NCBI RefSeq assembly: GCF_028368935.1
Contig: NZ_JAQNDK010000001.1
Span: 2,604,001 to 2,668,000, forward strand
From: Sorangium aterium
Lineage (GTDB): Bacteria; Myxococcota_A; Polyangia; Polyangiales; Polyangiaceae
Length of the DNA stretch: 64,000 nt
Direction of reading: 5' to 3'
Positions 1 to 64,000 of the stretch are shown in pieces; within the stretch, counting starts at the first letter, position 1, and each line of letters opens with the position of its first letter. The position numbers and the translations under genes were made by a program. Under the pieces are notes generated by a model, which was given only the letters and a program-made list of their open reading frames with translations, made no database searches and was not told the DNA's origin.

Positions 1-503
<503 letters not shown>

Positions 504-542
504 TCGCGGCCGCGCTTCGGCCGCGCGCCGCTCGACCCCGCG

Positions 543-914
543 CTAGGAGCGCTCGCCCGAGCCGTCCTTGATCTCTCGGAGCAGCTCCTCGATCCGCCGC
601 TCGGCGTCGGGCCCCTCGTCGTAAAAGAAGCGCAGCGTCGGCACCACGCGCAGCCCCATCGTGCGGGCGACGTCCCTGCGCAGCCGGCCCGAGGCCGCCT
701 CCAGCCCCTTGAGCAGGGCGCGGCGCGCCGCGGCGTCCTCCGCCCCGAACTCGTGGCGCACGTGGACCTTCGCGCTCTGCAGGTCGTCGGTGATCTCCAC
801 GCGCGACACGAGAACGCCGGCGATCCGCGGGTCACGCAGATCCCGGAGCAGGTTGGACAGGTCCTCACGGAGCCGCTCGGCGACCCGCGTCGCCCGCTTC
901 ACCACGCCGCTCAT
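543..914 (-). CDS. rbfA: 30S ribosome-binding factor RbfA
   Basis: RbfA binds the 30S subunit late in maturation and assists 16S rRNA 5'-end processing and cold adaptation. The 123-residue protein has the usual length and the KH-like fold signature: basic N-terminus (VVKRATRVAERLREDLSNLL), DPRIAGVLVSRVEITDDL, then AKVHVRHEFG and the LRVVPTLRFFYDEGPDAERRIEELL block. The ATG start overlaps the TGA of the DUF503 gene by four bases (ATGA), which implies translational coupling. It is the last gene of the rimP-nusA-infB operon seen here; truB and rpsO, which often follow, are not next to it, and convergent aat closes the unit. High certainty. Confidence 0.95.
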   Translation of the reverse strand: MSGVVKRATRVAERLREDLSNLLRDLRDPRIAGVLVSRVEITDDLQSAKVHVRHEFGAEDAAARRALLKGLEAASGRLRRDVARTMGLRVVPTLRFFYDEGPDAERRIEELLREIKDGSGERS

Positions 915-1306
915 TCGTCGTCCTCTGCGTCCTCGAGCATGTCCGAGGGCGCTCCCAGATCTCCATCGTCACGGCCGAGCGCCTGCTCGATGCCGCCCTG
1001 CACCCCAGCGCCGCCATCGCCGAACGGCACGATCTCTGTCGCCCGATCCGTGAGGACGGCGTGCGGCAGCGACCCCGCCATCGCGGCCACGTCCGCGAGG
1101 ACCTTGTCGCACATGACCGCCGAGTTCGAGACGACCGCGACGCCGAGCGTCGCCCGCCTCGGATCGTCGAGCACGCCGACCTCGGCGATCGACACGCGCA
1201 TCCGGCTCTGCGCCCGCTCCTTCAAGGAGCGCACCACGCTGCGCTTGTCCTTGAGGGAGCGGGCCCCGACGATATCGAGACGGAGACGGAGGACGCCCAC
1301 GAACAT
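911..1306 (-). CDS. DUF503 / YlxP-like protein
   Basis: This 131-residue protein matches the DUF503 (YlxP) family, a small cytoplasmic protein of unknown biochemical role usually encoded between infB and rbfA. The diagnostic start is MFVGVLRLRLDIVGARSLKD followed by KRSVVRSLKER and VSIAEVGVLDDPRRATLGVAVVS. The C-terminal 30 residues are acidic and Gly-rich (ending LEDAEDDE), beyond the usual family length. It begins ten bases downstream of the infB stop and overlaps rbfA by four bases. Operon position supports a link to ribosome biogenesis, but no activity can be assigned from the sequence. Confidence 0.9.
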   Translation of the reverse strand: MFVGVLRLRLDIVGARSLKDKRSVVRSLKERAQSRMRVSIAEVGVLDDPRRATLGVAVVSNSAVMCDKVLADVAAMAGSLPHAVLTDRATEIVPFGDGGAGVQGGIEQALGRDDGDLGAPSDMLEDAEDDE

Positions 1307-1316
1307 CGGATGAGGC

Positions 1317-4300
1317 TCAGAGCTTCGTCTTGACCTCTTCGATCTCGAAGCTCTCGATGATGTCGCGCTCCTTGATGTCCGAGTAGCCCTCGAGCGAGAT
1401 ACCGCACTCGAACCCCTCGACCACCTCTTTCACGTCATCCTTGAACCGGCGCAACCCGGACAGGCGACCCGTCCAGACCACGGCGTTGTCCCGGATGAGG
1501 CGCGCCTCGCCGGTGCGCTTGACCGAGCCGCTGATGGCCATGCAGCCGGCGACCGTGCCCGCCTTCGTGATCTTGAAGACCTGGCGGACCTCGGCGCGGC
1601 CGAGGACCTTCTCCACCTTCGTCGCGGGGAGGAGTCCCTCCATCGCGCTCCGGATGTCGTCGACGGCGTTGTAGATGATGTTGTAGAGCCGGATCTCGAC
1701 GCCCTCGTTCTCGGCCAGAGCGCCCGCCTTGCCGGCCGGCCGGACGTTGAAGCCGACGATGATCGCCTTCGACGCGACCGCCAGGTTGACGTCGCCCTCG
1801 GTGATGCCGCCGACGGCGCCGTTCACGATCGTGACCTTCACCTTCTGGGTCGAGAGCTTCGCCAGCGCGTGGATGATCGCCTCGACCGAGCCCTGCACGT
1901 CGCCCTTGATGATCAGCTTGAGCTCGAGCTGATCGGCCTCCTGCAGGTTCTTCGTGATGGACTCGAGCGAGACGCGCGAGTCCTGCGGGATCAGCGTCTT
2001 CGACGCCTTCTTGCGCCGGGTCTCCGCGATCTCCTCCGCGGTCTTCCCGTCCTTGACGGCGTGGACGGGATCACCCGCGCTCGGCACCTCGTTGAGGCCA
2101 AGGACCTCGACGGGCGTCGCGGGGCCGGCCTCGGCGACGGAGCGCCCGAGCTCGTCGGTCATCGCCCGGACCTTGCCCCACGCGGCGCCGGCCAGGAGGA
2201 TGTCGCCCGTGCGGAGCGTGCCGTCCTGGACCATGACGCGCGCGACCGGGCCGCGGCCACGATCGAGCAGCGCCTCGATGACGGTGCCGCTGGCGCGCTT
2301 CTTCGGGTTGGCGCGGAGGTCCTGGACCTCGGCGAGGAGCAGGACCGACTCGAGGAGCTGCTCGATGCCCTGCCCCATCTTCGCCGACACGCTGCAGAAC
2401 ATCGTCTCGCCGCCCCACTCCTCGGGCTGCAACCCGAGCGCGGCGAGGTCGCGCTTGATCTTGTCGGCGTCGGCGCCCGGCTTGTCGATCTTGTTCACCG
2501 CGACGATGATCGGCACCTTCGCGGCCTGTGCGTGCGAGATCGCCTCCTTGGTCTGAGGCATCACGCCGTCGTCGGCCGCGACCACCAGGATCACGATGTC
2601 GGTGAGCGAGGCGCCGCGGGCGCGCATCGCCGTGAACGCCTCGTGGCCCGGCGTGTCGAGGAACGCGATCGTTCCGCGCGGCGTCTCGACGCGGTAAGCG
2701 CCGATGTGCTGGGTGATCCCGCCGGCCTCTCCCTCGGCGACCGTGGCCTTCCTGATCCTGTCGAGGAGCGAGGTCTTGCCGTGGTCGACGTGGCCCATGA
2801 CGGTGACGATGGGCGGCCGGATCTCGACCTCCTCGTCGGTTTCGGCCCCGGCCTGCATGGCCGCGGTCAACGTGTCCTGCTCGCTGACGGCCACGTCCTC
2901 TACGCTCCAGCCGAACTCGCTGGCGAGGATCTTCGCGGTCTCGGCGTCGAGCGTGCTGTTGATGTTCACGCCCGTCATGCCCATCGACAGGAGCCGCATG
3001 AGCACGTCCGTCGCCTTCAGGCTCATCTTCGCGGCGAGCTGCTGAAGCGTGACCTGCTCCTCGATCTTGATGACCTTCTTGTGCGAGGCCATCTCCTGCG
3101 TGGAGACCTGGACCGGCTTGCGCGGGAGCCCGCCTCCCGGGCGCGGCCGCCCGAACATCCCCGGGCGAGTGTTCCGACCGCCCATGGGCCGGCCGCCCGG
3201 ACCGAAGCTGGGACCACCAGGGCGCGCTTGCTGGGCGTTGGCGCGCGGATCGTAGGTCGTGCGCCGCGCCGGCGGTGTGCCGGTGCGGGCAGCCGGCATC
3301 GTGACGCCGGGGCGCCCCTGCCATACCTCGATGCCGGTCTTCGGCGGCGAGGACGGGCGGCGCGGCGCCTGTCCCGGCGTGCCGGCCGGCTCTTCCGGCT
3401 TGGCCGCGGGGGTCGACACGGGCGGCGTGGTGGGCCGAGTGCCCGGGCGGGCCGCGGCCGGAGCCCCGGACCGCTGCGGCGCGGGCGGCGGCGACGTCGG
3501 CCGCGACGCCCCCTGCGCCGGAGCGGGCGCCGAGGGCGCGGCTTGCGGCCGGGCCGGCGCCTGCGCCGCGGCTGCTGCGGGAGCAGCGGCTGCTGCGGCA
3601 GGCGCGGTTGCTGCGGGCGCTGCGGCAGGCGCAGGCGCTGCGGCAGGCGCTGCTGCGGGCGCCGCTGCTGCGGGCGCTGCGGCAGGCGCAGGGGTCGGCG
3701 CGGGCGCGGCCGCCTGCGCGGGGGCGGCTGCAGGCGCCTCGGGCGCGGCCGCCACGGGGGCGGGCGCCGGTGCGGCGGCGGTGGCAGGCGGCGCCGCGAC
3801 AGGCGGCGCAGGCTTCGGCTCGGGCGAGGTCACCTTCGTCTCCTCCGCGGCCGCGGACGCCGCGGCAGGCGCGGTTGCTGCGGGAGCGGGAGCCGCCGGG
3901 GGCGGCGGCGCTGGGGGCGCAGCCGCAACAGGCGGCATCGCCGGGGCAGGCGCAGTGGGCGCGGGTGCGGGAGCAGGCTCGCGCAGGCTCGCGGCGACGA
4001 CCGGCTCGTGGGCCGGCGCCGAGGGCGCTGCGACGGGAACGGCGGGCGGCGGCGGAGCGGGGCGACGGGGCGGCGCTTCTTCCTGAACGGCGCGCTCGCG
4101 CGGCGGCGAAGCCGGAACGGACACAGCCGCAGGCCGAGAGGGCGCAGGCTCCGGAGCAGCGCGAACGGGCGCCTCCGACAGGTCAGGCCCGCGGCCCGGC
4201 GAGGACGGCTCGGGCTCGGCCCCAGGCCGGGCGCGGCGCTTCACGACCGTGGGGCGGATCCTCTCCTCCACCACCTCGGGCGACTTCTGCCGCTCGAGGT

Positions 4301-4448
4301 GTCGCTTCACCCGCTCGACGACGTCGGACTCGACGGCGCTCATGTGATTGCGCACGTCGCCTATACCCATGGACTGGAAGAGCGCGACCAGCGTCTTCTG
4401 GTCCATGTTCAGCTGCTTGGCGACCTCGTAGACCCGGACTTTGCTCAT
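1317..4448 (-). CDS. infB: Translation initiation factor IF-2
   Basis: IF-2 is the GTPase that places fMet-tRNA on the 30S subunit and promotes subunit joining. The 1043-residue protein opens with the IF2_N fold ([20 protein letters not shown]). It is followed by a very long Ala/Pro low-complexity linker (roughly residues 75-430), a second IF2_N-like segment ([20 protein letters not shown]), then the G domain from about residue 545 with [17 protein letters not shown] and NKID, and domains II-IV. The linker makes it clearly longer than enterobacterial IF-2, as is usual in myxobacteria. It starts 15 bases after the ylxR-type gene and is followed ten bases later by DUF503. The linker DNA is repetitive (GGCGCTGCT-like) and may be prone to length change. 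High certainty. Confidence 0.97.
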
Positions 4449-4463
4449 GCACCTCGCTCCACG

Positions 4464-5618
4464 TTAACCAATCCGCCTCACCCATCCGCGCGGGCGACGA
4501 TTTGCGGCCACTCTGTCCACCGTCGAGGCGCGTCCGGTAGGACCGGACATCGCCGCCCTGCCCCCGACCGCGCCGCCTCCCCCCATGCCCGGCGCAGTAG
4601 CAAGAAGCCGACCGGACTCACTCTCCGGCCCCCGCCGCTCTTCGCGGCTGGTAAGCGCGCCCTGCGGGCTGCCGGGTATTCCCCCGACCTCCTCGGACGC
4701 CGCGAGAACCCCGACCCCGGGGCTTTCGCGCTCCACGCCCGACGTCCCCGGCTCGCGGCGACGCCGGAGGCCAGCATGGCCAGGCGGCGCCTTCCGTTGC
4801 TCGGGGCTCCCGCCTTCCTCTGATCGGGCGGCTGCATTGCGCGAAGGCCGCCCCCTGCGACCGGCGCCGCGGCGCGCATCGTCCGCGGCGTCCTCGCCTC
4901 GCTCGACGCGCGCGCACGTGTCCACGACGTGCGCTGCGTTCGCGACGGCAGCGGCGATCGGCGCCGCTGAGATCGCCATCACGGCAACGCCGCGCTCGCG
5001 CGGGCCGCCCACCAGGGCGCCGAGCCCCAGCTTGCTGCCCCACGCGACGGCGCGCCCTTCGGCGACGGCGCGCCGGACCTCCGGCAGATCCGCGCCTGCC
5101 GCCGCGTCGCACGCGACCAGGACGAGCGCGGCTTCACCCCGCACGCACGACCCCACGACCGCATCGGCGCCGATCGCCGCGCTCTGGGAGCGGACGGCGG
5201 CGCGGATGAGCCCCTGGAGCCGGCGCTCGGTCGCCTCTCGGATCGCCCGCGCCAGCGAGACGGTCGTGAGCGGCTCGACGCCCTGCGTGGCCTGATCGCC
5301 GGCGCCCTCGGCGCCTCCTCCAGCGGCCCCCACGATCGCGTGGACACGTCCCTTCGCGGCGCGGGCGAGCCCCCGGGCGACCGCCGCCGAGAGGCAGTCC
5401 TTCCGCGGGTGCACGTGTGCGCCCCGCCCAAACCCGCCGTCGCCGGGATCGACCGCGATCACGCCGCCAGGACCAAGGATGAGCCGGACGAGCGGACGAG
5501 CGCCGCGGACGTCGTCGACGCCGACGCGCTCCCCGCAGCCGACGCACGTGCGCACTCGCCCCTTCTCGAAGGGCTCGCGCTCACCCGCGTCGCTCTGTCT
5601 GCTCACCGCCGATTCCAT
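4464..5618 (-). CDS. YlxR (DUF448) domain fused to an L7Ae-like domain and a disordered tail
   Basis: The gene sits between nusA and infB, where many bacteria carry ylxR and sometimes ylxQ as separate genes. Residues about 20-85 are YlxR-like: GRVRTCVGCGERV, then RLILGPGGVIAVDPG and GRGAHVHPRKDCL. Residues about 120-235 resemble the L7Ae/YlxQ RNA-binding fold: AAIGADAVVGS, ALVLVACDAAAGAD, AVAWGSKLGLGALVGG and GVAVMAISAAPIAAAV. The last 150 residues are low-complexity, Arg/Gly/Glu-rich and probably disordered. YlxR proteins are described as RNA-binding proteins affecting RNase P or nucleoid functions, and L7Ae folds bind kink-turns, so an RNA-binding role is reasonable but inferred. Start ATG 5618; nusA ends 26 bases upstream. 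Confidence 0.85.
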   Translation of the reverse strand: MESAVSRQSDAGEREPFEKGRVRTCVGCGERVGVDDVRGARPLVRLILGPGGVIAVDPGDGGFGRGAHVHPRKDCLSAAVARGLARAAKGRVHAIVGAAGGGAEGAGDQATQGVEPLTTVSLARAIREATERRLQGLIRAAVRSQSAAIGADAVVGSCVRGEAALVLVACDAAAGADLPEVRRAVAEGRAVAWGSKLGLGALVGGPRERGVAVMAISAAPIAAAVANAAHVVDTCARVERGEDAADDARRGAGRRGRPSRNAAARSEEGGSPEQRKAPPGHAGLRRRREPGTSGVERESPGVGVLAASEEVGGIPGSPQGALTSREERRGPESESGRLLATAPGMGGGGAVGGRAAMSGPTGRASTVDRVAANRRPRGWVRRIG

Positions 5619-5644
5619 CCTCGATCCTCTTCCTCCCCGACAGC

Positions 5645-7288
5645 CTATGCGTGCCTCGCCTCTACAGCGCGACGAACGTCCGCCCGCGCCGCATCGAGCA
5701 CCTTCTGCTCGCTTTCAACGAAATCCCGCGCCCCCTGCTTGATGGCGCGCGCCTTCTTGATGCCGAGGCCGGTGCGGATCGCCAGCCGATCCTCGTCCTC
5801 CCGCAGCACGTCCTCGACGCTGCGGTACCCGGCCTCCTCCAGCAACACCACCGTCCGATCGCCGACGCCGCGGATGAACATCAGCCGCTCGCGGTCGGTG
5901 AGCGGCTCGGTGCGTGAGCTCGCCGAGCGGATGCGCTCCTGCCGCAGCCGCTCCATCGTCGTGTCCGCCTGCGACTTGATGCGCTCGGCGGCCTCGGCGC
6001 CGCCGAGGCCCGGGATGGCCGCGAGCTCCTCGACCGAGGCCTCGCTGACCTCCTCGAGCGCGCGGAAGCCGAGCCGATACATGGACTTGGCGATCTGCTC
6101 CGTCACCACGTCCATCTGCTGCAAGGCGGAGATCGCCTCTTCTTCCATCTGCTTGAACTTGGTCTCGCTGATGATGTCGAGCTTCCAGTTCGTGAGCTGC
6201 GCGGCGAGCCGCACGTTCTGGCCCTTGCGCCCGATCGCGAGCGACAGCTTCTCGTCCGGGACCACGAGCTCCATGCGCCCGTCGGCCTCGTCGACGATCA
6301 CCTTGTGCACCTCGGCCGGCTGGATCGCGGCGATGACGTAGCGCGCCGGATCCCGATCGAACGGCACGATGTCGATCTTCTCGCCGCGGAGCTCCTGGAC
6401 GACCGCCTGCACGCGCGAGCCCTTCATGCCCACGCACGCGCCCACCGGGTCGACGTCCGCGTCGCGGCTGGTCACCGCGATCTTCGAGCGGGCGCCCGGC
6501 TCGCGTGCGACCGACACGATCCGCACGATGCCCTCGTAGATCTCGGGGACCTCGGCCTCGAAGAGCTTCTCGACGAGCCGGGGATCGGAGCGAGAGAGGA
6601 TGACCTGCGGGCCGCGGGCCTCGCGATCGATGTCCTTCACGTACGCCACGATGCGGTCCCCGGGCCGGTACGTCTCGCGCGGCGTCTGCTCGCGGAACGT
6701 GAGCACGCCCTCGGTGCGGCCGATGTCGACGATGATGTTGTTGCCCTTCTCGAACCGCCGCACGATGCCGCGGATGAGCTCGCCCTTGCGATCCTTGTAC
6801 TCGTTGAAGATGAGATCGCGCTCGGCGTCGCGCACGCGCTGCAGCAGGACCTGCTTCGCCGTCTGCGCGGCGATGCGCCCGAAGGTCGTGCGGCCGTGCT
6901 TGAGCTTCAGGATGTCGCCGTATTCCTTGTCCTGATCGCGCGCCTTCTCCGCGTCCTCGGGCCGCCAGAAGACCTGGAAGCCGAGCTCCTCGCCCAGGGT
7001 CGCGTCCAGCTTCAGCTTGTCCACGTCAGTGATGGAGATCTCGCGCTCCGGCTCCGTCACGGCCTCGACCACGGTCATGTACTGGAAGAGGTCGATCTGC
7101 CCGGTGTCCTCGTTGAAGCGCGCCTCGAGCTCGCGGGTGGGGCCGAAGACGCTCTGCGCGGCCTTCAAGATCGCGGCCTCGATCGTCTCGACGAGGATCT
7201 TCTTGTCGATCCCCTTCTCCTTCGCGACCTGATCGAGGATGCTGCCGAGGCTCGTCTCCGAGGTCGGCATCGCTGCCATCGTTGCCAT
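5645..7288 (-). CDS. nusA: Transcription termination/antitermination protein NusA
   Basis: NusA binds RNA polymerase and nascent RNA and controls pausing, termination and antitermination. The 547 residues contain the NusA N-terminal domain (LGSILDQVAKEKGIDKKILV), an S1 domain (about 140-205; GELIRGIVRRFEKGNNIIVD), two KH domains (GARSKIAVTSRD, DPVGACVGMKGSRVQAV, KLSLAIGRKGQNVRLAAQL) and helix-hairpin-helix repeats near the C-terminus (IPGLGGAEAAERI, RGVGDRTVVLLEEAGY). Length and order match the family. ATG 7288 is the first of several close Met codons (also residue 7), so the exact start is open. The gene lies 30 bases downstream of rimP. Because NusA acts on terminators, the terminator in this operon's leader (8050-8089) could mediate feedback. 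Confidence 0.97.
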   Translation of the reverse strand: MATMAAMPTSETSLGSILDQVAKEKGIDKKILVETIEAAILKAAQSVFGPTRELEARFNEDTGQIDLFQYMTVVEAVTEPEREISITDVDKLKLDATLGEELGFQVFWRPEDAEKARDQDKEYGDILKLKHGRTTFGRIAAQTAKQVLLQRVRDAERDLIFNEYKDRKGELIRGIVRRFEKGNNIIVDIGRTEGVLTFREQTPRETYRPGDRIVAYVKDIDREARGPQVILSRSDPRLVEKLFEAEVPEIYEGIVRIVSVAREPGARSKIAVTSRDADVDPVGACVGMKGSRVQAVVQELRGEKIDIVPFDRDPARYVIAAIQPAEVHKVIVDEADGRMELVVPDEKLSLAIGRKGQNVRLAAQLTNWKLDIISETKFKQMEEEAISALQQMDVVTEQIAKSMYRLGFRALEEVSEASVEELAAIPGLGGAEAAERIKSQADTTMERLRQERIRSASSRTEPLTDRERLMFIRGVGDRTVVLLEEAGYRSVEDVLREDEDRLAIRTGLGIKKARAIKQGARDFVESEQKVLDAARADVRRAVEARHA

Positions 7289-7318
7289 GACGTCCCTGTC
7301 TCCTGATCTTTCTTCTCT

Positions 7319-7969
7319 CTACTTGCGCTTCTCGGAGCCGCGCTCGCTCCGCTTTGAGCCCGACCGCGGAGCCGCCTCCGCGAGCTGCCTGATCTGCCCC
7401 GACTCCTTAGCGGGCTCCTTGCCCTGCCGCTGCCCCTTCTTGGCTTTGGGCTGTGACGGGAGCTCGAAGACGAGGCGCGCCTCCACGACATCCGCGAACG
7501 GGACCGCGATCCGCTTGCCATCGACCAGCACCGCGACCTGCCCCTCCGGAGCCTCGAGGAGCTCGCCCCGGAGCAGCCGCTGGCCGTCCGGCGCGGGGCG
7601 CGACAGCTTCACCTTCGCCGTCCTGCCGAGGAAACGAGCGAACTCGGCCGCTGTACGCAGCCGCCGATCGAGGCCAGGAGAGCTGACCTCGAGGTTGTAA
7701 TGGTTGGGTATGAGATCCTCGACGTCGAGGACCGATGAGACGTCGCGCGACACGTCCGCGCAGTCCTCGAGCGTGACCCCGCCGCCCGCGTCCTCCACGC
7801 CCTCGCGTTCGATCGTGAGCCGCAGCGTCCAGCCCGCCCGCTCCCGCTCCGTGGTCCACTCCAGATCGACGAGCGTGACCCCGTGCGACGCGAGCACCGG
7901 CGCGACGGCGTCGCGGACGCGCCCGAGATCGAACACGGCTCTGGTCGAAGGCTCCATGGGTTGCTGCAT
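7319..7969 (-). CDS. rimP: Ribosome maturation factor RimP
   Basis: RimP is needed for 30S subunit maturation. The frame shows the RimP core: VTLVDLEWTTERERAGWTLR, DCADVSRDVSSVLDVEDLIP, then YNLEVSSPGLDRRL and FLGRTAKVKLSRP. The 216-residue product from ATG 7969 is somewhat longer than typical because of a basic, Lys/Arg/Gln-rich tail. The frame is open further upstream to 8140, but that stretch would run through the terminator hairpin and its A/T tract, so the start near 7969 (or ATG 7957) is chosen; a GAGGG lies 13 bases upstream of 7969. First gene of the rimP-nusA-infB operon. Confidence 0.9.
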   Translation of the reverse strand: MQQPMEPSTRAVFDLGRVRDAVAPVLASHGVTLVDLEWTTERERAGWTLRLTIEREGVEDAGGGVTLEDCADVSRDVSSVLDVEDLIPNHYNLEVSSPGLDRRLRTAAEFARFLGRTAKVKLSRPAPDGQRLLRGELLEAPEGQVAVLVDGKRIAVPFADVVEARLVFELPSQPKAKKGQRQGKEPAKESGQIRQLAEAAPRSGSKRSERGSEKRK

Positions 7970-8049
7970 GTGAGAGACGTCACCCTCGGCGGATCCGGGT
8001 CCTCCTAGCGCGATCGGCCCCGAGCGAGGGTGCCCGGTACCACTGCGCC

Positions 8050-8089
8050 AAAAAAAAAGAGCCGATTCCCCGAACTGGGAACCCGGCTC
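8050..8089 (-). terminator. Rho-independent terminator in the rimP-nusA leader
   Basis: Read on the minus strand, GAGCCG pairs with CGGCTC (6 bp), continues after a small internal loop through TTCCC/GGGAA (5 bp) around a 6-base loop, and is followed at once by a run of nine T (the A tract at 8050-8058 on the plus strand). This is a textbook intrinsic terminator. It lies 80 bases before the rimP start and about 230 bases after the serA stop. It either ends serA transcription or acts as an attenuator for the rimP-nusA operon. Confidence 0.85.
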
Positions 8090-8099
8090 GCGGATCCGC

Positions 8100-8122
8100 C
8101 TAGTTGTCGGCGGACAACCTAG
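8100..8122. promoter_or_regulatory. Inverted repeat adjoining the leader terminator
   Basis: CTAG-TTGTC-GGCG-GACAA-C-CTAG forms a near-perfect dyad (9-bp arms, 4-base loop, one bulged C) ten bases from the terminator stem. It could be an operator or an RNA hairpin of the nusA leader. The symmetry is seen directly; the function is guessed. Confidence 0.4.
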
Positions 8123-8320
8123 TCGAATGCGGGCCTTCATGCAAGGGGGGATACGGGCAAACCGCCCCTGCGCGGCCGGGGATCTCCCGCCGGTTCATCT
8201 TCGCGTTTTTCGCGTCTTCGCGGCGTCTTCGCGGCGGCCTGCGGCGCGTCAGCGCCGGAGCGCTCCCCCGCCGCGCGGCAGTCGCGACAGCCTCGCGTCG
8301 CGCCCGCCGGGTCCCTCGAG

Positions 8321-9529
8321 TTACGCCAGATTCGGCAGCGCGACGATATCCACGTGCAGGACCTCCTCGAACGCCGCGATTTCCTTCAGACAGGCCTCGC
8401 TCGGCCGGCCGGAGACGCGCATCTTCGTGCAGGTCGCGGTGGCCCCCTCGAAGACGGTGTTTGAAATCTCCTCGATGTTGATCCCGTGGCGCTTCATGAC
8501 GCTGAGCGTGTTCGCGAGGACGCCGACCTTGTCCATCATCCGGACGACGACCGCGTAGCGGGCGGGCGACGTAGCGCAGATGTTGACCACGTTGGGCAGC
8601 TCCTCCTCCGTCATGAAGGCACGGATGATCCGGGCCGTCTCGAGGGCCACCGCGCGCTGGGCCTGCTCCGTCTGCGCGCCGACGTGCGGGGTGCCGTAGA
8701 CGAGCCCTCGCCCGAGGAGGTGCGACTCGAACGGCGCCGAGCTCTTGTCAGGCTCGGTGGCGAACACGTCAAGGCCGACCCGCAGCCCCTTGCGCGGAAT
8801 GAGCTCCTCGAGCGCGGCGTAATCCATCACCTCGGGGCGCGCGGCGTTCACGACGATGGCGCCGTCGGGGAGCGCCTCGAGGACGCTCCGGCTGACGATG
8901 CCGCGCGTCTGCGGGGTGGCCGTCAGATGGACCGTGAAGATGTCAGAGCGGGCAGCCAGATCTTCCAAGGTCCGGGCATAGCTGACGTCCAGCTTGGCAG
9001 CGCGGCCCGGCGTCAACGAGCGCGACCAAGCGTGCGGCTCGAGGCCGAACGCGCGGGCGCGCAGGAGCACCTCACGGCCGATCGCGCCGAGCCCCGCGAT
9101 CCCGATCCGCCGACCGAACAGGCCCCGGGCCACCGAGTACTTCGCCTTCTCCCAGCGGCCGGCCCTGAGCTCCGACGTCGCATCGACCAGGCGGCGGTCC
9201 AGCGCGAGGATGAAGGCCATCGTCAGCTCTGCCACCGCGGTCGCGTTCTTGCCGGGACAGTTCGCCACGTAGATGCCGCGCGCGCTCGCGGCCGCGACGT
9301 CGATCGTCCCCACGCCGACCCCTGCCCTCACGATCAGGTTGAGCTGCCGCCCGGACGCGATCGCCTTCGCCGTGACCTCCGTGGAACGAACGACGAGAAT
9401 GCCGATCCCGTCGAGGGCCGCCGGCAGCGAGTCTCTGGTGAGCTCCGGCCGGGACTCGATCTCGATCCCGAGCACCTTGAGCTCTTCCAGAGCCGAGAGG
9501 TCCATCTTATCGGCTACTAGCAGGCGCAT
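8321..9529 (-). CDS. serA: D-3-phosphoglycerate dehydrogenase with C-terminal ACT domain
   Basis: This 2-hydroxyacid dehydrogenase fits SerA, which oxidises 3-phosphoglycerate to 3-phosphohydroxypyruvate, the first step of serine synthesis. Landmarks: NLIVRAGVGVGTIDVAAA, NCPGKNATAVAELTM, the NAD motif GLFGRRIGIAGLGAIGREVL, the catalytic Arg in NAARPEVMDY (usually NxARGG), the Glu in GLDVFATEP and the His in TPHVGAQT. The last 70 residues (ARYAVVVRMMDKVGVLANTL to LHVDIVALPNLA) are an ACT domain of the serine-binding type. The product is 402 residues with no extra ASB domain, so it is the short ACT form. The ATG shares bases with the first ATG of the divergent lipoprotein frame. High family certainty; the substrate is inferred. 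Confidence 0.88.
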   Translation of the reverse strand: MRLLVADKMDLSALEELKVLGIEIESRPELTRDSLPAALDGIGILVVRSTEVTAKAIASGRQLNLIVRAGVGVGTIDVAAASARGIYVANCPGKNATAVAELTMAFILALDRRLVDATSELRAGRWEKAKYSVARGLFGRRIGIAGLGAIGREVLLRARAFGLEPHAWSRSLTPGRAAKLDVSYARTLEDLAARSDIFTVHLTATPQTRGIVSRSVLEALPDGAIVVNAARPEVMDYAALEELIPRKGLRVGLDVFATEPDKSSAPFESHLLGRGLVYGTPHVGAQTEQAQRAVALETARIIRAFMTEEELPNVVNICATSPARYAVVVRMMDKVGVLANTLSVMKRHGINIEEISNTVFEGATATCTKMRVSGRPSEACLKEIAAFEEVLHVDIVALPNLA

Positions 9530-9566
9530 GCGGACGGGAACCGTAACAGAAAAGCTCTCGCCGACG

Positions 9567-10607
9567 ATGGGCGTTCTGCTCCTCGTCTGCGGCGTCTGCG
9601 TCAGTTGCGCCAGCTCCTGCGCCAGCGATCATCAGGTCTCTCCCTGGGGTGCAGCGGGCAGACCGACGCTCGGCGCGTTCATCGCGCCTCCGGACCTCGA
9701 CGCTCGGCTGCACGCCATCGACGTGGAGGCCGCCGAGCTCGGGCTGACGCTCGAGGTCGAGCTCCGAGGCGCGCTACGGCGCGGCGGCGCGGTGGTCGTG
9801 CGCGGCTACAGCGGGACCGACGCGCTCGGGCGCCGCACCTCGGCGGTCCGCGTGGCGACGCCGCGCGGCGTGGTCCTCGCCGCGGGGCCCCTCGACGCCA
9901 GGCGCGTGGACCATAGCCAGGCGACCCAGCTGATACCGTCGCTGCTCCCGGGCTCCGAGCCGGAGGCGACGGAGCAGCTCGGGGTGTTCCGCTCCGGGAC
10001 CGATCTCAACCGAGACGGCGCTCCGGACGTCGTGCTCCGAAATGAGAATGGCGAGCTGGAGATCTGGGCCGTGCAGCCGCTCGGCGCGGCCCGGTACGCC
10101 GTCGAGCTCGCGGCGCCGCCGCGGTTCGCGCTCGACGTCGATCGAGACGGCACCCTGGAGCTCGCCGGCCGGATCCCGCTGGACGAGGGGGATCCCATCG
10201 CGCCGGATCTCCTCGACGTCGCGGGGTTCGAGGGAGATCGCTACACGCACCGCGGCAGCGTCGCGCGGGCGTTCCATGCAGCGCGCGTCGAAGGCCCCGG
10301 CGCGGAGACGGCCGGCCAGGGCAAGCGGCAGGAGCCGCCAAAGGACGACGCCGCGCGCCTGCGGGGAGCGCTCGAGCGGGCCTGGCACGCGGTGCTCGCC
10401 GGCAGGCCGGCGGCCGAGGCGCTCGCGGCGCTCGACCGAGAGCCGGTGCCGCCAGCGCTCCGGGGCGCGTTCTCCGCGCACCGCGCGCGCGTTGCGGGCG
10501 CCATGGCGGCGGCCGCGAGCGGTCCACCGGCCAGGGGGGCGCCACCCGGCGAAGGCGGCGCCCCTACTCGTCCGCAGGGAGCATCGGAAACGCCTGCTCG
10601 AAGGTGA
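9567..10607 (+). CDS. Putative lipoprotein with FG-GAP/VCBS-like repeats
   Basis: A 346-residue protein starting MGVLLLVCGVCVSCAS, a short hydrophobic segment ending in Cys that may be a lipoprotein signal (the lipobox VSC is not ideal). ATG 9528 would add 13 residues. The middle contains two calcium-loop-like segments, DLNRDGAPDVVLRNENGELE and DVDRDGTLELAGRI, typical of FG-GAP/VCBS repeats found in extracellular beta-propellers. The rest is Ala/Arg/Glu-rich without recognisable domains. It is divergent from serA and its 3' end overlaps the convergent Omp85 gene by 44 bases. Function unknown; an exported, possibly calcium-binding protein is inferred. Confidence 0.65.
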   Translation: MGVLLLVCGVCVSCASSCASDHQVSPWGAAGRPTLGAFIAPPDLDARLHAIDVEAAELGLTLEVELRGALRRGGAVVVRGYSGTDALGRRTSAVRVATPRGVVLAAGPLDARRVDHSQATQLIPSLLPGSEPEATEQLGVFRSGTDLNRDGAPDVVLRNENGELEIWAVQPLGAARYAVELAAPPRFALDVDRDGTLELAGRIPLDEGDPIAPDLLDVAGFEGDRYTHRGSVARAFHAARVEGPGAETAGQGKRQEPPKDDAARLRGALERAWHAVLAGRPAAEALAALDREPVPPALRGAFSAHRARVAGAMAAAASGPPARGAPPGEGGAPTRPQGASETPARR

Positions 10608-12411
10608 CGAGGATGTCGCCGGGGAGCGCGTCAGGCTCCTTGTAGCCGCGCGTCAGCGGCACCCCCCAGTCGGCGCGCATGACGACGCGGTTGAGCTGCG
10701 GGAAGAGGGCCCGCACCCCGAAGCCAGCCGACTGCTTGAGGCGCAGATCATCGAAGCCGTCGAAGGCGTCGCCCGCGTCGAAGAAGGCCGCGCCCGCGAC
10801 CTGGCACGACCAGACCTCGACGGGCCGCGTGCGGAGCTCCAGGTTCGCGGAGAGCACGTCCTCGCCGATGAACGCCGCCGTCGGGTACCCGCGGAGCCGC
10901 GTGTCGCCACCGAGCACCGACCTCCTGTTCAGGTAGTTCCTGTATCGGTCGAGCAGGCGCACGTCGAACACGAGCCGCCCGACGCCGAAGCTCGGCGTAT
11001 GAACCCGCGCGCGCGCCTCGATGGAGGCGTCGAAGATCTGCGAGCCGTCGAGCTCGGTGACGCTCTCGACCACGGCGCGCGCGAGGCCGTCGCCGAGCGC
11101 GACGGTGTACGCCGCGGCGGCGGAGATCCCGAGGAAGTTCCGGCTGGAGTTGAGCGCTGTCGTGACCGGATAGATCAGGATCGCGAGCTCGTGCCCCAGC
11201 CGGTAGTCCTCCTGCAGCGCGAGCGTGTTGAAGTCGAGGACGCGCAAGAAGCGGGTCGAGTACGTCGCGTACTTAAACGTCGGCGCGACGCGGGTGTCGC
11301 TCACCGGCATCACGCGCCTCTCGAACTCGGCGATCGCGGCCGGGGCGAGGCCCTCCGGCGCGTCGAAGCGATAGACCTTGCGGCTCGCCTCGATGCCCAC
11401 CGAGACGTCGTGCTTCACGGTCGAGGACCTCGCCGCGCCGCCGCCGAAGCTGCGCGTGACGGCGTAGCTGCCCACCAGGAGGTCGCTCCGGTAGCGGTAC
11501 GGGACGCGATCGTCCCCCGGCGTGGCCGCCGCGTCGAAGGTGGCGAGCTTCGTGCCGACGAAGCGGCGGGTCACCTCGTCGCGCCAGGAGATCTCGGCTC
11601 CCCAGGCCCACTCCGCCTGCGTCGCGTAGAGCGGCTGCCCGTAGATGAACTCGCCGCTCGTGCCCTCGAAGTCGCCGGTCTCCCGGTCGATGATCGCGTT
11701 CGCCTGGGTCCGCAGCCGCACGTGGCTGCCCCCGATGCGCGGCATCGCGTAGGTGGCGCCGAGCGAGAGCGCGCCGGGATCGAGCGCGAGCTGCGCCGCC
11801 ACGGCGTGGTGGATCCCGAGCAGGTTCTGCTCGCTGGGCTGCAGGAACAGGTACTCGAGCTGCCCGCCGGCGATGCGGTAGTCCGAGTTGAGGCGCAGGC
11901 TCCAGACGTCCTTGGTGACGACGGCGACCCGCACCCGATCCGGAGCGCCGCCCCGCACGGCGAAGACGAGGACGAGCGACAGCTGGCTCAGCTCGCGCAG
12001 GTTGCGCGCCGACTCGTCGGCGAGCGCCTGCTCGTAAGGAAGCCCGACCGCGAGCAGCACCTCGCGCCGGATGACGTACGGCCGCGAGAGCGCGTGGAAC
12101 CAGTTCAGGAAGGCCGGCGCAGGATCGCGGTCCTCGATCACCTCGAGCGGGACCACGTCGATCCCCTCGACGATCTTCCCTTCGGGGGCAGGATCGAGGG
12201 GCGCCCGGAGGCGCGACAGGACGCGCTCGATGGTGGCGCTCTCGTAGCTCGAATAGCCCTCGCGCCGAGCCGGCGCGGCGAGCGCCGCCGTCCCGCCCTG
12301 CTTCGCGGCGGGCGCCGCCGTCCCGCCCTGCTGGGCCTGCGCCTCGATCGAGAGGAGCGCCCCGAGGGCCGGGATCGCGAAGCGCACCAGCACGATCGAT
12401 GCGCTACGCAC
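10564..12411 (-). CDS. Omp85-type outer-membrane barrel (BamA/TamA-like)
   Basis: The 615-residue protein has a signal peptide (FAIPALGALLSIEAQAQ) and a short Ala-rich linker. A single POTRA-like region follows (IVEGIDVVPLEVIEDRD to LVLVFAVRGG, about residues 78-165), then a long beta-barrel built of alternating strands. The C-terminal Omp85 hallmarks are visible: GDTRLRGYPTAAFIGEDVLS, NLELRTRP, GAAFFDAGDAFDGFDDLRLK and SAGFGVRALFPQLNR. It is shorter than BamA (one POTRA region rather than five), so it is more likely an accessory Omp85 or a surface protein than the essential BamA. It ends downstream of the membrane protein 12424-13068 with a 12-base gap and probably forms an operon with the kinase at 13084. 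Confidence 0.85.
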   Translation of the reverse strand: MRSASIVLVRFAIPALGALLSIEAQAQQGGTAAPAAKQGGTAALAAPARREGYSSYESATIERVLSRLRAPLDPAPEGKIVEGIDVVPLEVIEDRDPAPAFLNWFHALSRPYVIRREVLLAVGLPYEQALADESARNLRELSQLSLVLVFAVRGGAPDRVRVAVVTKDVWSLRLNSDYRIAGGQLEYLFLQPSEQNLLGIHHAVAAQLALDPGALSLGATYAMPRIGGSHVRLRTQANAIIDRETGDFEGTSGEFIYGQPLYATQAEWAWGAEISWRDEVTRRFVGTKLATFDAAATPGDDRVPYRYRSDLLVGSYAVTRSFGGGAARSSTVKHDVSVGIEASRKVYRFDAPEGLAPAAIAEFERRVMPVSDTRVAPTFKYATYSTRFLRVLDFNTLALQEDYRLGHELAILIYPVTTALNSSRNFLGISAAAAYTVALGDGLARAVVESVTELDGSQIFDASIEARARVHTPSFGVGRLVFDVRLLDRYRNYLNRRSVLGGDTRLRGYPTAAFIGEDVLSANLELRTRPVEVWSCQVAGAAFFDAGDAFDGFDDLRLKQSAGFGVRALFPQLNRVVMRADWGVPLTRGYKEPDALPGDILVTFEQAFPMLPADE

Positions 12412-12423
12412 GAGCCGCTCGCC

Positions 12424-13068
12424 TCAGAAGGACTCGTTGGCAGGGTACGTCGCCATGACGTTGATCTTGTACTTCACGTACTGGTGCGGGATCGTCCCCC
12501 AGTCGGGCGTCGGCATGGCCCGCTTCACGCAGCGGAGCAGCTCCTTCGTCTTCGCGCGGCTCACCGTCGTCGACTTGCCCACGTAGAGGTTGGTCCGCTT
12601 CCGCCGGAAGTCCATCTCGAGGACGAAGCTCACCGTGACGCCCGTCTTGTCGGAAGGGGCGCACTGGACGTTGTCGCGGATCGCGCGCGACAGGCCGTCC
12701 TCGAAGAAGGTGACGTGATCGCAGCGCTCGGGCGGGGTGGTCCCCGGGCCGGGGTTCTCGCACTTGATCGTGGTGAACGGCGAGAGCGTGACGCCCTCCG
12801 CCAGCGCGGCGCCCGCGTCGGAGAGCGCGCCGGCGTCCCAGGCGTAGGCGCCGGCGTCAGCCGTCGCGGCGTCCGCGGAGGGGATCGACTCGGGCTTCGG
12901 GCGCCGCCACAGGTAGAGCGGCACCGCCACCACGATGAGGCCCGCGACGAGCGCGATGATGATCTGGAGCCGCACGGGGCGCTCGCTGCCGCCGCGACCG
13001 AGGTAGCGGTACGGCGAGGGTTGAGACGGCGGACTGGAGGTGGAAGGGAACGGAGGCCTGCTGTTCAT
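12424..13068 (-). CDS. Membrane-anchored hypothetical protein, AgmX/TonB-like periplasmic domain
   Basis: 214 residues: a Pro/Ser-rich cytosolic start, one transmembrane helix (about residues 34-54, IIIALVAGLIVVAVPLYLW), an Ala/Asp-rich spacer, and a C-terminal domain with three or four Cys (IKCENPG, ERCDHVTF, VQCAPSD, LLRCVKRAMPTPDWG). Proteins ending in a TonB/AgmX-like fold with a conserved Cys-x-x pattern are frequent in myxobacteria, but I cannot place this one firmly. It lies 15 bases downstream of the FHA-kinase gene and 12 bases upstream of the Omp85 gene, so the three are probably one transcript linking a cytoplasmic kinase to the envelope. Function unknown. Confidence 0.7.
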   Translation of the reverse strand: MNSRPPFPSTSSPPSQPSPYRYLGRGGSERPVRLQIIIALVAGLIVVAVPLYLWRRPKPESIPSADAATADAGAYAWDAGALSDAGAALAEGVTLSPFTTIKCENPGPGTTPPERCDHVTFFEDGLSRAIRDNVQCAPSDKTGVTVSFVLEMDFRRKRTNLYVGKSTTVSRAKTKELLRCVKRAMPTPDWGTIPHQYVKYKINVMATYPANESF

Positions 13069-13083
13069 CGGACACGCTCAGGC

Positions 13084-14886
13084 TCAATCGATGAGCGTCC
13101 GCGCAGGGCGCCCGGGCTCGCCCTTCACCAGCGTCGCGCCGAGCTCCAGCGTCTCGGGGAGCATCCCCTGAACCTGCGCGACCACCTGCTCGACCACGTG
13201 ACGGGCCTCGTCGATGCTCGGCCCCACGATCGAGACCACGAACTTGAGCGGCCCCGTCCGGCCCGCGACGGCCGGCGTGAGGCTGAGCAGGAGCATCTCG
13301 GTCAGATCGATCACCCGCTGCGCCGCCTTCCGCAGGGCGAGCATCTCCAGGATGGTCGGGCGCTCGCTGACCTGGCGGTTCGGCCCGCGCAGCTCGTACC
13401 GCGCGACCTGCATCGGCACCTCGGCCCAGTCGGCGAACAGGCCGTCCTCGTCGATCGCCTTCATCAGGTGCTCGCGCACGAGCAGACCCGTGAGGCCGTC
13501 GCGCTTCGCGAGGTACTGCTTCGCGCGCCGGTGCTGCGGCGAGTCCGGGCCGAACGTCACGAGCTTCATCCGGCACTCGCCGACCTGCACCTCGCCGCCG
13601 TGCAGCAGCGAGACCTGCGACTTGCGCTCGTAGTTGAAGTCCGCGTAGCTGCCGTTCGTGCTGCCCTGGTCCTCGATGAACCACGAGCCCGTCTGCCACT
13701 TCAGGATCGCGTGCGCCCCCGAGACGGTCGCCTCGGGCACGCACAGGCTCTGATCGCTGCGGCGGCCGAGCGCGAGCTTCGTGTCGTGCAGCGGCAGCAG
13801 AGAGCCCACGATCTCGGGCGCGTTCGTCGCGTACGTCACGAGCAGCGACTGCGCCCCGGGGGTGAAGTTCAGCTTGAGCGCGCCGCCCGGCGGCGGGCCC
13901 GGATCGAGGCGCTCGCGCGGCAGCTGGATCGGGCTCGTCGTGAGCTGCGACGGGTTGAAGAAGCGCATGTGCCGCGCCTGCGGCCGCATCGACGGGTCCT
14001 CGTTGAGGCCGCGGAAGATCTGCCGCACCTCGTCGATCGACAGGCCCGCCGGGACGTCGAACATGATCTGCTGCTTCATCGTCTTGACCCGCGGCTTGTA
14101 GCCGGGCTCCGGGACGCGGCAGGTCCACATCTCCCAGAGGGTCAAGGCCATGGCGTACACGTCGTCCTCGGGGCTCGCGCCGCCATTGCGCAGCCGCTCG
14201 GGAGACATGTAGTTCGGCGTGCCGCCGTCGGGCGGGGCGCCTGGACGGCGCGCCGAGGCGCGCGCGCGCTCCTGGGCGAAGCCGAAGTCGAGGATCACCG
14301 CGCGGCCCTCGGAGACCATCACGTTGCCGGGCTTCAGGTCGCCGTGGACGAGGCCCTGCGCGTGGATGGCCGCGAGCCCGTTGCAGACCTCGCTCGCGAT
14401 CTTGCGGAACTCGTCCGCCGAGTAGCCGCCCTGGGCCTTGCGCTTGCGGATGTGCGTGTGGAGCGTCTGCCCGGGGATCTGCTCCATCACGAGGATGGGG
14501 CCCCACGGGCTCGGCGCGAGGTCGTGCACGCGACAGACGTTCGGATGGCCCACCGAGCGCGCGAGGAGGAGCTCCTGGCGGAGCGCCTCGTCGTCGCCTG
14601 GCATGCGCGACTCTTCGCGGACCACCTTGAGGGCCACGGTCTGCTGCGTCGAGCGATCGAAGGCTAGGAAGACCTCGCCCATGCCGCCCTTACCGAGGCT
14701 CTGACGGATGTCGTAACGGTCATTGATGACCGTTCCGGCAGTGATGGGAGGAGGGGGTGTCTTGGTCACGGCCCGCGGTGGATAAAAGGAGCGCGAACCG
14801 GAGCGTGCCCGACACCGGCTGCGGCGCACAGCGTCGTCCATCTGAACGTAGAGCGCAACGGTCGTTCGGAGGGAGAGGCCGGACAC
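13084..14886 (-). CDS. Ser/Thr protein kinase - FHA - degenerate GGDEF fusion
   Basis: Residue numbers are from the GTG at 14886; GTG 14769 (residue 40) or ATG 14841 are equally possible starts. Kinase domain about 58-310: GKGGMGEVF, Lys87 in ALKVV, catalytic loop HGDLKPGNV (181-189, Arg of HRD replaced by Gly), DFG at 200-202 and GGTPNYMSPE. FHA domain about 368-443: LALGRRSDQSL, SGAHAILKW, DQGSTNGSYAD. The remaining 150 residues start with RDGLTGLLVREHL, the N-terminal signature of diguanylate cyclases (DxLTGLxNR). They end in a strand pattern like that of GGDEF folds (VVSIVGPSIDEARH, LELGATLVKGEPG), but no GG[DE]EF motif is present, so cyclase activity is unlikely. A cytoplasmic, phosphothreonine-reading kinase is inferred; no transmembrane helix is seen. 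Confidence 0.9.
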   Translation of the reverse strand: MSGLSLRTTVALYVQMDDAVRRSRCRARSGSRSFYPPRAVTKTPPPPITAGTVINDRYDIRQSLGKGGMGEVFLAFDRSTQQTVALKVVREESRMPGDDEALRQELLLARSVGHPNVCRVHDLAPSPWGPILVMEQIPGQTLHTHIRKRKAQGGYSADEFRKIASEVCNGLAAIHAQGLVHGDLKPGNVMVSEGRAVILDFGFAQERARASARRPGAPPDGGTPNYMSPERLRNGGASPEDDVYAMALTLWEMWTCRVPEPGYKPRVKTMKQQIMFDVPAGLSIDEVRQIFRGLNEDPSMRPQARHMRFFNPSQLTTSPIQLPRERLDPGPPPGGALKLNFTPGAQSLLVTYATNAPEIVGSLLPLHDTKLALGRRSDQSLCVPEATVSGAHAILKWQTGSWFIEDQGSTNGSYADFNYERKSQVSLLHGGEVQVGECRMKLVTFGPDSPQHRRAKQYLAKRDGLTGLLVREHLMKAIDEDGLFADWAEVPMQVARYELRGPNRQVSERPTILEMLALRKAAQRVIDLTEMLLLSLTPAVAGRTGPLKFVVSIVGPSIDEARHVVEQVVAQVQGMLPETLELGATLVKGEPGRPARTLID

Positions 14887-15752
14887 CGCGCGGAGGTGGC
14901 CGCTTCCCCGCTGATTTGGGCCAAGATCGCCCTTCCGAATGTCCCGGCCGCCGGGATCCCTTGACGATGACGGCTGATTTGTTTACGCGCCTCGGCCAGT
15001 CCGGCGCGACCGCCCCGCGCACGCCGGCGAGCGCGCGCTGTACGCCGGGCCAGCGAGCCGTTGAAGCCACGTCCATCCACCGGACGGGCGAGAAGGTCGG
15101 CCTCTCCGCGATGGCCTGAGAACGGCCCAGCGGACCGATGTTCGTCCGGGACGACACAGCGGGCGCGACGCGCTCGCGCCGATCGCCGTCGCCTTGCTCG
15201 CGCCGGTCGCCGTCGCCTTCAGCGACGACGGTGCTCGCGTGCGCAACGCGTGCGCGCCGACGGCTCCCTGGCTCCGCTCATGCGCTTCGCGATCGCAGGC
15301 ACGTCGCTCGCCCTCTCTCTTCGCCGACGACGCGAACCGCCGGTGGATGGGCGGCCTCGCGCTGAACGCGGCTCCCTGTCCGTGGTCGCGTCCGCCGCAG
15401 ATCGACCCCCTTCCGACCTCGCGCCGCGCAGCGCTCCACGACGGAGCGATCCGCCCGCGAACCGCGCAGACCGAGGCGATGCGCAGGCCGTGCAGACGTC
15501 CCGCTGCTGCGCGCGATCCGTCTACGTTCTTCGCGCCACAGCGACCCGCCAAGGTCACCGACGTTCAGCCTCGTGCGGCCCGCCACGCATCACTGACCGT
15601 ACGGACGGCAGCGCACCATTCGCCGTGCATTTCCTGCTTGTATCGTGGCACTGCAGATTGACACCTCAGAGTCGCCTCAGTCACACTGCTCCCGAGGCGG
15701 CTGCTGTGTGTCCAATCTTCACCTCCTCCCGCTGCCCGAGGAGAGGCGCGAC
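14887..15752. other. Intergenic region between two divergent kinase genes
   Basis: About 865 bases between the start of the FHA-kinase (minus) and the next kinase (plus). Several overlapping frames are open on both strands, but none has a recognisable domain, convincing ribosome site or myxobacterial codon pattern. A short direct repeat (GCCGTCGCCTT, twice within about 40 bases near 15184-15222) is present. The region presumably contains both promoters; no consensus promoter was recognised with confidence. Confidence 0.5.
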
Positions 15753-17588
15753 ATGCCTGATAGCGGACAGCGAGAGGTAACCGGCAGCTCGAAGGTCTCG
15801 AGGGCTGCCGCGACAGACCCGCTGCTGGGGCGTGTCATCAACGGCCGCTTCAAGATCGTCAGCGTCATCGCCCGCGGCGGCATGGGGAAGGTGTACAGGG
15901 CCGAGCAGGCGCCGCTCGGCCGCATCTGCGCGCTCAAGGTGCTGAGCCCCAAGTACGAGGGCGACCACGATCCCGAGTTCCACAGGCGCTTCTTCCTCGA
16001 AGCGTCGATCGCGGCGAAGCTCACGCACCCGAACACGGTCACCGTGTTCGACTACGGCCAGAGCGACGACGATATCTACTACATCGCGATGGAGTACATC
16101 GAGGGGAAGACCCTGCACCGCGTGCTCCGCGAGGAAGGGCCGTTCTCCGAGGCGCGCGCGGCCCACATCGCGCGCCAGATCTGCCGGTCGCTCCGCGAGG
16201 CGCACGGGCTCGGCGTCGTGCACCGCGATCTCAAGCCGGGCAACGTGCTGCTCGTCGATCACGAGGACGAGCACGACCACGTGAAGGTGCTCGATTTCGG
16301 GCTCGTCAAGGACACCCAGAGCGGCGAGGACCTGACCCAACAGGGCCTGTTCATGGGCTCGCCCAAGTACATGGCGCCCGAGCAGATCACCGGCGACGAC
16401 GTCTCGGCGCGCACCGATATCTACGCGCTCGGCGTGATGATGTACGAGATGCTGTCGGGCCAGGTGCCCTTCGACAAGGGCGCGAGCGTCGGGACGCTCA
16501 TGTCGCACGTCCACGACCAGCTCCCGCCGATGCAGGCCCACAACCCGCAGCTCTCCATCTCGCAGACGATGGAGGGGATCGTCTATCGCTGCCTGGAGAA
16601 GGACCCGGCGCATCGCTTCTCCTCGATGAACGAGCTCGTCACCGCGCTCAAGTTCGCCGCGGGCGGCATCTCCACGCGAGACACGGGCGAGAACCCGCCC
16701 ATGCCGTCCAGCACGACGGGCTACCGCGCGTCGTTGCCCTCGTATCCGTCGGCGCCCTCGCGTCCGTCGGCCACGCCGTACCCGTCGGCGCCTTCGTATC
16801 CGTCGGCCGCTTCGTACCCGTCGACGCTCTCGCGTCCGCCGGCCACGCCGTACCCATCGGCGCCTCCGCATCCGCCGGCCACGCCGTACCCATCGGCCCC
16901 TCCTCTCTCGACGACGAGCGATTTTCCGGGCCTCTCCACGCCGAACTCGTCGCCCCCCACGAGCTCGCCCGCCACCTATACAGGCCCCCTCGCCACGGAC
17001 AGCGCCCTCAAGCAGCCGGCGGCGCCCGTCTTCGTCCCCCCGTCGATCACCGACGCGATGGGATCGCGCCCAGCGCCGCCCGCGGAGGGGCTCTCCTCCA
17101 CCCAGACCGGCGCGGGCCCAGGTCGAAAGGTCATCCCCTGGGCGCTCGCCGCGACCCTCGGTGTCGGCGTCGGCGTCACCGCCGTCCTGCTGGCGCGCGC
17201 GCCGGCCGCCCAGACGGGCGCGGCGGCGCGCGAGCAGGGCGCGGTGAGCCCGCCTCCACCCGCAGCGCCGGCTCCGGCAGCGCCGGCGGCGCGGGGGCTG
17301 CAGATCGAGAGCACGCCGCCCGGCGCGGCCGTCAGGGAAGGCAACAAGGAGCTCTGCGCCGAGACGCCGTGCGAGATCGTCTGGCGAGGGGCCGCGGCCG
17401 CGCTCGCGCTGGAGCACGAGCTCGTGTTCGAGAAGCCGGGCTACAAGCCCGCCACGGTGCGCGTCTCCGGCGCCGAGGAGAAGGTGCGCGCGAAGCTCGA
17501 CCCGGCCGCGATCGCGGCGCCGGCGGCCCTGAGCAAGCCCAGGGCGAACATCCAGAAGCCCGAGCCGTACAAGAGCAACCCCTACTGA
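15753..17588 (+). CDS. Transmembrane Ser/Thr protein kinase with proline-rich stalk and PEGA-like domain
   Basis: ATG 15753 is preferred because GAGGAG lies about nine bases upstream and the kinase core starts 31 codons in. Kinase domain about 33-300: ARGGMGKVY, Lys62, HRDLKPGNVLL (157-167), DFGLVKD (181-187), GSPKYMAPE. Residues 331-384 are nine hexapeptide repeats of YPSAPS type. One transmembrane helix follows (about 461-483, IPWALAATLGVGVGVTAVLL), then an Ala/Pro linker and a PEGA-like domain (515-575; LQIESTPPGAAV, CEIVWRG, HELVFEKPGYKPATV). The topology is a cytosolic kinase with an extracytoplasmic PEGA sensor, as in many myxobacterial PknB-like kinases. All catalytic residues are present. 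Substrate unknown. Confidence 0.93.
   Translation: MPDSGQREVTGSSKVSRAAATDPLLGRVINGRFKIVSVIARGGMGKVYRAEQAPLGRICALKVLSPKYEGDHDPEFHRRFFLEASIAAKLTHPNTVTVFDYGQSDDDIYYIAMEYIEGKTLHRVLREEGPFSEARAAHIARQICRSLREAHGLGVVHRDLKPGNVLLVDHEDEHDHVKVLDFGLVKDTQSGEDLTQQGLFMGSPKYMAPEQITGDDVSARTDIYALGVMMYEMLSGQVPFDKGASVGTLMSHVHDQLPPMQAHNPQLSISQTMEGIVYRCLEKDPAHRFSSMNELVTALKFAAGGISTRDTGENPPMPSSTTGYRASLPSYPSAPSRPSATPYPSAPSYPSAASYPSTLSRPPATPYPSAPPHPPATPYPSAPPLSTTSDFPGLSTPNSSPPTSSPATYTGPLATDSALKQPAAPVFVPPSITDAMGSRPAPPAEGLSSTQTGAGPGRKVIPWALAATLGVGVGVTAVLLARAPAAQTGAAAREQGAVSPPPPAAPAPAAPAARGLQIESTPPGAAVREGNKELCAETPCEIVWRGAAAALALEHELVFEKPGYKPATVRVSGAEEKVRAKLDPAAIAAPAALSKPRANIQKPEPYKSNPY
16743..16904 (+). repeat. Nine 18-bp coding repeats (hexapeptides of YPSAPS type)
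   Basis: Within the kinase gene at 15753-17588, nine consecutive hexapeptides read YPSAPS, RPSATP, YPSAPS, YPSAAS, YPSTLS, RPPATP, YPSAPP, HPPATP, YPSAPP. They form an extended stalk between the kinase domain and the membrane helix. Confidence 0.85.
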
Positions 17589-17683
17589 CGAGGGCGCGGA
17601 CGCGCCCCGGCCGCTCTTCTGGTAGAGTCGCGGCGCTCTCGCGGCTGCGACCCCTTACCATGGCCGCAGTGGCTTCACGTTCG

Positions 17684-17712
17684 CGCGAGGAGCTCACCGG
17701 ACGCTCCTCGCG
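17684..17712. terminator. Strong GC hairpin between kinase and TonB receptor
   Basis: CGCGAGGAGC and GCTCCTCGCG form a perfect 10-bp stem with a 9-base loop, 96 bases after the kinase stop. No T run follows, so it is either a Rho-assisted or weak terminator or an RNA-stability element of the receptor leader. Confidence 0.4.
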
Positions 17713-17824
17713 TCGACCCGTCATGAAGTGTTCGGTGTGATGTGGGGAGCAGCGCCGTCAGCGCTCCCGAGCTCTCGCCGGGATCGCCGTCGCTCCCCGG
17801 CCCCGCTGAGGACAGGGCGAACTC

Positions 17825-20485
17825 ATGTCGTCTTCCGATTCCTGCTCGCACCGCCGCCGCGACGCCGTCCCGGCGCTCGACCCGACCCACGACGCCCGCG
17901 CAGCGCGGCCGCGCCGCGCGACGGCGCTCCAGCGGAAGCTCCTCGCCTGCGCCGTCGCCTTCGGCGCGATGACCGCCGCGCGCGGCGCGCTCGCCGACGC
18001 CCGCACCGAGGCGCGCCTCCACTTCCGGGCAGGCATGGATCTCATCGCCCAGAAGCAGTTCGACGAGGGCATCCGGCAGCTCCAGAAGGCCAACGAGATC
18101 CTCCCCCACCCGAACGTCACCTTCAACATCGCGCGCGCGCACGCCGAGGCCGGCCACATCGAGCAGGCGCTCGCCGCCTACCGCGAGTACATCGCCAGCG
18201 ATCCCCCGGACCGTGAGCAGGTGACGCGGATCGTGGAGCAGCTGGAGCAGCGCCTCGCCGCGCAGCGCACCGCGGCGATCCCCGAGCCGAAGCAGCCGCC
18301 GACGCCCGCGCCGCAGCAGCCGGCGCCGCAGCAGCCCGCCCCCGGCGAGGCCCCCGCGCCGCCCGCCTCGCCGGCCCCCGCCGGGGAGCCGGCCGCACAG
18401 GGCGCGCCCGCGGCGGCCGCGACGAAGGCGGCAGCGCCGGCGCCAGGGCCAGGATCGAAGGCGGCCCCCGGCGACGCCGCGGGGATCGTCGGCGCGGCCC
18501 GGACCGAGGACGTCTACCAGGAGACGGTCGTCACCGCCTCGCGCGGCGCCCAGAGCCCGCTCGACTCGCCGAACTCGACGACCATCGTGACCCGGCAGGA
18601 CATCCGGCTCTCCGGGATCACGCGCATCCCCGAGCTGCTACGGCGCGTCGCCGGCATGGACGTCATGCAAATCACGGGCGGCGACGAGAACGTGTCGATG
18701 CGCGGCTTCAACAGCCGCCTCGCCAACAAGATCCTCGTCCTCGTGAACGGGCGCACGGTCAAGAACGACGTGCTCGGCTCGACCTTCTGGGAGGCGCTCT
18801 CGATCGACGTGGATCAGATCGAGCGCATCGAGGTCGTGCGCGGCCCGGGCTCCGCGCTCTACGGCGCCGACGCGTTCGCCGGCATCGTCAACATCATCAC
18901 GATCGAGCCCGGCGTCGGGAAGAGCGGCTTCCGCGCGGGCTACGGGGATCACCGGCAGGGCTACGCCTCGGTGTGGGCCTCCGCGCGCGAGGGCGATTTC
19001 GCGTACCGCCTCTCCGCGGGCTACACCCGCTACCCCCGGTGGTCGCGCGAGGTCGCGGACGACCGCATCGACCTCGAGACGAGCGGCCAGAGCCAGGATC
19101 TCGGCGCGCAGAACGTCCGCATCGACCTCCGGACGTCGCAGCGGCTCGGGCCGCAGCGCGAGCTCACGGTGGGCGCCGGCTACTCCCGGAGCGAGCTCGA
19201 CATCTACGGCATCGGCCCGTTCAACGACTACAACCTGGAGGTCGCCAACGCCGACGTCGCGGTCGCGTACCGCAGCGAGAACGTCAACGCGCGGACGTAC
19301 TACTCGAACCTCGACGGGTACTCGCTGCTCAACGCCGCGTACCTCGGGCACACCCTGTTCGCGGGGCGGCCGCAGCAGCACGTCGTGAACGCAGAGCTCG
19401 AGTTCGTGAAGACGCTCCGCGCGCCCAGCCCCGTCGTGCACGACTTCCACATCGGCCTCGGCTACCGGCTCAAGGCGACGTCGTGGAGCTACCTCGAGGA
19501 CGACATGCCGCTCGAGCACCAGGGCTCGGTGTTCCTCCAGGACTCGATGAAGCTCGGCGAGCGCGTCACGGTGGTCGCGTCCGGGAGGCTCGACTACGTG
19601 CCCTACCTGGAGCGGCTCATCCCGTCGCCGCGCGGCTCCGTCATCTTCAAGCCGACCGAGCGCCAGGCGATCCGCGTCTCCGGCTCGACGGCGTTCCGCT
19701 CGCCCACGTCGCTCGAGGCCTACGTCGACCTGCCCATCCAGCTCGCGCTGCCCGGCCTCGAGCTCCTCTCGACCTCGAGGACGCCGGACAGCTCCGAGCG
19801 CCCCATCGACCCCGAGCAGATCATCACCGCCGAGGCGAGCTACCTGAACCAGCAGAGCGATTACTTCGAGTTCGAGATCACCGCGTACTACAACCGCGTG
19901 AGCGATCTCATCGTGCTCGCCGAGCCTCAGCGCACGACCCTCTCGCAGCGCGCCCACGGGTCCGGGGGGCTGAACCCGGAGACGGGGAGATACACCTCGG
20001 GCTTCGGCGGCTTCGAGAACCAGAGCGACGTCTACCACGTCTTCGGGGGCGAGCTCGGCGGCCGCGTCTACCCCATCGAGGGGCTCGACATCTTCGCCAA
20101 CTACGCGCTCAACCGCTCGGTGCACCGGCGCCCTGACGGGCGCGACACGCTCGAGGACGCCCGCACCAGCCGGCACAAGGTGAACGCAGGGGTCCAGGTC
20201 CGCACGCCGATCGGCGTCGACGGCGAGGTCACGCTCCACTACCAGTCCTCGCAGGTGTGGGCCGAGCAGGTCCCGACGGGGACGGTCATCGCCACGAAGC
20301 AGTACGAGCTGCCCGCGTACACGCTGCTCAACGCGCGCGTCGGCTACCGCTTCCTGGACCGCGCCGAGATCTCCGCGACCGTGTTCAACGCGCTCGACGG
20401 GCTCGGCGACAACGCGCTGCAGATGCACCCGTTCGGCAACCGCATCGGCCGGCGCTTCATGGGATTCTTCAGCTACTCGCTCTAG
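17825..20485 (+). CDS. TonB-dependent receptor with N-terminal TPR module
   Basis: 886 residues. After a basic N-terminus and an export-type hydrophobic stretch (LLACAVAFGAMTAARGALA) come TPR-like helices (about 58-145; ARLHFRAGMDLIAQKQFDEG, NVTFNIARAHAEAG) and a Pro/Ala/Gln linker. Next are a TonB box-like ETVVTAS (233-239), the plug (IPELLRRVAGMDVM, RIEVVRGPGSALYGADAFAG) and a 22-strand-type barrel ending RRFMGFFSYSL with near-terminal aromatic residues. TonB receptors import siderophores, vitamins, metals or glycans across the outer membrane; the substrate cannot be read here. The TPR module could contact TonB, another envelope protein or the neighbouring lipoprotein. The next gene starts 21 bases downstream, so co-transcription is likely. 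The start ATG 17825 is the first that includes the export signal. Confidence 0.92.
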   Translation: MSSSDSCSHRRRDAVPALDPTHDARAARPRRATALQRKLLACAVAFGAMTAARGALADARTEARLHFRAGMDLIAQKQFDEGIRQLQKANEILPHPNVTFNIARAHAEAGHIEQALAAYREYIASDPPDREQVTRIVEQLEQRLAAQRTAAIPEPKQPPTPAPQQPAPQQPAPGEAPAPPASPAPAGEPAAQGAPAAAATKAAAPAPGPGSKAAPGDAAGIVGAARTEDVYQETVVTASRGAQSPLDSPNSTTIVTRQDIRLSGITRIPELLRRVAGMDVMQITGGDENVSMRGFNSRLANKILVLVNGRTVKNDVLGSTFWEALSIDVDQIERIEVVRGPGSALYGADAFAGIVNIITIEPGVGKSGFRAGYGDHRQGYASVWASAREGDFAYRLSAGYTRYPRWSREVADDRIDLETSGQSQDLGAQNVRIDLRTSQRLGPQRELTVGAGYSRSELDIYGIGPFNDYNLEVANADVAVAYRSENVNARTYYSNLDGYSLLNAAYLGHTLFAGRPQQHVVNAELEFVKTLRAPSPVVHDFHIGLGYRLKATSWSYLEDDMPLEHQGSVFLQDSMKLGERVTVVASGRLDYVPYLERLIPSPRGSVIFKPTERQAIRVSGSTAFRSPTSLEAYVDLPIQLALPGLELLSTSRTPDSSERPIDPEQIITAEASYLNQQSDYFEFEITAYYNRVSDLIVLAEPQRTTLSQRAHGSGGLNPETGRYTSGFGGFENQSDVYHVFGGELGGRVYPIEGLDIFANYALNRSVHRRPDGRDTLEDARTSRHKVNAGVQVRTPIGVDGEVTLHYQSSQVWAEQVPTGTVIATKQYELPAYTLLNARVGYRFLDRAEISATVFNALDGLGDNALQMHPFGNRIGRRFMGFFSYSL

Positions 20486-20505
20486 TGCTCGCTCTAGCCA
20501 CCGCC

Positions 20506-22038
20506 ATGCTCCGACCCAGCCCCCGCACCGGTCTCCTCCTGCTCGGCGCACTCCTCGCGGCCCTCCCGGGCTGCGACGACGTGGAGGTCTTCGTCCCGCT
20601 GCCGGACCAGAGCGGCCCCGCCGGGGTGCTCGACGGCACGGTGACGTACGCCGGACCCAGGCCCTGCACGAAGGACGGCCACGTCGTCGGCGCGGCGATC
20701 GTGCTCGGCTTCGACGCGCGCCTGCTGCCGCCGCCCGAGGGGCTCGGCACCTCGGCCGCGAGCATCGACGTGATCCCCGGCGACGAGCTCTTCGGAGGCC
20801 TCGGCGACGAGCTCGATCGCACCGAGGACGGCGCGCTCCACTGCCCCGAGCCGGACGCGCCGCCCGTCACCGTGAGCGCTACCTGGAGGCTCTCGCCCCT
20901 GGCCGCAGGCACCTACCAGATCCGCGGATTTTACGATCACGACGGCAACTTCGACCCCACCTTCGGCATCGCCAACCTGCCGACCCGGGGCGACGTGGCG
21001 GGCGGCGCGATCGAGAACGCGACCGAGGTGCTCGCTGGCGCCGCGCCGCGGTACCGCGCGATCACCATCGCCGCCCCCATCCCCGAGACGGGCACGCGCG
21101 TCAGCGGCATCGCCGTCACCCTCGGGCTCCCGCTCCCGCTGGAGCGGCCGATCTTCCACGTCGCCGAGGTGCTCGCGCCGGCGTCCGGCGTCACGCAGAG
21201 CCCGAGCGAGGTGGTCATGGCCTCCGACTTCCAGCTGGAGACGTTCAGCCAGGCCGATCCCGCCGGCACCGAGGCGTCGCTCCTGCGCCTGCGGCTCGCC
21301 GCGGGGGTGCCGGACGGCGAGGTCGCGCGCGCGGCGAAGCCCCCGCTCTCGCTGCCGGTGGGCGGCGAGGCCGCGCCGACCCTCACCTACGCGCGGCAGG
21401 ACGTGAACGGCGACGGGGCGATCGACAGCGACGACCATGTCCCCGACTCGGCCCTGATCCCGGCGCTCTTCCCGATCTCGGTGTTCGCCAAGCAGGACGA
21501 CGAGGAGCCGCTGATCAGCCAGGCCGCGCCCGCGGTGCTCCTCCAGGGGCTCACGATCTACGACGATCTCGTGACCACGGCCACGCTCGGCCCGGAGCCG
21601 CTGAACGAGCCGCGAGACAGCGCGCTCATCGGCGTCCGGCCCGCGGCGCTGTGCATGCACCCGACCGAGCCGCAGCAGGGGGGCGTGCTCGTGCTCAGCC
21701 ACAAGACCGACAAGGAAGGCCACGACATCATCGCGGAGCGGGACGTGGCCCAGGTCGAAGAGGCGCTGAGCCGGCAGTTCGGGCGAGAGATCAAGGTCGC
21801 GTTCGGGTGCCTGCCCGAGGGGCGCTACGCGCTCAGCCTCATCTACGGCACCGGCCAGGCCTGGACCGTGCCCAACGAGGCCGGCGTGTGCGCGCCGTCG
21901 GAGGCCGAGACCGGCGACGGCGAGATCTGCGGCGCGCGGCCGCGCCTCGCGTCGCAGCGCGTCGCGCTGGTCATCGGCCCGCCGGACGACGAGGCGTACT
22001 GCGCCGAGCACCCGACGCCGGCGGCCTGCGCGCGCTGA
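20506..22038 (+). CDS. Lipoprotein partner of the TPR-TonB receptor, function unknown
   Basis: The 510-residue product starts at ATG 20506 with a clear lipoprotein signal (GLLLLGALLAALPGC; lipobox LPGC). It is Asp/Glu-rich and probably all-beta. A calcium-loop-like segment, DVNGDGAIDSDDH, occurs near residue 305, and paired Cys occur near both ends (ALHCPEP, PAALCMHP, VAFGCLPEG, GEICGARP, YCAEHPTPAACAR). The opening region (LDGTVTYAGPRPC) and the stretch around GTYQIRGFYDHDGNFDPTFG resemble carboxypeptidase-regulatory-like beta-sandwich domains. It lies 21 bases downstream of the receptor stop, so it may be a surface lipoprotein that captures or processes the receptor's ligand. No catalytic motif was recognised. 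Confidence 0.75.
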   Translation: MLRPSPRTGLLLLGALLAALPGCDDVEVFVPLPDQSGPAGVLDGTVTYAGPRPCTKDGHVVGAAIVLGFDARLLPPPEGLGTSAASIDVIPGDELFGGLGDELDRTEDGALHCPEPDAPPVTVSATWRLSPLAAGTYQIRGFYDHDGNFDPTFGIANLPTRGDVAGGAIENATEVLAGAAPRYRAITIAAPIPETGTRVSGIAVTLGLPLPLERPIFHVAEVLAPASGVTQSPSEVVMASDFQLETFSQADPAGTEASLLRLRLAAGVPDGEVARAAKPPLSLPVGGEAAPTLTYARQDVNGDGAIDSDDHVPDSALIPALFPISVFAKQDDEEPLISQAAPAVLLQGLTIYDDLVTTATLGPEPLNEPRDSALIGVRPAALCMHPTEPQQGGVLVLSHKTDKEGHDIIAERDVAQVEEALSRQFGREIKVAFGCLPEGRYALSLIYGTGQAWTVPNEAGVCAPSEAETGDGEICGARPRLASQRVALVIGPPDDEAYCAEHPTPAACAR

Positions 22039-22170
22039 GCGCGGCGGCGGCGTCCGGTCCCGAGCGGCGCGGAGGCCGCCGCGATCCGCGCTCGGGCGCG
22101 GCGAAAGCGCCGGTTTCCTGCTGGAGGCGGCGGTTGCCTCGCGCGCGCGGACCGATGGTAGGGTCTCGGC

Positions 22171-24228
22171 ATGCGCTGCACTTGCTTTCCCTCGCTTGCT
22201 CTTCTGGGGGCGCTCGGCGGCGCCGCGGCGGGCGTGCTCGTTCCATCCGACGCGTCCGGCGGCTGGCCGCCGCCCACGTCGGCCAGCGCAGAGGACATGG
22301 CTGAGCCCGAGCACTGGCCGAACGACCCCGACTACGGCACGTCGGTCACGCAGAGCGGACAGTGGAGCTTCTACTCGTTCATCCCGGCCTCGAGCGGGTA
22401 CGTCCGGCAAGAGGAGTCCGCCGCCGGCATGGCGATCGATCTCGCCTGGCGCTTCACCCAGGGGGATCCGCGCGTCAGGATCGCCGTCGCCGACTCCGGG
22501 ATCCTCTGGGGAGAGGGGGATCTCCTGGAGAAGGTGTCGCTCAACCAGGGCGAGCTCGCGGCCCACAAGCCGCTGCACGCGGACGGCGCGGCGTGCGGCG
22601 GCGACGGCGCGCTCGAGGGCTTCGACTGCAACGGGGATGGGGTCCTCTCCGTCGCGGACTACAGGGACACGCCGGAGCTCACGCCCGCGGCGTCGGAGGG
22701 GCGGCCGCAGGGCGATCGGAACGGGAACGGCCAGCTCGACGCCGGCGACCTCATCCTCCACTTCTCCGACGGGATCGACGACGATCAGAACGGCTACGTC
22801 GACGACATCGCGGGCTGGGACTTCTTCAAGAACGACAACGATCCGTTCGACGACGCCCGCGACGGCCACGGCACCGAGGGCGCAAAGACGTCGGCCGCGC
22901 AGACGAACAACCAGCTGGGCGGCGCGGGCGTCTGCCCGCAGTGTCGGGTCATCCCGCTGCGCGTCGGCGAGAGCCACGTCGCCGACGCGCAGGACCTCGC
23001 GAAGGCGCTCCTCTACGCGGCCGACGGCCGGGCCAACGTCGTGCAGTGCCCTGTGACCGCTGTCGACAACACCGGCTTCGTCCAGGCGGCGCTCGACTAC
23101 GCCCACGCCCAGGGGACGCTCGTCGTCGCGTCGATGGGCAACGAGGGCTCGCGCCACCACGGCGTGCCCGCGACGAGCAACCACGCGCTGCCCGTGAGCG
23201 CCGTCCGCTACGACGGCCAGAGCGTCGCGACGTCGACCACGTTCGTCGACGCGTCCCCGTGCTCGAGCTTCGGCGGCAACAACGTCCTGGCCGTGTCGAG
23301 CCCCGGCTGCGCCAGCGACGCGACCGCCGAGCTCGCCGGCGTCGCGGGGCTGCTCTACTCCGTCGCCCTCGACCGCGGCGTGTCGCTGTCCCCGGGGGAG
23401 GTGCAGAGCTTGCTCATCGCGACCGCCGACGACATCGTGGTGCCGGAGTCGCAGGAGCCCGGGTCGCTGTACCGCTTCTCGCAGGCGGGGTTCGAGCAGC
23501 GGTTCGGCCACGGCCGCGTCAACGCGAACCGCGCCGTGGAGGCGCTCAGCGAGGGGCGCGTGCCGCCCGCCGTCGACATCACGTCGCCGCGGTGGTTCGA
23601 GGTCGTCTACAAGGATCAGGTCCAGGGCCCGGTGCCGATCGAGGGCACCATCTCGGCGAAGCGGGCGATGGCCTACGACTACTGGGTCGAGTGGGCTGCA
23701 GGCGCGCAGCCGCTCGAGGCGGATTTCAAGGTGATCCACAAGGAGGCGAACCTGGCGCCGACGGTCGTCGCCGGCACCGAGGGCCCGATCGCCTCCCTCG
23801 ACGTGCGCACGATCGACACGTCCCACCTCCGCGACCCCGACAGCCCCCACGGCGAGGACGATCGCGCGATCACGGTGCGCGTCCGCGCGAGGGCCCACTA
23901 CGCCGCCGGCAACGTGGAGAGCGAGGCGCGGCGCACGGTCCACGTCGACAGCGATCCGACGCTGGTCCAGGGCTTCCCCGTCCGCGTCGGCGACAGCGGC
24001 GAGGGCAGCCCGAAGATGGCCGACATCGACGGCGACGGCGTCCGCGAGCTCGTCTATCCGACGGCCGGCGGCGCGCTGCACGTGCTGAAGGTGACGCCCA
24101 AGGGGCCGCAGCCGCTGCCGGGGTTCCCGTTCATGACCCGCGCCACCGACGGCCTGCTCGCTCCGCCGCCGTCCCCGGCCACGCCCGATTACCTCGGCGC
24201 CCCCCGCGTACAGCAAGGTGAACGGTGA
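22171..24228 (+). CDS. Secreted subtilisin-like (S8) protease, N-terminal part of a frameshifted gene
   Basis: A signal peptide (PSLALLGALGGAAAGVLV) is followed by an S8 domain at about residues 85-465. Asp108 lies in RIAVADSGI, His233 in DGHGTEG, the oxyanion Asn324 in ASMGNEG, and Ser382 in GCASDATAELAGVAG aligns with the GTSMATPHVAG motif; the flanking residues are degenerate but the Ser is kept. Two Ca-loop-like inserts (DCNGDGVLS, DRNGNGQLDAGD) lie near residues 152 and 182. After the protease come a beta-sandwich region and the first FG-GAP repeat (KMADIDGDGVRELVYP). The frame then runs out at TGA 24228. Shifting one base at the C6 run 24200-24205 joins it to the frame 24218-25807 as one protein of about 1210 residues. 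So the gene is either recently broken or carries a sequencing indel. Confidence 0.85.
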   Translation: MRCTCFPSLALLGALGGAAAGVLVPSDASGGWPPPTSASAEDMAEPEHWPNDPDYGTSVTQSGQWSFYSFIPASSGYVRQEESAAGMAIDLAWRFTQGDPRVRIAVADSGILWGEGDLLEKVSLNQGELAAHKPLHADGAACGGDGALEGFDCNGDGVLSVADYRDTPELTPAASEGRPQGDRNGNGQLDAGDLILHFSDGIDDDQNGYVDDIAGWDFFKNDNDPFDDARDGHGTEGAKTSAAQTNNQLGGAGVCPQCRVIPLRVGESHVADAQDLAKALLYAADGRANVVQCPVTAVDNTGFVQAALDYAHAQGTLVVASMGNEGSRHHGVPATSNHALPVSAVRYDGQSVATSTTFVDASPCSSFGGNNVLAVSSPGCASDATAELAGVAGLLYSVALDRGVSLSPGEVQSLLIATADDIVVPESQEPGSLYRFSQAGFEQRFGHGRVNANRAVEALSEGRVPPAVDITSPRWFEVVYKDQVQGPVPIEGTISAKRAMAYDYWVEWAAGAQPLEADFKVIHKEANLAPTVVAGTEGPIASLDVRTIDTSHLRDPDSPHGEDDRAITVRVRARAHYAAGNVESEARRTVHVDSDPTLVQGFPVRVGDSGEGSPKMADIDGDGVRELVYPTAGGALHVLKVTPKGPQPLPGFPFMTRATDGLLAPPPSPATPDYLGAPRVQQGER

Positions 24229-25807
24229 GCTCGGCCGCGAGCCGATCCTGAGCGCGCCCGCCATCGCGGACCTCGACGGCGACGGCAGGCAGGAGATCGC
24301 GATCTCCACCTGGCCGGGCACGATCTACGTCGTCGGCGCGGACGGCAGCGACCGGTACGGGTGGCCGATACGCCTCCCCGAGATCCCCTCTTGCCCCCTC
24401 GATCCCGGGGCTCCGGCGAGCGCGCCGTGCATGTCCGCGGCCGCGCGGATCGCGCGCGGGGCCTTCGCCTCGCCGGTCCTCGCGGATCTCGACGGCGACG
24501 GGCGGCTCGACGTGATCCAGGCGGCGTTCGACGGCACGGTCCACGCGTTCGACAGGGATGGCCGCGCGCTGCGCGGCTTCCCCGTCGAGGTGCACTACGC
24601 GGGTCCGCTCGCCGAGGAGCCGGCGCGGAGCCGCCTCCTCGCGACGCCCGCCGTGGCCGACTTCAACGGCGACGGGCTGCCGGATCTGCTGGTCGCGTCG
24701 AGCGAGCGGCTCGGCGAGGACGGCGAGGCCGGGGCGGTCTACGTGATCGATGGGCGGGGCACGACCGCGCCCTCCGGGCCCGTGCTCGCGGGGTGGCCCG
24801 TCACGGTGCCGTCGCTCTCGCTCGACCCGCTCGCCGCGGAGGGGATCACGGCCTCGGGCGTCGTCGGGCGGTTCGACGGCGCGCTGGCGGGCGTCGTCCA
24901 GGGCAACGGCGCGCCGCCGCTCGTCCTCCCGGCCTCGCCCGGCGAGCAGCTCGAGCTCCTGGCGACGCCGGCGGGCGCGCTGCCGCGGGCGAGCGACGGC
25001 TCACAGGCCGGGCTCGACCCGACGTTCGGGCCCCTGTCGCCCGCCGCCGGCGCCCGGACGATGATCCCGCTGCTGTCGCAGCCTGCGCTCGGCGACATCG
25101 ATCAGGACGGCACCCCCGACGTCATCGCCGCGGGCGCGTCGAACGCGGCCGCGCTCGCCCTCACGGGCGCGCAGGGGGCGGCGCAGCCGGGGCCTCACCT
25201 GCTCGCCATCTGGAGCGGCAGGTCGGGCGCGATGCTGCCTCGCGCCCCGTTCGTGCTCGAGGACTACGCGATCTCGGGCAGCCAGGCGGTCGTCGATCTG
25301 AACGGCGACGGCTACCCCGAGGTGCTGAGCGGATCGAGCGGCTACTTCCTTCACGCCTTCGACGGGTGCGGCCGGGAGCCGCGCGGGTTCCCGAAGTTCA
25401 CCGGCCAGTCGATCACCACGACGCCCGCCGTGGGCGACCTCGACGGCGACGGCACGCTCGAGATCGCGGTGGGCACGCGCGACGGCTGGCTCTTCGCCTG
25501 GCACACCGAGGCGACGACAGGCGCGCTCATCGCCTGGGAGAGCCTCCATCACGACAACCAGAACACGGGCAACCTCGACACGCCGCTCAAGCAAGGGAGC
25601 GCGCGGAGGGCGCCGCGACCGCTCACGGTGGACCTGTGCGAAGGCGCGCAGCAGGCGCCGCTCATCCTCCAGCTGGGCGGAGGCTGCGGGTGCGAGGCCG
25701 CGGGCGCCGAGCCGCGGCGCGGGTCCGGCGCTCGCGGCGCGGGCGCGGCGCTGGGGGCGGCGCTGGTCGGGGCGATGGCGCTGAGGGGGAGGCGGCGGAG
25801 GGCGTAA
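24218..25807 (+). CDS. FG-GAP beta-propeller and MYXO-CTERM-like tail, C-terminal part of the frameshifted S8 protease
   Basis: This frame continues the protease at 22171. It has at least five FG-GAP/VCBS segments: IADLDGDGRQEIAIS, LADLDGDGRLDVIQA, VADFNGDGLPDLLVA, LGDIDQDGTPDVIAA, VVDLNGDGYPEVLSG and VGDLDGDGTLEIAVG, spaced as in a beta-propeller with calcium loops. The C-terminus reads GGGCGCEA, then a Gly/Arg linker, a hydrophobic helix (GAALGAALVGAMAL) and RGRRRRA. That is the Cys-x-Cys plus helix plus Arg-cluster layout of MYXO-CTERM sorting signals, which anchor proteins at the myxobacterial surface. GTG 24218 is only the first available initiator in this frame; no ribosome site precedes it, so independent translation is doubtful. 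Confidence 0.8.
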   Translation: MNGELGREPILSAPAIADLDGDGRQEIAISTWPGTIYVVGADGSDRYGWPIRLPEIPSCPLDPGAPASAPCMSAAARIARGAFASPVLADLDGDGRLDVIQAAFDGTVHAFDRDGRALRGFPVEVHYAGPLAEEPARSRLLATPAVADFNGDGLPDLLVASSERLGEDGEAGAVYVIDGRGTTAPSGPVLAGWPVTVPSLSLDPLAAEGITASGVVGRFDGALAGVVQGNGAPPLVLPASPGEQLELLATPAGALPRASDGSQAGLDPTFGPLSPAAGARTMIPLLSQPALGDIDQDGTPDVIAAGASNAAALALTGAQGAAQPGPHLLAIWSGRSGAMLPRAPFVLEDYAISGSQAVVDLNGDGYPEVLSGSSGYFLHAFDGCGREPRGFPKFTGQSITTTPAVGDLDGDGTLEIAVGTRDGWLFAWHTEATTGALIAWESLHHDNQNTGNLDTPLKQGSARRAPRPLTVDLCEGAQQAPLILQLGGGCGCEAAGAEPRRGSGARGAGAALGAALVGAMALRGRRRRA

Positions 25808-26563
<756 letters not shown>

Positions 26564-26989
26564 ATGCGAACATTCAACACCATCACCGCGGCTCTCATCT
26601 GCTGCTCCGTCCCTTCGTGCACCATTGATCCGACACCAGAGTCAGAAACCGTATTGGACGAGGAGACCCTAGAGTCGGGCGAGTTGCTCACAGGAGCAGA
26701 AGAGAGGTGCCAAGACGCAGTAGACGTGGGGGTCGACATCTGGCGTCTCATGTGCGGAGCAGCGATGGATATATTCTTGACACGTTCGGAAGTAGCTCAC
26801 TGTATGTCGGAGGGCAACGAAGGGCGAGTCGCGGGCTACAAGAAGTGCCGTTCCAGTTGCCCTACTGCATGCTTCGCGCTGTCGACGCGATGGGAGCTTT
26901 ACTGTGAAGAGCGCGCGCCCGTGCTCCTGAAGAGCTACTGTGAACAGGCGCGACAAAATGGGCAGAGTAAGTGCCTCAGCTCCTGTTGA
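26564..26989 (+). CDS. Small Cys-rich putative lipoprotein
   Basis: 141 residues beginning MRTFNTITAALICCSVPSC, a lipoprotein-like signal with Cys at the end of VPSC. The mature part is acidic at first (EEERC-like stretch LLTGAEERCQDAV). It then carries about nine Cys in a regular pattern (MCGAAMD, AHCMSEG, KKCRSSCPTACF, YCEERAP, SYCEQAR, KCLSSC), suggesting several disulfides. Base composition and codon use are visibly less G+C-rich than in neighbouring genes, which suggests horizontal acquisition. No ribosome site stands out. No family recognised; export to the envelope and a disulfide-rich fold are inferred. Confidence 0.6.
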   Translation: MRTFNTITAALICCSVPSCTIDPTPESETVLDEETLESGELLTGAEERCQDAVDVGVDIWRLMCGAAMDIFLTRSEVAHCMSEGNEGRVAGYKKCRSSCPTACFALSTRWELYCEERAPVLLKSYCEQARQNGQSKCLSSC

Positions 26990-27034
26990 GCTAGGGCGCT
27001 TGACATCGCCGACGAGCGCGCTAGCTGGTGGGGC

Positions 27035-27349
27035 ATGGCGGACGTGATCGCGCAACGTACCATCGAGCTGACACTTCCGAGCGGGACGCAAGGAAGCATC
27101 CGAGTACGAGTGTGGGCACCCGAGTACAGGCCAAGGCCATCCGCTCCGTTCTGGGAAGCTGACGTGGAAGTCGCTGGAGCGGGGAAGACCCATAAGACCA
27201 ACGGCGTCGGCATCGATGCTTTCCAGGCGTTGTACTGCGCGCTTCAATTGATCCCATCGATGCTCCTCATGTATGAGGACTTGGGCCGGCTCTCGTGGCT
27301 CGATGGGGAGTGGCTCGGGTTCCCAGAGTTCAAACTCACTGCGCCGTGA
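27035..27349 (+). CDS. DUF6968-like small protein, intact copy
   Basis: 104 residues: MADVIAQRTIELTLPSGTQG, VRVWAPEYRP, FWEADVEVAGAGKTHKTNGV, GIDAFQALYCALQLIPSMLL, ending GFPEFKLTAP. The pattern 'IA.RT..L.LP.G.....R...P', then a tryptophan-containing strand and 'G.DAFQAL..AL..IP..L', fits the small DUF6968-like proteins that I recall from myxobacteria; the name is from memory, not a search. A second, frameshifted copy lies at 27735-28042. Function unknown; soluble and without signal peptide. The repeated copies and neighbouring decay suggest an accessory locus. Confidence 0.65.
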   Translation: MADVIAQRTIELTLPSGTQGSIRVRVWAPEYRPRPSAPFWEADVEVAGAGKTHKTNGVGIDAFQALYCALQLIPSMLLMYEDLGRLSWLDGEWLGFPEFKLTAP

Positions 27350-27408
27350 CTCCGGCGCGCTGACGCGCGAACGCGCGGCCGGACCAAGGGCGAGCCGCTG
27401 ACCACAAA

Positions 27409-27620
27409 CTAGCCAGTTGAACATAGACGGCGGCCTCGCGCTGGCGTCCACCTCGATGGCGGCGAGCTCGCCGGTGAGGGAAACGACGGCACGCGCGGCG
27501 CGCCCGCGCCGTCGACGCCGGCCGCTCCGCCCTCGGGGGCGAGCCCGACCATGTGAACGGTGCCCGCGCCGAGATCGCCGACGCCCACCTCGACTTCCGC
27601 GCCCGCGCTGCCGCGGAGAA
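27409..27620 (-). pseudogene. Possible gene remnant (minus strand)
   Basis: The reading AEVEVGVGDLGAGTVHMVGL on the minus strand recurs in shortened form as MEVEVRVGEIDDAMGS at about 28045-28100, each just downstream of a DUF6968-like copy. The recurrence suggests two decayed copies of one gene within a duplicated segment. No start codon or domain was recognised. Confidence 0.3.
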
Positions 27621-27734
27621 GGCGCCGCCCAGCTCGCCTCGATCCCTTGCCGGCAGCGCGCGGAGCTCGGGCCAGGGGCACGCGTCGTCACCCCTGACCT
27701 GGACGCCGCACGGCACCGTCGCTAGCTGGGGGTC

Positions 27735-28042
27735 ATGCCGGACCCGATCGCTGAACGCACCCTCACGCTGACACTACCGAACGGGAGCCAAGAAAACATC
27801 CAGGTGCGACTCTGGGCGCCCGAATACAGGCCAGCAGCCCTGTGCTGGGAAGCTGACGTTGAAGTCGCTGGGGCGGGAGACAGACATAAGTCCATGGAGC
27901 CGGCGTCGATGCATTTCAGGCGCTGTATGGCGCGCTCTACTTGCTCCCGACGATGCTATCCAAAGTTGAAGCAGTTGGCCGGCTCTCGCGGCTCGAAATG
28001 GATTGTGTCGGGTTCCCAGAGATCGATATTTCGCTGTCGTGA
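27735..28042 (+). pseudogene. DUF6968-like gene, frameshifted second copy
   Basis: The ATG frame at 27735 reads MPDPIAERTLTLTLPNGSQE, VRLWAPEYRP and CWEADVEVAGAGDRHKS, parallel to the intact copy at 27035. After about 53 codons the similarity moves to another frame, GVDAFQALYGALYLLPTML, which continues with VGRLSRLEMDCVGFPEIDIS and ends at TGA 28040-28042. One missing base near 27890-27898 (ATGGA where ATGGGA would keep frame) explains the break. It is either a pseudogene or a sequencing indel. The pair shows a tandem duplication; the second copy has also diverged in sequence. Confidence 0.7.
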
Positions 28043-28238
28043 GCCCATCGCGTCGTCGATCTCGCCGACGCGCACCTCGACCTCCATGCCCGCTGTTCCG
28101 CGGCCGCGCTATCCGCTCGACGCCATTCAGGGCTCCTGCCGGGGGGCGCCGCGGGAGCGGCGGCTCCGCCGCGGCGGGCGATGGGCACTCGAGCAGCAGC
28201 ACAAGCGCGAGGATCGGGTTGTAGAGCAGGCGTCGCAT
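28043..28238 (-). pseudogene. Remnant of a secreted-protein gene
   Basis: From ATG 28238 on the minus strand, with GGAG seven to eight bases upstream, the frame reads MRRLLYNPILALVLLLECPS and PAAAEPPLP, a good signal peptide. After about 45 codons sense is lost, while another frame reads MEVEVRVGEIDDAMG, similar to the remnant at 27409-27620. This looks like a decayed exported-protein gene, broken by at least one indel. Confidence 0.4.
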
Positions 28239-28406
28239 GATCTCACTCCGGGGGCTCAGGGGTGGGAATCGCCCCGCAGGTCGGGGCGTCGTCTTCGCTA
28301 CCTCCATCCGGGCCGTCGGCGATGCGCGTTCTACCCTGTCCGCGCCGCGTCGCCCGGCGCCGCGCCGGCACCTCCGGCGGCTCCGCCAGCAACCCCGGGA
28401 CGCGTG

Positions 28407-28820
28407 CCAGCACTCGCTGGTACGGCTCCTCGGACCTGCTGGTACGCTTCCTCGGACCTGCTGGTACCGCGCCCTGGAGCTGCTGGCACGCTTCTCGGAG
28501 CTGCTGGTTCACCTTCTCGGAGCTGCTGGTTCACCTTCTCGGAGCTGCTGGTTCACCTTCTCGGAGCTGCTGGTTCACCTTCTCGGAGCTGTTGGTATGG
28601 CTCCCCGGACCTGCTGGTACGCTTTCTCGGACCTGCTGGTACGCTTTCTCGGACCTGCTGGTACGCCTCCCCGGACCGGCCGACACGATTCCTGGCCGTC
28701 TCGGCGGCGCTGGCCGCACTCCTGGCCCGCTGGCCGCACTCCAGGTCTGCTGGCCGCGCTCCACGGTCTGCTGGATTCGCGCCCCGGCCTGCTGGGACGC
28801 GCCCCGGGCGCGCCGGCGCA
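28407..28820. repeat. Degenerate 22-bp tandem repeat array
   Basis: About a dozen units of consensus TCGGACCTGCTGGTACGCTT (plus two bases). Four consecutive identical units of the GAGCTGCTGGTTCACC type run from 28495 to 28582; variants ending TACGCTTTC flank them, and 20-21-bp degenerate units continue to about 28820. Because 22 is not a multiple of 3, the frame rotates from unit to unit, so the array is unlikely to be coding as it stands. No spacer/repeat alternation is present. Confidence 0.85.
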
Positions 28821-28933
28821 GCCCCCCCCGGCGTCGACATCGTGCTCTCCGGACGACCCAGCCCGTCCGTGTCATGACGAGTTCTACCGCGGTGTTACGC
28901 TCGCCAGCTCGCCACCCCCACTGGAGGTAGGTT

Positions 28934-29800
28934 ATGGGAATCGAACTCTCACAAGAACAACACGCTGTCCTGAAGGAGACCCGCGCGGTCGCGACCCCCG
29001 CGGAGTTCCAGGCCCTCCTCGATACCGCGCGGTCCGAGATGGACCGCATCGTCCGCGAGGTGATGGAGCCGAGCCAACCCGTCTCGACCACCCTCACGGA
29101 GCTCCGGGACCTCTATCTGGCCGTCGTCCAGCACGAGGCGCAGCTCGCGAGCAAGGCCTATGGCCCCGAGCGTCGCGCGCTGCTCCGCGGCGCCATCCAG
29201 CTCCTCGACACGGCGAACCTCTGGTTCGGCGAGGGCAAGCGCACCGGCGCCTATCAGGTGCGGCCCATCGACCAGGTGATCAAGGCGAGCCGGCCCTGGC
29301 GCGCGCGCCTCAAGGCGTTCGCCGACCAGGCGTTCGCGTTCGAGCCGGACGTCGCCGAGCAGTTCGCCGACGTGAACACGAGCGGCACGCTCACCGAGGA
29401 GACCAGCGATCTCGCCATGCTGCTCCGGCTCGCCCAGCAGCACCAGGCCCGCCTTGCGCCCGTCGGCCTGACCGAGGACTTCCTGCGCGAAGGCAGCGCC
29501 CTGCTCGACGAGGTGAGCGGCCGTGACCTGCTCGGCATCCTCGGGTTGCGCAACCGGGAAGAGGCGATGGTGCTCCGCAACTCCATTGTGACCTACGCCA
29601 CGCTGCTCGGGAACGAGGCGCGTGCCGCCGGCGTCAACGCTTGCTGGGACATGCCCGAGGTCAAGCGCCGCTTCGGCGCCACCTCGTTCCGCAACGCCCT
29701 GCGGCGGCTCCGCCCGAAGCGCCGCGGCAGCGCCGCTGCGCCGGACGAGCCCGCGCCGCCCGAGCCCGCGCCGGTCGAGCCGACAGGCGCGCCGGTCTGA
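28934..29800 (+). CDS. Conserved-looking hypothetical protein, helical
   Basis: 288 residues from ATG 28934, preceded by GGAGG about eight bases upstream. It is soluble and predicted mostly helical (LSQEQHAVLKETRAVATPAE, LRDLYLAVVQHEAQLASKAY, AIQLLDTANLWFGEGKRTGA), with a conserved-looking basic block near the C-terminus (MPEVKRRFGATSFRNALRRL) and a Pro/Glu-rich tail. No catalytic motif or known domain was recognised. Codon use is typical of the genome, unlike the repeat patch just upstream. It borders the accessory region and has no obvious operon partner. Function unknown. Confidence 0.75.
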   Translation: MGIELSQEQHAVLKETRAVATPAEFQALLDTARSEMDRIVREVMEPSQPVSTTLTELRDLYLAVVQHEAQLASKAYGPERRALLRGAIQLLDTANLWFGEGKRTGAYQVRPIDQVIKASRPWRARLKAFADQAFAFEPDVAEQFADVNTSGTLTEETSDLAMLLRLAQQHQARLAPVGLTEDFLREGSALLDEVSGRDLLGILGLRNREEAMVLRNSIVTYATLLGNEARAAGVNACWDMPEVKRRFGATSFRNALRRLRPKRRGSAAAPDEPAPPEPAPVEPTGAPV

Positions 29801-29859
29801 AGCCGCGCCGGATCGAGGACGCGGCGGGCCAGCGCTGCGGAGCCGCCGCAATCTCTCCG

Positions 29860-29973
29860 TCATTCCGGCAGGAGCGCCTGGCTCAACCGGTCGCGCTCCG
29901 CCAAGGCCGAGCTCTCCTCCGGGAAGACCAGGTTGACCTGCCGCTGACCGGAGAGCGCATTCGAGTAGGCCAT
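29860..29973 (-). CDS. Very short ORF or 3' gene remnant
   Basis: A 37-codon frame on the minus strand reads MAYSNALSGQRQVNLVFPEE, then SSALAERDRLSQALLPE and TGA. The composition is protein-like (amphipathic, Leu-rich end), but there is no visible ribosome site and an in-frame stop lies seven codons upstream. It could be a remnant of a longer gene or chance. Confidence 0.25.
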   Translation of the reverse strand: MAYSNALSGQRQVNLVFPEESSALAERDRLSQALLPE

Positions 29974-30034
29974 CGCAGGGGCGGTGATCCCGCCTCATCC
30001 AACCTCCTCGCCGCTGCTCTTCGATCCGCGCCGC

Positions 30035-32446
30035 TCAGCGCCACCCGACCTGCAGCACGCACGCCCCCGAGCTGCCGGCCCCGCAGCGCAGCTCGAGGAG
30101 GCGCGCGGTGGACCCTGACGTGGACGTGGCGAGCAGCGCCCGCAGGAAGCCGCTCACGTAGCGGCACATCACCGGCGCGAGCCCGTCGGGCAACCAGAGA
30201 TCGACCTTCGCGCTGTGGGTCGACGTGCGCTCGACCTGGACGCGCCCCCACGCGTGGAACCGGCGGAGCAGCGGCCCCGCCACCTCCAGCAGCGCCTCCG
30301 GCGTCCGCGCGACCTGGAGCCTGCGCAGCATCTCGGGGAGCGCCGCGCTCGCGAGCGCGCCGCCGGCAGCCTCCACGGTCCCGGGGGCCTCGTCGCCGAG
30401 CGCGCGCAGGTAGGCCACGAGGGGCGCCACCGGGTAGAGCGCGGCGTCGTCGGTCGCCGCGGCGATGGCGTCGCGATCCGCCGGATCGAGGCCGCTCCAC
30501 ACGCGCGCCTCGCCCCCTTCGCCGAGCCGCCGCGCCGCCTCGGCCCTGCAGAGCCGGAAGGCCAGGCCGCGGCTCAGCGGCGCACCGTCGTGCGGCGCCG
30601 GGATCGGGGCCTGCGTGCGCTCACCTGGGCCCGAGAGGAGCGGGCTCGAGAGGAGCGCGGCGGCGAGCGCGTCGGAGAAGGCGACAGGCGAAGCGATGCG
30701 CCGGGACGGCTCCGGCTCGAGCGCCCGCGCGAAGAGGGCGTCCACGCTCGGGGAGAGCCCCGGCCGTGCGCGCGAGAGGGCCGTGATCTCCCCGCGCTGC
30801 TGCATCGCGACGATGCCGTAGGTGCCCGCCGCCTCGAACGGGGCCCTGCCCGTCAGCATGGCGTAGGTGACCGCCGCGAGGGCGTACGTGTCGAGCGCCG
30901 GCTGCGGGTCGGCTGCCCCGGGGATCAGCTGCTCCGGCGCCGCGAAGCCGCGCGTCCCGCCGACGAGATGAGGCCGCTCGCTGCCCAGCCGGGCCCCGAG
31001 CCCGAAGTCGATGAGCACCGCCCGCTCGATCCGCGTGTCGAGGAGGATGTTGCCCGGCTTGACGTCCGCGTGCACGTAGCCCTCGGCGTGCATGCTCGCG
31101 AGCGCGCCCGCGATCTGGCGGACGACGCAGAGGACCTGGTGGAGGGGCATGAACCCGCCCTGCGGCGCGCGGTCGACGATGTGGCGGTGGATCGTCTCTC
31201 CCTCGACGTACTCGAGGAGGAGGTACATGCGCGCGCCGTCGAGCCGCCCCCAGCCGTACAGCTGGACGATGCTCGGGTGCCTCAGCCGCACGAGCGCCTC
31301 GGCCTCGCGGAGCAGCGCGCTGTCGTCCGGCTCCGTGACCACCTTGAGCGCGACGAGCTGGCCGAGGAGCTTCTCGCGCGCGAGGTAGACCTGCGACTGG
31401 CCGCCCTCGCCCAGGATCGCGGTGATCCAGTACTTGTCGTCCACGAGATCGCCGGGGGCGAGCCGCACGGGCAGCTCGCTCGCGTCGCCCCGGGCGGGCG
31501 GCGCGGGTGCGCCGGCGCTCTCCGGCGCAGGCTGCGACGTGGGCCGCTCGTTCGACTCGGTCACGTTCGGCGAGAGGCCGGAGCGCCGCGCGAGCTGCTC
31601 GCTCACCAGCCTGGCCGCGAGCTGGAGGGTCGCGATGCTCCCCGCGTCGAACTGCCGGGGCTCGCTGGACACCGCGCACACGCTCCCGACAGCCCCGACC
31701 CCCTCGAGGACGACGGGGAACCCGGCGTACGCGCGGACCAGGTTCATGGCCACGAGCGGGTTCTCGGACAGCACGGGGTGCGCCTGGGCGTCCTCGACGA
31801 TGAGCGGGGCGTTGTCGCGCGCGACGTGCTGGCAGAACGACCACGAGCGCAGCGTCCCGCCGGCGATCGACAGGTCGCGCGGGAGGCCGGTCGCGCCGAT
31901 GAAGATCTGCCTCGACGAGTCGATGATCGTGACGACGCTGGCCGACGTGCCCACGCCCCGCGCGACGAGCTCGGCGACGACGACGAGCTCGGGGTCGGGC
32001 GTCGTGCTGCGCAGGCCTCGCCGCTCGAGCTCGGCGTCGCGCGCGGGGTCGTCGAGGGGGTCGGCGGCGCCGGCCGCCGGCCCGTGGCTCAGGGTAGGAC
32101 CGTCGCCCGGCGACGGGAGCAGCGCCCCGAGGAGCGCCTCCGCAGTGACCGGCTTGTGGACGACCGCCGCGATCTGCTCGTATCCGCGGATCCGCTCCAG
32201 GAAGCCGCGGAACCGCGACGTGACGATGAGCCGCGCGGGCGGCGGCGTCCGATCGGCCGCGCGGACCCAGCCCTCGACCGCGGCGCGGTCCAGATCGGCG
32301 ACGATGACATCGGCGGCCGCGCAGTCCTCGGGCGTGGGCCGCGCGCTGGGAGGCGTGCAGACGGACCATCCGGCTCCCCGCAGCACCTCGGCCATGTAGT
32401 CGCGCTCCGTGGCGATGGGCTCCAGCAGCAGGACGTTGCGCGTCAT
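30035..32446 (-). CDS. Receiver-like / GAF / Ser/Thr protein kinase fusion
   Basis: From ATG 32446 (803 residues): a receiver-like domain at 1-112 keeps a central Asp (VIVADLDRA) and the Lys of VVHKPVT but has lost the acidic pair at its start (VLLLEPIATERD). A GAF domain follows at about 150-285 (VTIIDSSRQIFIGATGLPRD, SFCQHVARDNAPLIVEDA, AGFPVVLEGVGAVGSVC). The kinase domain at about 338-610 has GEGGQSQVYLA, Lys368, HADVKPGNIL (HRD changed to HAD), DFGLGA and GGTRGFAAPE. The last 110 residues (RFHAWGRVQVERTS, YVSGFLRALL, CVLQVGW) resemble the C-terminal part of myxobacterial DUF2378/TIGR02265 proteins; this match is from memory. The upstream in-frame extension to 32662 lacks a ribosome site. 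Divergent from the vWA gene. Probably a cytosolic sensor kinase; ligand unknown. Confidence 0.88.
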   Translation of the reverse strand: MTRNVLLLEPIATERDYMAEVLRGAGWSVCTPPSARPTPEDCAAADVIVADLDRAAVEGWVRAADRTPPPARLIVTSRFRGFLERIRGYEQIAAVVHKPVTAEALLGALLPSPGDGPTLSHGPAAGAADPLDDPARDAELERRGLRSTTPDPELVVVAELVARGVGTSASVVTIIDSSRQIFIGATGLPRDLSIAGGTLRSWSFCQHVARDNAPLIVEDAQAHPVLSENPLVAMNLVRAYAGFPVVLEGVGAVGSVCAVSSEPRQFDAGSIATLQLAARLVSEQLARRSGLSPNVTESNERPTSQPAPESAGAPAPPARGDASELPVRLAPGDLVDDKYWITAILGEGGQSQVYLAREKLLGQLVALKVVTEPDDSALLREAEALVRLRHPSIVQLYGWGRLDGARMYLLLEYVEGETIHRHIVDRAPQGGFMPLHQVLCVVRQIAGALASMHAEGYVHADVKPGNILLDTRIERAVLIDFGLGARLGSERPHLVGGTRGFAAPEQLIPGAADPQPALDTYALAAVTYAMLTGRAPFEAAGTYGIVAMQQRGEITALSRARPGLSPSVDALFARALEPEPSRRIASPVAFSDALAAALLSSPLLSGPGERTQAPIPAPHDGAPLSRGLAFRLCRAEAARRLGEGGEARVWSGLDPADRDAIAAATDDAALYPVAPLVAYLRALGDEAPGTVEAAGGALASAALPEMLRRLQVARTPEALLEVAGPLLRRFHAWGRVQVERTSTHSAKVDLWLPDGLAPVMCRYVSGFLRALLATSTSGSTARLLELRCGAGSSGACVLQVGWR

Positions 32447-32673
32447 CGAGCGGCGAGAGTACCTCGCCGGGGAGGGGAGGAGCACAGGCGCTGCCGCGGC
32501 GCGTGAGGTTCGAGCCCCGGAACCTCCCGGCGCCGCCGCTGTCATTCCGCAGGCACGACGGACAGCCGGCCAGCGCGGCCGAGCGCCCGCCTGAAGGACG
32601 CGGATCCGCGCGTCCTCCGCGCGGTTCCCGAGGACGTGAGCGCGCCGCTCCGCGCGGCGCACAGGGGAGATCT

Positions 32674-35400
32674 ATGCCCAGCGCGAACACGACGGACGCC
32701 GGGGATGGCGGCGCCGCAACCGATCCGAACCTCACCGCCGCGAGGCAGCCCGACGCGGCGAGCGCCGGCGAGGCCGAAGGCCCGGTGCGCTCCGTGGAGA
32801 TCGTCATCTCCTGGGGCGCGACCGTGCTCTTCGTCCGGCACCTGACGCCGCCGCGCGCGTTCGACGTCGGCGAGGGGCGCAGCGACGGGCGCCCGTGCGA
32901 CTGCTTCCTCCCCGAGCGCGTGCTCGGCGCGCGCCGCGCGCCGCTCCTCGAGGTCGACGGCGCCGGGCGCGTCGGCTTCGTCCTGCCGAGCGCCGCGACG
33001 GGGACGCTCACGCTCACCCCCGGCGGCGCGCCGCTGTCCGCGGCCGCGGCGCGGGAGCTGCATGTCGGCGTGGAGCGCGCGGCGCGCGCGGCGATCCCCG
33101 GGGCCACGCTCGTGCCCCTCCCCGCGCAAGGCCGCGTGGACGTCGAGATCGCGGGCGTGCGGATCCAGATCCGCGCCGATGCCGCGGCGGGTGAGCGCGT
33201 GGGCCGCTCGCTCGTGAGCCGGAAGAGCCTCGCCCTCCACGCCGCCTCGGCGGCCCTGCACCTCGGGCTCCTCGGCGCCCTCGCGCGCTGGGCGCCGCCC
33301 CTCGTCGACCCATCCACCGGCATGAGCGCGGATCGGATCGCGCTCGTGCAGCAGTACCTCGCGTCCGCGGACGAGCGCGAGATGCTCGAGCGCGAGGGCG
33401 AGCGCGCCGCGGAGCCCTCCGCCGACGCGAAGGAGGGCGGCACAGGGACGAGGGCGAGAGGCGAGGAAGGGTCGATGGGCCACCCATCGTCGTCCACGCC
33501 GCGCGCGGGAGCGACGGGGAACAGGTGGGGGGTCCAGGGCCCGAGCGACAGCCCCGATCCGCACGTGGCGCAGCAGCAGGCGCTGCGCGACGCGGCCGAG
33601 TTCGGGATGATCGGGCTGCTCAACGCCGGGGGCGGCGGCGATCCGAGCGCGCCCACGGCGGCGTGGGGGCTCGACGGCGCCGCGTCTTCCGCAGGCGGCG
33701 CGGGCCTCCCCCTCTTCGGCTACGGAGGTCCCGCCGGCGACGGCGCGGCGCTCGGGGGCGGCTCCATCGGGACGATCGGGCACGGCGCGGGCGCCGGGAC
33801 GGGCCAGGGGTTCGGGAGCGGCCACGGGCGCGCCGGCGCCTCCTCGCCGCCGGTCTCGGCGCGGAGCGCGGCCGCCTACGCGCCGGAGCCCGAGGTCGCC
33901 CTCGATCCGAACGGCCGCTTCGCCACCACGTACCGGCCCGGGGGCGGTCACCTGGCCGCGTTCGAGGCCGCCCTCGCGCGCGGCGTCGTGCCCGCGGCGG
34001 AGCGCGAGCTCGTCGGCGACGTCGCCGCCCGCTACGCCCCGGAGGTCCCGCTCGCCCCCGACAAGGCGCTCGGCCTGCGCACCGACCTGGAGCGCGCCGC
34101 GCTCGGCCCGGGCGGCGGCGCCTTCCACCTGCGCCTCGCGCTCCGCTCCGCGGCGGCGGCGGCGCCCGCGCGGCCGCACCTCTCGGTGCACCTCGTCCTC
34201 GACACGAGCGGCTCGATGGCCGGCGCGCCGATCGACAGCGCCCGCCGCGCGGCGCAGGCGCTCGTCGATCGGCTCGCGCCGACCGACGACTTCTCGCTCA
34301 CCACCTTCTCGAGCGACGCCGAGGAGGTGATCGAGGACGGCCCTGTCGGCCCGCGCCGCGCGGCGATCCGCCGCGCCATCGAGGGGCTCCGCGAGGGCGG
34401 CGGCACCAACATCGGCGCGGGGCTCTCGCTGGGCTACGCGCAGGCGAGCCGGCCGGGCATCCCCGAGGACGCCGTGCGCGTGGTGCTGCTCGTCTCCGAC
34501 GGCCGGGCGACGAGCGGCCTCACCCACGGCGAGCGCCTGGCGCGGCTCGCCCTCGACGCCTTCCAGCGCGGCATCCAGACGAGCGCGCTCGGGCTCGGCG
34601 ACGACTTCGATGGCCAGCTCATGAGCTCGATCGCGAGCGACGGGGCCGGCGGCTACTACTACCTGCGACACCCGGAGCAGATCGCGCCCGCGCTGTCGAC
34701 AGAGCTCGACAAGCGCCTCGACCCGGTCGCGACAGCGGTCGAGGTGCGCGTGCGCCTGAAGGCGGGCGTCGATCTGCTCCGCGTCTACGGCTCGCGCCGG
34801 CTGGACGAAGCCGAGGCCTCCCGCGTCCGCGCCCAGGAGATCGCGGCTGACGTCGCCGCCCTGTCGCGGGACCGGATCGCGGCCGACCGACGCGACGACG
34901 CCGAGGGCGGCATGCGCTTCTTCATGCCTGTGTTCGCCCGCGATGATCGGCACGCGCTGCTGTTCAAGCTGAGCGCCGGCCCCGGCGCGGGGAAGCGAGC
35001 CGTCGCGACCGTCGAGCTCAAGTACAAAGATCGGCTCTCCAGAAAGAACGTGATCGAGGAGATCCCCATCGAGGTGCGCTATGCGGACAGCGACGCCGCC
35101 AGCGCGGCGTCCGTCGACCCGTCGATGGCGCGCACGCTCCAGGGCTTCGCCGCGGGCGAGTCGCTCGCGGACGCCGCTGCCCGCGTGGCGCGCGGCGATC
35201 GCGCCGGCGCCGCAGCGCTCCTCTCCGAGCGCGAGGGCATCCTGCGCGAGGCTGCGACCCGGCTGAACGAGCCGCTGTTCCTGGAGGACGCGGCGCGCCT
35301 GTCGCGCCTCCGCGCGCACATGGGCGCAGAGCAAGGCCTCGGCGATCCGCTCGTGCTCGCGATGTTGCTGGAGACGGCGGGGCGATCCCGCCTGCGTTGA
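32674..35400 (+). CDS. AgmX-like N-terminal domain, Gly-rich linker and von Willebrand A domain protein
   Basis: ATG 32674 with GGGGAG about six bases upstream gives 908 residues. Residues 38-170 carry the myxobacterial AgmX/TonB-like signature (EIVISWGATVLFVRHLTPP, FDVGEGR), followed by one transmembrane helix (about 186-204). A Gly/Ala-rich linker contains GTIGHGAGAGTGQGFGSGHG, a phrase typical of AgmX-family proteins. Then comes a VIT-like beta region and a vWA domain (about 503-690) with a complete MIDAS: DTSGSMAG, GGTNIGAG and SDGRATSG. The C-terminal 200 residues are helical (MARTLQGFAAGESLADAAAR). It is an inner-membrane protein with a metal-dependent adhesion-type domain on one side. 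AgmX relatives take part in gliding or surface assembly in Myxococcus; that role here is inferred. Divergent from the GAF-kinase gene. Confidence 0.85.
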   Translation: MPSANTTDAGDGGAATDPNLTAARQPDAASAGEAEGPVRSVEIVISWGATVLFVRHLTPPRAFDVGEGRSDGRPCDCFLPERVLGARRAPLLEVDGAGRVGFVLPSAATGTLTLTPGGAPLSAAAARELHVGVERAARAAIPGATLVPLPAQGRVDVEIAGVRIQIRADAAAGERVGRSLVSRKSLALHAASAALHLGLLGALARWAPPLVDPSTGMSADRIALVQQYLASADEREMLEREGERAAEPSADAKEGGTGTRARGEEGSMGHPSSSTPRAGATGNRWGVQGPSDSPDPHVAQQQALRDAAEFGMIGLLNAGGGGDPSAPTAAWGLDGAASSAGGAGLPLFGYGGPAGDGAALGGGSIGTIGHGAGAGTGQGFGSGHGRAGASSPPVSARSAAAYAPEPEVALDPNGRFATTYRPGGGHLAAFEAALARGVVPAAERELVGDVAARYAPEVPLAPDKALGLRTDLERAALGPGGGAFHLRLALRSAAAAAPARPHLSVHLVLDTSGSMAGAPIDSARRAAQALVDRLAPTDDFSLTTFSSDAEEVIEDGPVGPRRAAIRRAIEGLREGGGTNIGAGLSLGYAQASRPGIPEDAVRVVLLVSDGRATSGLTHGERLARLALDAFQRGIQTSALGLGDDFDGQLMSSIASDGAGGYYYLRHPEQIAPALSTELDKRLDPVATAVEVRVRLKAGVDLLRVYGSRRLDEAEASRVRAQEIAADVAALSRDRIAADRRDDAEGGMRFFMPVFARDDRHALLFKLSAGPGAGKRAVATVELKYKDRLSRKNVIEEIPIEVRYADSDAASAASVDPSMARTLQGFAAGESLADAAARVARGDRAGAAALLSEREGILREAATRLNEPLFLEDAARLSRLRAHMGAEQGLGDPLVLAMLLETAGRSRLR

Positions 35401-35461
35401 CGCGCAATCGCAGCGCGCTCACGGGCGGAGGTGTCGCCCAGGTGGTAGGCTGAGCGCGGCC

Positions 35462-35797
35462 ATGACAGACAGAGTCTCATCGACCGGACGCGCTGCGCTG
35501 CGAGAGTCGCTGCTCCAGTTCTCCGCTTTCGCCGACGCGCTCGAGTCCCGATCCATGCGCGAGGCCATCGATGCCTGCATCACCGTCCTGGACGCACCAG
35601 GGCCGCTCGACAAGCGCGACCTTGCCCCATGGCTCAAGGTCGTCCACGAGCGCGCGGCCGATGTCTTTCGACGGGGTATCCGTCAGACCACGGGGGTGCT
35701 GCGCCAGCAGATGATGCATGGCCTGAAGCAAGCGGAAGAAGACGCGGTCTGGATGCAGCAGGCCATCGACGCGCGCAGTCGAGACCGCGCGAACTGA
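35462..35797 (+). CDS. Hypothetical protein, small helical
   Basis: 111 residues, MTDRVSSTGRAALRESLLQF, continuing with FADALESRSMREAIDACITV and a helical second half (VVHERAADVFRRGIRQTTGV, RQQMMHGLKQAEEDAVWMQQ). No signal, membrane segment or known domain. Codon use fits the genome. It follows the vWA gene by 61 bases on the same strand and could be co-transcribed. Function unknown. Confidence 0.6.
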   Translation: MTDRVSSTGRAALRESLLQFSAFADALESRSMREAIDACITVLDAPGPLDKRDLAPWLKVVHERAADVFRRGIRQTTGVLRQQMMHGLKQAEEDAVWMQQAIDARSRDRAN

Positions 35798-35956
35798 CAT
35801 GCTGGACTGAAACAGCGCTCGTCGCCCCGTGGACTGGTGGGCGTCTCCAGACGGCCAGGAGAGCACGAGCCACGCTAGCGAGCCGGCCGGGAGACGGGAG
35901 CAGGCGGCCGTGCACGGCGTGGCACGACGCTCGCCGTCCGTGCTACGAGACGGGGC

Positions 35957-36709
35957 ATGTTCGCCTCGGCGTTTCCGCTGCTGCTCCTCGGCTTCTCTCT
36001 GGGAATGCGCCACGCGACCGACGCGGACCATGTGATCGCGGTGGCGACCGTCGTGAGTCGGGTGCGGAGCCTCGGGACGGCGCTGATGATCGGCGCGATG
36101 TGGGGCGTCGGCCACACACTCACGCTGATGGTGATCGGCGGCGCCATCCTGCTCTTCGGGCTCGTGGTGCCGCCGCACGTCGGCCTGGCCATGGAGCTCA
36201 CCGTCGCCCTGATGCTGATCGGCCTCGGGGTGTTCCACCTGGCGCGGCTCTACCGGGCGGTCCGCCGGGGCGAGCCGCCGGCCCACGACGTTGCTCCGGT
36301 GAAGCATGTCGCTCACCACGACGGCCACCGGCACGACCTCGGCTGGGCGGATCGCGTGTTCGGCGGCTCGCGCGTCTATGCGAGCCTGCGGCCGCTGCTC
36401 ATCGGCGTGGTCCACGGCCTCGCGGGCTCGGCCGCGGTGGCGCTCCTCGTGCTCACCACGGTGCGCGACCCGCGGTGGGGCATCGGCTACATCGCGCTGT
36501 TCGGCGTGGGCACGATCGCCGGAATGACGCTCATCACCGGGGTGCTCGCGCTGCCGTTCGCCTATGCGCGCGCTCGCACCAGCGGGATTCACAACGCCTT
36601 CGGCGCCGCCGCCAGCCTCCTCAGCGTGGGCTTCGGCCTGTTCCTGGCCTACGACATCAGCTTCGGGTCCGGGCTGTTCACTGCCCACCCGCAGTGGACG
36701 CCAGGCTGA
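35957..36709 (+). CDS. NiCoT/UreH-like metal transporter family protein
   Basis: 250 residues with about six membrane helices. The first helix region has LGMRHATDADHVIAV, the H-x4-D-H signature of nickel/cobalt transporters (HoxN/NixA) and their UreH relatives. The second signature region, GVVHGLAGSAAVALLVL, and a cytosolic His-rich loop (KHVAHHDGHRHDLG) fit metal handling. No urease or hydrogenase genes are nearby, so Ni versus Co cannot be told; the UreH-like subgroup is plausible from length. Inner membrane. Start ATG 35957; no strong ribosome site. Confidence 0.85.
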   Translation: MFASAFPLLLLGFSLGMRHATDADHVIAVATVVSRVRSLGTALMIGAMWGVGHTLTLMVIGGAILLFGLVVPPHVGLAMELTVALMLIGLGVFHLARLYRAVRRGEPPAHDVAPVKHVAHHDGHRHDLGWADRVFGGSRVYASLRPLLIGVVHGLAGSAAVALLVLTTVRDPRWGIGYIALFGVGTIAGMTLITGVLALPFAYARARTSGIHNAFGAAASLLSVGFGLFLAYDISFGSGLFTAHPQWTPG

Positions 36710-36755
36710 CGGCGCCCGGGCGGGCCGCGCTCTCCGCCGGAGCGACGCCCGGCGC

Positions 36756-37514
36756 TCACCGGCTCGCGGTCGACCAGGCGCGCTCGGCCTCGCGCTGCGG
36801 CGCCGGCGCGAGGTGCGCGTCGATCTGGGTCATGAGCCAGTCGAGGAACTCGTCCTTCAGGATCGTTTGCGCCACGTGCAGATCGGTCCAGACGGGCGCG
36901 CGCGCGGCCGCGCGGTCGCTCGTCTGCACCACGACCGGGATCGTGCAGAACCTCGCGTCGTCGCGCATCGCGCGGATGAACTCCACCCCGTTCATGACGG
37001 GCATGTGGACGTCCACGATGGCCAGCGCCACGGGCTCGCGCGCGAGCAGCTCGAGGGCGTCGCGCCCGTTCTCGGCCTCGAGCACGCTGAAGCGCGGCTC
37101 GAGGATCAGCCGGTAACACTCCCGGATGTCCGCGTCGTCGTCCACGACGAGGATGGCGACCCCCTCGACGGCGCCGAGCACGCGCTCGACGGCGGCGCGG
37201 AGCTCCCCCGCGGTGACGGGCTTGCGCACGTAGCCGGCGACCCCTCGCAGGATCGCCTCTGCCGGCTTGTTCACGACGGAGACGAGCATCACGGGCACCC
37301 GCTCGCGCGACTGCACGAGCCGGTTGAAGGCGAAGCCATCCATCTCGGGCATCAGGAAGTCGGCCAGGATGAGGTCCGGCGTCCACGTCCGGAGCAGCTC
37401 CAGCGCCGCGCTCCCGCCACGCACGGTCCGGACGTCGTACGCCGCGCCTTGCAGCGCCTCGGCCATCCACGCGAGCGTCCCCGAGTCATCGTCGACCAGC
37501 ATGAGCTTGGCCAT
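36756..37514 (-). CDS. Double-receiver response regulator
   Basis: 252 residues made of two receiver domains and a short tail, with no DNA-binding or enzymatic output. Receiver 1: VDDDSGT, Asp52 (ILADFLMPEMDG), Lys98 (VRKPVT). Receiver 2: VVDDDADI, Asp168 (AIVDVHMPVMNG), with the C-terminal Lys displaced (ILKDEFLDWL). It starts four bases after the histidine-kinase stop and is the last gene of the GTPase/OmpA operon. It probably receives phosphate from that kinase and relays it to another protein or acts by protein contact. Confidence 0.9.
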   Translation of the reverse strand: MAKLMLVDDDSGTLAWMAEALQGAAYDVRTVRGGSAALELLRTWTPDLILADFLMPEMDGFAFNRLVQSRERVPVMLVSVVNKPAEAILRGVAGYVRKPVTAGELRAAVERVLGAVEGVAILVVDDDADIRECYRLILEPRFSVLEAENGRDALELLAREPVALAIVDVHMPVMNGVEFIRAMRDDARFCTIPVVVQTSDRAAARAPVWTDLHVAQTILKDEFLDWLMTQIDAHLAPAPQREAERAWSTASR

Positions 37515-37518
37515 GGCA

Positions 37519-38661
37519 TCACTCCCCTTGCGCCCCGCCGCCGCCCGCCTCGCCCGCGGCGCCGACGCGCCGCAACCGGAGCCAGAACCTCGCCCCTCCC
37601 TCCGGCCGCGCCTCGTACCCGATCGCCCCGCCCCACCGCTCCACCGCGATCCGGGCGCCGTAGAGCCCGAGGCCGCTGCCCGCGCCGGGGTCGCCGCCGT
37701 GCGCGAACTTCTGGAACAGGCGCGGCGCGATGGCAGGCGAGACGCCAGGCCCGTCGTCCTCCACCGTCACGCGAGCCCAGCTGGCATCGTCGTGCACGGC
37801 GACCCGCACCGACGCGCGCGCGGGCGTGAAGCGGAGCGCGTTCTCGACGAGGTTGGAGACCACGCGCGCGAGCCTGCGCTCCTCACCGACGACGGCGCAC
37901 GGCTGCGCGCGGCCGATCTCCGGCGGCGCGTCCAGGCGCACCCCCCGGCTGCGCGCCATGGGCAGGAGCGCCTCGACGACCCGGGCCACGGTGCCGCGCA
38001 CGTCGACCACCGCGGCGAGGTCGCCGCTGGAGGCGTCGGACGCCATGCCCTCGGCGGTGAACACGTCGAGGATCTCCCGGATCAGCTCGCGCTGGCGCAG
38101 GGCGGCCTTCAACGCGACCGCGGCGAGCGCGCCGCTCTTCTCCGGGAGCGGCTGCTCTCCCAGCAGGGACAGCGCGCCGAGGAGGCTGTTCAGCGGGCCG
38201 GAGAGGTCGTGAACGATGCAGTGGACGAGGACGTCCTTGCGCTCGACCTCGCGCGACAGCGCCTCGTGGACGAGGCGAAGCTCGCGCGCCCGCTGGAGGA
38301 CGCGGCGGCGCTCCTGGAACAGCGCGTCGTTCCGGGTGATCACGAGCAGCCGCGACGCGCCCACGCGGAGCGCCGTCGCCTCGAGGTGGAGCGCCTCGTC
38401 GTCGCCGATCATCTGCGTCCAGAAGTCGGACTGCACGCTCGGCGCTCCTTCCACGGACCAGGCCCGCTCCGCCTCGGCGAGGAACACCTCCAGAAAGGGC
38501 AGCGCGCGATCGATCGAGAGCGGCGAGTCGCGCCACGGCGGCGCGAACCCGAGCCGGCGGAACCACGGCGGCGGCTCGCCGCGGATGACGAAGGTCCCGT
38601 CGTGCAAACGCTCGAGGACGAGCTTGTCCAGCGCCGCGAGGAGCCACGTGTCCACGTCCAT
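37519..38661 (-). CDS. Soluble sensor histidine kinase
   Basis: ATG 38661 overlaps the GTPase stop by one base (TGATG), so translation is coupled; 380 residues. The N-terminal 130 residues have a PAS-like pattern (LHDGTFVIRGEPPPWFRRLG, FLEVFLAEAERAWSVEG, ALHLEATALRVGASRLLVIT). The kinase core has an H box (VHDLSGPLNSLLGALSLL), N box (RVVSNLVENALRFTP), G1 (VEDDGPGVSP), F and G2 (GAGSGLGLYGARI). No membrane helix. The HDLSGPLN H box is of the HPK subfamily with a serine-glycine in place of the common hydrophobic residues. It likely phosphorylates the downstream double receiver. Confidence 0.92.
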   Translation of the reverse strand: MDVDTWLLAALDKLVLERLHDGTFVIRGEPPPWFRRLGFAPPWRDSPLSIDRALPFLEVFLAEAERAWSVEGAPSVQSDFWTQMIGDDEALHLEATALRVGASRLLVITRNDALFQERRRVLQRARELRLVHEALSREVERKDVLVHCIVHDLSGPLNSLLGALSLLGEQPLPEKSGALAAVALKAALRQRELIREILDVFTAEGMASDASSGDLAAVVDVRGTVARVVEALLPMARSRGVRLDAPPEIGRAQPCAVVGEERRLARVVSNLVENALRFTPARASVRVAVHDDASWARVTVEDDGPGVSPAIAPRLFQKFAHGGDPGAGSGLGLYGARIAVERWGGAIGYEARPEGGARFWLRLRRVGAAGEAGGGGAQGE

Positions 38662-39182
38662 CAACCCCGCAACGAAGGCGCTTCGCTCGCCAGCATGGCG
38701 CGCGTCAGCGCGTTGAACGCGCCCTCGACCCCGGCGCCGGTCTTGGCGCTCGCCCTCGTGATCCAGAGGCCCGCCCTCCTCAGCCTGGCCTCGATGGCGT
38801 CGTCGATCTCCCACGCCGCGGTGAGATCGGCCTTGTTCAGGACGACGACGGCCGGGACCTCTCCGACGATCGTCCGCGCAGCGGTGTAGAGGCGGAGCCC
38901 GGTCTCCGCCGTGAGGCGCCGCGTGCCGTCGATGACGAGGAGCCAGCCCGCGGAGCCGCGCAGGTACGACGTCTGGACGGCCTGGAACTCGTCCTCTCCG
39001 CTCAGATCCCAGAGGATGAGGTCGAGCTCGCCTTCATCGCATTTCACGCGCCGTGCCTCGATCGTCACGCCGATGGTCGTCCGGTAAGAGTCGGAGAAGA
39101 TGCTGCGCACGAAGCGGGCGACGAGGCTTGTCTTGCCGACCCCCGTCGCGCCCAGCACGCAGACCTTGCGTCTCTCCGCCAT
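38661..39182 (-). CDS. Rab/Ras-like small GTPase
   Basis: 173 residues, a complete small G domain: P loop GATGVGKTS (11-19), switch-I Thr in SYRTTIGVTIEARRV (36), switch-II WDLSGEDEF (58-66), NKAD (116-119) and SAK near residue 143. The layout WD-x-x-G-[QE] with a YRTTIGV switch I is Rab-like, more than MglA-like. The catalytic Gln is replaced by Glu63, so intrinsic hydrolysis may be altered. No C-terminal Cys for lipidation. It begins three bases after the OmpA-protein stop and overlaps the histidine kinase by one base. A molecular switch controlled by, or controlling, its operon partners is inferred. Confidence 0.92.
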   Translation of the reverse strand: MAERRKVCVLGATGVGKTSLVARFVRSIFSDSYRTTIGVTIEARRVKCDEGELDLILWDLSGEDEFQAVQTSYLRGSAGWLLVIDGTRRLTAETGLRLYTAARTIVGEVPAVVVLNKADLTAAWEIDDAIEARLRRAGLWITRASAKTGAGVEGAFNALTRAMLASEAPSLRG

Positions 39183-39185
39183 GAC

Positions 39186-40964
39186 TCAGTCCTTGCTCTC
39201 GGCGCGCAGGTCCACAAGGAAGATCACGCTGCGCGCGCGGCGCTCGTCCGCGCCGGCGAGGCACCTGGCCCCGGCCGCGCCCCCGGAGCAGGACGGGGGC
39301 AGGAGCTCACGCCGCAGTCCACCGCCGCTCGCTCGCAGGCGATCCGCCGGGATCCCCCGCGCAGCGAGCTCGGCCGCGACGTGCTCCGCGCGGGCCTGGC
39401 TGAGCGCTCGATTCGACGCCTCCGATCCGGCGGAGTCCGCGTAGCCGATCTCGCGGATGTCGGCGGTCATGCCGGCCTCGCGCGCGCGCGCGATCAGCCG
39501 CAGAGCCGCGGCCGCGACGGCGTCGATGCGCGCGGCCTGCTCGCCGGAGAGCCGCGCGGCGCCGCGGCGGAAGAGGAGCTCCATCGCCTCGAGGGCCCGC
39601 GCCGCCGCGCGCGCGCGGTCGATCGACTCCTGGGCCGTCAGGCGCTCGCCGTCGAACCCCGAGACGCCCGGGAGCACCGCCGCCGACCAGCGCGCGCGCT
39701 CGATCCAGCGCTCGGGCGCGACCCCGCTGGCCACGACGACGCCGCCGCGCAGCGCCAGGGCGACCCCGGGCGGCGGCTCCAGCATGCGCGCCACCCTGCG
39801 CTCGACGATCTGCGGGTGGAGCGAATAGAAGGGCTCGAAGCGCAGGGCGACCCCCGGGGGCACAGGGCCGCCGCGCTCGAGCACGACCCTCGGGTCCGCG
39901 GCGAGCGGATCGCGGAGCCCCGTGAAGGCGACCTGGCCGGCGCGCCGCTCCGCCGCGGTGACCAGCAGGCCGGGCTCGCGCTGCAGCGCCTCGTCCCAGC
40001 CCTCGAAGCGGCGCTGATCCTCCTGCGAGGCGCGCACCCGGAAGACGAGCGCGGTCGCGACGACCCCGGCCAGCACCGCGGCCGCCGCGAGCAAGGCCCG
40101 AGCTCGGCGCGGGACCGGCTGGCGTTGCTGCTGGAGGCAGCGCGAGAGCAGCTCGCGGGCGCCCGAGAACGGCGTCCGATCGCCGCGGAAGCCGGCGAGC
40201 TCACCGCCGTACGCGAGGTGGACGCGCTCCAGTGTCTCGCACAGGACGAGCCCGTACGCGGGCGGCGCCACGCCGCGCACGATGGACACGAGGAGCGCCG
40301 ACGGGCCGTGCTCGACCCACCCTGTCAGATCGCCGACGCGGAAGCGCTCCAGCTGCGCGTCGGTCCGGAACGCGTCGTGGGCGAACGCGTCGATGGCGGT
40401 GAGCATCGCCGTGACCTGATCGGGATCCCTGTAGGGGATCTCGTCGGCGCTGAGGTGCTCGAGGACGAGCCCCGTCCCGCGGTGGACAAGGAAGAGCTGC
40501 TCGGTCCGGTAGACCATCGAGCGGAGGAGCACCACCTCCGCGAAGGGGCGCCCCGTTCGGCGCGCCTCGACGCGCCAGCGCACGCTCCGCCAGGACAGGC
40601 CGAGGGCGGCCGCCTCGTTGAGGCGCTGGATCATCGCCCGGAGAGCGCAGCGCACGGCCTTGCGGATGGCCGGCCCCATGGCGGGGGAGATCGCGTCCGC
40701 GAACGATCCCGGGTCCCGGCGCACGCGCTCCTCGATCGCGCCGGTGAGGAGCGGCTCCAGCGCCCACGAGAGCGCCTCGCCCTTCTTGCGGCTCTCGATC
40801 ACCGCCTCGGGCAGCGCCCCCGCGACCATCTCGACCATCGACTGGTCGAGCCGCTCCTCGATCCGCTGGATCCGGTGCTGCTCGGGGCCCACGAGCAGGG
40901 GGCGGAGGTCTTCGAGCGTCTGTTTCGGCGGAGGCGCCCCGCGTCGCGCTCTCGGCTCTCGCAT
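39186..40964 (-). CDS. Transmembrane protein with large cytosolic domain and periplasmic OmpA domain
   Basis: 592 residues. Residues 15-270 form a soluble N-terminal domain with strong motifs (DLRPLLVGPEQHRIQRIEER, ALPEAVIESRKKG, ISPAMGPAIRKAV, LSWRSVRWRVEA, FAEVVLLRSMVYRTEQLFLV, HRGTGLVLEHL). One helix at 289-308 (ALLAAAAVLAGVVATALVF) leads to a periplasmic region with BON-like strands. A C-terminal OmpA/MotB domain at about 470-590 (ADIREIGYADSAGSEASNRA, LSQARAEHVAAELAARGIP) binds peptidoglycan in other proteins. From memory, the N-terminal motifs match OmpA-family proteins of cyanobacteria and others found near small GTPases. It likely bridges the cell wall to the cytosolic GTPase. It starts 54 bases after the coiled-coil gene. 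Confidence 0.88.
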   Translation of the reverse strand: MREPRARRGAPPPKQTLEDLRPLLVGPEQHRIQRIEERLDQSMVEMVAGALPEAVIESRKKGEALSWALEPLLTGAIEERVRRDPGSFADAISPAMGPAIRKAVRCALRAMIQRLNEAAALGLSWRSVRWRVEARRTGRPFAEVVLLRSMVYRTEQLFLVHRGTGLVLEHLSADEIPYRDPDQVTAMLTAIDAFAHDAFRTDAQLERFRVGDLTGWVEHGPSALLVSIVRGVAPPAYGLVLCETLERVHLAYGGELAGFRGDRTPFSGARELLSRCLQQQRQPVPRRARALLAAAAVLAGVVATALVFRVRASQEDQRRFEGWDEALQREPGLLVTAAERRAGQVAFTGLRDPLAADPRVVLERGGPVPPGVALRFEPFYSLHPQIVERRVARMLEPPPGVALALRGGVVVASGVAPERWIERARWSAAVLPGVSGFDGERLTAQESIDRARAAARALEAMELLFRRGAARLSGEQAARIDAVAAAALRLIARAREAGMTADIREIGYADSAGSEASNRALSQARAEHVAAELAARGIPADRLRASGGGLRRELLPPSCSGGAAGARCLAGADERRARSVIFLVDLRAESKD

Positions 40965-41018
40965 CGTTCTTCTCCAGACCGCCGCGCTCGCTCCGCCGGC
41001 CGGAGCGGCGCGGCCGCC

Positions 41019-41603
41019 TCACGCGGCCTCGTCCGAGCGGCGCTCCGCCTTCTGGTACCGCTCCGATTCCGCCGCCGCCTCGCGCGGCGCCGCCGCGATC
41101 GCGTCGGCGCCGTCGGCCCACACGGCGGCCAGCTCGCGCTCGAGCATCGCGCTGAGCTCGCTCCGCGTGCGCCGCGTCTCGTCGAGGAACGATTTGGACT
41201 GATCCAGCAGCTGTTGCCGGAGCTCGCGCTGCGTGCGCGCCACGAGCTCCTCCAGCCGTTGGACCCGCTGCGCGATCAGCTCGAGCGCCTCCCGCGACTC
41301 GCGCGCGACGCTGCCGAGCGCGCCGTCGGCGGCCACGCGCTGGGCCTCGATCGACGCGTTGAGCGCCTCGACCTCGCTGCGCATGTGCGCCTCCAGCATG
41401 TCCAGACGCCGCCGCGCTTCGCTCCGCAGCTCCTCCGCCTGGGCGGCGACCTGAGCGTCGGTGTGCGAGAGCCGGCGAGCGAACTCGCGGAACTGGGCGC
41501 CGCACAGGATGTCGCGCACCTGCTCCAGGCTGTTGGTGATCGCGGACTCTGCGTGTCCTGCGGCGGCTTCGTGCTCCGCCCGCCCGCTCGTCCTCATGGT
41601 CAT
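41019..41603 (-). CDS. Coiled-coil protein of the GTPase/OmpA operon
   Basis: ATG 41603 is chosen for a strong upstream GGAGAGGGGGG; the frame is open further. The 194-residue product has a short N-terminus and the motif ILCGAQFREFARRLSHTDAQ. A long heptad-type coiled coil follows (AAQAEELRSEARRRLDMLEA, HMRSEVEALNASIEAQ, QRVQRLEELVARTQRELRQQ) with a final [20 protein letters not shown] block. From memory, similar proteins with a 'FG.Q.RE...R' start occur beside OmpA-domain proteins in cyanobacteria. First gene of the five-gene operon; probably a cytosolic scaffold. Function otherwise unknown. Confidence 0.8.
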   Translation of the reverse strand: MTMRTSGRAEHEAAAGHAESAITNSLEQVRDILCGAQFREFARRLSHTDAQVAAQAEELRSEARRRLDMLEAHMRSEVEALNASIEAQRVAADGALGSVARESREALELIAQRVQRLEELVARTQRELRQQLLDQSKSFLDETRRTRSELSAMLERELAAVWADGADAIAAAPREAAAESERYQKAERRSDEAA

Positions 41604-41915
41604 GATGAAGCCCCCCTCTCCCTGCGTTCCGCGCGTGTCGCGTTCTGCAAGCCGAGCTCGCTCCTCATCGCGCTCTCGCATCGCTTCGTCGCGCTCGCGA
41701 CGCCTCACTGAGCGCGCTCCCCCAGGTTTTCTCTTCCGTCTGGACACGATGCCCCTCGCTCATCACGTCACGCGCTGCGCAACATGGGTCAGCACCCCGG
41801 CTGCGGGTAGCCCTTGCGAGAGCCTCCGGGCGGCCGCGACTCGGCCGGGGAGCCGCTCGGCTGCTCCGAGGCGCCGCGCCGAACAGGAGCTCTCGGAGCC
41901 CGGTAAGATGCCTCC
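41604..41915. other. Divergent promoter region (GTPase operon / TIKI-like lipoprotein)
   Basis: 312 bases between divergent genes. It contains no convincing gene; both promoters should be here, but no clear -35/-10, -24/-12 or operator was recognised. Confidence 0.5.
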
Positions 41916-42932
41916 ATGCGAACTCCGCGAACCTCGCTGGTAGCCGCGGCCTTCCTCGCCGCCTGCGGCGCTCCTTCCGCGAGCGCTCCGGCCGGCGGCG
42001 CTCCTTCCGCGAGCGCGCCAGCCGGCGGCGCTCCTTCCGCGAGCGCGCCAGCCGGCGGCGCTCCTTCTGCGAGCGCCGCCGCCTCGGGTTCCAGCTCGCC
42101 CCCGGCCTCCCCGCCGCCGCCCGTCGCGCAGACCGCCGCCCCCGCGGCCGCGGCCTCCCCTGCGCCGGCGCCCTGCGGCGCGCTGGGCTGCCTCGCCTTC
42201 GATACGCCGGCCCAGGCGTTCGCCCACGTCCTCGAGAGCGGCCCGCGCGTGCTCGCGGTGGGCGAGGCGCACGCACAGCGAGGCTCGGAGGGCATCCCCT
42301 CGACGACCCGGCGCTTCACGGAGCTCTTCCTGCCGGCGCTCGCCGGCCGCGCATCCGACCTGATCGTCGAGCTCTGGGCCGTGGATCCGCGCTGCAGGAA
42401 GGAGCAGGTGGCGCGGGTCGAGGCGGAGCAGCGGGCGGTCACGCAGGGCCAGGCGGCGCAGAACCAGGACGAGTTCCTCGCGCTCGGCCACGCTGCGAAG
42501 CGGCTCGGCATCCGGCCCCACCAGCTCACGCCCTCCTGCCAGGAGGTCGACGCCATCGTGCGCGCGGGGCCGGACGCGGTGACGGCCATGCTCGAGATGA
42601 TCGCGCGCCTGACGGCCGCCGAGGCGAAGGCGCTGCTCGGCCGCGAGGACGCCGCGGGAAAGATGGTGATCGCCTACGGCGGGGCGCTGCACAACGACGT
42701 CGCCCCGCGCCCTGGGCGCGAGCGCTGGAGCTTCGGACCGGAGCTCTCCGCGATCACCGGCGGCAAGTACGTGGAGCTCGATCTCATCGTCCGCGAGTTC
42801 ATCAAGGAGTCGGAGTCCTGGCGAGCGCTGCCGTGGTATCCCCACTTCGACAGGGAGAAGCACCCGGACAAGGCGGTGCTCTTCAACCCCGCGCCGGGCT
42901 CGTACACGCTCATCTTCCCCCGCTCGTCCTGA
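41916..42932 (+). CDS. Lipoprotein with TIKI/ChaN-like domain
   Basis: 338 residues. The signal VAAAFLAACG has a lipobox (LAAC). A linker of four 10-residue repeats (GAPSASAPAG) and more Ala/Pro/Ser follows. The domain at about 95-335 has VLAVGEAHAQRGSEG, a GExH motif, and a second GxxH-type motif in MVIAYGGALHND. Together they resemble the TIKI/TraB/ChaN/EreA superfamily of His-rich esterase- or protease-like proteins. ChaN members bind heme or iron and others are esterases or proteases, so activity cannot be assigned. Cys pairs (CGALGCLAF) may form a disulfide. Envelope lipoprotein, standing alone between the GTPase operon and the MbnP/MbnH operon. Confidence 0.75.
   Translation: MRTPRTSLVAAAFLAACGAPSASAPAGGAPSASAPAGGAPSASAPAGGAPSASAAASGSSSPPASPPPPVAQTAAPAAAASPAPAPCGALGCLAFDTPAQAFAHVLESGPRVLAVGEAHAQRGSEGIPSTTRRFTELFLPALAGRASDLIVELWAVDPRCRKEQVARVEAEQRAVTQGQAAQNQDEFLALGHAAKRLGIRPHQLTPSCQEVDAIVRAGPDAVTAMLEMIARLTAAEAKALLGREDAAGKMVIAYGGALHNDVAPRPGRERWSFGPELSAITGGKYVELDLIVREFIKESESWRALPWYPHFDREKHPDKAVLFNPAPGSYTLIFPRSS
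41967..42086 (+). repeat. Four 30-bp coding repeats (GAPSASAPAG)
   Basis: Three perfect or near-perfect 30-bp units and a fourth variant (GAPSASAAAS), directly after the lipobox Cys of the TIKI-like lipoprotein. They encode a flexible spacer and are a likely site of length variation. Confidence 0.85.
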
Positions 42933-42974
42933 GCCGGCACCGCCGCGCCGCGCGCCGAGCGCCGCGCGACGGCC

Positions 42975-43670
42975 TCAGGGCAGGACGGTGAAGGTGACCG
43001 GCTCGCCCATGAAGGGACCGCCGCCCTGCGCGATGCGGTTGTTCTCGAACAGCGCGCTGATCACGCTGACCGTGATCGGTACGCCGGCAGCGCGGAGCTT
43101 GTCCCAGGCCGCCGCGTCCGGCGTATAGCTCAGCTTGGTCGTGAACACCCGGAGCAGCAGCTCGCGCTCCGCCGTGGTGAAGACCAGGAAGTAAGCGCGC
43201 CCGTTGATGGGTGTCCCGTGAGCCCAGGCGGCGCGCGCCGGCCCAAGGAGCGCCCCGAGCTCCGCGGCGATCGACGCCCTCGTTGCGGCGAGCTCCCGCG
43301 CCCCCGGCGCGGCGGCCGCCGCGAGCTGCAGATCCGGCGCGGCCCGAGGCGTCGTCCGCTGCGCCGCGCCCGCCACATGGAAGGTCAGCTCCGGCGCGGC
43401 GTCGCCAGGGAGCATCGCCCCGTCCTCGGGCGCGTCGAACACCGTGCCCTGCGAGGGCTCGTCCTTCGGGTCCACCGCGAGCAGCTCCTCGAGGGCCTCG
43501 TCGGTCGCGCCGCCCTCGAAGATGACGTCATCCAGGCTCGAGTCGGACGATGTCCCGCTCGACGTGTGGTCGTGGCTGTGGCCGCACGCCCCGGTGTACA
43601 TCGCGGCCGATACGAGCGCCGCCAGCGCGGGCACGAGGAGCGCCCGGCTCAGGAAGGGCCTTCGGCTCAC
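42975..43670 (-). CDS. His-rich putative lipoprotein of the MbnP/MbnH operon
   Basis: GTG 43670 overlaps the mbnH stop by four bases (GTGA), so it is translationally coupled; 231 residues. An export signal (LVPALAALVSAAMYTGACG, lipobox-like TGAC) is followed at once by a metal-ligand-like cluster HSHDHTSSG and an acidic stretch. The second half has a conserved-looking block: AWAHGTPINGRAYFLVFTTA, LLLRVFTTKLSYTPDAAAWD, SALFENNRIAQGGGPFMGEP. No named domain recognised. Position and His content suggest a metal-binding partner of MbnP/MbnH, but that is inference. Confidence 0.75.
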   Translation of the reverse strand: MSRRPFLSRALLVPALAALVSAAMYTGACGHSHDHTSSGTSSDSSLDDVIFEGGATDEALEELLAVDPKDEPSQGTVFDAPEDGAMLPGDAAPELTFHVAGAAQRTTPRAAPDLQLAAAAAPGARELAATRASIAAELGALLGPARAAWAHGTPINGRAYFLVFTTAERELLLRVFTTKLSYTPDAAAWDKLRAAGVPITVSVISALFENNRIAQGGGPFMGEPVTFTVLP

Positions 43671-44938
43671 GGCGCCTCCGTCCAGGGATCCGCGAAGCGC
43701 GGGTCCTTCAGAAACTCGTCGTCCGTCAGGGTTTGCAAGAAGGCGATCACGTCCGCTCTCTCCTCTTCTGTGAGATCGAACCCGCTGATGAGCTCGCTCT
43801 TGAACTTGTTCTCGCTGCCCACACCGGCGTTGGGGAGGCCAGCCTCGATCGTGCGCCCTCCGGCGGCGTAATGGTCGAGCACCCCCTCGAGCGTCTCGAT
43901 GCTGCCGTCGTGCATGTACGGCGCCGTGAGGGCGATGTTCCGCAGCGTGGGCGCGCGGAACCGGCCCATGTCCGCCTCTTTGTGGGAGATCTCGTAGACT
44001 CCCCCGTTGCCCTCCGGGTAAGCGCCGTTGCCGTCGATGTTGTAGAGCCCCGTGTTGTGGAACATCACCTCCGTGAAGGTGGTGCCGTCGTGCTCCACCG
44101 AGTCCGACAGGTTGAAGCCGCCGTGGCAATGGAAGCACTCCAGCTTCTCGGAGAAGAAGAGATCCATCCCGCGCAGCGCCGCGTCGGACATCCCGGACGG
44201 GTCGCCGCCGTACCGGTAACGGTCGTAAGGCGCGCGGTACGAGAGCAGCGATCGCTCGAACGCCGCGATCGCCTTCGTGATGTTCGCGAGGCGGAGGGGC
44301 TCGTCGTCGCCGGGGAAGGCCTCGGGAAAGAGATCCTGGTAGACCGGCTCGCCCTGTAGCCGCTCCAGCAGCTCGTCCTCCATGCCGGCGAGCCCGAGCT
44401 CGACAGGCGTCTCGCCGAACATCGGGAGGAGCGCCTGCTCCTCGAGCGCGTCGACGAGCGGATTCGCCCAGGTCAGCGTCGTGAGGTAAGCGACGTTGGC
44501 CAGGCTCATCGAGCTGCGCGAGTGCAGCTGGCCGGTCGAACCCTTGGCGTTCGCAAGGCCGTCGGTGAACGCGAGCTCCTGGCGATGGCACGAGCTGCAC
44601 GAGTACGTGTCGTTGCCGGACAGGCGCACGTCGTAGAACAGCCGCCTGCCGAGCTCGACCTTCACCGACGACATCGGGTTGTCCTCGGGGACCTTGGGCA
44701 CCGGAAAGCCCGTCGGCAGCCCCCACGCGTAGGCGCTCGCGCCGCCTCCCCCATGGCCACCGCCGCCCTGGCCGCCGGCGCCCTCCCCCGTCGACCCACC
44801 GGCGCCCTCTCCTGTCGACCCGCCGACGCCTTGCGGCCGATCGCCGTCGCCGCAGGCACAGCAGAGGGCCGCGAGCGCAGCGAGGGCAGAGGAGATCGCA
44901 GAACGGCGGAGAGCGGTCATCGTAGCGAACATCGCCAT
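43667..44938 (-). CDS. mbnH: MbnH-type di-heme enzyme (BCCP/MauG superfamily)
   Basis: ATG 44938 (or ATG 44932) opens a lipoprotein-like signal (ISSALAALAALCCACG) and a Gly/Ser/Thr-rich linker; 423 residues. Two c-type heme sites: CSSCH (114-118) and CFHCH (268-272). Other landmarks are VELGRRLFYDVRLSGND, FRAPTLRNIALTAPYMHDGS and LTEEERADVIAFLQTLTD, typical of the cytochrome c peroxidase/MauG family. This is the MXAN_0977-like branch described as MbnH, which converts a Trp of MbnP to kynurenine to build a copper site. Periplasmic or outer-membrane anchored. It sits six bases after mbnP and overlaps the next gene. Subfamily assignment rests on the pairing with MbnP. Confidence 0.88.
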   Translation of the reverse strand: MAMFATMTALRRSAISSALAALAALCCACGDGDRPQGVGGSTGEGAGGSTGEGAGGQGGGGHGGGGASAYAWGLPTGFPVPKVPEDNPMSSVKVELGRRLFYDVRLSGNDTYSCSSCHRQELAFTDGLANAKGSTGQLHSRSSMSLANVAYLTTLTWANPLVDALEEQALLPMFGETPVELGLAGMEDELLERLQGEPVYQDLFPEAFPGDDEPLRLANITKAIAAFERSLLSYRAPYDRYRYGGDPSGMSDAALRGMDLFFSEKLECFHCHGGFNLSDSVEHDGTTFTEVMFHNTGLYNIDGNGAYPEGNGGVYEISHKEADMGRFRAPTLRNIALTAPYMHDGSIETLEGVLDHYAAGGRTIEAGLPNAGVGSENKFKSELISGFDLTEEERADVIAFLQTLTDDEFLKDPRFADPWTEAP

Positions 44939-44943
44939 GGCGC

Positions 44944-45921
44944 CTATTCTATCCTGAAGAACGACTGCTGGTCGGGCCGCGGCGAGCCGTCGGTGCTGTC
45001 GATGCCGAGATGGGTGAAGAGCGGTAGACACTCGGAATCCGACGGATCCGACATGCAGCCGGGGATGTCGTCGGCGCTCGCCGACAGGTCGCTGTCCGAG
45101 ACGAGCGCCGCATAGTCGACGAGCACCTTCGTCGTGAGCGGGTCGATGTCCTGGAAGGCGATCTCGGCGATGTTGGGGTGATCGCACGCGGTCACCTTGC
45201 CGCCCGCGTCGGCGACGCAGCCAGTGCTCCCGATGTGCACGAGGAACGGTTTGTCGTCTGCCGTGGAGACGCTGTCGAGGCGCAGGAACTTGTACCCGTC
45301 GTTCCAGCTCCAGAACAGCCCCGTCAGGTTGAGCGGCGACGGCGCGACCGACGCGTCGCCGTGGTTCAGGTCGAACGGGACGCCCAGCTTGAACGACAGC
45401 CCGTCGTAGTCCCCGACCGGGACCGTCCCGCGCACCACGCCGTTCGTCTCCTCCGTCCCGTTGGCGCAGGTGCCCGATCGGTCCTCGAAATCAAGCAGCG
45501 CGACGTCCTGGACCTGCCACAGCCCGTCCTGATCGAGCGAGAGCGGCACCTCCTCGCCGTCCGCGCGGCGCAGGCGCACGTCGTGGATGTAGAGGCGGAA
45601 ATCGTTCAGCCCCACCTCCGTCGAGGCGCTGCCGACAGCGTACGTCTCGCTGCAGGAGAACACCTCGTCGCGGACGCGGCCTTCGAACTGCAGCTCGACA
45701 GCGATCGTCTCGGCGTCGCCGCTCCCCCCGCCGCCGTCAGCCCCGCCGCTGCCACCGCCAGCCCCGCCGTCACCGCCGCTTCCCGCGCCGCCACCGACGC
45801 CCGTCGAGGTCGACGCCCCGTCGAGAGGGTTCACCACATCATCGTCGCCGCACGCCATGAGCGCGAGCACCGCCCCGACCAGCGGGAACCAGAGCCGTGA
45901 TGCACGAAGACCGGATTCCAT
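44944..45921 (-). CDS. mbnP: MbnP family copper-binding protein (four-Cys 'metallo-mystery' partner)
   Basis: ATG 45921 has GGGAGG about seven bases upstream; 325 residues. Lipoprotein signal (GAVLALMACG) and a long Gly/Ser linker precede the family domain: ELQFEGRVRDEVFSC, VGLNDFRLYIHDVRLRRADG, LLDFEDRSGTCANG, FKLGVPFDLNHGD, GLFWSWNDGYKFLRLD, HIGSTGCVADAGGKVTACDH. Four Cys (90, 152, 235, 246) and Trp204/Trp206 in the WSW block match the MXAN_0976/MbnP four-Cys family, where a Trp is oxidised to kynurenine by MbnH for tight copper binding. Which Trp is modified here is not provable. It is the first gene of the operon, divergent from the TonB receptor. Confidence 0.9.
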   Translation of the reverse strand: MESGLRASRLWFPLVGAVLALMACGDDDVVNPLDGASTSTGVGGGAGSGGDGGAGGGSGGADGGGGSGDAETIAVELQFEGRVRDEVFSCSETYAVGSASTEVGLNDFRLYIHDVRLRRADGEEVPLSLDQDGLWQVQDVALLDFEDRSGTCANGTEETNGVVRGTVPVGDYDGLSFKLGVPFDLNHGDASVAPSPLNLTGLFWSWNDGYKFLRLDSVSTADDKPFLVHIGSTGCVADAGGKVTACDHPNIAEIAFQDIDPLTTKVLVDYAALVSDSDLSASADDIPGCMSDPSDSECLPLFTHLGIDSTDGSPRPDQQSFFRIE

Positions 45922-45980
45922 GAGCGTCCTCCCGAGGAACGATGCGCGCCACGATAGGCCACGTCGCCCCTCGCCTGAAT

Positions 45981-46004
45981 GCGACATGTTGTCGCTATCG
46001 CGAT
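45981..46004. promoter_or_regulatory. Adjacent palindromes in the mbnP/TonB-receptor divergent gap
   Basis: GCGACA-TGT-TGTCGC (45981-45995, perfect 6-bp arms) is followed by ATCGCGAT (45997-46004). The pair lies about 60 bases from the mbnP start in a 279-base shared promoter region, a natural place for a metal-responsive operator. The binding protein is unknown. Confidence 0.35.
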
Positions 46005-46200
46005 CCGGCCGAGAGCGCGAGTCGATCCGGCGTCGGAAGAGGGCTCGCGGACGGCCCCAGAGCAACCTTCGGCAGCCAGCGGACAGCGACGCGATCGACA
46101 ACCGCACGACCGCGTTCGCCGCCTGCGACGTCGGCCAAACCGCCGGCACGCCCGCCGGGCGAGCGTGCGCATCCGCACGATAACACGAACTGAGAAAATC

Positions 46201-48471
46201 GTGCTACTGACCGGCCCACCTGTGGTCCGTTCCCTGAGCACGGCGTTCCCGCTGCTTCTTCTCATCGCGTCCGCCGCGCCTGCGCGCGCCGGCGACAGCG
46301 CCGCGCCTGCGCGCGCAGGCGACAGCGCCGCGCCTGCGCGCGCCGGCGACAGCGCCGCGCCTGCACGCGCCGGCGCAGCGGCACCGCCCGCGGCCGAAGC
46401 GGCAACGTCGGTGGGCGGCGATGCCTCCGGCGGCGCCGGCGCAGCGGCGCCCGTCTCCGGCGCAACGGGCGGAGCGGCGCCCGTGCCCGACGCCGCGCCC
46501 ATCACGGTCGTGGTGCAGGGCGCCGCGCCGCCGCGCAGCGCCTCGGAGTCGGTGCGCGGGCAGGCGGAGATCCGGGCCGCGCCCCACCGGACGGCGAGCG
46601 ACGTGCTGCAGCTCGTGCCGGGCGTGTTCACCTCCCAGCACAGCGGCGAGTGCAAGGCGCACCAGATCTTCTTCCGCGGCTTCGACGCGGTCCACGGGCA
46701 GGACCTCGAGGTCTGGGTCGCGGGCGCGCCGGTCAACGAGGTCTCGAACGTCCACGGCCAGGGCTACACCGATCTCCATTTCGTGATGCCGGAGGTGATC
46801 GGCGAGCTCCGCGCGCAGCCGGGGTCGTACGACCCGCGCCAGGGCGACTTCGCGGTCGCCGGGACGATGCGCTTCGATCTCGCCTACGGCGAGCCCGGGA
46901 TCACCGCCACCGCCTCCGCGGGCTCCTTCGGCGCGCGCCGGCTCTTCCTCGCCTACCACCCCGAGGACGCGGACGACGCCACGTTCGCGGCCTTCGAGGC
47001 GTACGGGACCGACGGCTTCGGGCCCGCCCGCGCCGCCGGCCGGGCGTCGCTCGTCGCGCAGGCCGTCTACCGGCCGCTCGCCGGCGTCTCCGCGCGGGTG
47101 ATGGCGTCGGCGTTCGCCTCCCGCTGCGGCTCCGCCGGCGTCCTGCGCCTCTGCGACATCGAGTCGGGCAAGGTCGACCGCTTCGCCTCGTACGATCCCG
47201 ATCAGGGCGGCGACTCGTCGCGGGCGCAGCTCGTCGTCGATCTGCGCGGCTCGGGCGACGGCGCCGCCCGCGGGGAGGGCCTCTCGCTCACGCCGTTCGT
47301 CGTGCTGCGCTCGCTCCGGCTGCGCTCGAACTTCACCGGGTACCTCGCGGATCCCACGAACGGCGACGCCACCCAGCAGCTCAACGAGGCGATCACGGCT
47401 GGCGCCACCGCGTCGTACCGGCTCACCTTCCCGCTGCTCTCCGACCGCGACACGTTCGAGGCGGGCGTCGTCGCGCGCACCGACTGGATCGAGCAGTCGC
47501 AGCGGCGCCTCGCGGCCGTCGACGACAGGCCGACCGCCACGCTCGTCGACGCGGAGGTCCGCGCGACCGACATCGCCGGCTACCTCGACGCGTCGATCCG
47601 GCCGGCGCGGCGGATCACGCTGCGCGGCGGGCTGCGCGCCGACGGCCTCGCGTACCAGGTCGTCGACGACATCGGCCAGGGCGCGCAGGCGCGCAGCGCG
47701 ATGGGCGTCCACGTGGGCGGCAAGGGCACGGTGGACGTGGCGCTGCTCCCCGGGCTCCGCGCGCTCGCCAGCGTGGGCCAGGGGTTCCGCTCGCCCCAGG
47801 CGCGCAGCCTCGGCGACGGCGAGCGCACCCCCTTCACGCGGGTGCTCTCCGCCGAGGCCGGGCTCCGCTACGCCGACGAGCGCGTGCGGGCGTCGGCGGC
47901 GCTGTTCCACACGCGCCTCAGCGACGATCTCGTCTTCGACGAGGCGACCGCCCGCAACGAGCCCGTGCCCGCCACGGCCCGCACCGGGGTGGCCATCGAC
48001 GCGGTGGCGCACCCGGCGCCGTGGCTCGTGTCGAGCGTCGGCCTGACGTACACCCGGGCGGCCTTCACCGCGTCCGGCGGGCGCTACGCCGCGGGGGATC
48101 TCCTCCCCTTCGTGCCCCAGGTCGTCGCCCGCGCCGATCTCGCGGTGACGCCGCGCCTCGGCGCCCTCTTCGGCCGGCGCCTCGAGGCCCGCGCCGGCGC
48201 CGGCGTGACGCTGCTCCACGGCCGCCCCCTGCCGTTCGGAGAGGTCGGCCACGACGCGCTCGTCACCGACGTGACGGCGCACGTCCGCTACCACCGCGTC
48301 GAGCTCGGGCTCGACGTCTACAACCTCCTCGACGCGTCGTGGTTCGACGGCGAGTTCGTCTACCCCTCGAACTTCACCCGCGGCGCGGCGCCCGACCTCC
48401 TCCCCGCGCGGCACGTGACGGTCGGCGCCCCGCGCAGCTTCCTCGCTTCGCTCTCCCTCTACATCGGCTGA
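46201..48471 (+). CDS. TonB-dependent receptor of the MbnP/MbnH locus
   Basis: About 756 residues. The start is uncertain: GTG 46201 or GTG 46222 gives a good signal peptide (STAFPLLLLIASAAPARA); neither has a strong ribosome site. After Ala-rich repeats comes a TonB box-like PITVVVQGA, then the plug (SDVLQLVPGVFTSQHSGECK, QIFFRGFDAVHGQDLEVWVA, PGSYDPRQGDFAVAGT) and a long barrel (VALLPGLRALASVGQGFRSP, NLLDASWFDGEFVYPSNFTR) ending SFLASLSLYIG. Two Cys in the plug entry and two in an extracellular-type loop (SRCGSAGVLRLCD) are unusual. Being divergent from mbnP, it may import a copper complex, by analogy with MbnT, or another metal ligand. Confidence 0.9.
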   Translation: MLLTGPPVVRSLSTAFPLLLLIASAAPARAGDSAAPARAGDSAAPARAGDSAAPARAGAAAPPAAEAATSVGGDASGGAGAAAPVSGATGGAAPVPDAAPITVVVQGAAPPRSASESVRGQAEIRAAPHRTASDVLQLVPGVFTSQHSGECKAHQIFFRGFDAVHGQDLEVWVAGAPVNEVSNVHGQGYTDLHFVMPEVIGELRAQPGSYDPRQGDFAVAGTMRFDLAYGEPGITATASAGSFGARRLFLAYHPEDADDATFAAFEAYGTDGFGPARAAGRASLVAQAVYRPLAGVSARVMASAFASRCGSAGVLRLCDIESGKVDRFASYDPDQGGDSSRAQLVVDLRGSGDGAARGEGLSLTPFVVLRSLRLRSNFTGYLADPTNGDATQQLNEAITAGATASYRLTFPLLSDRDTFEAGVVARTDWIEQSQRRLAAVDDRPTATLVDAEVRATDIAGYLDASIRPARRITLRGGLRADGLAYQVVDDIGQGAQARSAMGVHVGGKGTVDVALLPGLRALASVGQGFRSPQARSLGDGERTPFTRVLSAEAGLRYADERVRASAALFHTRLSDDLVFDEATARNEPVPATARTGVAIDAVAHPAPWLVSSVGLTYTRAAFTASGGRYAAGDLLPFVPQVVARADLAVTPRLGALFGRRLEARAGAGVTLLHGRPLPFGEVGHDALVTDVTAHVRYHRVELGLDVYNLLDASWFDGEFVYPSNFTRGAAPDLLPARHVTVGAPRSFLASLSLYIG
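46270..46374 (+). repeat. 27-bp coding repeats (SAAPARAGD) in the receptor N-terminus
   Basis: About four units of a 9-residue repeat directly after the signal peptide, preceding the TonB box. They form a flexible periplasmic spacer. Confidence 0.8.
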
Positions 48472-48479
48472 GGTCCTCG

Positions 48480-49364
48480 ATGACATCCACCACAGCACAG
48501 ACCCGATCCCGCCGGCGCGCCGCCCTCGCCGCGGCGGGGCGCCTCGCCGCGGCGCTCGCGGCGGGCGCGCTCGCCGCCGGCTGCGGCGCCGGAGGCGACG
48601 GCGCGACCTCCGGCAAGCGCCTGACCCTCGCGACGCGGATCGCGCCCGACGCGGCGTCGGCCGCGCCGTTCACGAACGCGCTCGGCTGGACCATCACGCT
48701 GTCGAAGGCGCACCTGGCGATCGGGTCGCTCCACTACTTCGAGGGCGCCCCGTTCACGGCGCGGCGGCCTTCGCCGCGCGGCGGCCCCTCGCTGCTCGAG
48801 CGGCTCGCCCGGTGGGCCGTGCCCGAGGCGCACGCGCACCCGGGCCACTACCAGGCCGGCGAGGCGAGAGGCCAGATGACGCAGCCGACGTCGGTCGACC
48901 TGCTGCAGGGGACGACGGCGCTCGCGGACGCGGACGCCGTGAGCGGCGTCGCGCGATCCGCGCGCTTCACGTTCGGCGCGCCGCCCTCGGGCCCGCTCGC
49001 CGCGGCGCTCGACGGGCACGTCGTCGCCGTGGAGGGACGCGCCGAGAAGGGCGAGCTCGCGCGGGTGTTCCGCGCGCGCGCGCTGGCCGCCGACGTCCTC
49101 GACGACGCGACCGTCGAGCCGTCGGTGGAGGGGTGCGTGTTCGAGGAGGTCTTCCTCGACGGGCCCGGCGTCGTCACGCTCGTCGTGAAGCCGACGGTCT
49201 GGCTCGATCAGGTCGACTTCGAGGCCGTCGCCGCGAGCGATGACGGCGCGCCGGTCGACCTGGAGCCCGAGAGCGAGGCCCAGCGCGGCTTCACGCGCGG
49301 CCTCAAGAAGGGGACGGCCTACGCGCTCTCGTTCGCGCCCGGCTCCCCGGAGGAGAAAGAATGA
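48480..49364 (+). CDS. Lipoprotein with His-rich segment, downstream of the TonB receptor
   Basis: ATG 48480 lies nine bases after the receptor stop; 294 residues. A basic start and signal (RLAAALAAGALAAGCG) with lipobox AAGC. The mature protein has NALGWTITLSKAHLAIGSLH, a Trp-Thr-x-x-x-x-Lys-Ala pattern, and a His-rich loop PEAHAHPGHYQAGEARGQM near residue 120. The C-terminal part is beta-rich (VVTLVVKPTVWLDQVDFEAV). No named family recognised. The HxHxxH loop could bind copper or another metal. It overlaps the next gene by four bases (ATGA), so receptor and both lipoproteins are one operon. Confidence 0.75.
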   Translation: MTSTTAQTRSRRRAALAAAGRLAAALAAGALAAGCGAGGDGATSGKRLTLATRIAPDAASAAPFTNALGWTITLSKAHLAIGSLHYFEGAPFTARRPSPRGGPSLLERLARWAVPEAHAHPGHYQAGEARGQMTQPTSVDLLQGTTALADADAVSGVARSARFTFGAPPSGPLAAALDGHVVAVEGRAEKGELARVFRARALAADVLDDATVEPSVEGCVFEEVFLDGPGVVTLVVKPTVWLDQVDFEAVAASDDGAPVDLEPESEAQRGFTRGLKKGTAYALSFAPGSPEEKE

Positions 49365-50230
49365 GGATGAGGACCACGAGACGGATGTGGGTGGCGGCGG
49401 CGCTCGCCGCGGCGGCGCTCGCCGGCTGCGGCGAAGGCGAGCCTGGGGCCGGGAGCGTGTCTTTCTCGACGTGGGGAGAGGACTACATCGAGCAGGAGAT
49501 CCCGGCCGCCGATCTCGCGGACGGCTGGAGCATCCAGTACGAGAAGTTCCTGTTCGTCGTCCGGAACGTCACCGTCGCCGATCGCGAGGGGAACGTCGGA
49601 GGGCGCATGCAGGGCTCGATCCTGTTCGACCACACGAAGGCCGGCGCGAAGCCCGTGGTGACCTTCGACGGCCTCGAGGCGAAGCCCTGGGAGGCCGTCT
49701 CCTACGAGATCGGCCCGGTGGACGCGGACACCGCGCTCGAGGGCGCGACGGCGGAGGACAAGGCGCTCATGCTCGCGGCGGGGGCGTCCGTGCACATCGA
49801 GGCGATCGCGCGGAAGAGCGGTGACGGCGGCGAGGTCGAGAAGCGCCTCGACTGGACCTTCTCGCTCGCGACGCGCTACGCCGACTGCAAGGGCGACAAG
49901 GCCGGCAAGGAGACCGAGGGCGTCCTCGTCACGAACGGCGGCACCGACGACGTGGAGCTCACCATCCACGGCGACCACTTCTTCTACGACGACCTGCAGG
50001 CCGCGACCGCCGCGCGCCGGTTCGCGCCCATCGCCGCCGCGGACGCCGACGACGACGGGGCCGTCACCCTGGAGGAGCTCGCCGCGGTGCGCCTCGTCGC
50101 GATCGAGGAGGGCACCTACGGGACGGGCAGCGCCGGAGACATCAATGATCTCGGGGCGTTCGTCGCGGCGCTCTCGCGCACGATCGGGCACTACCGCGGC
50201 GAGGGCGAGTGCGTCTCTGTCGACCCCTGA
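49361..50230 (+). CDS. Lipoprotein with a terminal EF-hand-like loop
   Basis: 289 residues, coupled to the previous gene by ATGA. Signal VAAALAAAALAGCG (lipobox LAGC). Motifs: FSTWGEDYIEQEIPAADLAD, WSIQYEKFLFVVRNVTVADR, LTIHGDHFFYDDLQAATAAR and an EF-hand-like loop DADDDGAVTLEEL near residue 230. A late Cys (GEGECVSVDP) might pair with an internal one (YADCKGDK). No named family recognised, but together with the preceding gene it forms a conserved-looking receptor-lipoprotein unit. Extracytoplasmic; ligand unknown. Confidence 0.75.
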   Translation: MRMRTTRRMWVAAALAAAALAGCGEGEPGAGSVSFSTWGEDYIEQEIPAADLADGWSIQYEKFLFVVRNVTVADREGNVGGRMQGSILFDHTKAGAKPVVTFDGLEAKPWEAVSYEIGPVDADTALEGATAEDKALMLAAGASVHIEAIARKSGDGGEVEKRLDWTFSLATRYADCKGDKAGKETEGVLVTNGGTDDVELTIHGDHFFYDDLQAATAARRFAPIAAADADDDGAVTLEELAAVRLVAIEEGTYGTGSAGDINDLGAFVAALSRTIGHYRGEGECVSVDP

Positions 50231-50260
50231 CGGGGCCGGCCGCGCGCTCGCCCGCGGCGA

Positions 50261-51949
50261 TCACTCGATCCCGACCGTCGTCGTGACGTCCTGGAGCTCG
50301 CTCCCGTCGAACGCCGGCACCCGCGCGGAGCCGAGCAGCATCTGCACGCAGCCCCCGGCCGGGGTCATCGCGACCTGCGGCTCGATCGAGATGCGCTGCA
50401 CTGCGCCCGCGGGGTTGAAGAACACCCGCGCCGTCACCGCCTTCGGCCCCGCCTTGCCCTTGCAGTGGATCCGCGCGGTGTCGGCCTTCGCTTGCAGCGC
50501 CGCGTGGGCCGCGCCGCGATCGAACGGCCTCGCCGCGATCGCCGTCGCCGCCGGCGTGGTGCCGCCTTCGCGCATGGGGCGCGGAGACCTCGGCGCGGGC
50601 GCCGGCACCGGAGCGTCGCGAGAGCCCGGCGACGGCTGCCGCTCGCTCGCGTCGCCCGCCAGCGCCGGTGAGCGCGCGTCGCCGCGGCCCGGGTTGACCA
50701 CCGTCGGGTGCGCCGGCACCGGCAGGCGCTGCACCAGCCGGACGTCGCTCTGCGCGCGGCCGGCGTAAAAGGCGATCACCGCCATCGCGAAGGCGCCGGC
50801 CAGGCCGCACGCGAGGAGCATCGGCCCCCGCCGCGCAGGCCTGGCAGGGGCCTCCGCCGGCCCGCTGCTCGCCAGGACGGGCGCGGGCGTCGACGGCGCG
50901 CGCCGCGCGTCCGAGGCCACCTCGGTCGGTCCGGTCATCGACAGGCGCGAGGCAGACCCCGCCGAGGTGATCGCCGCCGCGGCGCCGAGCGGCACCACCG
51001 AGATCGCGGCGCCGGCGGGCCGCGCGCTGCGCGGGTCGACGAAGAGCGCCGGGCCGAGCGCGTCGAAGGCCTCCTGCGCCGTCTGGAAGCGCTGCGACGG
51101 CTCCCGGGCGACGCAGCGCGCGAACCAGGCGTCGAACGGGTGCACGATACAGCCGGCGCGCCCGAGCGCGGTCGCGCGCACCGACGCCGGGTCGATCGGC
51201 TCGAAGAGGATCTCGCGGAGCAGCACCGGCATCGCCGTGCCCATCGGGTCGTTCGCGGCGCGCCAGTACATGCGCCCGGTGAGCAGGGCGAACGCGATCA
51301 GCCCGAGCGCCCACACGTCGGTCGCCGGCGAGATCTGCCCGCGCGCGTCGGTCTGCTCGGGCGCCATCCAGAGGGGCGTGCCGAGCGACGCGGTCGCCAT
51401 CGTGCTCGCCTCCGCGGCGATCTTCGCGATGCCGAAGTCGAGGACCTTGACCGACCAGCGCGCGGTCGCGCTCTGCGTCTTCGCGAGGAACACGTTCTGC
51501 GGCTTCATGTCCCGGTGGACCACGCCCGCCCGGTGGGCGGCGCCGAGCGCGTGGCAGAGCTGCCGGAAGATCTCGTGCACGTCCTGCGCAGGGAGCAGCC
51601 CGCTGCGCCTCATGCGCTGCGAGAGGTCCTCCCCCTCGAGCAGCTCCATCGCGAGCCAGGGCACGCCGCTGGCCGCGTCCACGCCGGCGCCGATCACCTG
51701 CACGACGTGATCGCTCTCCACCAGCGCGCCGACGCGCGCCTCCTGCTCGAAGCGCTCGCGCAGCCGGGCGTCCGCGCAGAGCTGCGGGTGCATGAGCTTG
51801 AGGGCCCGCAGCTTGCCAGTGCTCGCCTGCTCGGCGATGTACACGGCCCCCATGCCCCCGGCGCTGAGGGGCCGAACGATCCGGAACTCTCCGAAGAGCA
51901 TCCCGACCGCCGGCTGGAACGGCGCGACCATGGAGGGCGATGCTAGCAT
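50261..51949 (-). CDS. Transmembrane Ser/Thr protein kinase with AgmX/TonB-like C-terminal domain
   Basis: ATG 51949 (or 51931) is chosen since the kinase core starts about 20 residues in; 562 residues. Kinase domain about 22-285: PLSAGGMGAVYIAE, Lys51, HRDMKPQNVFLAK (145-157), DFGIAKI, GTPLWMAPEQTD. A Pro/Ala linker and one transmembrane helix (MLLACGLAGAFAMAVIAFYA) lead to a periplasmic tail with HCKGKAGPKAVTARVFFNPA, GAVQRISIEPQVAM and VPAFDGSELQDVTTTVGIE. This is the TonB/AgmX-type C-terminal fold with a Cys pair. All catalytic residues are present. Starts 79 bases after the flavoprotein gene, possibly the same transcript. Substrate unknown. Confidence 0.9.
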   Translation of the reverse strand: MLASPSMVAPFQPAVGMLFGEFRIVRPLSAGGMGAVYIAEQASTGKLRALKLMHPQLCADARLRERFEQEARVGALVESDHVVQVIGAGVDAASGVPWLAMELLEGEDLSQRMRRSGLLPAQDVHEIFRQLCHALGAAHRAGVVHRDMKPQNVFLAKTQSATARWSVKVLDFGIAKIAAEASTMATASLGTPLWMAPEQTDARGQISPATDVWALGLIAFALLTGRMYWRAANDPMGTAMPVLLREILFEPIDPASVRATALGRAGCIVHPFDAWFARCVAREPSQRFQTAQEAFDALGPALFVDPRSARPAGAAISVVPLGAAAAITSAGSASRLSMTGPTEVASDARRAPSTPAPVLASSGPAEAPARPARRGPMLLACGLAGAFAMAVIAFYAGRAQSDVRLVQRLPVPAHPTVVNPGRGDARSPALAGDASERQPSPGSRDAPVPAPAPRSPRPMREGGTTPAATAIAARPFDRGAAHAALQAKADTARIHCKGKAGPKAVTARVFFNPAGAVQRISIEPQVAMTPAGGCVQMLLGSARVPAFDGSELQDVTTTVGIE

Positions 51950-52028
51950 GGTGGCCGTCGCGGGGGTGTCGGGGCTCACGGGCGCGGCGCGCGGCGCGCA
52001 CGGCCCGCCTCGCTGTCCCGCTGCCTCG

Positions 52029-53279
52029 TCAGGCGTGCGCGCCGTCGCCGCTGCCGGCGCTGCGCGCGCGCGGCGGGAGCGACGCGACGAGGCGCTCGAT
52101 CCCGATCCGGCCCGCGACAAGCGCGCCCGTCGCCGCGGCGCGGAGCGCGTCGCGGGCCGGCTGGGCTCTGCCGGCGAAGTGCCGGACGCCGAAGCGCAGG
52201 AACGACGGCTCGCCGAGGAGGTAACGCTCGACGCGCTCCCGCGGCGCGCCGTAGAAGGCGCGCATCACCCGGCGCCGGAAGCGCAGATCGAGGCCCAGCA
52301 GCGATCGCTCGACGCGCCGGCCCCAGTCGTGGAACCCGAGATCGCGGGCCTCGAGCTTCTCGGCGAGGTACTCGCCCGCGAGGGCCCCGTACGCGATCGC
52401 CTGGGCGATCCCCTCTCCCAGCATCGGATCGATGCCCGCGGCCTCGCCGACGAGCAGGGCGGCGGGCCGCGCGATCACGGCCCGCCGGTCGAGGCCTCGC
52501 TCGGCGAAGCGCTTTCGCCGGTAGCGGTCCGGGTCGAGGCCGAGCGCCTCGAGCCTGCTCCGGAGCACGCGCTCGGCGTCGGGCGCGGGGCGCGCCATGT
52601 CGAGCGCGCCCTCGTGCAGCACGTAGGCCCCCCGGCAGACGAGCTCGCGCCCGTCGACGATCGTGGGGAAGTCCCACAGGTAGCCGGCGAACGAGCGATC
52701 CCGCATCTCGAAGTGCAGGAGGTCGCGCGCCCGGTCCCCCGCGACGGGCTCGGTGTCGACCTCGACGGCCTGCGCGCGCAGCCTGCCGAACGGCAGCCCC
52801 ATCGCGCGGCGGACGACGCTGCCGACGCCGTCCGCGCCGACGACGACGCGGCCGTCGAAGACCCCGGCCGAGCTCTCGACGCGGGCGCCTCGCTCGCTCA
52901 GCGTGGCGCCCGTCACCCGCGCCCCCTCCACGATCCGGACGCCCCGCGCCCGCGCGGCGAGCGCGAGCGCGCGATCGAACTCGACGCGCCGGACGACGCG
53001 GCCGATGTTCCCCTCGCGGAGCGCGACCTCGCCGGCCTGGAAGGCCGCGCTGATGCCGTGCACCACCACCGAGGGCACGTCGATCGTCACCCCGATCGCC
53101 GACAGCGCCCTGTCCGCTCGCTCGCCGAGGCCGCCCGCGCAGGACTTGTCCCGCGGGTAGCGCTCCTTTTCGAGCACCACGATCCTGTCGGCGAGGGCCG
53201 GGCGATGGTGGGCGAGGAAGAGCGCCGTGCTCACGCCCGCCGGCCCGCCTCCGACGATCACGACTTCATGCGCCGCCAT
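52029..53279 (-). CDS. Geranylgeranyl reductase family FAD-dependent oxidoreductase
   Basis: 416 residues. N-terminal dinucleotide fold VVIVGGGPAGVSTALFLAHH with the following Glu (VVLEKERYPRDKSCAGGLG) typical of the geranylgeranyl reductase/digeranylgeranylglycerophospholipid reductase branch. Also VVVGADGVGSVVRRAMGLPF, the second FAD motif LLVGEAAGIDPMLGEGIAQA and a helical C-terminus. These enzymes reduce prenyl chains or act on polyketide/carotenoid-like substrates; the actual substrate cannot be read. It lies between a methyltransferase and a kinase gene, all minus strand. High family certainty. Confidence 0.88.
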   Translation of the reverse strand: MAAHEVVIVGGGPAGVSTALFLAHHRPALADRIVVLEKERYPRDKSCAGGLGERADRALSAIGVTIDVPSVVVHGISAAFQAGEVALREGNIGRVVRRVEFDRALALAARARGVRIVEGARVTGATLSERGARVESSAGVFDGRVVVGADGVGSVVRRAMGLPFGRLRAQAVEVDTEPVAGDRARDLLHFEMRDRSFAGYLWDFPTIVDGRELVCRGAYVLHEGALDMARPAPDAERVLRSRLEALGLDPDRYRRKRFAERGLDRRAVIARPAALLVGEAAGIDPMLGEGIAQAIAYGALAGEYLAEKLEARDLGFHDWGRRVERSLLGLDLRFRRRVMRAFYGAPRERVERYLLGEPSFLRFGVRHFAGRAQPARDALRAAATGALVAGRIGIERLVASLPPRARSAGSGDGAHA

Positions 53280-53326
53280 GCGGGGGCCGCTCTAGCACGG
53301 CGCCCCCGTCGGCGGGCTGCGGACGC

Positions 53327-54100
53327 TCAGCGCCGCTCGTACAGGGGCACCAGCGTCCGGTAGGGGAAGAGATACACGCTCTTCCCCGCGAGGTCCGGGT
53401 GGTTCGCGGCCAGCTCACGGATCTCGTTCAGGACCGCATACCGCTCCTGCAGGGGGAGCGCCGAGATGTAGCTGATCGACGCGACGCGCTCGAGCAGCCC
53501 GTCGAGGTCGAGCTCCTGCGTATGGGTGAACTCGTGCTCTCCGAGCGGCGCGAAGAGGCGAGAGTCGGAGAACGTCCGGCGCCAGGCGCCGAACCTGTGT
53601 ATCGGGGCATCCCGGCCGTGGCGGTCGAGGATGTGGGAGATGCGGGCGACCCAGTCGACGCGCTCGTCGCGCAGGTTGAAGAGCAGGGAGAGGCGCCCTC
53701 TCGGCCGGAGCACGCGGTGGATCTCGGCGAGCGCGAGATCGCCGTGAAACCAGTGGAACGACTGCGCGGCGACCGCGGCGTCGACCGATGTCTCGGGCAA
53801 GGGGATGGCCTCGGCGACCCCATCGAGCGCGATGGCGGACGGGACCATCTGACCCAGCTTGCGGCGCATCCCCTCGACCGGCTCGAGCGCGAGCAGCCGC
53901 GCGCCCGTGGGCACCAGGAGGCGCGTGAGCTTGCCGGTGCCGGCGCCGAGATCGAGCACCGTGCTCGTCGCGTCGATGCGGAGCGTGTCGCGCAGGAGCT
54001 CGATCGCGCCGCGCGGGTAGTCCGGGCGCCCCTTCTCATATGCATCCGCTGCAGTCGCGTAGCCCTGTGCAGCGAGGCGATGGAGAGTCATGGCCTGCAT
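53327..54100 (-). CDS. Class I SAM-dependent methyltransferase
   Basis: About 257 residues from ATG 54100 (ATG 54091 and 54145 are alternatives). Methyltransferase type-11 motifs: DATSTVLDLGAGTGKLTRLL (motif I), LALEPVEGMRRKL, VAEAIPLPETSVDAAVAAQS and FHWFHGDLALAEIHRVLRPR, then GRLSLLFNLRDERVDWV. The N-terminus LAAQGYATAADAYEKGRPDY is typical of small-molecule methyltransferases of this group. Substrate unknown. It sits 71 bases downstream of the dipeptidase and 47 bases upstream of the flavoprotein, so the three may be co-transcribed. Confidence 0.85.
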   Translation of the reverse strand: MQAMTLHRLAAQGYATAADAYEKGRPDYPRGAIELLRDTLRIDATSTVLDLGAGTGKLTRLLVPTGARLLALEPVEGMRRKLGQMVPSAIALDGVAEAIPLPETSVDAAVAAQSFHWFHGDLALAEIHRVLRPRGRLSLLFNLRDERVDWVARISHILDRHGRDAPIHRFGAWRRTFSDSRLFAPLGEHEFTHTQELDLDGLLERVASISYISALPLQERYAVLNEIRELAANHPDLAGKSVYLFPYRTLVPLYERR

Positions 54101-54171
54101 CCGCTCCGCGTTAAGGAGGATCTCACGCAGCGCCGGAGGGACCACCCACCCCGACGGCCCGTCGAGAGAGG

Positions 54172-55197
54172 CTACGCAACCGGGAGCCGTGTTGGAAGCG
54201 GGTTGTCGCTCAAAATGCGCATCACGTTCTCTCGAAGCACCTTGGCGATCACACGCTCGCTCAAGCCAGCTCGCAGCAGCGCATCCGTCAAGAGCGGAAG
54301 ATGGGCCGCATCACGCAGCTCACGTGTGGGAATGATGAAACCGTCCCAATCGGATCCGAGCGCGGGCGTGTCCTCGCCGGCAACGTTGATGATGTGCACG
54401 AGGTGCTTGACGACGGGCGCGAGCCCGTTTCCGCCGAGATAGAGCGGACAAAAGATGATCCCGGCGCACCCGCCGCGGTCGGCGAGGGCGCGGAGCTGGT
54501 CGTCATCGATGTTGCGCCAGTGCTCGAACGCGCCGGCGATACCCGTGTGGCTGACCATGGGTGGCCGGCGAGCGAGCGCGCATGCGTCGAGGAAGCCAGC
54601 CCGGTTGATGTGCGCGAGATCGACGATGACGCCGAGGTCCTCGGCGAGGCGCACGACATCGCGGCCGAAGGCGGTGAGGCCTTCACCATCCCTCCGGCCG
54701 CTGCCGTAGGCGGGATAACACGCTTCGTTGGCGCTGAAGTGGCAGAGCCCGAGGTAGCGCACGCCGCGCCGCGCGAAGCGAGCGAGGGTGTCGAGGTCGC
54801 CTTCGAGCGCGTGCGCCCCCTCGACGCCGAGCAGCGCCGCGACGGCGCCGCCGGCCCTCGCCGCCTCGATGTCCTCGGCCGTGAGCGCCTTCACGAGGCG
54901 GCCGGGCCGCGCGCGGACGGCCTGCTCCAGGAGATCGATCTGCTCCTCGACGACGGCGGCGAGCCCGCGCCGCTGTCCGATGGGCAGCGAGACCAGCCCG
55001 AAGAACTGCGCGCCGACGCCGCCCTCGCGGAGCCGCGGGACGTCGACGTGCCCGCCGAGGGCCGCGAGCGGCAGCGGCGGCTCGTGCCGCTCCTGCAGAT
55101 CGTAACCGACCCAGCGCGCCCACATGAGGCTGTCGGCGTGGAGATCGATGGCGGGGTACTGCGCGTGCAGGGCGCGGGCTTCCGGGGTTCCGTGCAT
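54172..55197 (-). CDS. M19 (renal-type) membrane dipeptidase family protein
   Basis: 341 residues of the amidohydrolase-fold M19 family, zinc dipeptidases that hydrolyse dipeptides, often those with a C-terminal D-residue. Metal-ligand motifs: DLHADSL (HxD), LLGVEGAHALEG (Glu), the His of IVDLAHI, SHTGI and GSDWDG. LGLCHFSANEACYPAYGSGR is the substrate-pocket segment. The protein lacks a signal peptide here, so it may be cytosolic despite the family name. It lies 54 bases downstream of the SMR exporter, so the guanidine riboswitch may control it too. Confidence 0.88.
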   Translation of the reverse strand: MHGTPEARALHAQYPAIDLHADSLMWARWVGYDLQERHEPPLPLAALGGHVDVPRLREGGVGAQFFGLVSLPIGQRRGLAAVVEEQIDLLEQAVRARPGRLVKALTAEDIEAARAGGAVAALLGVEGAHALEGDLDTLARFARRGVRYLGLCHFSANEACYPAYGSGRRDGEGLTAFGRDVVRLAEDLGVIVDLAHINRAGFLDACALARRPPMVSHTGIAGAFEHWRNIDDDQLRALADRGGCAGIIFCPLYLGGNGLAPVVKHLVHIINVAGEDTPALGSDWDGFIIPTRELRDAAHLPLLTDALLRAGLSERVIAKVLRENVMRILSDNPLPTRLPVA

Positions 55198-55251
55198 GGA
55201 GGGAAGGCTAGTCGACCCGAGGCGTCCGGTCGCGCGCCGGGTGACGAGGGC

Positions 55252-55569
55252 TCAGGGGCTCGCCAGCTTGAGGCCGAGGATGGACACGACGAGCAGCGCG
55301 AGGAAACCGAGCCTCGCGGCCGTTGCGGGCTCACCGAACAGGAGGATGCCCGCGATCGCCGCCCCGAACGCGCCGATGCCGACCCAGACGGCGTACGCCG
55401 TGCCGATGGGCAAGGTCCGCGAGGCGGTCTCGAGGAGCGCGATGCTCGTGATGATCGCGCCGACCGTGAGCGCCGTCGGCAACGGGCGCGTGAAGCCGTG
55501 TGTGTATTTGAGACCGATAGCCCAGCAGACCTCGAGCAGGCCTGCCAGGAGCAACGCCAGCCAGGACAT
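55252..55569 (-). CDS. gdx: SMR-family guanidinium exporter (Gdx/SugE type)
   Basis: 105 residues with four membrane helices. The Gdx/SugE branch signature is visible: [18 protein letters not shown] with the essential Glu13 and Trp16, then [16 protein letters not shown] and [20 protein letters not shown]. Gdx proteins export guanidinium in exchange for protons and usually sit behind guanidine riboswitches. A guanidine-III-type riboswitch lies directly upstream (55591-55635), which strongly supports the assignment over a quaternary-ammonium EmrE-type pump. A GAGGAG ribosome site is seven bases before the ATG. Inner membrane, dual-topology dimer in studied members. Confidence 0.93.
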
Positions 55570-55590
55570 GACGACTCTCCTCGTGATGCG

Positions 55591-55635
55591 GCTGCGTCGT
55601 CTTATCCTGACCGGGTACGGCGCGTCTCGTCCGGG
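55591..55635 (-). promoter_or_regulatory. Guanidine-III (ykkC-III) riboswitch
   Basis: Read as RNA on the minus strand, the segment contains CCGGACGAG, then CGCCGUACCCGGUCAGGA, then AAGACG, the conserved core of the guanidine-III class as I recall it, in the correct order and spacing. The helix GCGCCGU/ACGACGC has one A-C mismatch relative to the recalled reference. It lies 22 bases upstream of the gdx start, next to its ribosome site, consistent with translational control. Matched from memory, not by covariance search. Confidence 0.9.
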
Positions 55636-55816
55636 ACGCTCTGTCTGAACGAGCGCCGCGGGGAACCTAGCAGGGGCGACGGCCCACGCAACAGGCGGGC
55701 CGGCGCCGCGCCACGTCGCGAGGCCGCACCGCCGCCGCCGCCCCGCTTCGCTGGGCGGAGCGGCGCGGTACGCTGGACCGAGCCGTGGCCTCTCGATCGC
55801 GCTCTCTTGGAGCTCG

Positions 55817-57265
55817 CTATTCGATCTGCTCCTCGATTTCGCCCTCGACCGGGAGCATCGCGGAGCTGCCCGATGCCTTGTTGATCAGCGCGGCGGCGAG
55901 CTCGTTGATGTACTCCTCGATCGCTGTGTACCCGGACGGCATCACCTTGGTGTGGTCGTTCGCGTTCGACGAGCTGAGGCCGTGCGCCCGCTCCCACGCG
56001 TCCGCCATCCCGTCGCGATCGGCGTCTGCGGGGGCCGTCCCCGGGCTGAGCCCGTCCATCAGGTTGTTCACGTAGCGGGCGCCCCACGAGCCGTCGCGGC
56101 GCTCCATGTTCTTGAAGACGCCCTTCGTCACCACGTCACGCGGCAGCGCGCCCGCCTGCGCGACGACGAGCCGATACGCGTCCTGCGCGCGCTGCGTCGT
56201 CACCGGGATGTACCCCGGGACCTCCCGCGTGAAATTGAACTGCGTCGCCGAGCGGTACGACTCGGGCTTGTTGAGCTTGCTGAAGCTCGGGTGGAGGTAC
56301 GGCTGCTTCCAGGGGTTCTCGACGGTGCCCGTGAACTTCCCGGGATCATCGATGTAGTTGTCGCCGAGGAAGTACTTGAGCCCCGCGCCGGCGCTGTCGT
56401 CGAAGTAGAACGGGATCAGCTGATCGCTCGGCCCCTTGATGTACGTGTTGCCCACGATGTTGAAGTGGCCGGTCGCCGGGTTGTGGTGCACGAACCCGTG
56501 CCTCACGTTGTAGGCCACGTTGTTGAGGATGTCGGCCGGGCCGTTCGCGACCGCGGGGCAACGCGCCTTGTGGTGGGCGAACAGGTTGTGGTGGAGCGTG
56601 ATCCGGTGGCCATCAGGGCCGTTGATGAGACCGTAATTATGCATCCCCTCTGGATGCCCCGTGGTCGACGACGACTCGATGGTGGACCACTGGACCGTCA
56701 CGTCATCTGCCTCATAGAGGTCCAGGTTCTCGTCGACGCCCCAGGAGATCGACATGTGATCGAGCATCACCTTCGAGTTCCGCGAGATCTGCACTCCGTC
56801 GAACTGCTCTCCGGCCGAGCCGTTGTACACGGGCCGGACACGCAAGAACCGTGCGACGATGTTGTTGACCGCGGTGGAGTACTTCGCGGTCAAACGACCG
56901 TGGATGGTGACGCCCGCGCCTGGCGCCGTCTGGCCCGCGATCGTCACATCGCCGTTCCGGATGAGGACATCCCCTTCGATCACGCCGCTCACGTCGAAGA
57001 CGATGATGCGAGGCCCGCTCGCGTCGAGGGCCGCCTGGAGGCTCCCCGACCCGCTCGTGCGCAGGTTGGTGACCTTGATGACGCGCCCGCCGCGCCCGCC
57101 GGTCGCGACGGCGCCAAAGCCCTCTGCCCCCGGAAACGACGGGAGCGCGCTGGCTGGCATCGATATCGCAGTGAACGCAGAAAACGCAGAAACCGCGGCG
57201 ATCGCGCAGCCGAAGCGGCGAATCCCCTGTGCGCCGATGGAAGAGCAAGTGGGAAGGTATGCCAT
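55817..57265 (-). CDS. Secreted pectate lyase family 1-like protein
   Basis: 482 residues with a signal peptide ([21 protein letters not shown]). The mature start [20 protein letters not shown] is typical of bacterial pectate-lyase-like parallel beta-helix proteins. Helix rungs follow ([80 protein letters not shown]). Near the C-terminus [18 protein letters not shown] is a calcium-loop/thrombospondin-3-like element before [11 protein letters not shown]. Extracellular degradation of pectin-like polysaccharide is inferred; catalytic basic residues of PL1 cannot be placed exactly. It stands alone, with a long upstream gap. Confidence 0.85.
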
Positions 57266-57643
57266 GTGTCTCGTTCCCCTTTCGTACGTATCAGGCGCCG
57301 AACAAGACCGGATCGAACAAGGAAGCCCAGGGTGGGCGCGGCGCTGGGCGCGACGATGTGCCCTGATGAAGCAGGGCGACGCGGAGCAGCGACGCGATGG
57401 CCCGCCCTCGGCTGCCTGGCGCAGGAGGTCTCGACCGGCGCTCTCAACCGCAAGCCGTACTGTGATGACCCTACAGGACTCGATTCATCGATGGCAATCG
57501 CCAATTGCCAATCTGTGCGACAGGGCACATCAAAATCGACATGGAAATTCCATGTCGCCAGACGAATCGAGTTTGGTTATCCTGCACGAGCAGCGCCCGA
57601 GCGGGCTCATGACGTCCCGAAACGCCCTCACCCGCCGGGCGCC

Positions 57644-57675
57644 CCGAGAAGCCGAGAAGCCGAGAAGCCGAGAAG
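57644..57675. repeat. Four tandem copies of CCGAGAAG
   Basis: Perfect 8-bp tandem repeat followed by AAGAA. The number of copies may vary between strains by slippage. Confidence 0.85.
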
Positions 57676-57771
57676 AAGAATCGATGGACGCTCGCCCTCG
57701 ATGCGCCTCGGCGGCTGGTGGCGCCGTCGCCCGAGTGGACGCGGGCCGCGTAAACGCGGCTGCCGCCCGGG

Positions 57772-57910
57772 CCCCGCGAACGTCAGGTGGATCGGGGCGC
57801 CCTGCCGGACGCGGTGGATCTCGAGGTGGTTGTCGGGTGTGTTCACGGCGAAGAGCCGTGTACCGTCCGGGGAGAGCGCGAGCGGCCGGACCTGCCCGCT
57901 CTCGAAGAGA
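57772..57910 (-). pseudogene. Fragment of a YncE-like beta-propeller gene
   Basis: On the minus strand the frame reads [20 protein letters not shown], then [17 protein letters not shown], the opening blade of YVTN/YncE-type propeller proteins ([20 protein letters not shown]). Similarity ends after about 45 codons and no start codon precedes it; pdxJ lies immediately upstream. A truncated remnant is the simplest reading. Confidence 0.6.
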
Positions 57911-57913
57911 GCG

Positions 57914-58651
57914 CTACTGCGCGGGCGCGGGGCGCCCCTCGACGGCCGCGAGGTAGTCGCGCACGGACTGCTTCATCCCGACCTCGAGCGCATGCGCGAC
58001 GAGGTGGTGACCGATCGACACCTCTTGAATCTGCGGCGCCTCGCGGACGAGCGGCGCGAGGTTCTCCACGGTGAGGTCGTGCCCCGCGTTGATCCCGACC
58101 CCTGCCGCCACGGCGGCCCTCACGGTCGCGACGATCTTGTCGAGCTCCGCGCGGTGATCGCCGCGATCGAACGCCTGGGCGTAAGGCCCAGTGTAGATCT
58201 CGATGCGATCAGCCCCCATCTCCGCGACCGCCGGCACCACCGCCGGATCCGCCTCGACGAAGAGGCTTGTCCGGATCCCCTCCTCCTTGAGCCGCTTCAC
58301 CACCGGCTGGAGGACGAAGCGCCATTTCGCGACGTCCCAGCCGCGGTGCGAGGTGAGCTCGCCCGGCGTGACCGGGACCAGCGTGCACTGCGTCGGCCTG
58401 AGCTCGAGCGTGAGGTCCAGGAACTCCTCGCGGAGATCTCCCTCGAAGTTCGTCTCCACCGTGGTGATGTGGCGAGTCACCGCCCGCGCGTCGTCCGGCG
58501 TGATGTGCCGCCGGTCCGCCCTCGGATGGATGGTGATGCCATGGGCTCCGTAGTCCACGATCTTCCGGGCGAAGGAGAGGACATTCGGAGCATCGTGCCC
58601 CCGCGAGTTCCGCAGGAGCGCGATCTTGTTCACGTTGACGCTGAGCTTCAT
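57914..58651 (-). CDS. pdxJ: Pyridoxine 5'-phosphate synthase PdxJ
   Basis: 245 residues, the usual PdxJ length. PdxJ condenses 1-deoxyxylulose 5-phosphate with 3-amino-2-oxopropyl phosphate to give pyridoxine 5'-phosphate (vitamin B6, DXP-dependent route). Motifs: [32 protein letters not shown] (with the active-site His-Pro-Arg), [57 protein letters not shown] and [16 protein letters not shown] 58651 with GAGAGGA upstream is preferred; the frame is open far upstream but lacks sense. It is monocistronic here, with no pdxA or dxs nearby. Confidence 0.96.
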
Positions 58652-58803
58652 GGGACATCCTCTCGCCGGCTCGTGCGCGGCGCTCGCGACGCCGCTATAC
58701 ACGATCGACGCCGCGAGGCGAACACGCCGCGCGCCGCCAGCGCGGCCGGGAGCGCGCCGCCGGGGGAGCGCGGTTGGCGTTCCCGCCGCCGGCCCTTCGA
58801 CGC

Positions 58804-59145
58804 CTACACGCGCGGCGCGGCCCGCGAGCCCCGCACCGCGGCCTCGGTCGCGAGGAGCGACACGACGAGGATGGCGACGGCGACGAGCGCGTTGTTCCAC
58901 ACCGTCGCCATCAGCAGCGCCGGGAGCGTCCAGGCGCTGACGAAGAGCCAGACCGCGAGGATCGCGGTGACGTAACGCGCCTTGGGCGCCCAGAGCGCGA
59001 TCAGGGCGAAGACGACGCACAGCGCGCCCACCACCCAGGTGTTGGTGAACTCGTCCCGGCCGTGGCGCCAGGCGAACGCGGAGATGAACAACCAGATCCC
59101 GAGCGCGATGTTGATGCCACGCAAAGCCGCCATCCGATGCTCCAT
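58804..59145 (-). CDS. SPW-repeat integral membrane protein
   Basis: 113 residues from ATG 59145 with GAGGGAGG seven bases upstream. Four hydrophobic segments in two similar halves: INIALGIWLFISAFAW / VVGALCVVFALIALWA and VTAILAVWLFVSAWTL / ALVAVAILVVSLLAT. The repeated 'WLFxSA' turn fits the SPW repeat family of small membrane proteins of unknown function. The C-terminus is short and basic. It lies upstream of pdxJ with about 150 bases between and no clear partner. Confidence 0.75.
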   Translation of the reverse strand: MEHRMAALRGINIALGIWLFISAFAWRHGRDEFTNTWVVGALCVVFALIALWAPKARYVTAILAVWLFVSAWTLPALLMATVWNNALVAVAILVVSLLATEAAVRGSRAAPRV

Positions 59146-59453
59146 TGGCTTCCTCCCTCGCGGATCGCCGTGCCGGCGCCTCCGCCGCGCGACGCCCTGG
59201 CTCCCTCGCTCTGCCCGCTCGCCGCGGCCTCCGGCCAGGCGCCCTGCCCGAGCGGCCTCGGCCCGCCGAGCGCGGAGCCCGCTCACCCCATTTGCCGAGC
59301 GCCGGCGTCCCTGCGCCCGGTCCACACACCCGAGAGCTCGGCGAACGCCGTGCGAATCCAGTGCCACGCGCCTCGCCCTGGGAGCGGCCGCGCGGCCAGA
59401 GGCCGCGTTCGTGAGGGCCGCCGCGCGGCGGTTCGGCTAGAAGCCCCGTCGCC

Positions 59454-60563
59454 ATGGACTTCTTCGCGACCGCCGCCAAAGGAACCGAGCCCGCCCTCCG
59501 CGACGAGCTCCGCGAGCACCGGTTCCGCGGCGTCCGCGCGGATCGCGGCGGCGTCCACTTCTCCGGCCCGCCGGACGAGGGCTTCCGCGCGTGCATCGAG
59601 CTCCGCACCGCCGTGCGCGTGCTCGTCGAGCTCGCCTCCTTCGACGCGCCCAGCGGGGACGCGCTCTACGAGGGCGTCTCGCGCGTCGACTGGGCCCCTT
59701 ACCTGAGCCCGGTCCACACGCTGGCCGTGCGCGCCTCCTGCCGCTCGAGCGCCCTGACCCACACCCAGTTCATCGCCCAGCGGACCAAGGACGCCATCGT
59801 CGACCAGATCCGGCGCCGCGTCGGCGCTCGCCCGTCGGTCGACCTCGAGGACCCGGATCTGGCCCTCTTCCTCCACCTCGTCCGCGACAGCGCGACGCTC
59901 TACGCCGACCTCGGCGGCGCCGCGCTCCACCGCCGCGGCTACCGCACGCACATCGGCGGCGCGCCGCTCAAGGAGACGCTCGCCGCCGCGCTGCTCCGCC
60001 TCTCCGGCTGGGACCGCGCTCGCCCGCTCGTCGACCCGATGTGCGGCGCCGGCACCATCGCCCTCGAGGCGGCGCTCTGGGCGCGGGACATCGCCCCGGG
60101 CCTGCGCGCGCAGCGCTTCGGCTTCGAGCGGTGGGCCTGCCACGATCAGGCCGCCGCGCGGCGCACGACCGAGCTCCGCGACGCCGCCCGCGCGCGGATC
60201 CGGCCCGAGGGCCCCGCGATCGTCGCCGCCGACATCGACCCCGGCGCCGCCGAGATCACCCGCGGCAACGCCCGGATGGCCGGCGTGCAGATCGAGGTCC
60301 GCTGTCAGTCCATCACCGCGCTCGCCCCGACCGCGCCGCCGGGCCACGTCCTGACCAACCCGCCGTACGGCGAGCGCCTCCCGGGCACGATGGCCCTCTA
60401 CCGCGACATGGCGGCGGCGCTGTCCCGGCTCGCGGGCCACCGCGTCGCCATCCTCGCCGGCACCGAGGACATCGAGCACGCCATGCGCCGGAGGCCGGAG
60501 CGGTCGCTCGTCGTGTTCAACGGCCCTATCGAGTGCCGGCTGCTGACGTACGACATCCCCTGA
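59454..60563 (+). CDS. THUMP-domain class I RNA methyltransferase (RlmL-like)
   Basis: 369 residues. An N-terminal ferredoxin-like and THUMP region (DFFATAAKGTEPALRDELRE, FIAQRTKDAIVDQIRRR, LALFLHLVRDSATLYADLGG) precedes HRRGYRTHIGGAPLKETLAA. The Rossmann methyltransferase follows, with DPMCGAGTIALEAALWARDI (SAM loop), ADIDPGAAEITRGNARMAGV and the catalytic TNPPYGERL. This is the architecture of the N-terminal half of RlmKL, which makes m2G2445 in 23S rRNA, and of YpsC-type enzymes; the exact target is inferred. Start ATG 59454. Monocistronic. Confidence 0.9.
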   Translation: MDFFATAAKGTEPALRDELREHRFRGVRADRGGVHFSGPPDEGFRACIELRTAVRVLVELASFDAPSGDALYEGVSRVDWAPYLSPVHTLAVRASCRSSALTHTQFIAQRTKDAIVDQIRRRVGARPSVDLEDPDLALFLHLVRDSATLYADLGGAALHRRGYRTHIGGAPLKETLAAALLRLSGWDRARPLVDPMCGAGTIALEAALWARDIAPGLRAQRFGFERWACHDQAAARRTTELRDAARARIRPEGPAIVAADIDPGAAEITRGNARMAGVQIEVRCQSITALAPTAPPGHVLTNPPYGERLPGTMALYRDMAAALSRLAGHRVAILAGTEDIEHAMRRRPERSLVVFNGPIECRLLTYDIP

Positions 60564-60642
60564 AGCGGCGCGCGGTGCGCGGTGCTGGAGAGGGCGCGCC
60601 GCGCGAGAGGGCGCGTGCGAGACGGGCGAGACGTGCGAGACG

Positions 60643-62709
60643 TCAGGAGAGCAGGCGCATCACGAGGAACATGGCCAGCGCCGTGAGGAGCATCCCGGCG
60701 ACGAAGCCGATGATGAGCCCCCGCTTGCCTGCGAGCCAGCTCGGCTCCCGCGCCGGCGGAGGCGCTGGCGGCGCCTGGGGCGCGACGACGTGATCGGGCA
60801 TCGTCGCGCGGCGCTCCAGCACCGTGCGCTGCTCTGCGATGGTCGCGGCGAGCTCGAACGGCACCGACGCCGCCGGGGTCGCCGGCGAGGCGCCGTCGGC
60901 CGCGGCCGGCGCCCTCTGTACGACCGCCGCCGAGGAGTCCCCGGCGGTCTCTGCGTTCGCCGCGCCGAACCCCATCGCCCCGAACCCCTGCGGGCTCGCC
61001 GCCTGGAGCTCGCCGGGTGTCACCGTGGGCATCTGGCTCTCGGCCGGGGGGTGGGAAGAGACCAGCCGGAGCGTGTTGGCGACGCGCGGCGATCTCCTGT
61101 CCCACGCCCCCGCCGCGCCCCCGTCGAGCGGGCTCTGCGGCGTCGCCGGGACAGGCACCGAATCGACGCGCACGAGGCCGACCTCGGCCCGCCTCTCGGG
61201 TGTGCCCAGCCCGAAGTCCTCGGCCGAGCGGAGCGTCGCCTTCACATCGCGGCCAGGAGGCGTGATGTCGAGCTCGTCGCCCTCGTCATAGGCCGCCGTG
61301 TGGACTCGCACCTTCGCCGGAGCGAGGAGCTCGTCGCGACGGACCATGGTGAGCGTGCTGTCGTCGTCCCCGCTCACGTCGTCGTACGCGCCCGGCTCGG
61401 CCAGGCCGTTCCCCGAGAGCAGCGCCTCGCTGGGGCCGTGGGACCAGGACGGAAGCTGCAGCGAGATCTCCGGCACCGACTCCCCTGCCCAGCGCTGCGG
61501 ATCGGCGCCCGCCCCCGGCGGAACCGCCTGCGGATCGAGCGTCTGCGGGAGCTCCGAGGGAGGCGGCGCGTGGTGAAGCAGCACCGGCGGCGGAGGCGCG
61601 ACCTCGGTCCCGCCCCCCCCGGACACGAGCGTCCGGGCCGATTCGATCGAGAGCTCCGACCTCGGCGCCGGGCCCGAGAGCGGCCCCGACGTCGAGCTCG
61701 GCAGCGACGTCAACGGCGGGAGCGACATCGGCCCCCGCTGCAGCGACGCGTCCCGCGAGAACAGCGAGCTCGGCTGCCTGCGCGAGATCGGCCCGAGCCC
61801 CACGGCCGTGTCAGGCAGCTCGGCCAGCAGGCAGTGCAGCGTGTACCCGAGCTCACGCGCCGTCTGATACCTGTCCGCCGGCTGCTTGGCGAGCGCCTTC
61901 ACGATCAGCGCCTCGAGGCGCGGGTGGATCCCCGGCGCGCAGCTGCTCGGCGCCGGCACCGGCGCATGGATGTGGAGCGTCGCCGTGTGGAGCGGCGTCT
62001 CGCCCTCGAACGGCAGCCGCCCCGTGACGAGCTGGAACAAGAGGACCCCGCACGTGTACAGATCGGCCCGCTGATCCACCGGAAGCAGCCCGCACTGCTC
62101 CGGAGCCATGTAGGCCGGCGTGCCGACGAACGTGCCCGCGCGCGTCACGACGGACAGCGGGTCGGCGAGGAGCTCGGGCGCTTCACCGGACGAGCCGGTG
62201 TCGAGGACCTTGGCGATCCCGAAATCGAGCACCTTCACCCGCTCGCCGTGAGGGTGCGTGGGGTCGGGGACCACCATGATGTTCTCGGGCTTCAGATCGC
62301 GGTGCACGACGCCCATCTCGTGGGCGACCGCGAGCGCCTCACACACCTCCGAGAGGATGCGGACCGCTCGCGCCTGACCGATCGCGCCATGGCGCTCTAG
62401 GAGGACGTAGAGGTCGTCCCCCGAGAGCAGCTCCATCACGATGTAGCTGAGGGCGCCCTCGACCCCGTACTCGAAGATCTTGACGGAGTTCGGGTGCTTC
62501 ACCCGCGCCGCGGCCTTCGCCTCGCGCTGGAAGCGCCGGATGAACGCGCGGTCCGCGGTGAACTCCGGGTTCATGATCTTGATCGCCACCCGGCGGGGCT
62601 CGGCGTCGCGCTCGGCGAGGAAGACGCTGGCCATGCCGCCCTGCCCGAGGAAGCGGGTGATCGTGAACCGCCCGGCCACCTTGCGGCCGAGGAGCGCCTC
62701 ATGCCTCAT
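60643..62709 (-). CDS. Ser/Thr protein kinase with C-terminal membrane anchor
   Basis: ATG 62709 (688 residues) is preferred since the kinase core starts 12 residues in; the upstream open frame is low-complexity. Kinase domain about 15-275: FLGQGGMASVFLAER, Lys44, HRDLKPENIMVV (137-148), DFGIAKVLD (162-170), GTPAYMAPEQCG. Residues 300-660 are a long Pro/Ser/Ala and acidic linker without recognised domain. The protein ends in a transmembrane helix (GLIIGFVAGMLLTALAMFLV) with only MRLLS beyond it, so it is tail-anchored with no extracytoplasmic sensor. All catalytic residues present. Signals must be cytosolic or come through the linker. Confidence 0.93.
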   Translation of the reverse strand: MRHEALLGRKVAGRFTITRFLGQGGMASVFLAERDAEPRRVAIKIMNPEFTADRAFIRRFQREAKAAARVKHPNSVKIFEYGVEGALSYIVMELLSGDDLYVLLERHGAIGQARAVRILSEVCEALAVAHEMGVVHRDLKPENIMVVPDPTHPHGERVKVLDFGIAKVLDTGSSGEAPELLADPLSVVTRAGTFVGTPAYMAPEQCGLLPVDQRADLYTCGVLLFQLVTGRLPFEGETPLHTATLHIHAPVPAPSSCAPGIHPRLEALIVKALAKQPADRYQTARELGYTLHCLLAELPDTAVGLGPISRRQPSSLFSRDASLQRGPMSLPPLTSLPSSTSGPLSGPAPRSELSIESARTLVSGGGGTEVAPPPPVLLHHAPPPSELPQTLDPQAVPPGAGADPQRWAGESVPEISLQLPSWSHGPSEALLSGNGLAEPGAYDDVSGDDDSTLTMVRRDELLAPAKVRVHTAAYDEGDELDITPPGRDVKATLRSAEDFGLGTPERRAEVGLVRVDSVPVPATPQSPLDGGAAGAWDRRSPRVANTLRLVSSHPPAESQMPTVTPGELQAASPQGFGAMGFGAANAETAGDSSAAVVQRAPAAADGASPATPAASVPFELAATIAEQRTVLERRATMPDHVVAPQAPPAPPPAREPSWLAGKRGLIIGFVAGMLLTALAMFLVMRLLS

Positions 62710-63240
62710 GCGCCCGGCACCTGCCGGCGTCTGCCCCGCTCGCCCGCTTCCGGGCGACCGCGCCGCGTGCCCGCCCCAGGGCGGCCCTGCCCCTCGCGCA
62801 CGAGAGCGCTGCGCCCATGGCTGTCCGCGCGCCCGCGCGACCCGCGCGTCCGATGCGAGGGAGAGTGCACGCGGCGACCATACCAAAGAACTCGACAGCC
62901 GACGACTTGTCGGCCCCCGGCGGCGCGCGGTTGGTGGCGCGCCGCGCGCGCCGCGCGCGCGCCACCGACGCCACCGACCGTCCCGAGCGCCGCTCCCGTC
63001 CGCCGTCACCGCCGAGACGGGCGCAGGCCGCAAGCTCGTCCGGCAACAGTTAACTCTTTAACGCCACCCCCGGTGCGCATGTGCGACAGGTGCTTAACTT
63101 ATCGAAAGAGCTCGCGTTCGAACGTCGGCGAGCGTTGGCAACATTCTTGCCTGGAGGGGGCTGCCTCGCGCTGCGCTCTGTGCGCCGTGAAGGGTCAGCT
63201 TGTGCGTCGATCTCGACAGGCAGCTTCCGGAGGATCGTTG
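62710..63240. other. Divergent promoter region with GC hairpins
   Basis: 531 bases between the kinase (minus) and the lipoprotein (plus). It contains GCCGAC/GTCGGC (62898-62914) and a long GC dyad GGTGGCGCGC/GCGCGCCACC (62933-62966). Beyond them lies an A+T-richer stretch near 63050-63105 and a sigma-54-like element at 63136. No convincing gene is seen. Confidence 0.6.
63136..63151 (+). promoter_or_regulatory. Possible sigma-54 (-24/-12) promoter
   Basis: TGGCA-ACATTC-TTGC matches the TGGCA-N6-TTGC core with correct GG to GC spacing, about 90 bases before the ATG at 63241. The bases between depart from the full consensus, and no enhancer site was identified. Plausible because myxobacteria use many sigma-54 promoters. 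Confidence 0.45.
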
Positions 63241-64000
63241 ATGAATCGAATTTTTAGGCGTGCGGTGCTCCTCGGCACCGTCGCGCTGACCGTCGTGGGG
63301 GCGGGCTGCGCCGAGGAGCGGCCGTCCATCAGAAGGGTGCAGAGCGATGCGCTCGCCAAGTCCTTCTTCGTTGGAGGGAACCTGAAAGACATCGTCGATG
63401 ACCCCGAGTTCTACATGCGGGGTACGGTCGTCGACGTCGGGTACGGCGCAGCCCAAGATGGCCTCTTCACGTCGACCTATGCTCAGCCCGTCTCCCGGAT
63501 CAAGTGGGAGATCACCGAGCACCAGCTCAACGCTCGGCTCGCTTACGAGCGCATCGAGGGGACCGACGGCAAGGGCAACAGCTACAACGGGCTCGCCAAG
63601 AAGACGACGAACGACGGCCAGATCGTCGCGAGCTACGCGATCGAGTCGCATTTCGACATCGTCCGCGAGTACAACCCGTCGACCGGCGAGGAGTCCAACG
63701 TCATCTCCGAGAACACGAGCGACCGGCTCTGGTACGAGCGCGAGTACTTCCGCGTCGACTGGTCGCGCAACCTGGCCACCGACGCCTACAACTTCGACAC
63801 CCTGTCGCAGGTCGGCCTCTACGGAGGTGTCGAGTACGAGCCGCTCGCCTATTACGTCAGCGACCCCGCGTCCGCCGACGCTCCGCGGTTCGACGGCGAG
63901 AACGGCTACTTCGACGTCACGACGAAGGCGTTCGCCACGCCTGTCCTGCTCGACCTCTCGAGCCTCGGCTGGGGCATCGACAAGTTCCCGGCCTGCATGC
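63241..64000 (+). CDS. Putative lipoprotein, 5' part (3' end outside window)
   Basis: ATG 63241 with GGAGG ten bases upstream. Signal AVLLGTVALTVVGAGCAEE has a lipobox (GAGC). The 253 codons seen are open to the window end. The sequence is rich in aromatic and acidic residues (FYMRGTVVDVGYGAAQDGLF, SRIKWEITEHQLNARLAYER, RLWYEREYFRVDWSRNLATD, AYNFDTLSQVGLYGGVEYEP). From memory, long lipoproteins with this opening occur in several Polyangiales, but I know no function. The probable sigma-54 promoter suggests conditional expression. Confidence 0.85.
   Translation, partial: MNRIFRRAVLLGTVALTVVGAGCAEERPSIRRVQSDALAKSFFVGGNLKDIVDDPEFYMRGTVVDVGYGAAQDGLFTSTYAQPVSRIKWEITEHQLNARLAYERIEGTDGKGNSYNGLAKKTTNDGQIVASYAIESHFDIVREYNPSTGEESNVISENTSDRLWYEREYFRVDWSRNLATDAYNFDTLSQVGLYGGVEYEPLAYYVSDPASADAPRFDGENGYFDVTTKAFATPVLLDLSSLGWGIDKFPACM

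Follow-up and report, generated by a model that had tools for sequence, protein, structure and literature searches.

A Group 1 Rup locus of Sorangium aterium with a predicted longin-like domain encoded beside a Rab-like GTPase

The pairing of a Rab with a longin is usually regarded as characteristic of eukaryotes and Asgard archaea. What, then, might control a Rab-like small GTPase in a bacterium, and which enzymes might it control in turn? The question is raised by five minus-strand genes (Table 1) in a 64,000-nucleotide stretch of the Sorangium aterium genome (contig NZ_JAQNDK010000001.1), hereafter called the window. An earlier note on this DNA had regarded the coupling of such a GTPase with a two-component pair as unusual and functionally undescribed. 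That view is not supported: in the actinobacterial conservon, too, a kinase occurs together with a small GTPase, and the five-gene set is a Group 1 Rup system, already on record. According to the accessible part of the source, the neighbourhood was described in 2014 from gene neighbourhoods, without experiment, with Sorangium cellulosum as the worked example (Wuichet and Sogaard-Andersen 2014, PMC4316618). The window and that worked example come from the same genus. Our literature search found no experiments on the Group 1 Rup neighbourhood published since.

Table 1. Features of the five-gene locus (positions in the window).
Feature	Position	Strand	Description	Basis
Gene 1, coiled-coil protein	41019..41603	(-)	194 aa; without strong hydrophobic segment	translation, sequence
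Gene 2, inner-membrane OmpA protein	39186..40964	(-)	592 aa; helical N-terminus, longin-like domain (predicted), TM helix, periplasmic OmpA domain	membrane side inferred
Longin-like domain of gene 2	40119..40544	(-)	residues 141-282 (model residues 132-273)	AlphaFold2, Foldseek, VIA-align
Transmembrane helix of gene 2	40041..40097	(-)	residues 290-308	hydropathy 2.53 over 19 residues
OmpA-like peptidoglycan-binding domain of gene 2	39315..39539	(-)	residues 476-550	Pfam OmpA 1.7e-9
Gene 3, Rab-like small GTPase (Group 1 Rup)	38661..39182	(-)	173 aa; G1-G5 motifs, E63 at the catalytic Gln position	
Gene 4, histidine kinase	37519..38661	(-)	380 aa; without clear TM segment; H151 the phospho-acceptor	
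PAS-like domain and signalling helix of gene 4	38215..38661	(-)	residues 1-149, including Q123; candidate GTPase effector domain	AlphaFold2, PAS-fold matches
Gene 5, double receiver	36756..37514	(-)	252 aa; no output domain; D52/K98 and D168/T198/K220	

Gene order and its conservation

Translation and coordinates agreed with the layout given in the earlier note: none of the five reading frames contains an internal stop, and the gaps from gene 1 to gene 5 are 54, 3, -1 (one base shared by the GTPase and kinase genes) and 4 bases. Because the apparent flanking genes point the opposite way (plus-strand ORFs of 250 aa, ending at 36709, and of 338 aa, starting at 41916), a single transcription unit is plausible from the arrangement of the genes. 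The claimed protein families were likewise recovered with Pfam, which returned Ras (8.5e-28), OmpA, HisKA (3.9e-7) with HATPase_c (7.6e-25), and two Response_reg stretches. The coiled-coil protein matched no Pfam family above the cut-off, and its coiled coil was judged by reading the sequence.

The order coiled coil-OmpA-GTPase-kinase is kept in all seven relatives (7/7) that have a long OmpA-protein homologue, and the arrangement is therefore not due to chance; the double receiver comes next in five of the seven. When places were chosen by the N-terminal cytosolic part of the OmpA protein (OmpA-N), the GTPase lay directly downstream in 34 of 37, so that the neighbourhood is strongly conserved. 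Places chosen by the GTPase gave the same adjacency in 34 of 38; the two sets overlap, with at least L037, L050, L057, L061 and L068 common to both. The misses in the former set were a marginal OmpA-N match (L112, 8.4e-4) that was absent from a later search, an OmpA-N locus in which no GTPase was found (L116), and a locus with a GTPase-GGDEF pair about 3.8 kb off and in another gene order (L121). A homologue of the coiled-coil protein (E<=1e-5, same strand, at most 600 nt upstream, low-complexity filter off) precedes OmpA-N in 41 of 62 distinct loci.

Duplicate loci (L099/L037, L100/L068, L126/L061 and L124/L055) were removed for the distinct-locus counts (62 and 63), while the 64-locus counts (double-receiver relatives, and an earlier PAS-like count of 42/64) still included some of them. 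Among these 64 loci, near full-length relatives of the double receiver were confined to Sorangium, Polyangium and another family of Myxococcota. Apparent natural fusions of the GTPase with the OmpA protein turned out to be overlapping frames in GC-rich DNA and were rejected. The viral contigs searched yielded no relatives of the OmpA protein. Plasmid hits were seen in Legionella adelaidensis and Spirosoma.

The GTPase and the output domain beside it

The GTPase is a single-domain Ras-superfamily member (G1 GATGVGKTS, T36, G3 WDLSGE, G4 NKAD, G5 SAK), whose best PDB matches are a Thorarchaeal Rab and Rab23. The G3 aspartate is kept in 74 of 74 GTPases, and the catalytic G3 glutamine is missing in 73 of the 74 unique sequences.

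For the N-terminal domain of the kinase, AlphaFold2 produced a model with PAS topology (mean pLDDT 84.8, pTM 0.71). Foldseek matched it to LOV/PAS chains with a probability of about 1.00, at a best E value of only 1.2e-3, and VIA gave Z scores of 8-9, near the tool's "middling" range; profile comparison detected no similarity to the ordinary PAS domain of Acidobacteriota kinases. Of the 63 distinct loci in which there was space for this PAS-like domain, 42 have it downstream of the GTPase, where it is carried by proteins of the types HK, HK-REC, HK-REC-Hpt, PAS-PAS-HK-REC, sigma-54 activator, GGDEF, HD-GYP and GGDEF-EAL. Class III cyclases begin with a related version of the domain (Prob 88.3, E 2.9e-6, 110 columns; five controls at Prob 1.0 or less). 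That comparison of kinase and cyclase N-domains had given Prob 28.4 at first and 84.7 with wider alignments including four sequences picked by eye; the value of 88.3 comes from the wider alignments without those four.

Downstream of the GTPase in the other 21 distinct loci, no PAS-like domain was detected. By eye, a comparable glutamine motif was present in four of these and absent in one; nine are from Acidobacteriota, where a kinase bearing an ordinary PAS lies upstream instead, and one, from Gemmatimonadota, has an RraB-domain ORF at that place. The PAS-like domain is the best candidate for the effector domain of the GTPase, and the view that the kinase is part of the GTPase system is supported. 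The suggestion in the earlier note that the two-component pair is wired into the same switch thus stands for the kinase, with the correction that at least seven different kinds of output occur at that place, the pair being one of them.

Of 32 unique homologues of the PAS-like domain, 31 retain Q123, which probably corresponds to the invariant glutamine in the logo of the 2014 paper. In the accessible part of that paper, this residue of the output enzyme is proposed to stand in, in trans, for the glutamine missing from the GTPase (Wuichet and Sogaard-Andersen 2014); the output N-domain would then act mainly as a GAP, and the OmpA protein mainly as a membrane anchor. The proposal fits the two conservation patterns, Q123 would lie on an exposed helix face by heptad reading, and no PAS-like domain was detected beside the sole GTPase that possesses this Gln (L058). 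However, in the nine Acidobacteriota loci the GTPase has Glu and the PAS region of the upstream kinase lacks such a glutamine. Moreover, we know of no GAP geometry in which the glutamine sits on a coiled-coil helix, and on the whole we consider this account possible but rather unlikely. We also do not claim a general pairing of Gln-bearing GTPases with outputs lacking the PAS-like domain, since L058 is the only example and the Acidobacteriota contradict it.

The cytosolic domain of the OmpA protein

The OmpA protein has a single strong transmembrane segment, and the Arg-rich stretch just preceding it would place the N-terminus in the cytosol. On the other side, D510 and R525 presumably make peptidoglycan contacts. 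The earlier note had the protein sensing peptidoglycan, which is overstated as a general rule, the OmpA domain being absent from four of the eight homologues scanned. By these comparisons of sequences, neither the peptidoglycan-binding domain nor the double receiver belongs to the conserved core.

The cytosolic domain of the window's protein has no Pfam match. Its predicted topology is helix-bb-a-bbb-a-a, including a second C-terminal helix, in one AlphaFold2 model of low overall confidence (mean pLDDT 67.8, pTM 0.51; 57, in the central helix, to 96 over ten-residue blocks). Longin is the fold of Rab exchange-factor subunits such as those of TRAPP, Mon1-Ccz1 and Fuzzy-Inturned. Searching with the model, Foldseek placed MglB first (E 1.7e-4) and also returned TRAPP, Mon1-Ccz1, Roadblock and Rag chains at probability 1.00; longin SNAREs were also among the Foldseek and VIA-align matches. 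The VIA-align scores were Z 13.8 for TRAPP 2j3t_D (rmsd 2.6, 124 aligned), 13.3 for Fuzzy-Inturned (rmsd 2.5, 123 aligned), 12.5 for Mon1-Ccz1 (rmsd 3.1, 131 aligned) and 10.4 for MglB (rmsd 2.6-2.7, 104-105 aligned). At the level of sequence profiles, OmpA-N gave chance-level matches only against PDB sequences (best E 0.36), and the domain had no similarity to 25 Roadblock sequences (Prob 2.5). The cytosolic part of the OmpA protein is thus predicted from its model to hold a longin fold, related to MglB, a prediction that found no confirmation in the profile comparison.

Could the domain instead be a Roadblock or another profilin-like domain, and the system a distant relative of MglA/MglB? 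The first place of MglB by E value would agree with this, as would a helix (model residues 132-140) before the first strand, as in Roadblock. However, the longin alignments (Z about 11-14, 110-133 residues) reach model residue 267-274 and therefore cover the second C-terminal helix, whereas those with MglB end at 247-249. The retained G3 aspartate points the same way, as MglA alone lacks it according to the accessible part of PMC4316618, and we hold this identification to be unlikely. With a predicted longin-like fold of the GTPase-platform kind and the 34/37 adjacency, the OmpA protein very probably works together with the GTPase, as the earlier note had supposed.

A possible switch and its relation to known systems

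The longin pairs found in TRAPP or Mon1-Ccz1 serve as docking sites for eukaryotic Rabs, as MglB does for MglA. Starting from the gene set, its conservation, the common PAS-like domain with its glutamine and the predicted folds, we favour, at about even odds, a mechanism in which the nucleotide state of the GTPase is governed by a membrane-bound longin platform, and the GTPase switches whatever output enzyme carries the PAS-like domain. The OmpA protein in the inner membrane would offer its longin-like domain to the cytosol, where a dimer of this domain may serve as the docking platform for the GTPase, acting as GEF, GAP or scaffold. The state of the envelope, read via the peptidoglycan-binding domain, might alter nucleotide loading or unloading at this platform. 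The GTP-bound GTPase would then bind the kinase at its PAS-like domain and signalling helix, altering autophosphorylation, and the phosphoryl group would pass to both receiver domains encoded by gene 5. Other lineages may use this switch to drive a different enzyme bearing the PAS-like domain. Weighing against the mechanism are the low overall confidence of the single model of the longin-like domain, the lack of a profile match to Roadblock sequences, the 21 distinct loci in which a PAS-like domain was not detected, and the OmpA-N locus in which no GTPase was found (L116).

Signals might also flow in reverse, as proposed for the conservon, with the kinase as input and the GTPase and its membrane partner as output; the double receiver would act on the GTPase, as RomR does on MglA or FrzZ beside MglA. 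The sensor-type PAS-like domain of a kinase with no clear transmembrane segment is consistent with this, and FrzZ, too, is a dual receiver without an output domain. The conservon, RomR and FrzZ precedents appear in the accessible part of PMC4316618, and RomR also in other abstracts. However, the double receiver is outside the conserved set, and the genes that elsewhere take the kinase's place encode second-messenger making or breaking enzymes or sigma-54 activators, and are therefore outputs, so that we find reversed flow quite improbable. That the neighbours merely have a common promoter and serve separate pathways is very hard to believe, for although interaction between their products is inferred from gene context, the adjacency extends over several phyla, in which the output enzymes are swapped and the GTPase-OmpA pairing stays constant.

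Returning to the longin platform, its predicted fold would give the uncharacterised domain of the OmpA protein a concrete job, and the common PAS-like domain offers a specific effector candidate for the GTPase. In broader terms, bacteria may own a Rab-longin switch, in which a membrane-anchored longin regulator encoded beside a Rab-like GTPase feeds a modular effector domain, by which the switch is connected to kinases, c-di-GMP enzymes, cyclic-nucleotide cyclases or transcription; we put this forward tentatively, as somewhat short of an even bet. If true, one GTPase switch module would be wired to many classical bacterial outputs, and the pairing of a longin GEF with a Rab would exist in several bacterial phyla, as against longins arising only from archaeal Roadblocks. 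With Rab and longin held in a bacterial operon, the origin of their pairing would become open to direct test.

Among known systems, the eukaryotic longin Rab GEFs (TRAPP core, Mon1-Ccz1, Fuzzy-Inturned, BLOC-3) share with this locus a longin fold, here predicted, beside a Rab-like GTPase; the likeness is one of predicted fold only, and the bacterial partner is a single transmembrane protein with a periplasmic domain. In MglA/MglB, too, the small GTPase has a partner protein from the longin/Roadblock structural class, and there is a tie to response regulators, but MglA lacks the G3 aspartate and MglB is a soluble Roadblock, in contrast to the membrane protein with a predicted longin-like domain described here. 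Within four genes of the GTPase there is no Roadblock gene, the genome's sole Robl_LC7 match lying on another contig, where it adjoins an Arf-family match. The actinobacterial conservon (Cvn/Mfp) likewise has a kinase, a small GTPase and a partner in one operon; its GTPase, however, belongs to MglA Group 2 and comes with an MglB homologue, its kinase and partner proteins are different, and no MglB-type Roadblock was matched by Pfam in our five proteins. The closest description, as far as the accessible part of PMC4316618 goes, is Group 1 Rup itself, with a Rab/Ras-like GTPase without the catalytic Gln, a coiled-coil protein, an OmpA protein built as unknown domain-TM-OmpA, and an output (kinase or GGDEF/EAL) with an N-terminal invariant glutamine. 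To this the five-gene set adds the double receiver, and our analysis adds predicted folds for both uncharacterised domains and, as outputs, the class III cyclase, HD-GYP, the sigma-54 activator and hybrid kinases.

The operon and the conservation of its gene set

The earlier note described five minus-strand genes with gaps of 54, 3, -1 and 4 bases, and both genes and gaps were reproduced from the coordinates and translated open reading frames. Pfam agreed with the families it had named (Ras, OmpA, HisKA with HATPase_c, and two receivers) and recognised none in the coiled-coil protein. In a PDB sequence search, the nearest solved structures to the GTPase were a Thorarchaeal Rab and Rab23. The OmpA protein contains a single strong transmembrane segment (residues 290-308). 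Because the probable flanking genes lie on the opposite strand, the five genes likely constitute a single transcription unit. The source genome spans 13.47 Mb in 7 contigs; near the window start, a weak Arf-family match within a 1048-aa open frame is probably part of a larger GTPase.

Of the 59 genomes searched, 8 (the source genome counted in) encoded a long OmpA-protein homologue; within the genus, so did 4 of the 5 remaining genomes. All 7 relatives with such a homologue kept the order coiled coil-OmpA-GTPase-kinase, with the double receiver next in line in 5. When genome contigs were scanned with the GTPase profile, 38 loci emerged, spread over Myxococcota, Zetaproteobacteria, Gemmatimonadota, Acidobacteriota, an Acidimicrobiales MAG, Alteromonadaceae and one Asgard archaeon. 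Directly upstream of the GTPase, 34 of these loci encoded the N-terminal cytosolic part of the OmpA protein (OmpA-N), the OmpA frame being split in two or three of those 34; the exceptions were two contig edges (L042, L044), a Gemmatimonadota locus (L055) and the archaeal one (L070).

Profile searches with OmpA-N found it in 16 of 377 Myxococcota genomes (17 places), 11 of 247 Acidobacteriota genomes and 9 of 247 genomes of the order of Paraglaciecola. A GTPase followed on the same strand within 1 kb of the frame at 16 of 17, 9 of 11 and 9 of 9 places, respectively, and this total of 34 of 37 places, which overlap in part with the 38 GTPase-chosen loci, bears out the co-occurrence that the earlier note had suggested counting. 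The pair also resides on plasmids of Mesorhizobium, Rhizobium and Nostoc. Homologues of the coiled-coil protein (E ≤ 1e-5) were detected at 41 of 62 distinct loci, always on the same strand and no more than 600 nt upstream of OmpA-N, a similarity that may partly be one of coiled-coil composition since low-complexity filtering was switched off. Among 64 loci, near full-length relatives of the double receiver turned up only in Sorangium, in Polyangium and in one further family of Myxococcota.

The predicted longin-like domain of the OmpA protein

The domain preceding the transmembrane segment matched no Pfam family in the window member, and the other 29 sequences gave scattered, mutually inconsistent weak matches. 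We modelled residues 10-295 with AlphaFold2 from 30 aligned sequences, with low overall confidence (mean pLDDT 67.8, pTM 0.51). Residues 132-273 of the model were predicted to form a helix-bb-a-bbb-a-a domain with ten-residue pLDDT means ranging from 57 in the central helix to 96. The best 50 Foldseek matches listed were nearly all MglB, Roadblock, TRAPP, Mon1-Ccz1, Rag/Ragulator, GATOR and adaptor longin chains (prob 1.00, E 1.7e-4 to 2.3e-3, TM-scores by target length mostly 0.4-0.7). VIA-align placed longins on top, with TRAPP (Z 13.8, rmsd 2.6, 124 aligned), Fuzzy-Inturned (Z 13.3, rmsd 2.5, 123 aligned) and Mon1-Ccz1 (Z 12.5, rmsd 3.1, 131 aligned) above MglB (Z 10.4, rmsd 2.6-2.7, 104-105 aligned).

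Longins are described, in the available part of PMC10933270, as having an extra C-terminal helix that replaces the N-terminal one of Roadblocks. The longin alignments cover the last helix of the model, whereas those with MglB end before it; however, a short helix ahead of the first strand points to Roadblock and against longin. Eukaryotic longins have themselves been proposed to derive from MglB-type Roadblocks (PMC3521125, in the part available). Since a profile comparison with 25 Roadblock sequences lent no support (Prob 2.5), the longin fold remains a prediction, and the likeness is one of predicted structure, with no claim of common ancestry.

Of eight OmpA-protein homologues scanned with Pfam, four carried an OmpA match, one just below the cut-off, and four gave none (two from Zetaproteobacteria, one from Acidobacteriota and the Acidimicrobiales one). 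The constant part is the predicted longin-like domain with its membrane anchor and the GTPase; the periplasmic part and the output vary. Peptidoglycan sensing, as put forward earlier, is thus weakened as a general rule and still plausible for the OmpA protein of the window. In the Acidimicrobiales MAG (L058), the OmpA-type protein consists of the cytosolic domain and transmembrane helix and ends there.

The GTPase and the PAS-like domain of the output enzymes

All five G motifs are present in the window GTPase. The G3 aspartate is kept in all 74 unique relatives, and therefore the GTPase is not MglA by the criterion in the available part of PMC4316618. The catalytic glutamine was found in a single one of the 74, that of L058, its place being taken elsewhere by glutamate (51), isoleucine (11) or another residue (11). 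The sole Roadblock gene found in the source genome lies on another contig. Tandem Rab-like GTPase genes occur in two Acidobacteriota genomes and one Gemmatimonadota genome (L117, L123, L059), and the GTPase profile hit a Hermodarchaeum genome (L070) 31 times.

The model of kinase residues 1-150 (mean pLDDT 84.8) shows a PAS-like fold that continues as a single long helix, with structural matches to LOV, FixL and PYP-type PAS chains (VIA Z 8-9; best Foldseek E 1.2e-3). Among 32 unique relatives, W33, A64, W68 and A97 were invariant, with Q123 kept in 31 and R126 in 30. Q123 lies on the helix, 28 residues ahead of H151, and a heptad reading suggests that it faces the exposed side. According to the main alternative, an idea from 2014, the output domain supplies the glutamine missing from the GTPase. 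We propose, with an even chance of being right, that a longin-like platform at the membrane would set the nucleotide state of the GTPase, which would act on the output enzyme, in the window the kinase, by way of that enzyme's PAS-like domain; the kinase would then pass the signal to the two receivers. The platform may be a GEF, a GAP or a scaffold, and its control of the GTPase and the supply of a glutamine can hold together.

Of the 63 distinct loci where the sequence extended far enough, 42 had a PAS-like domain detected downstream of the GTPase, fused to a kinase, HK-REC, PAS-PAS-HK-REC, HK-REC-Hpt, sigma-54 activator, GGDEF alone, HD-GYP or GGDEF-EAL. A related domain is carried by class III cyclases of Zetaproteobacteria, rhizobia and some Myxococcota: comparison of the two profiles gave Prob 88.3 (E 2.9e-6, 110 columns; five controls Prob ≤1.0), and Prob 84.7 with four by-eye sequences added (ten controls ≤4.1), a comparison in which the glutamines of both sets align. 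One kinase (L115), after a single GTPase, has cyclase-type and kinase-type glutamine PAS-like domains in tandem. A second GTPase copy in a Paraglaciecola genome (L125) has as its partner a fusion of a PAS-like domain and HD-GYP, and OmpA-N was absent from the 10 kb examined.

Nine of the 21 loci where the domain was not detected belong to Acidobacteriota and encode, upstream, a kinase that bears an ordinary PAS; Pfam on one showed PAS-HK-REC-Hpt adjoining a sigma-54 regulator. At L045 (Acidobacteriota), a PAS-HK-REC-Hpt kinase and a sigma-54 regulator lie upstream of coiled coil-OmpA-GTPase, and an output domain downstream was not found. Nostoc, L109, L110 and L122 have a comparable glutamine motif by eye, below the detection threshold; none was seen in the downstream GGDEF protein of L108. 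An RraB-domain frame occupies the place of the output gene at L055/L124 (one locus), and the other six are L042, L043, L044, L058, L070 and L123.

Positions of individual features in the window and in loci from other genomes
Locus	Positions	Strand	Feature
Window	2346-2801	-	Arf-family match
L045	1-3656		kinase and sigma-54 regulator
L058	5105-5992		OmpA-type protein
L059	5290-5781, 5992-6477		GTPase genes
L115	5429-6940		kinase
L117	6480-6971, 7106-7612		GTPase genes
L123	4102-4599, 4626-5123		GTPase genes
L125	4286-5851		GTPase copy and its paired PAS-like domain with HD-GYP

Relation to Group 1 Rup GTPases

Our literature search found neither a functional study of Group 1 Rup systems nor literature joining longin, OmpA and Rup. 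In their available parts, two later papers citing the 2014 study (PMC4915359 and PMC13015309) give no function for the Rup family, of which no member had been characterised as of 2014 (PMC4316618, available part). The earlier note called the coupling unusual and knew of no functional description; the neighbourhood itself is already on record in the available part of PMC4316618. There, Wuichet and Sogaard-Andersen defined Group 1 Rup as Rab/Ras-like GTPases whose G3 lacks the catalytic glutamine, with a neighbourhood of a coiled-coil protein and an unknown-domain protein that often has a transmembrane helix and an OmpA domain. The output protein is a kinase or a diguanylate cyclase/phosphodiesterase with an invariant glutamine in its N-terminus, and their worked example is a sequence from Sorangium cellulosum.
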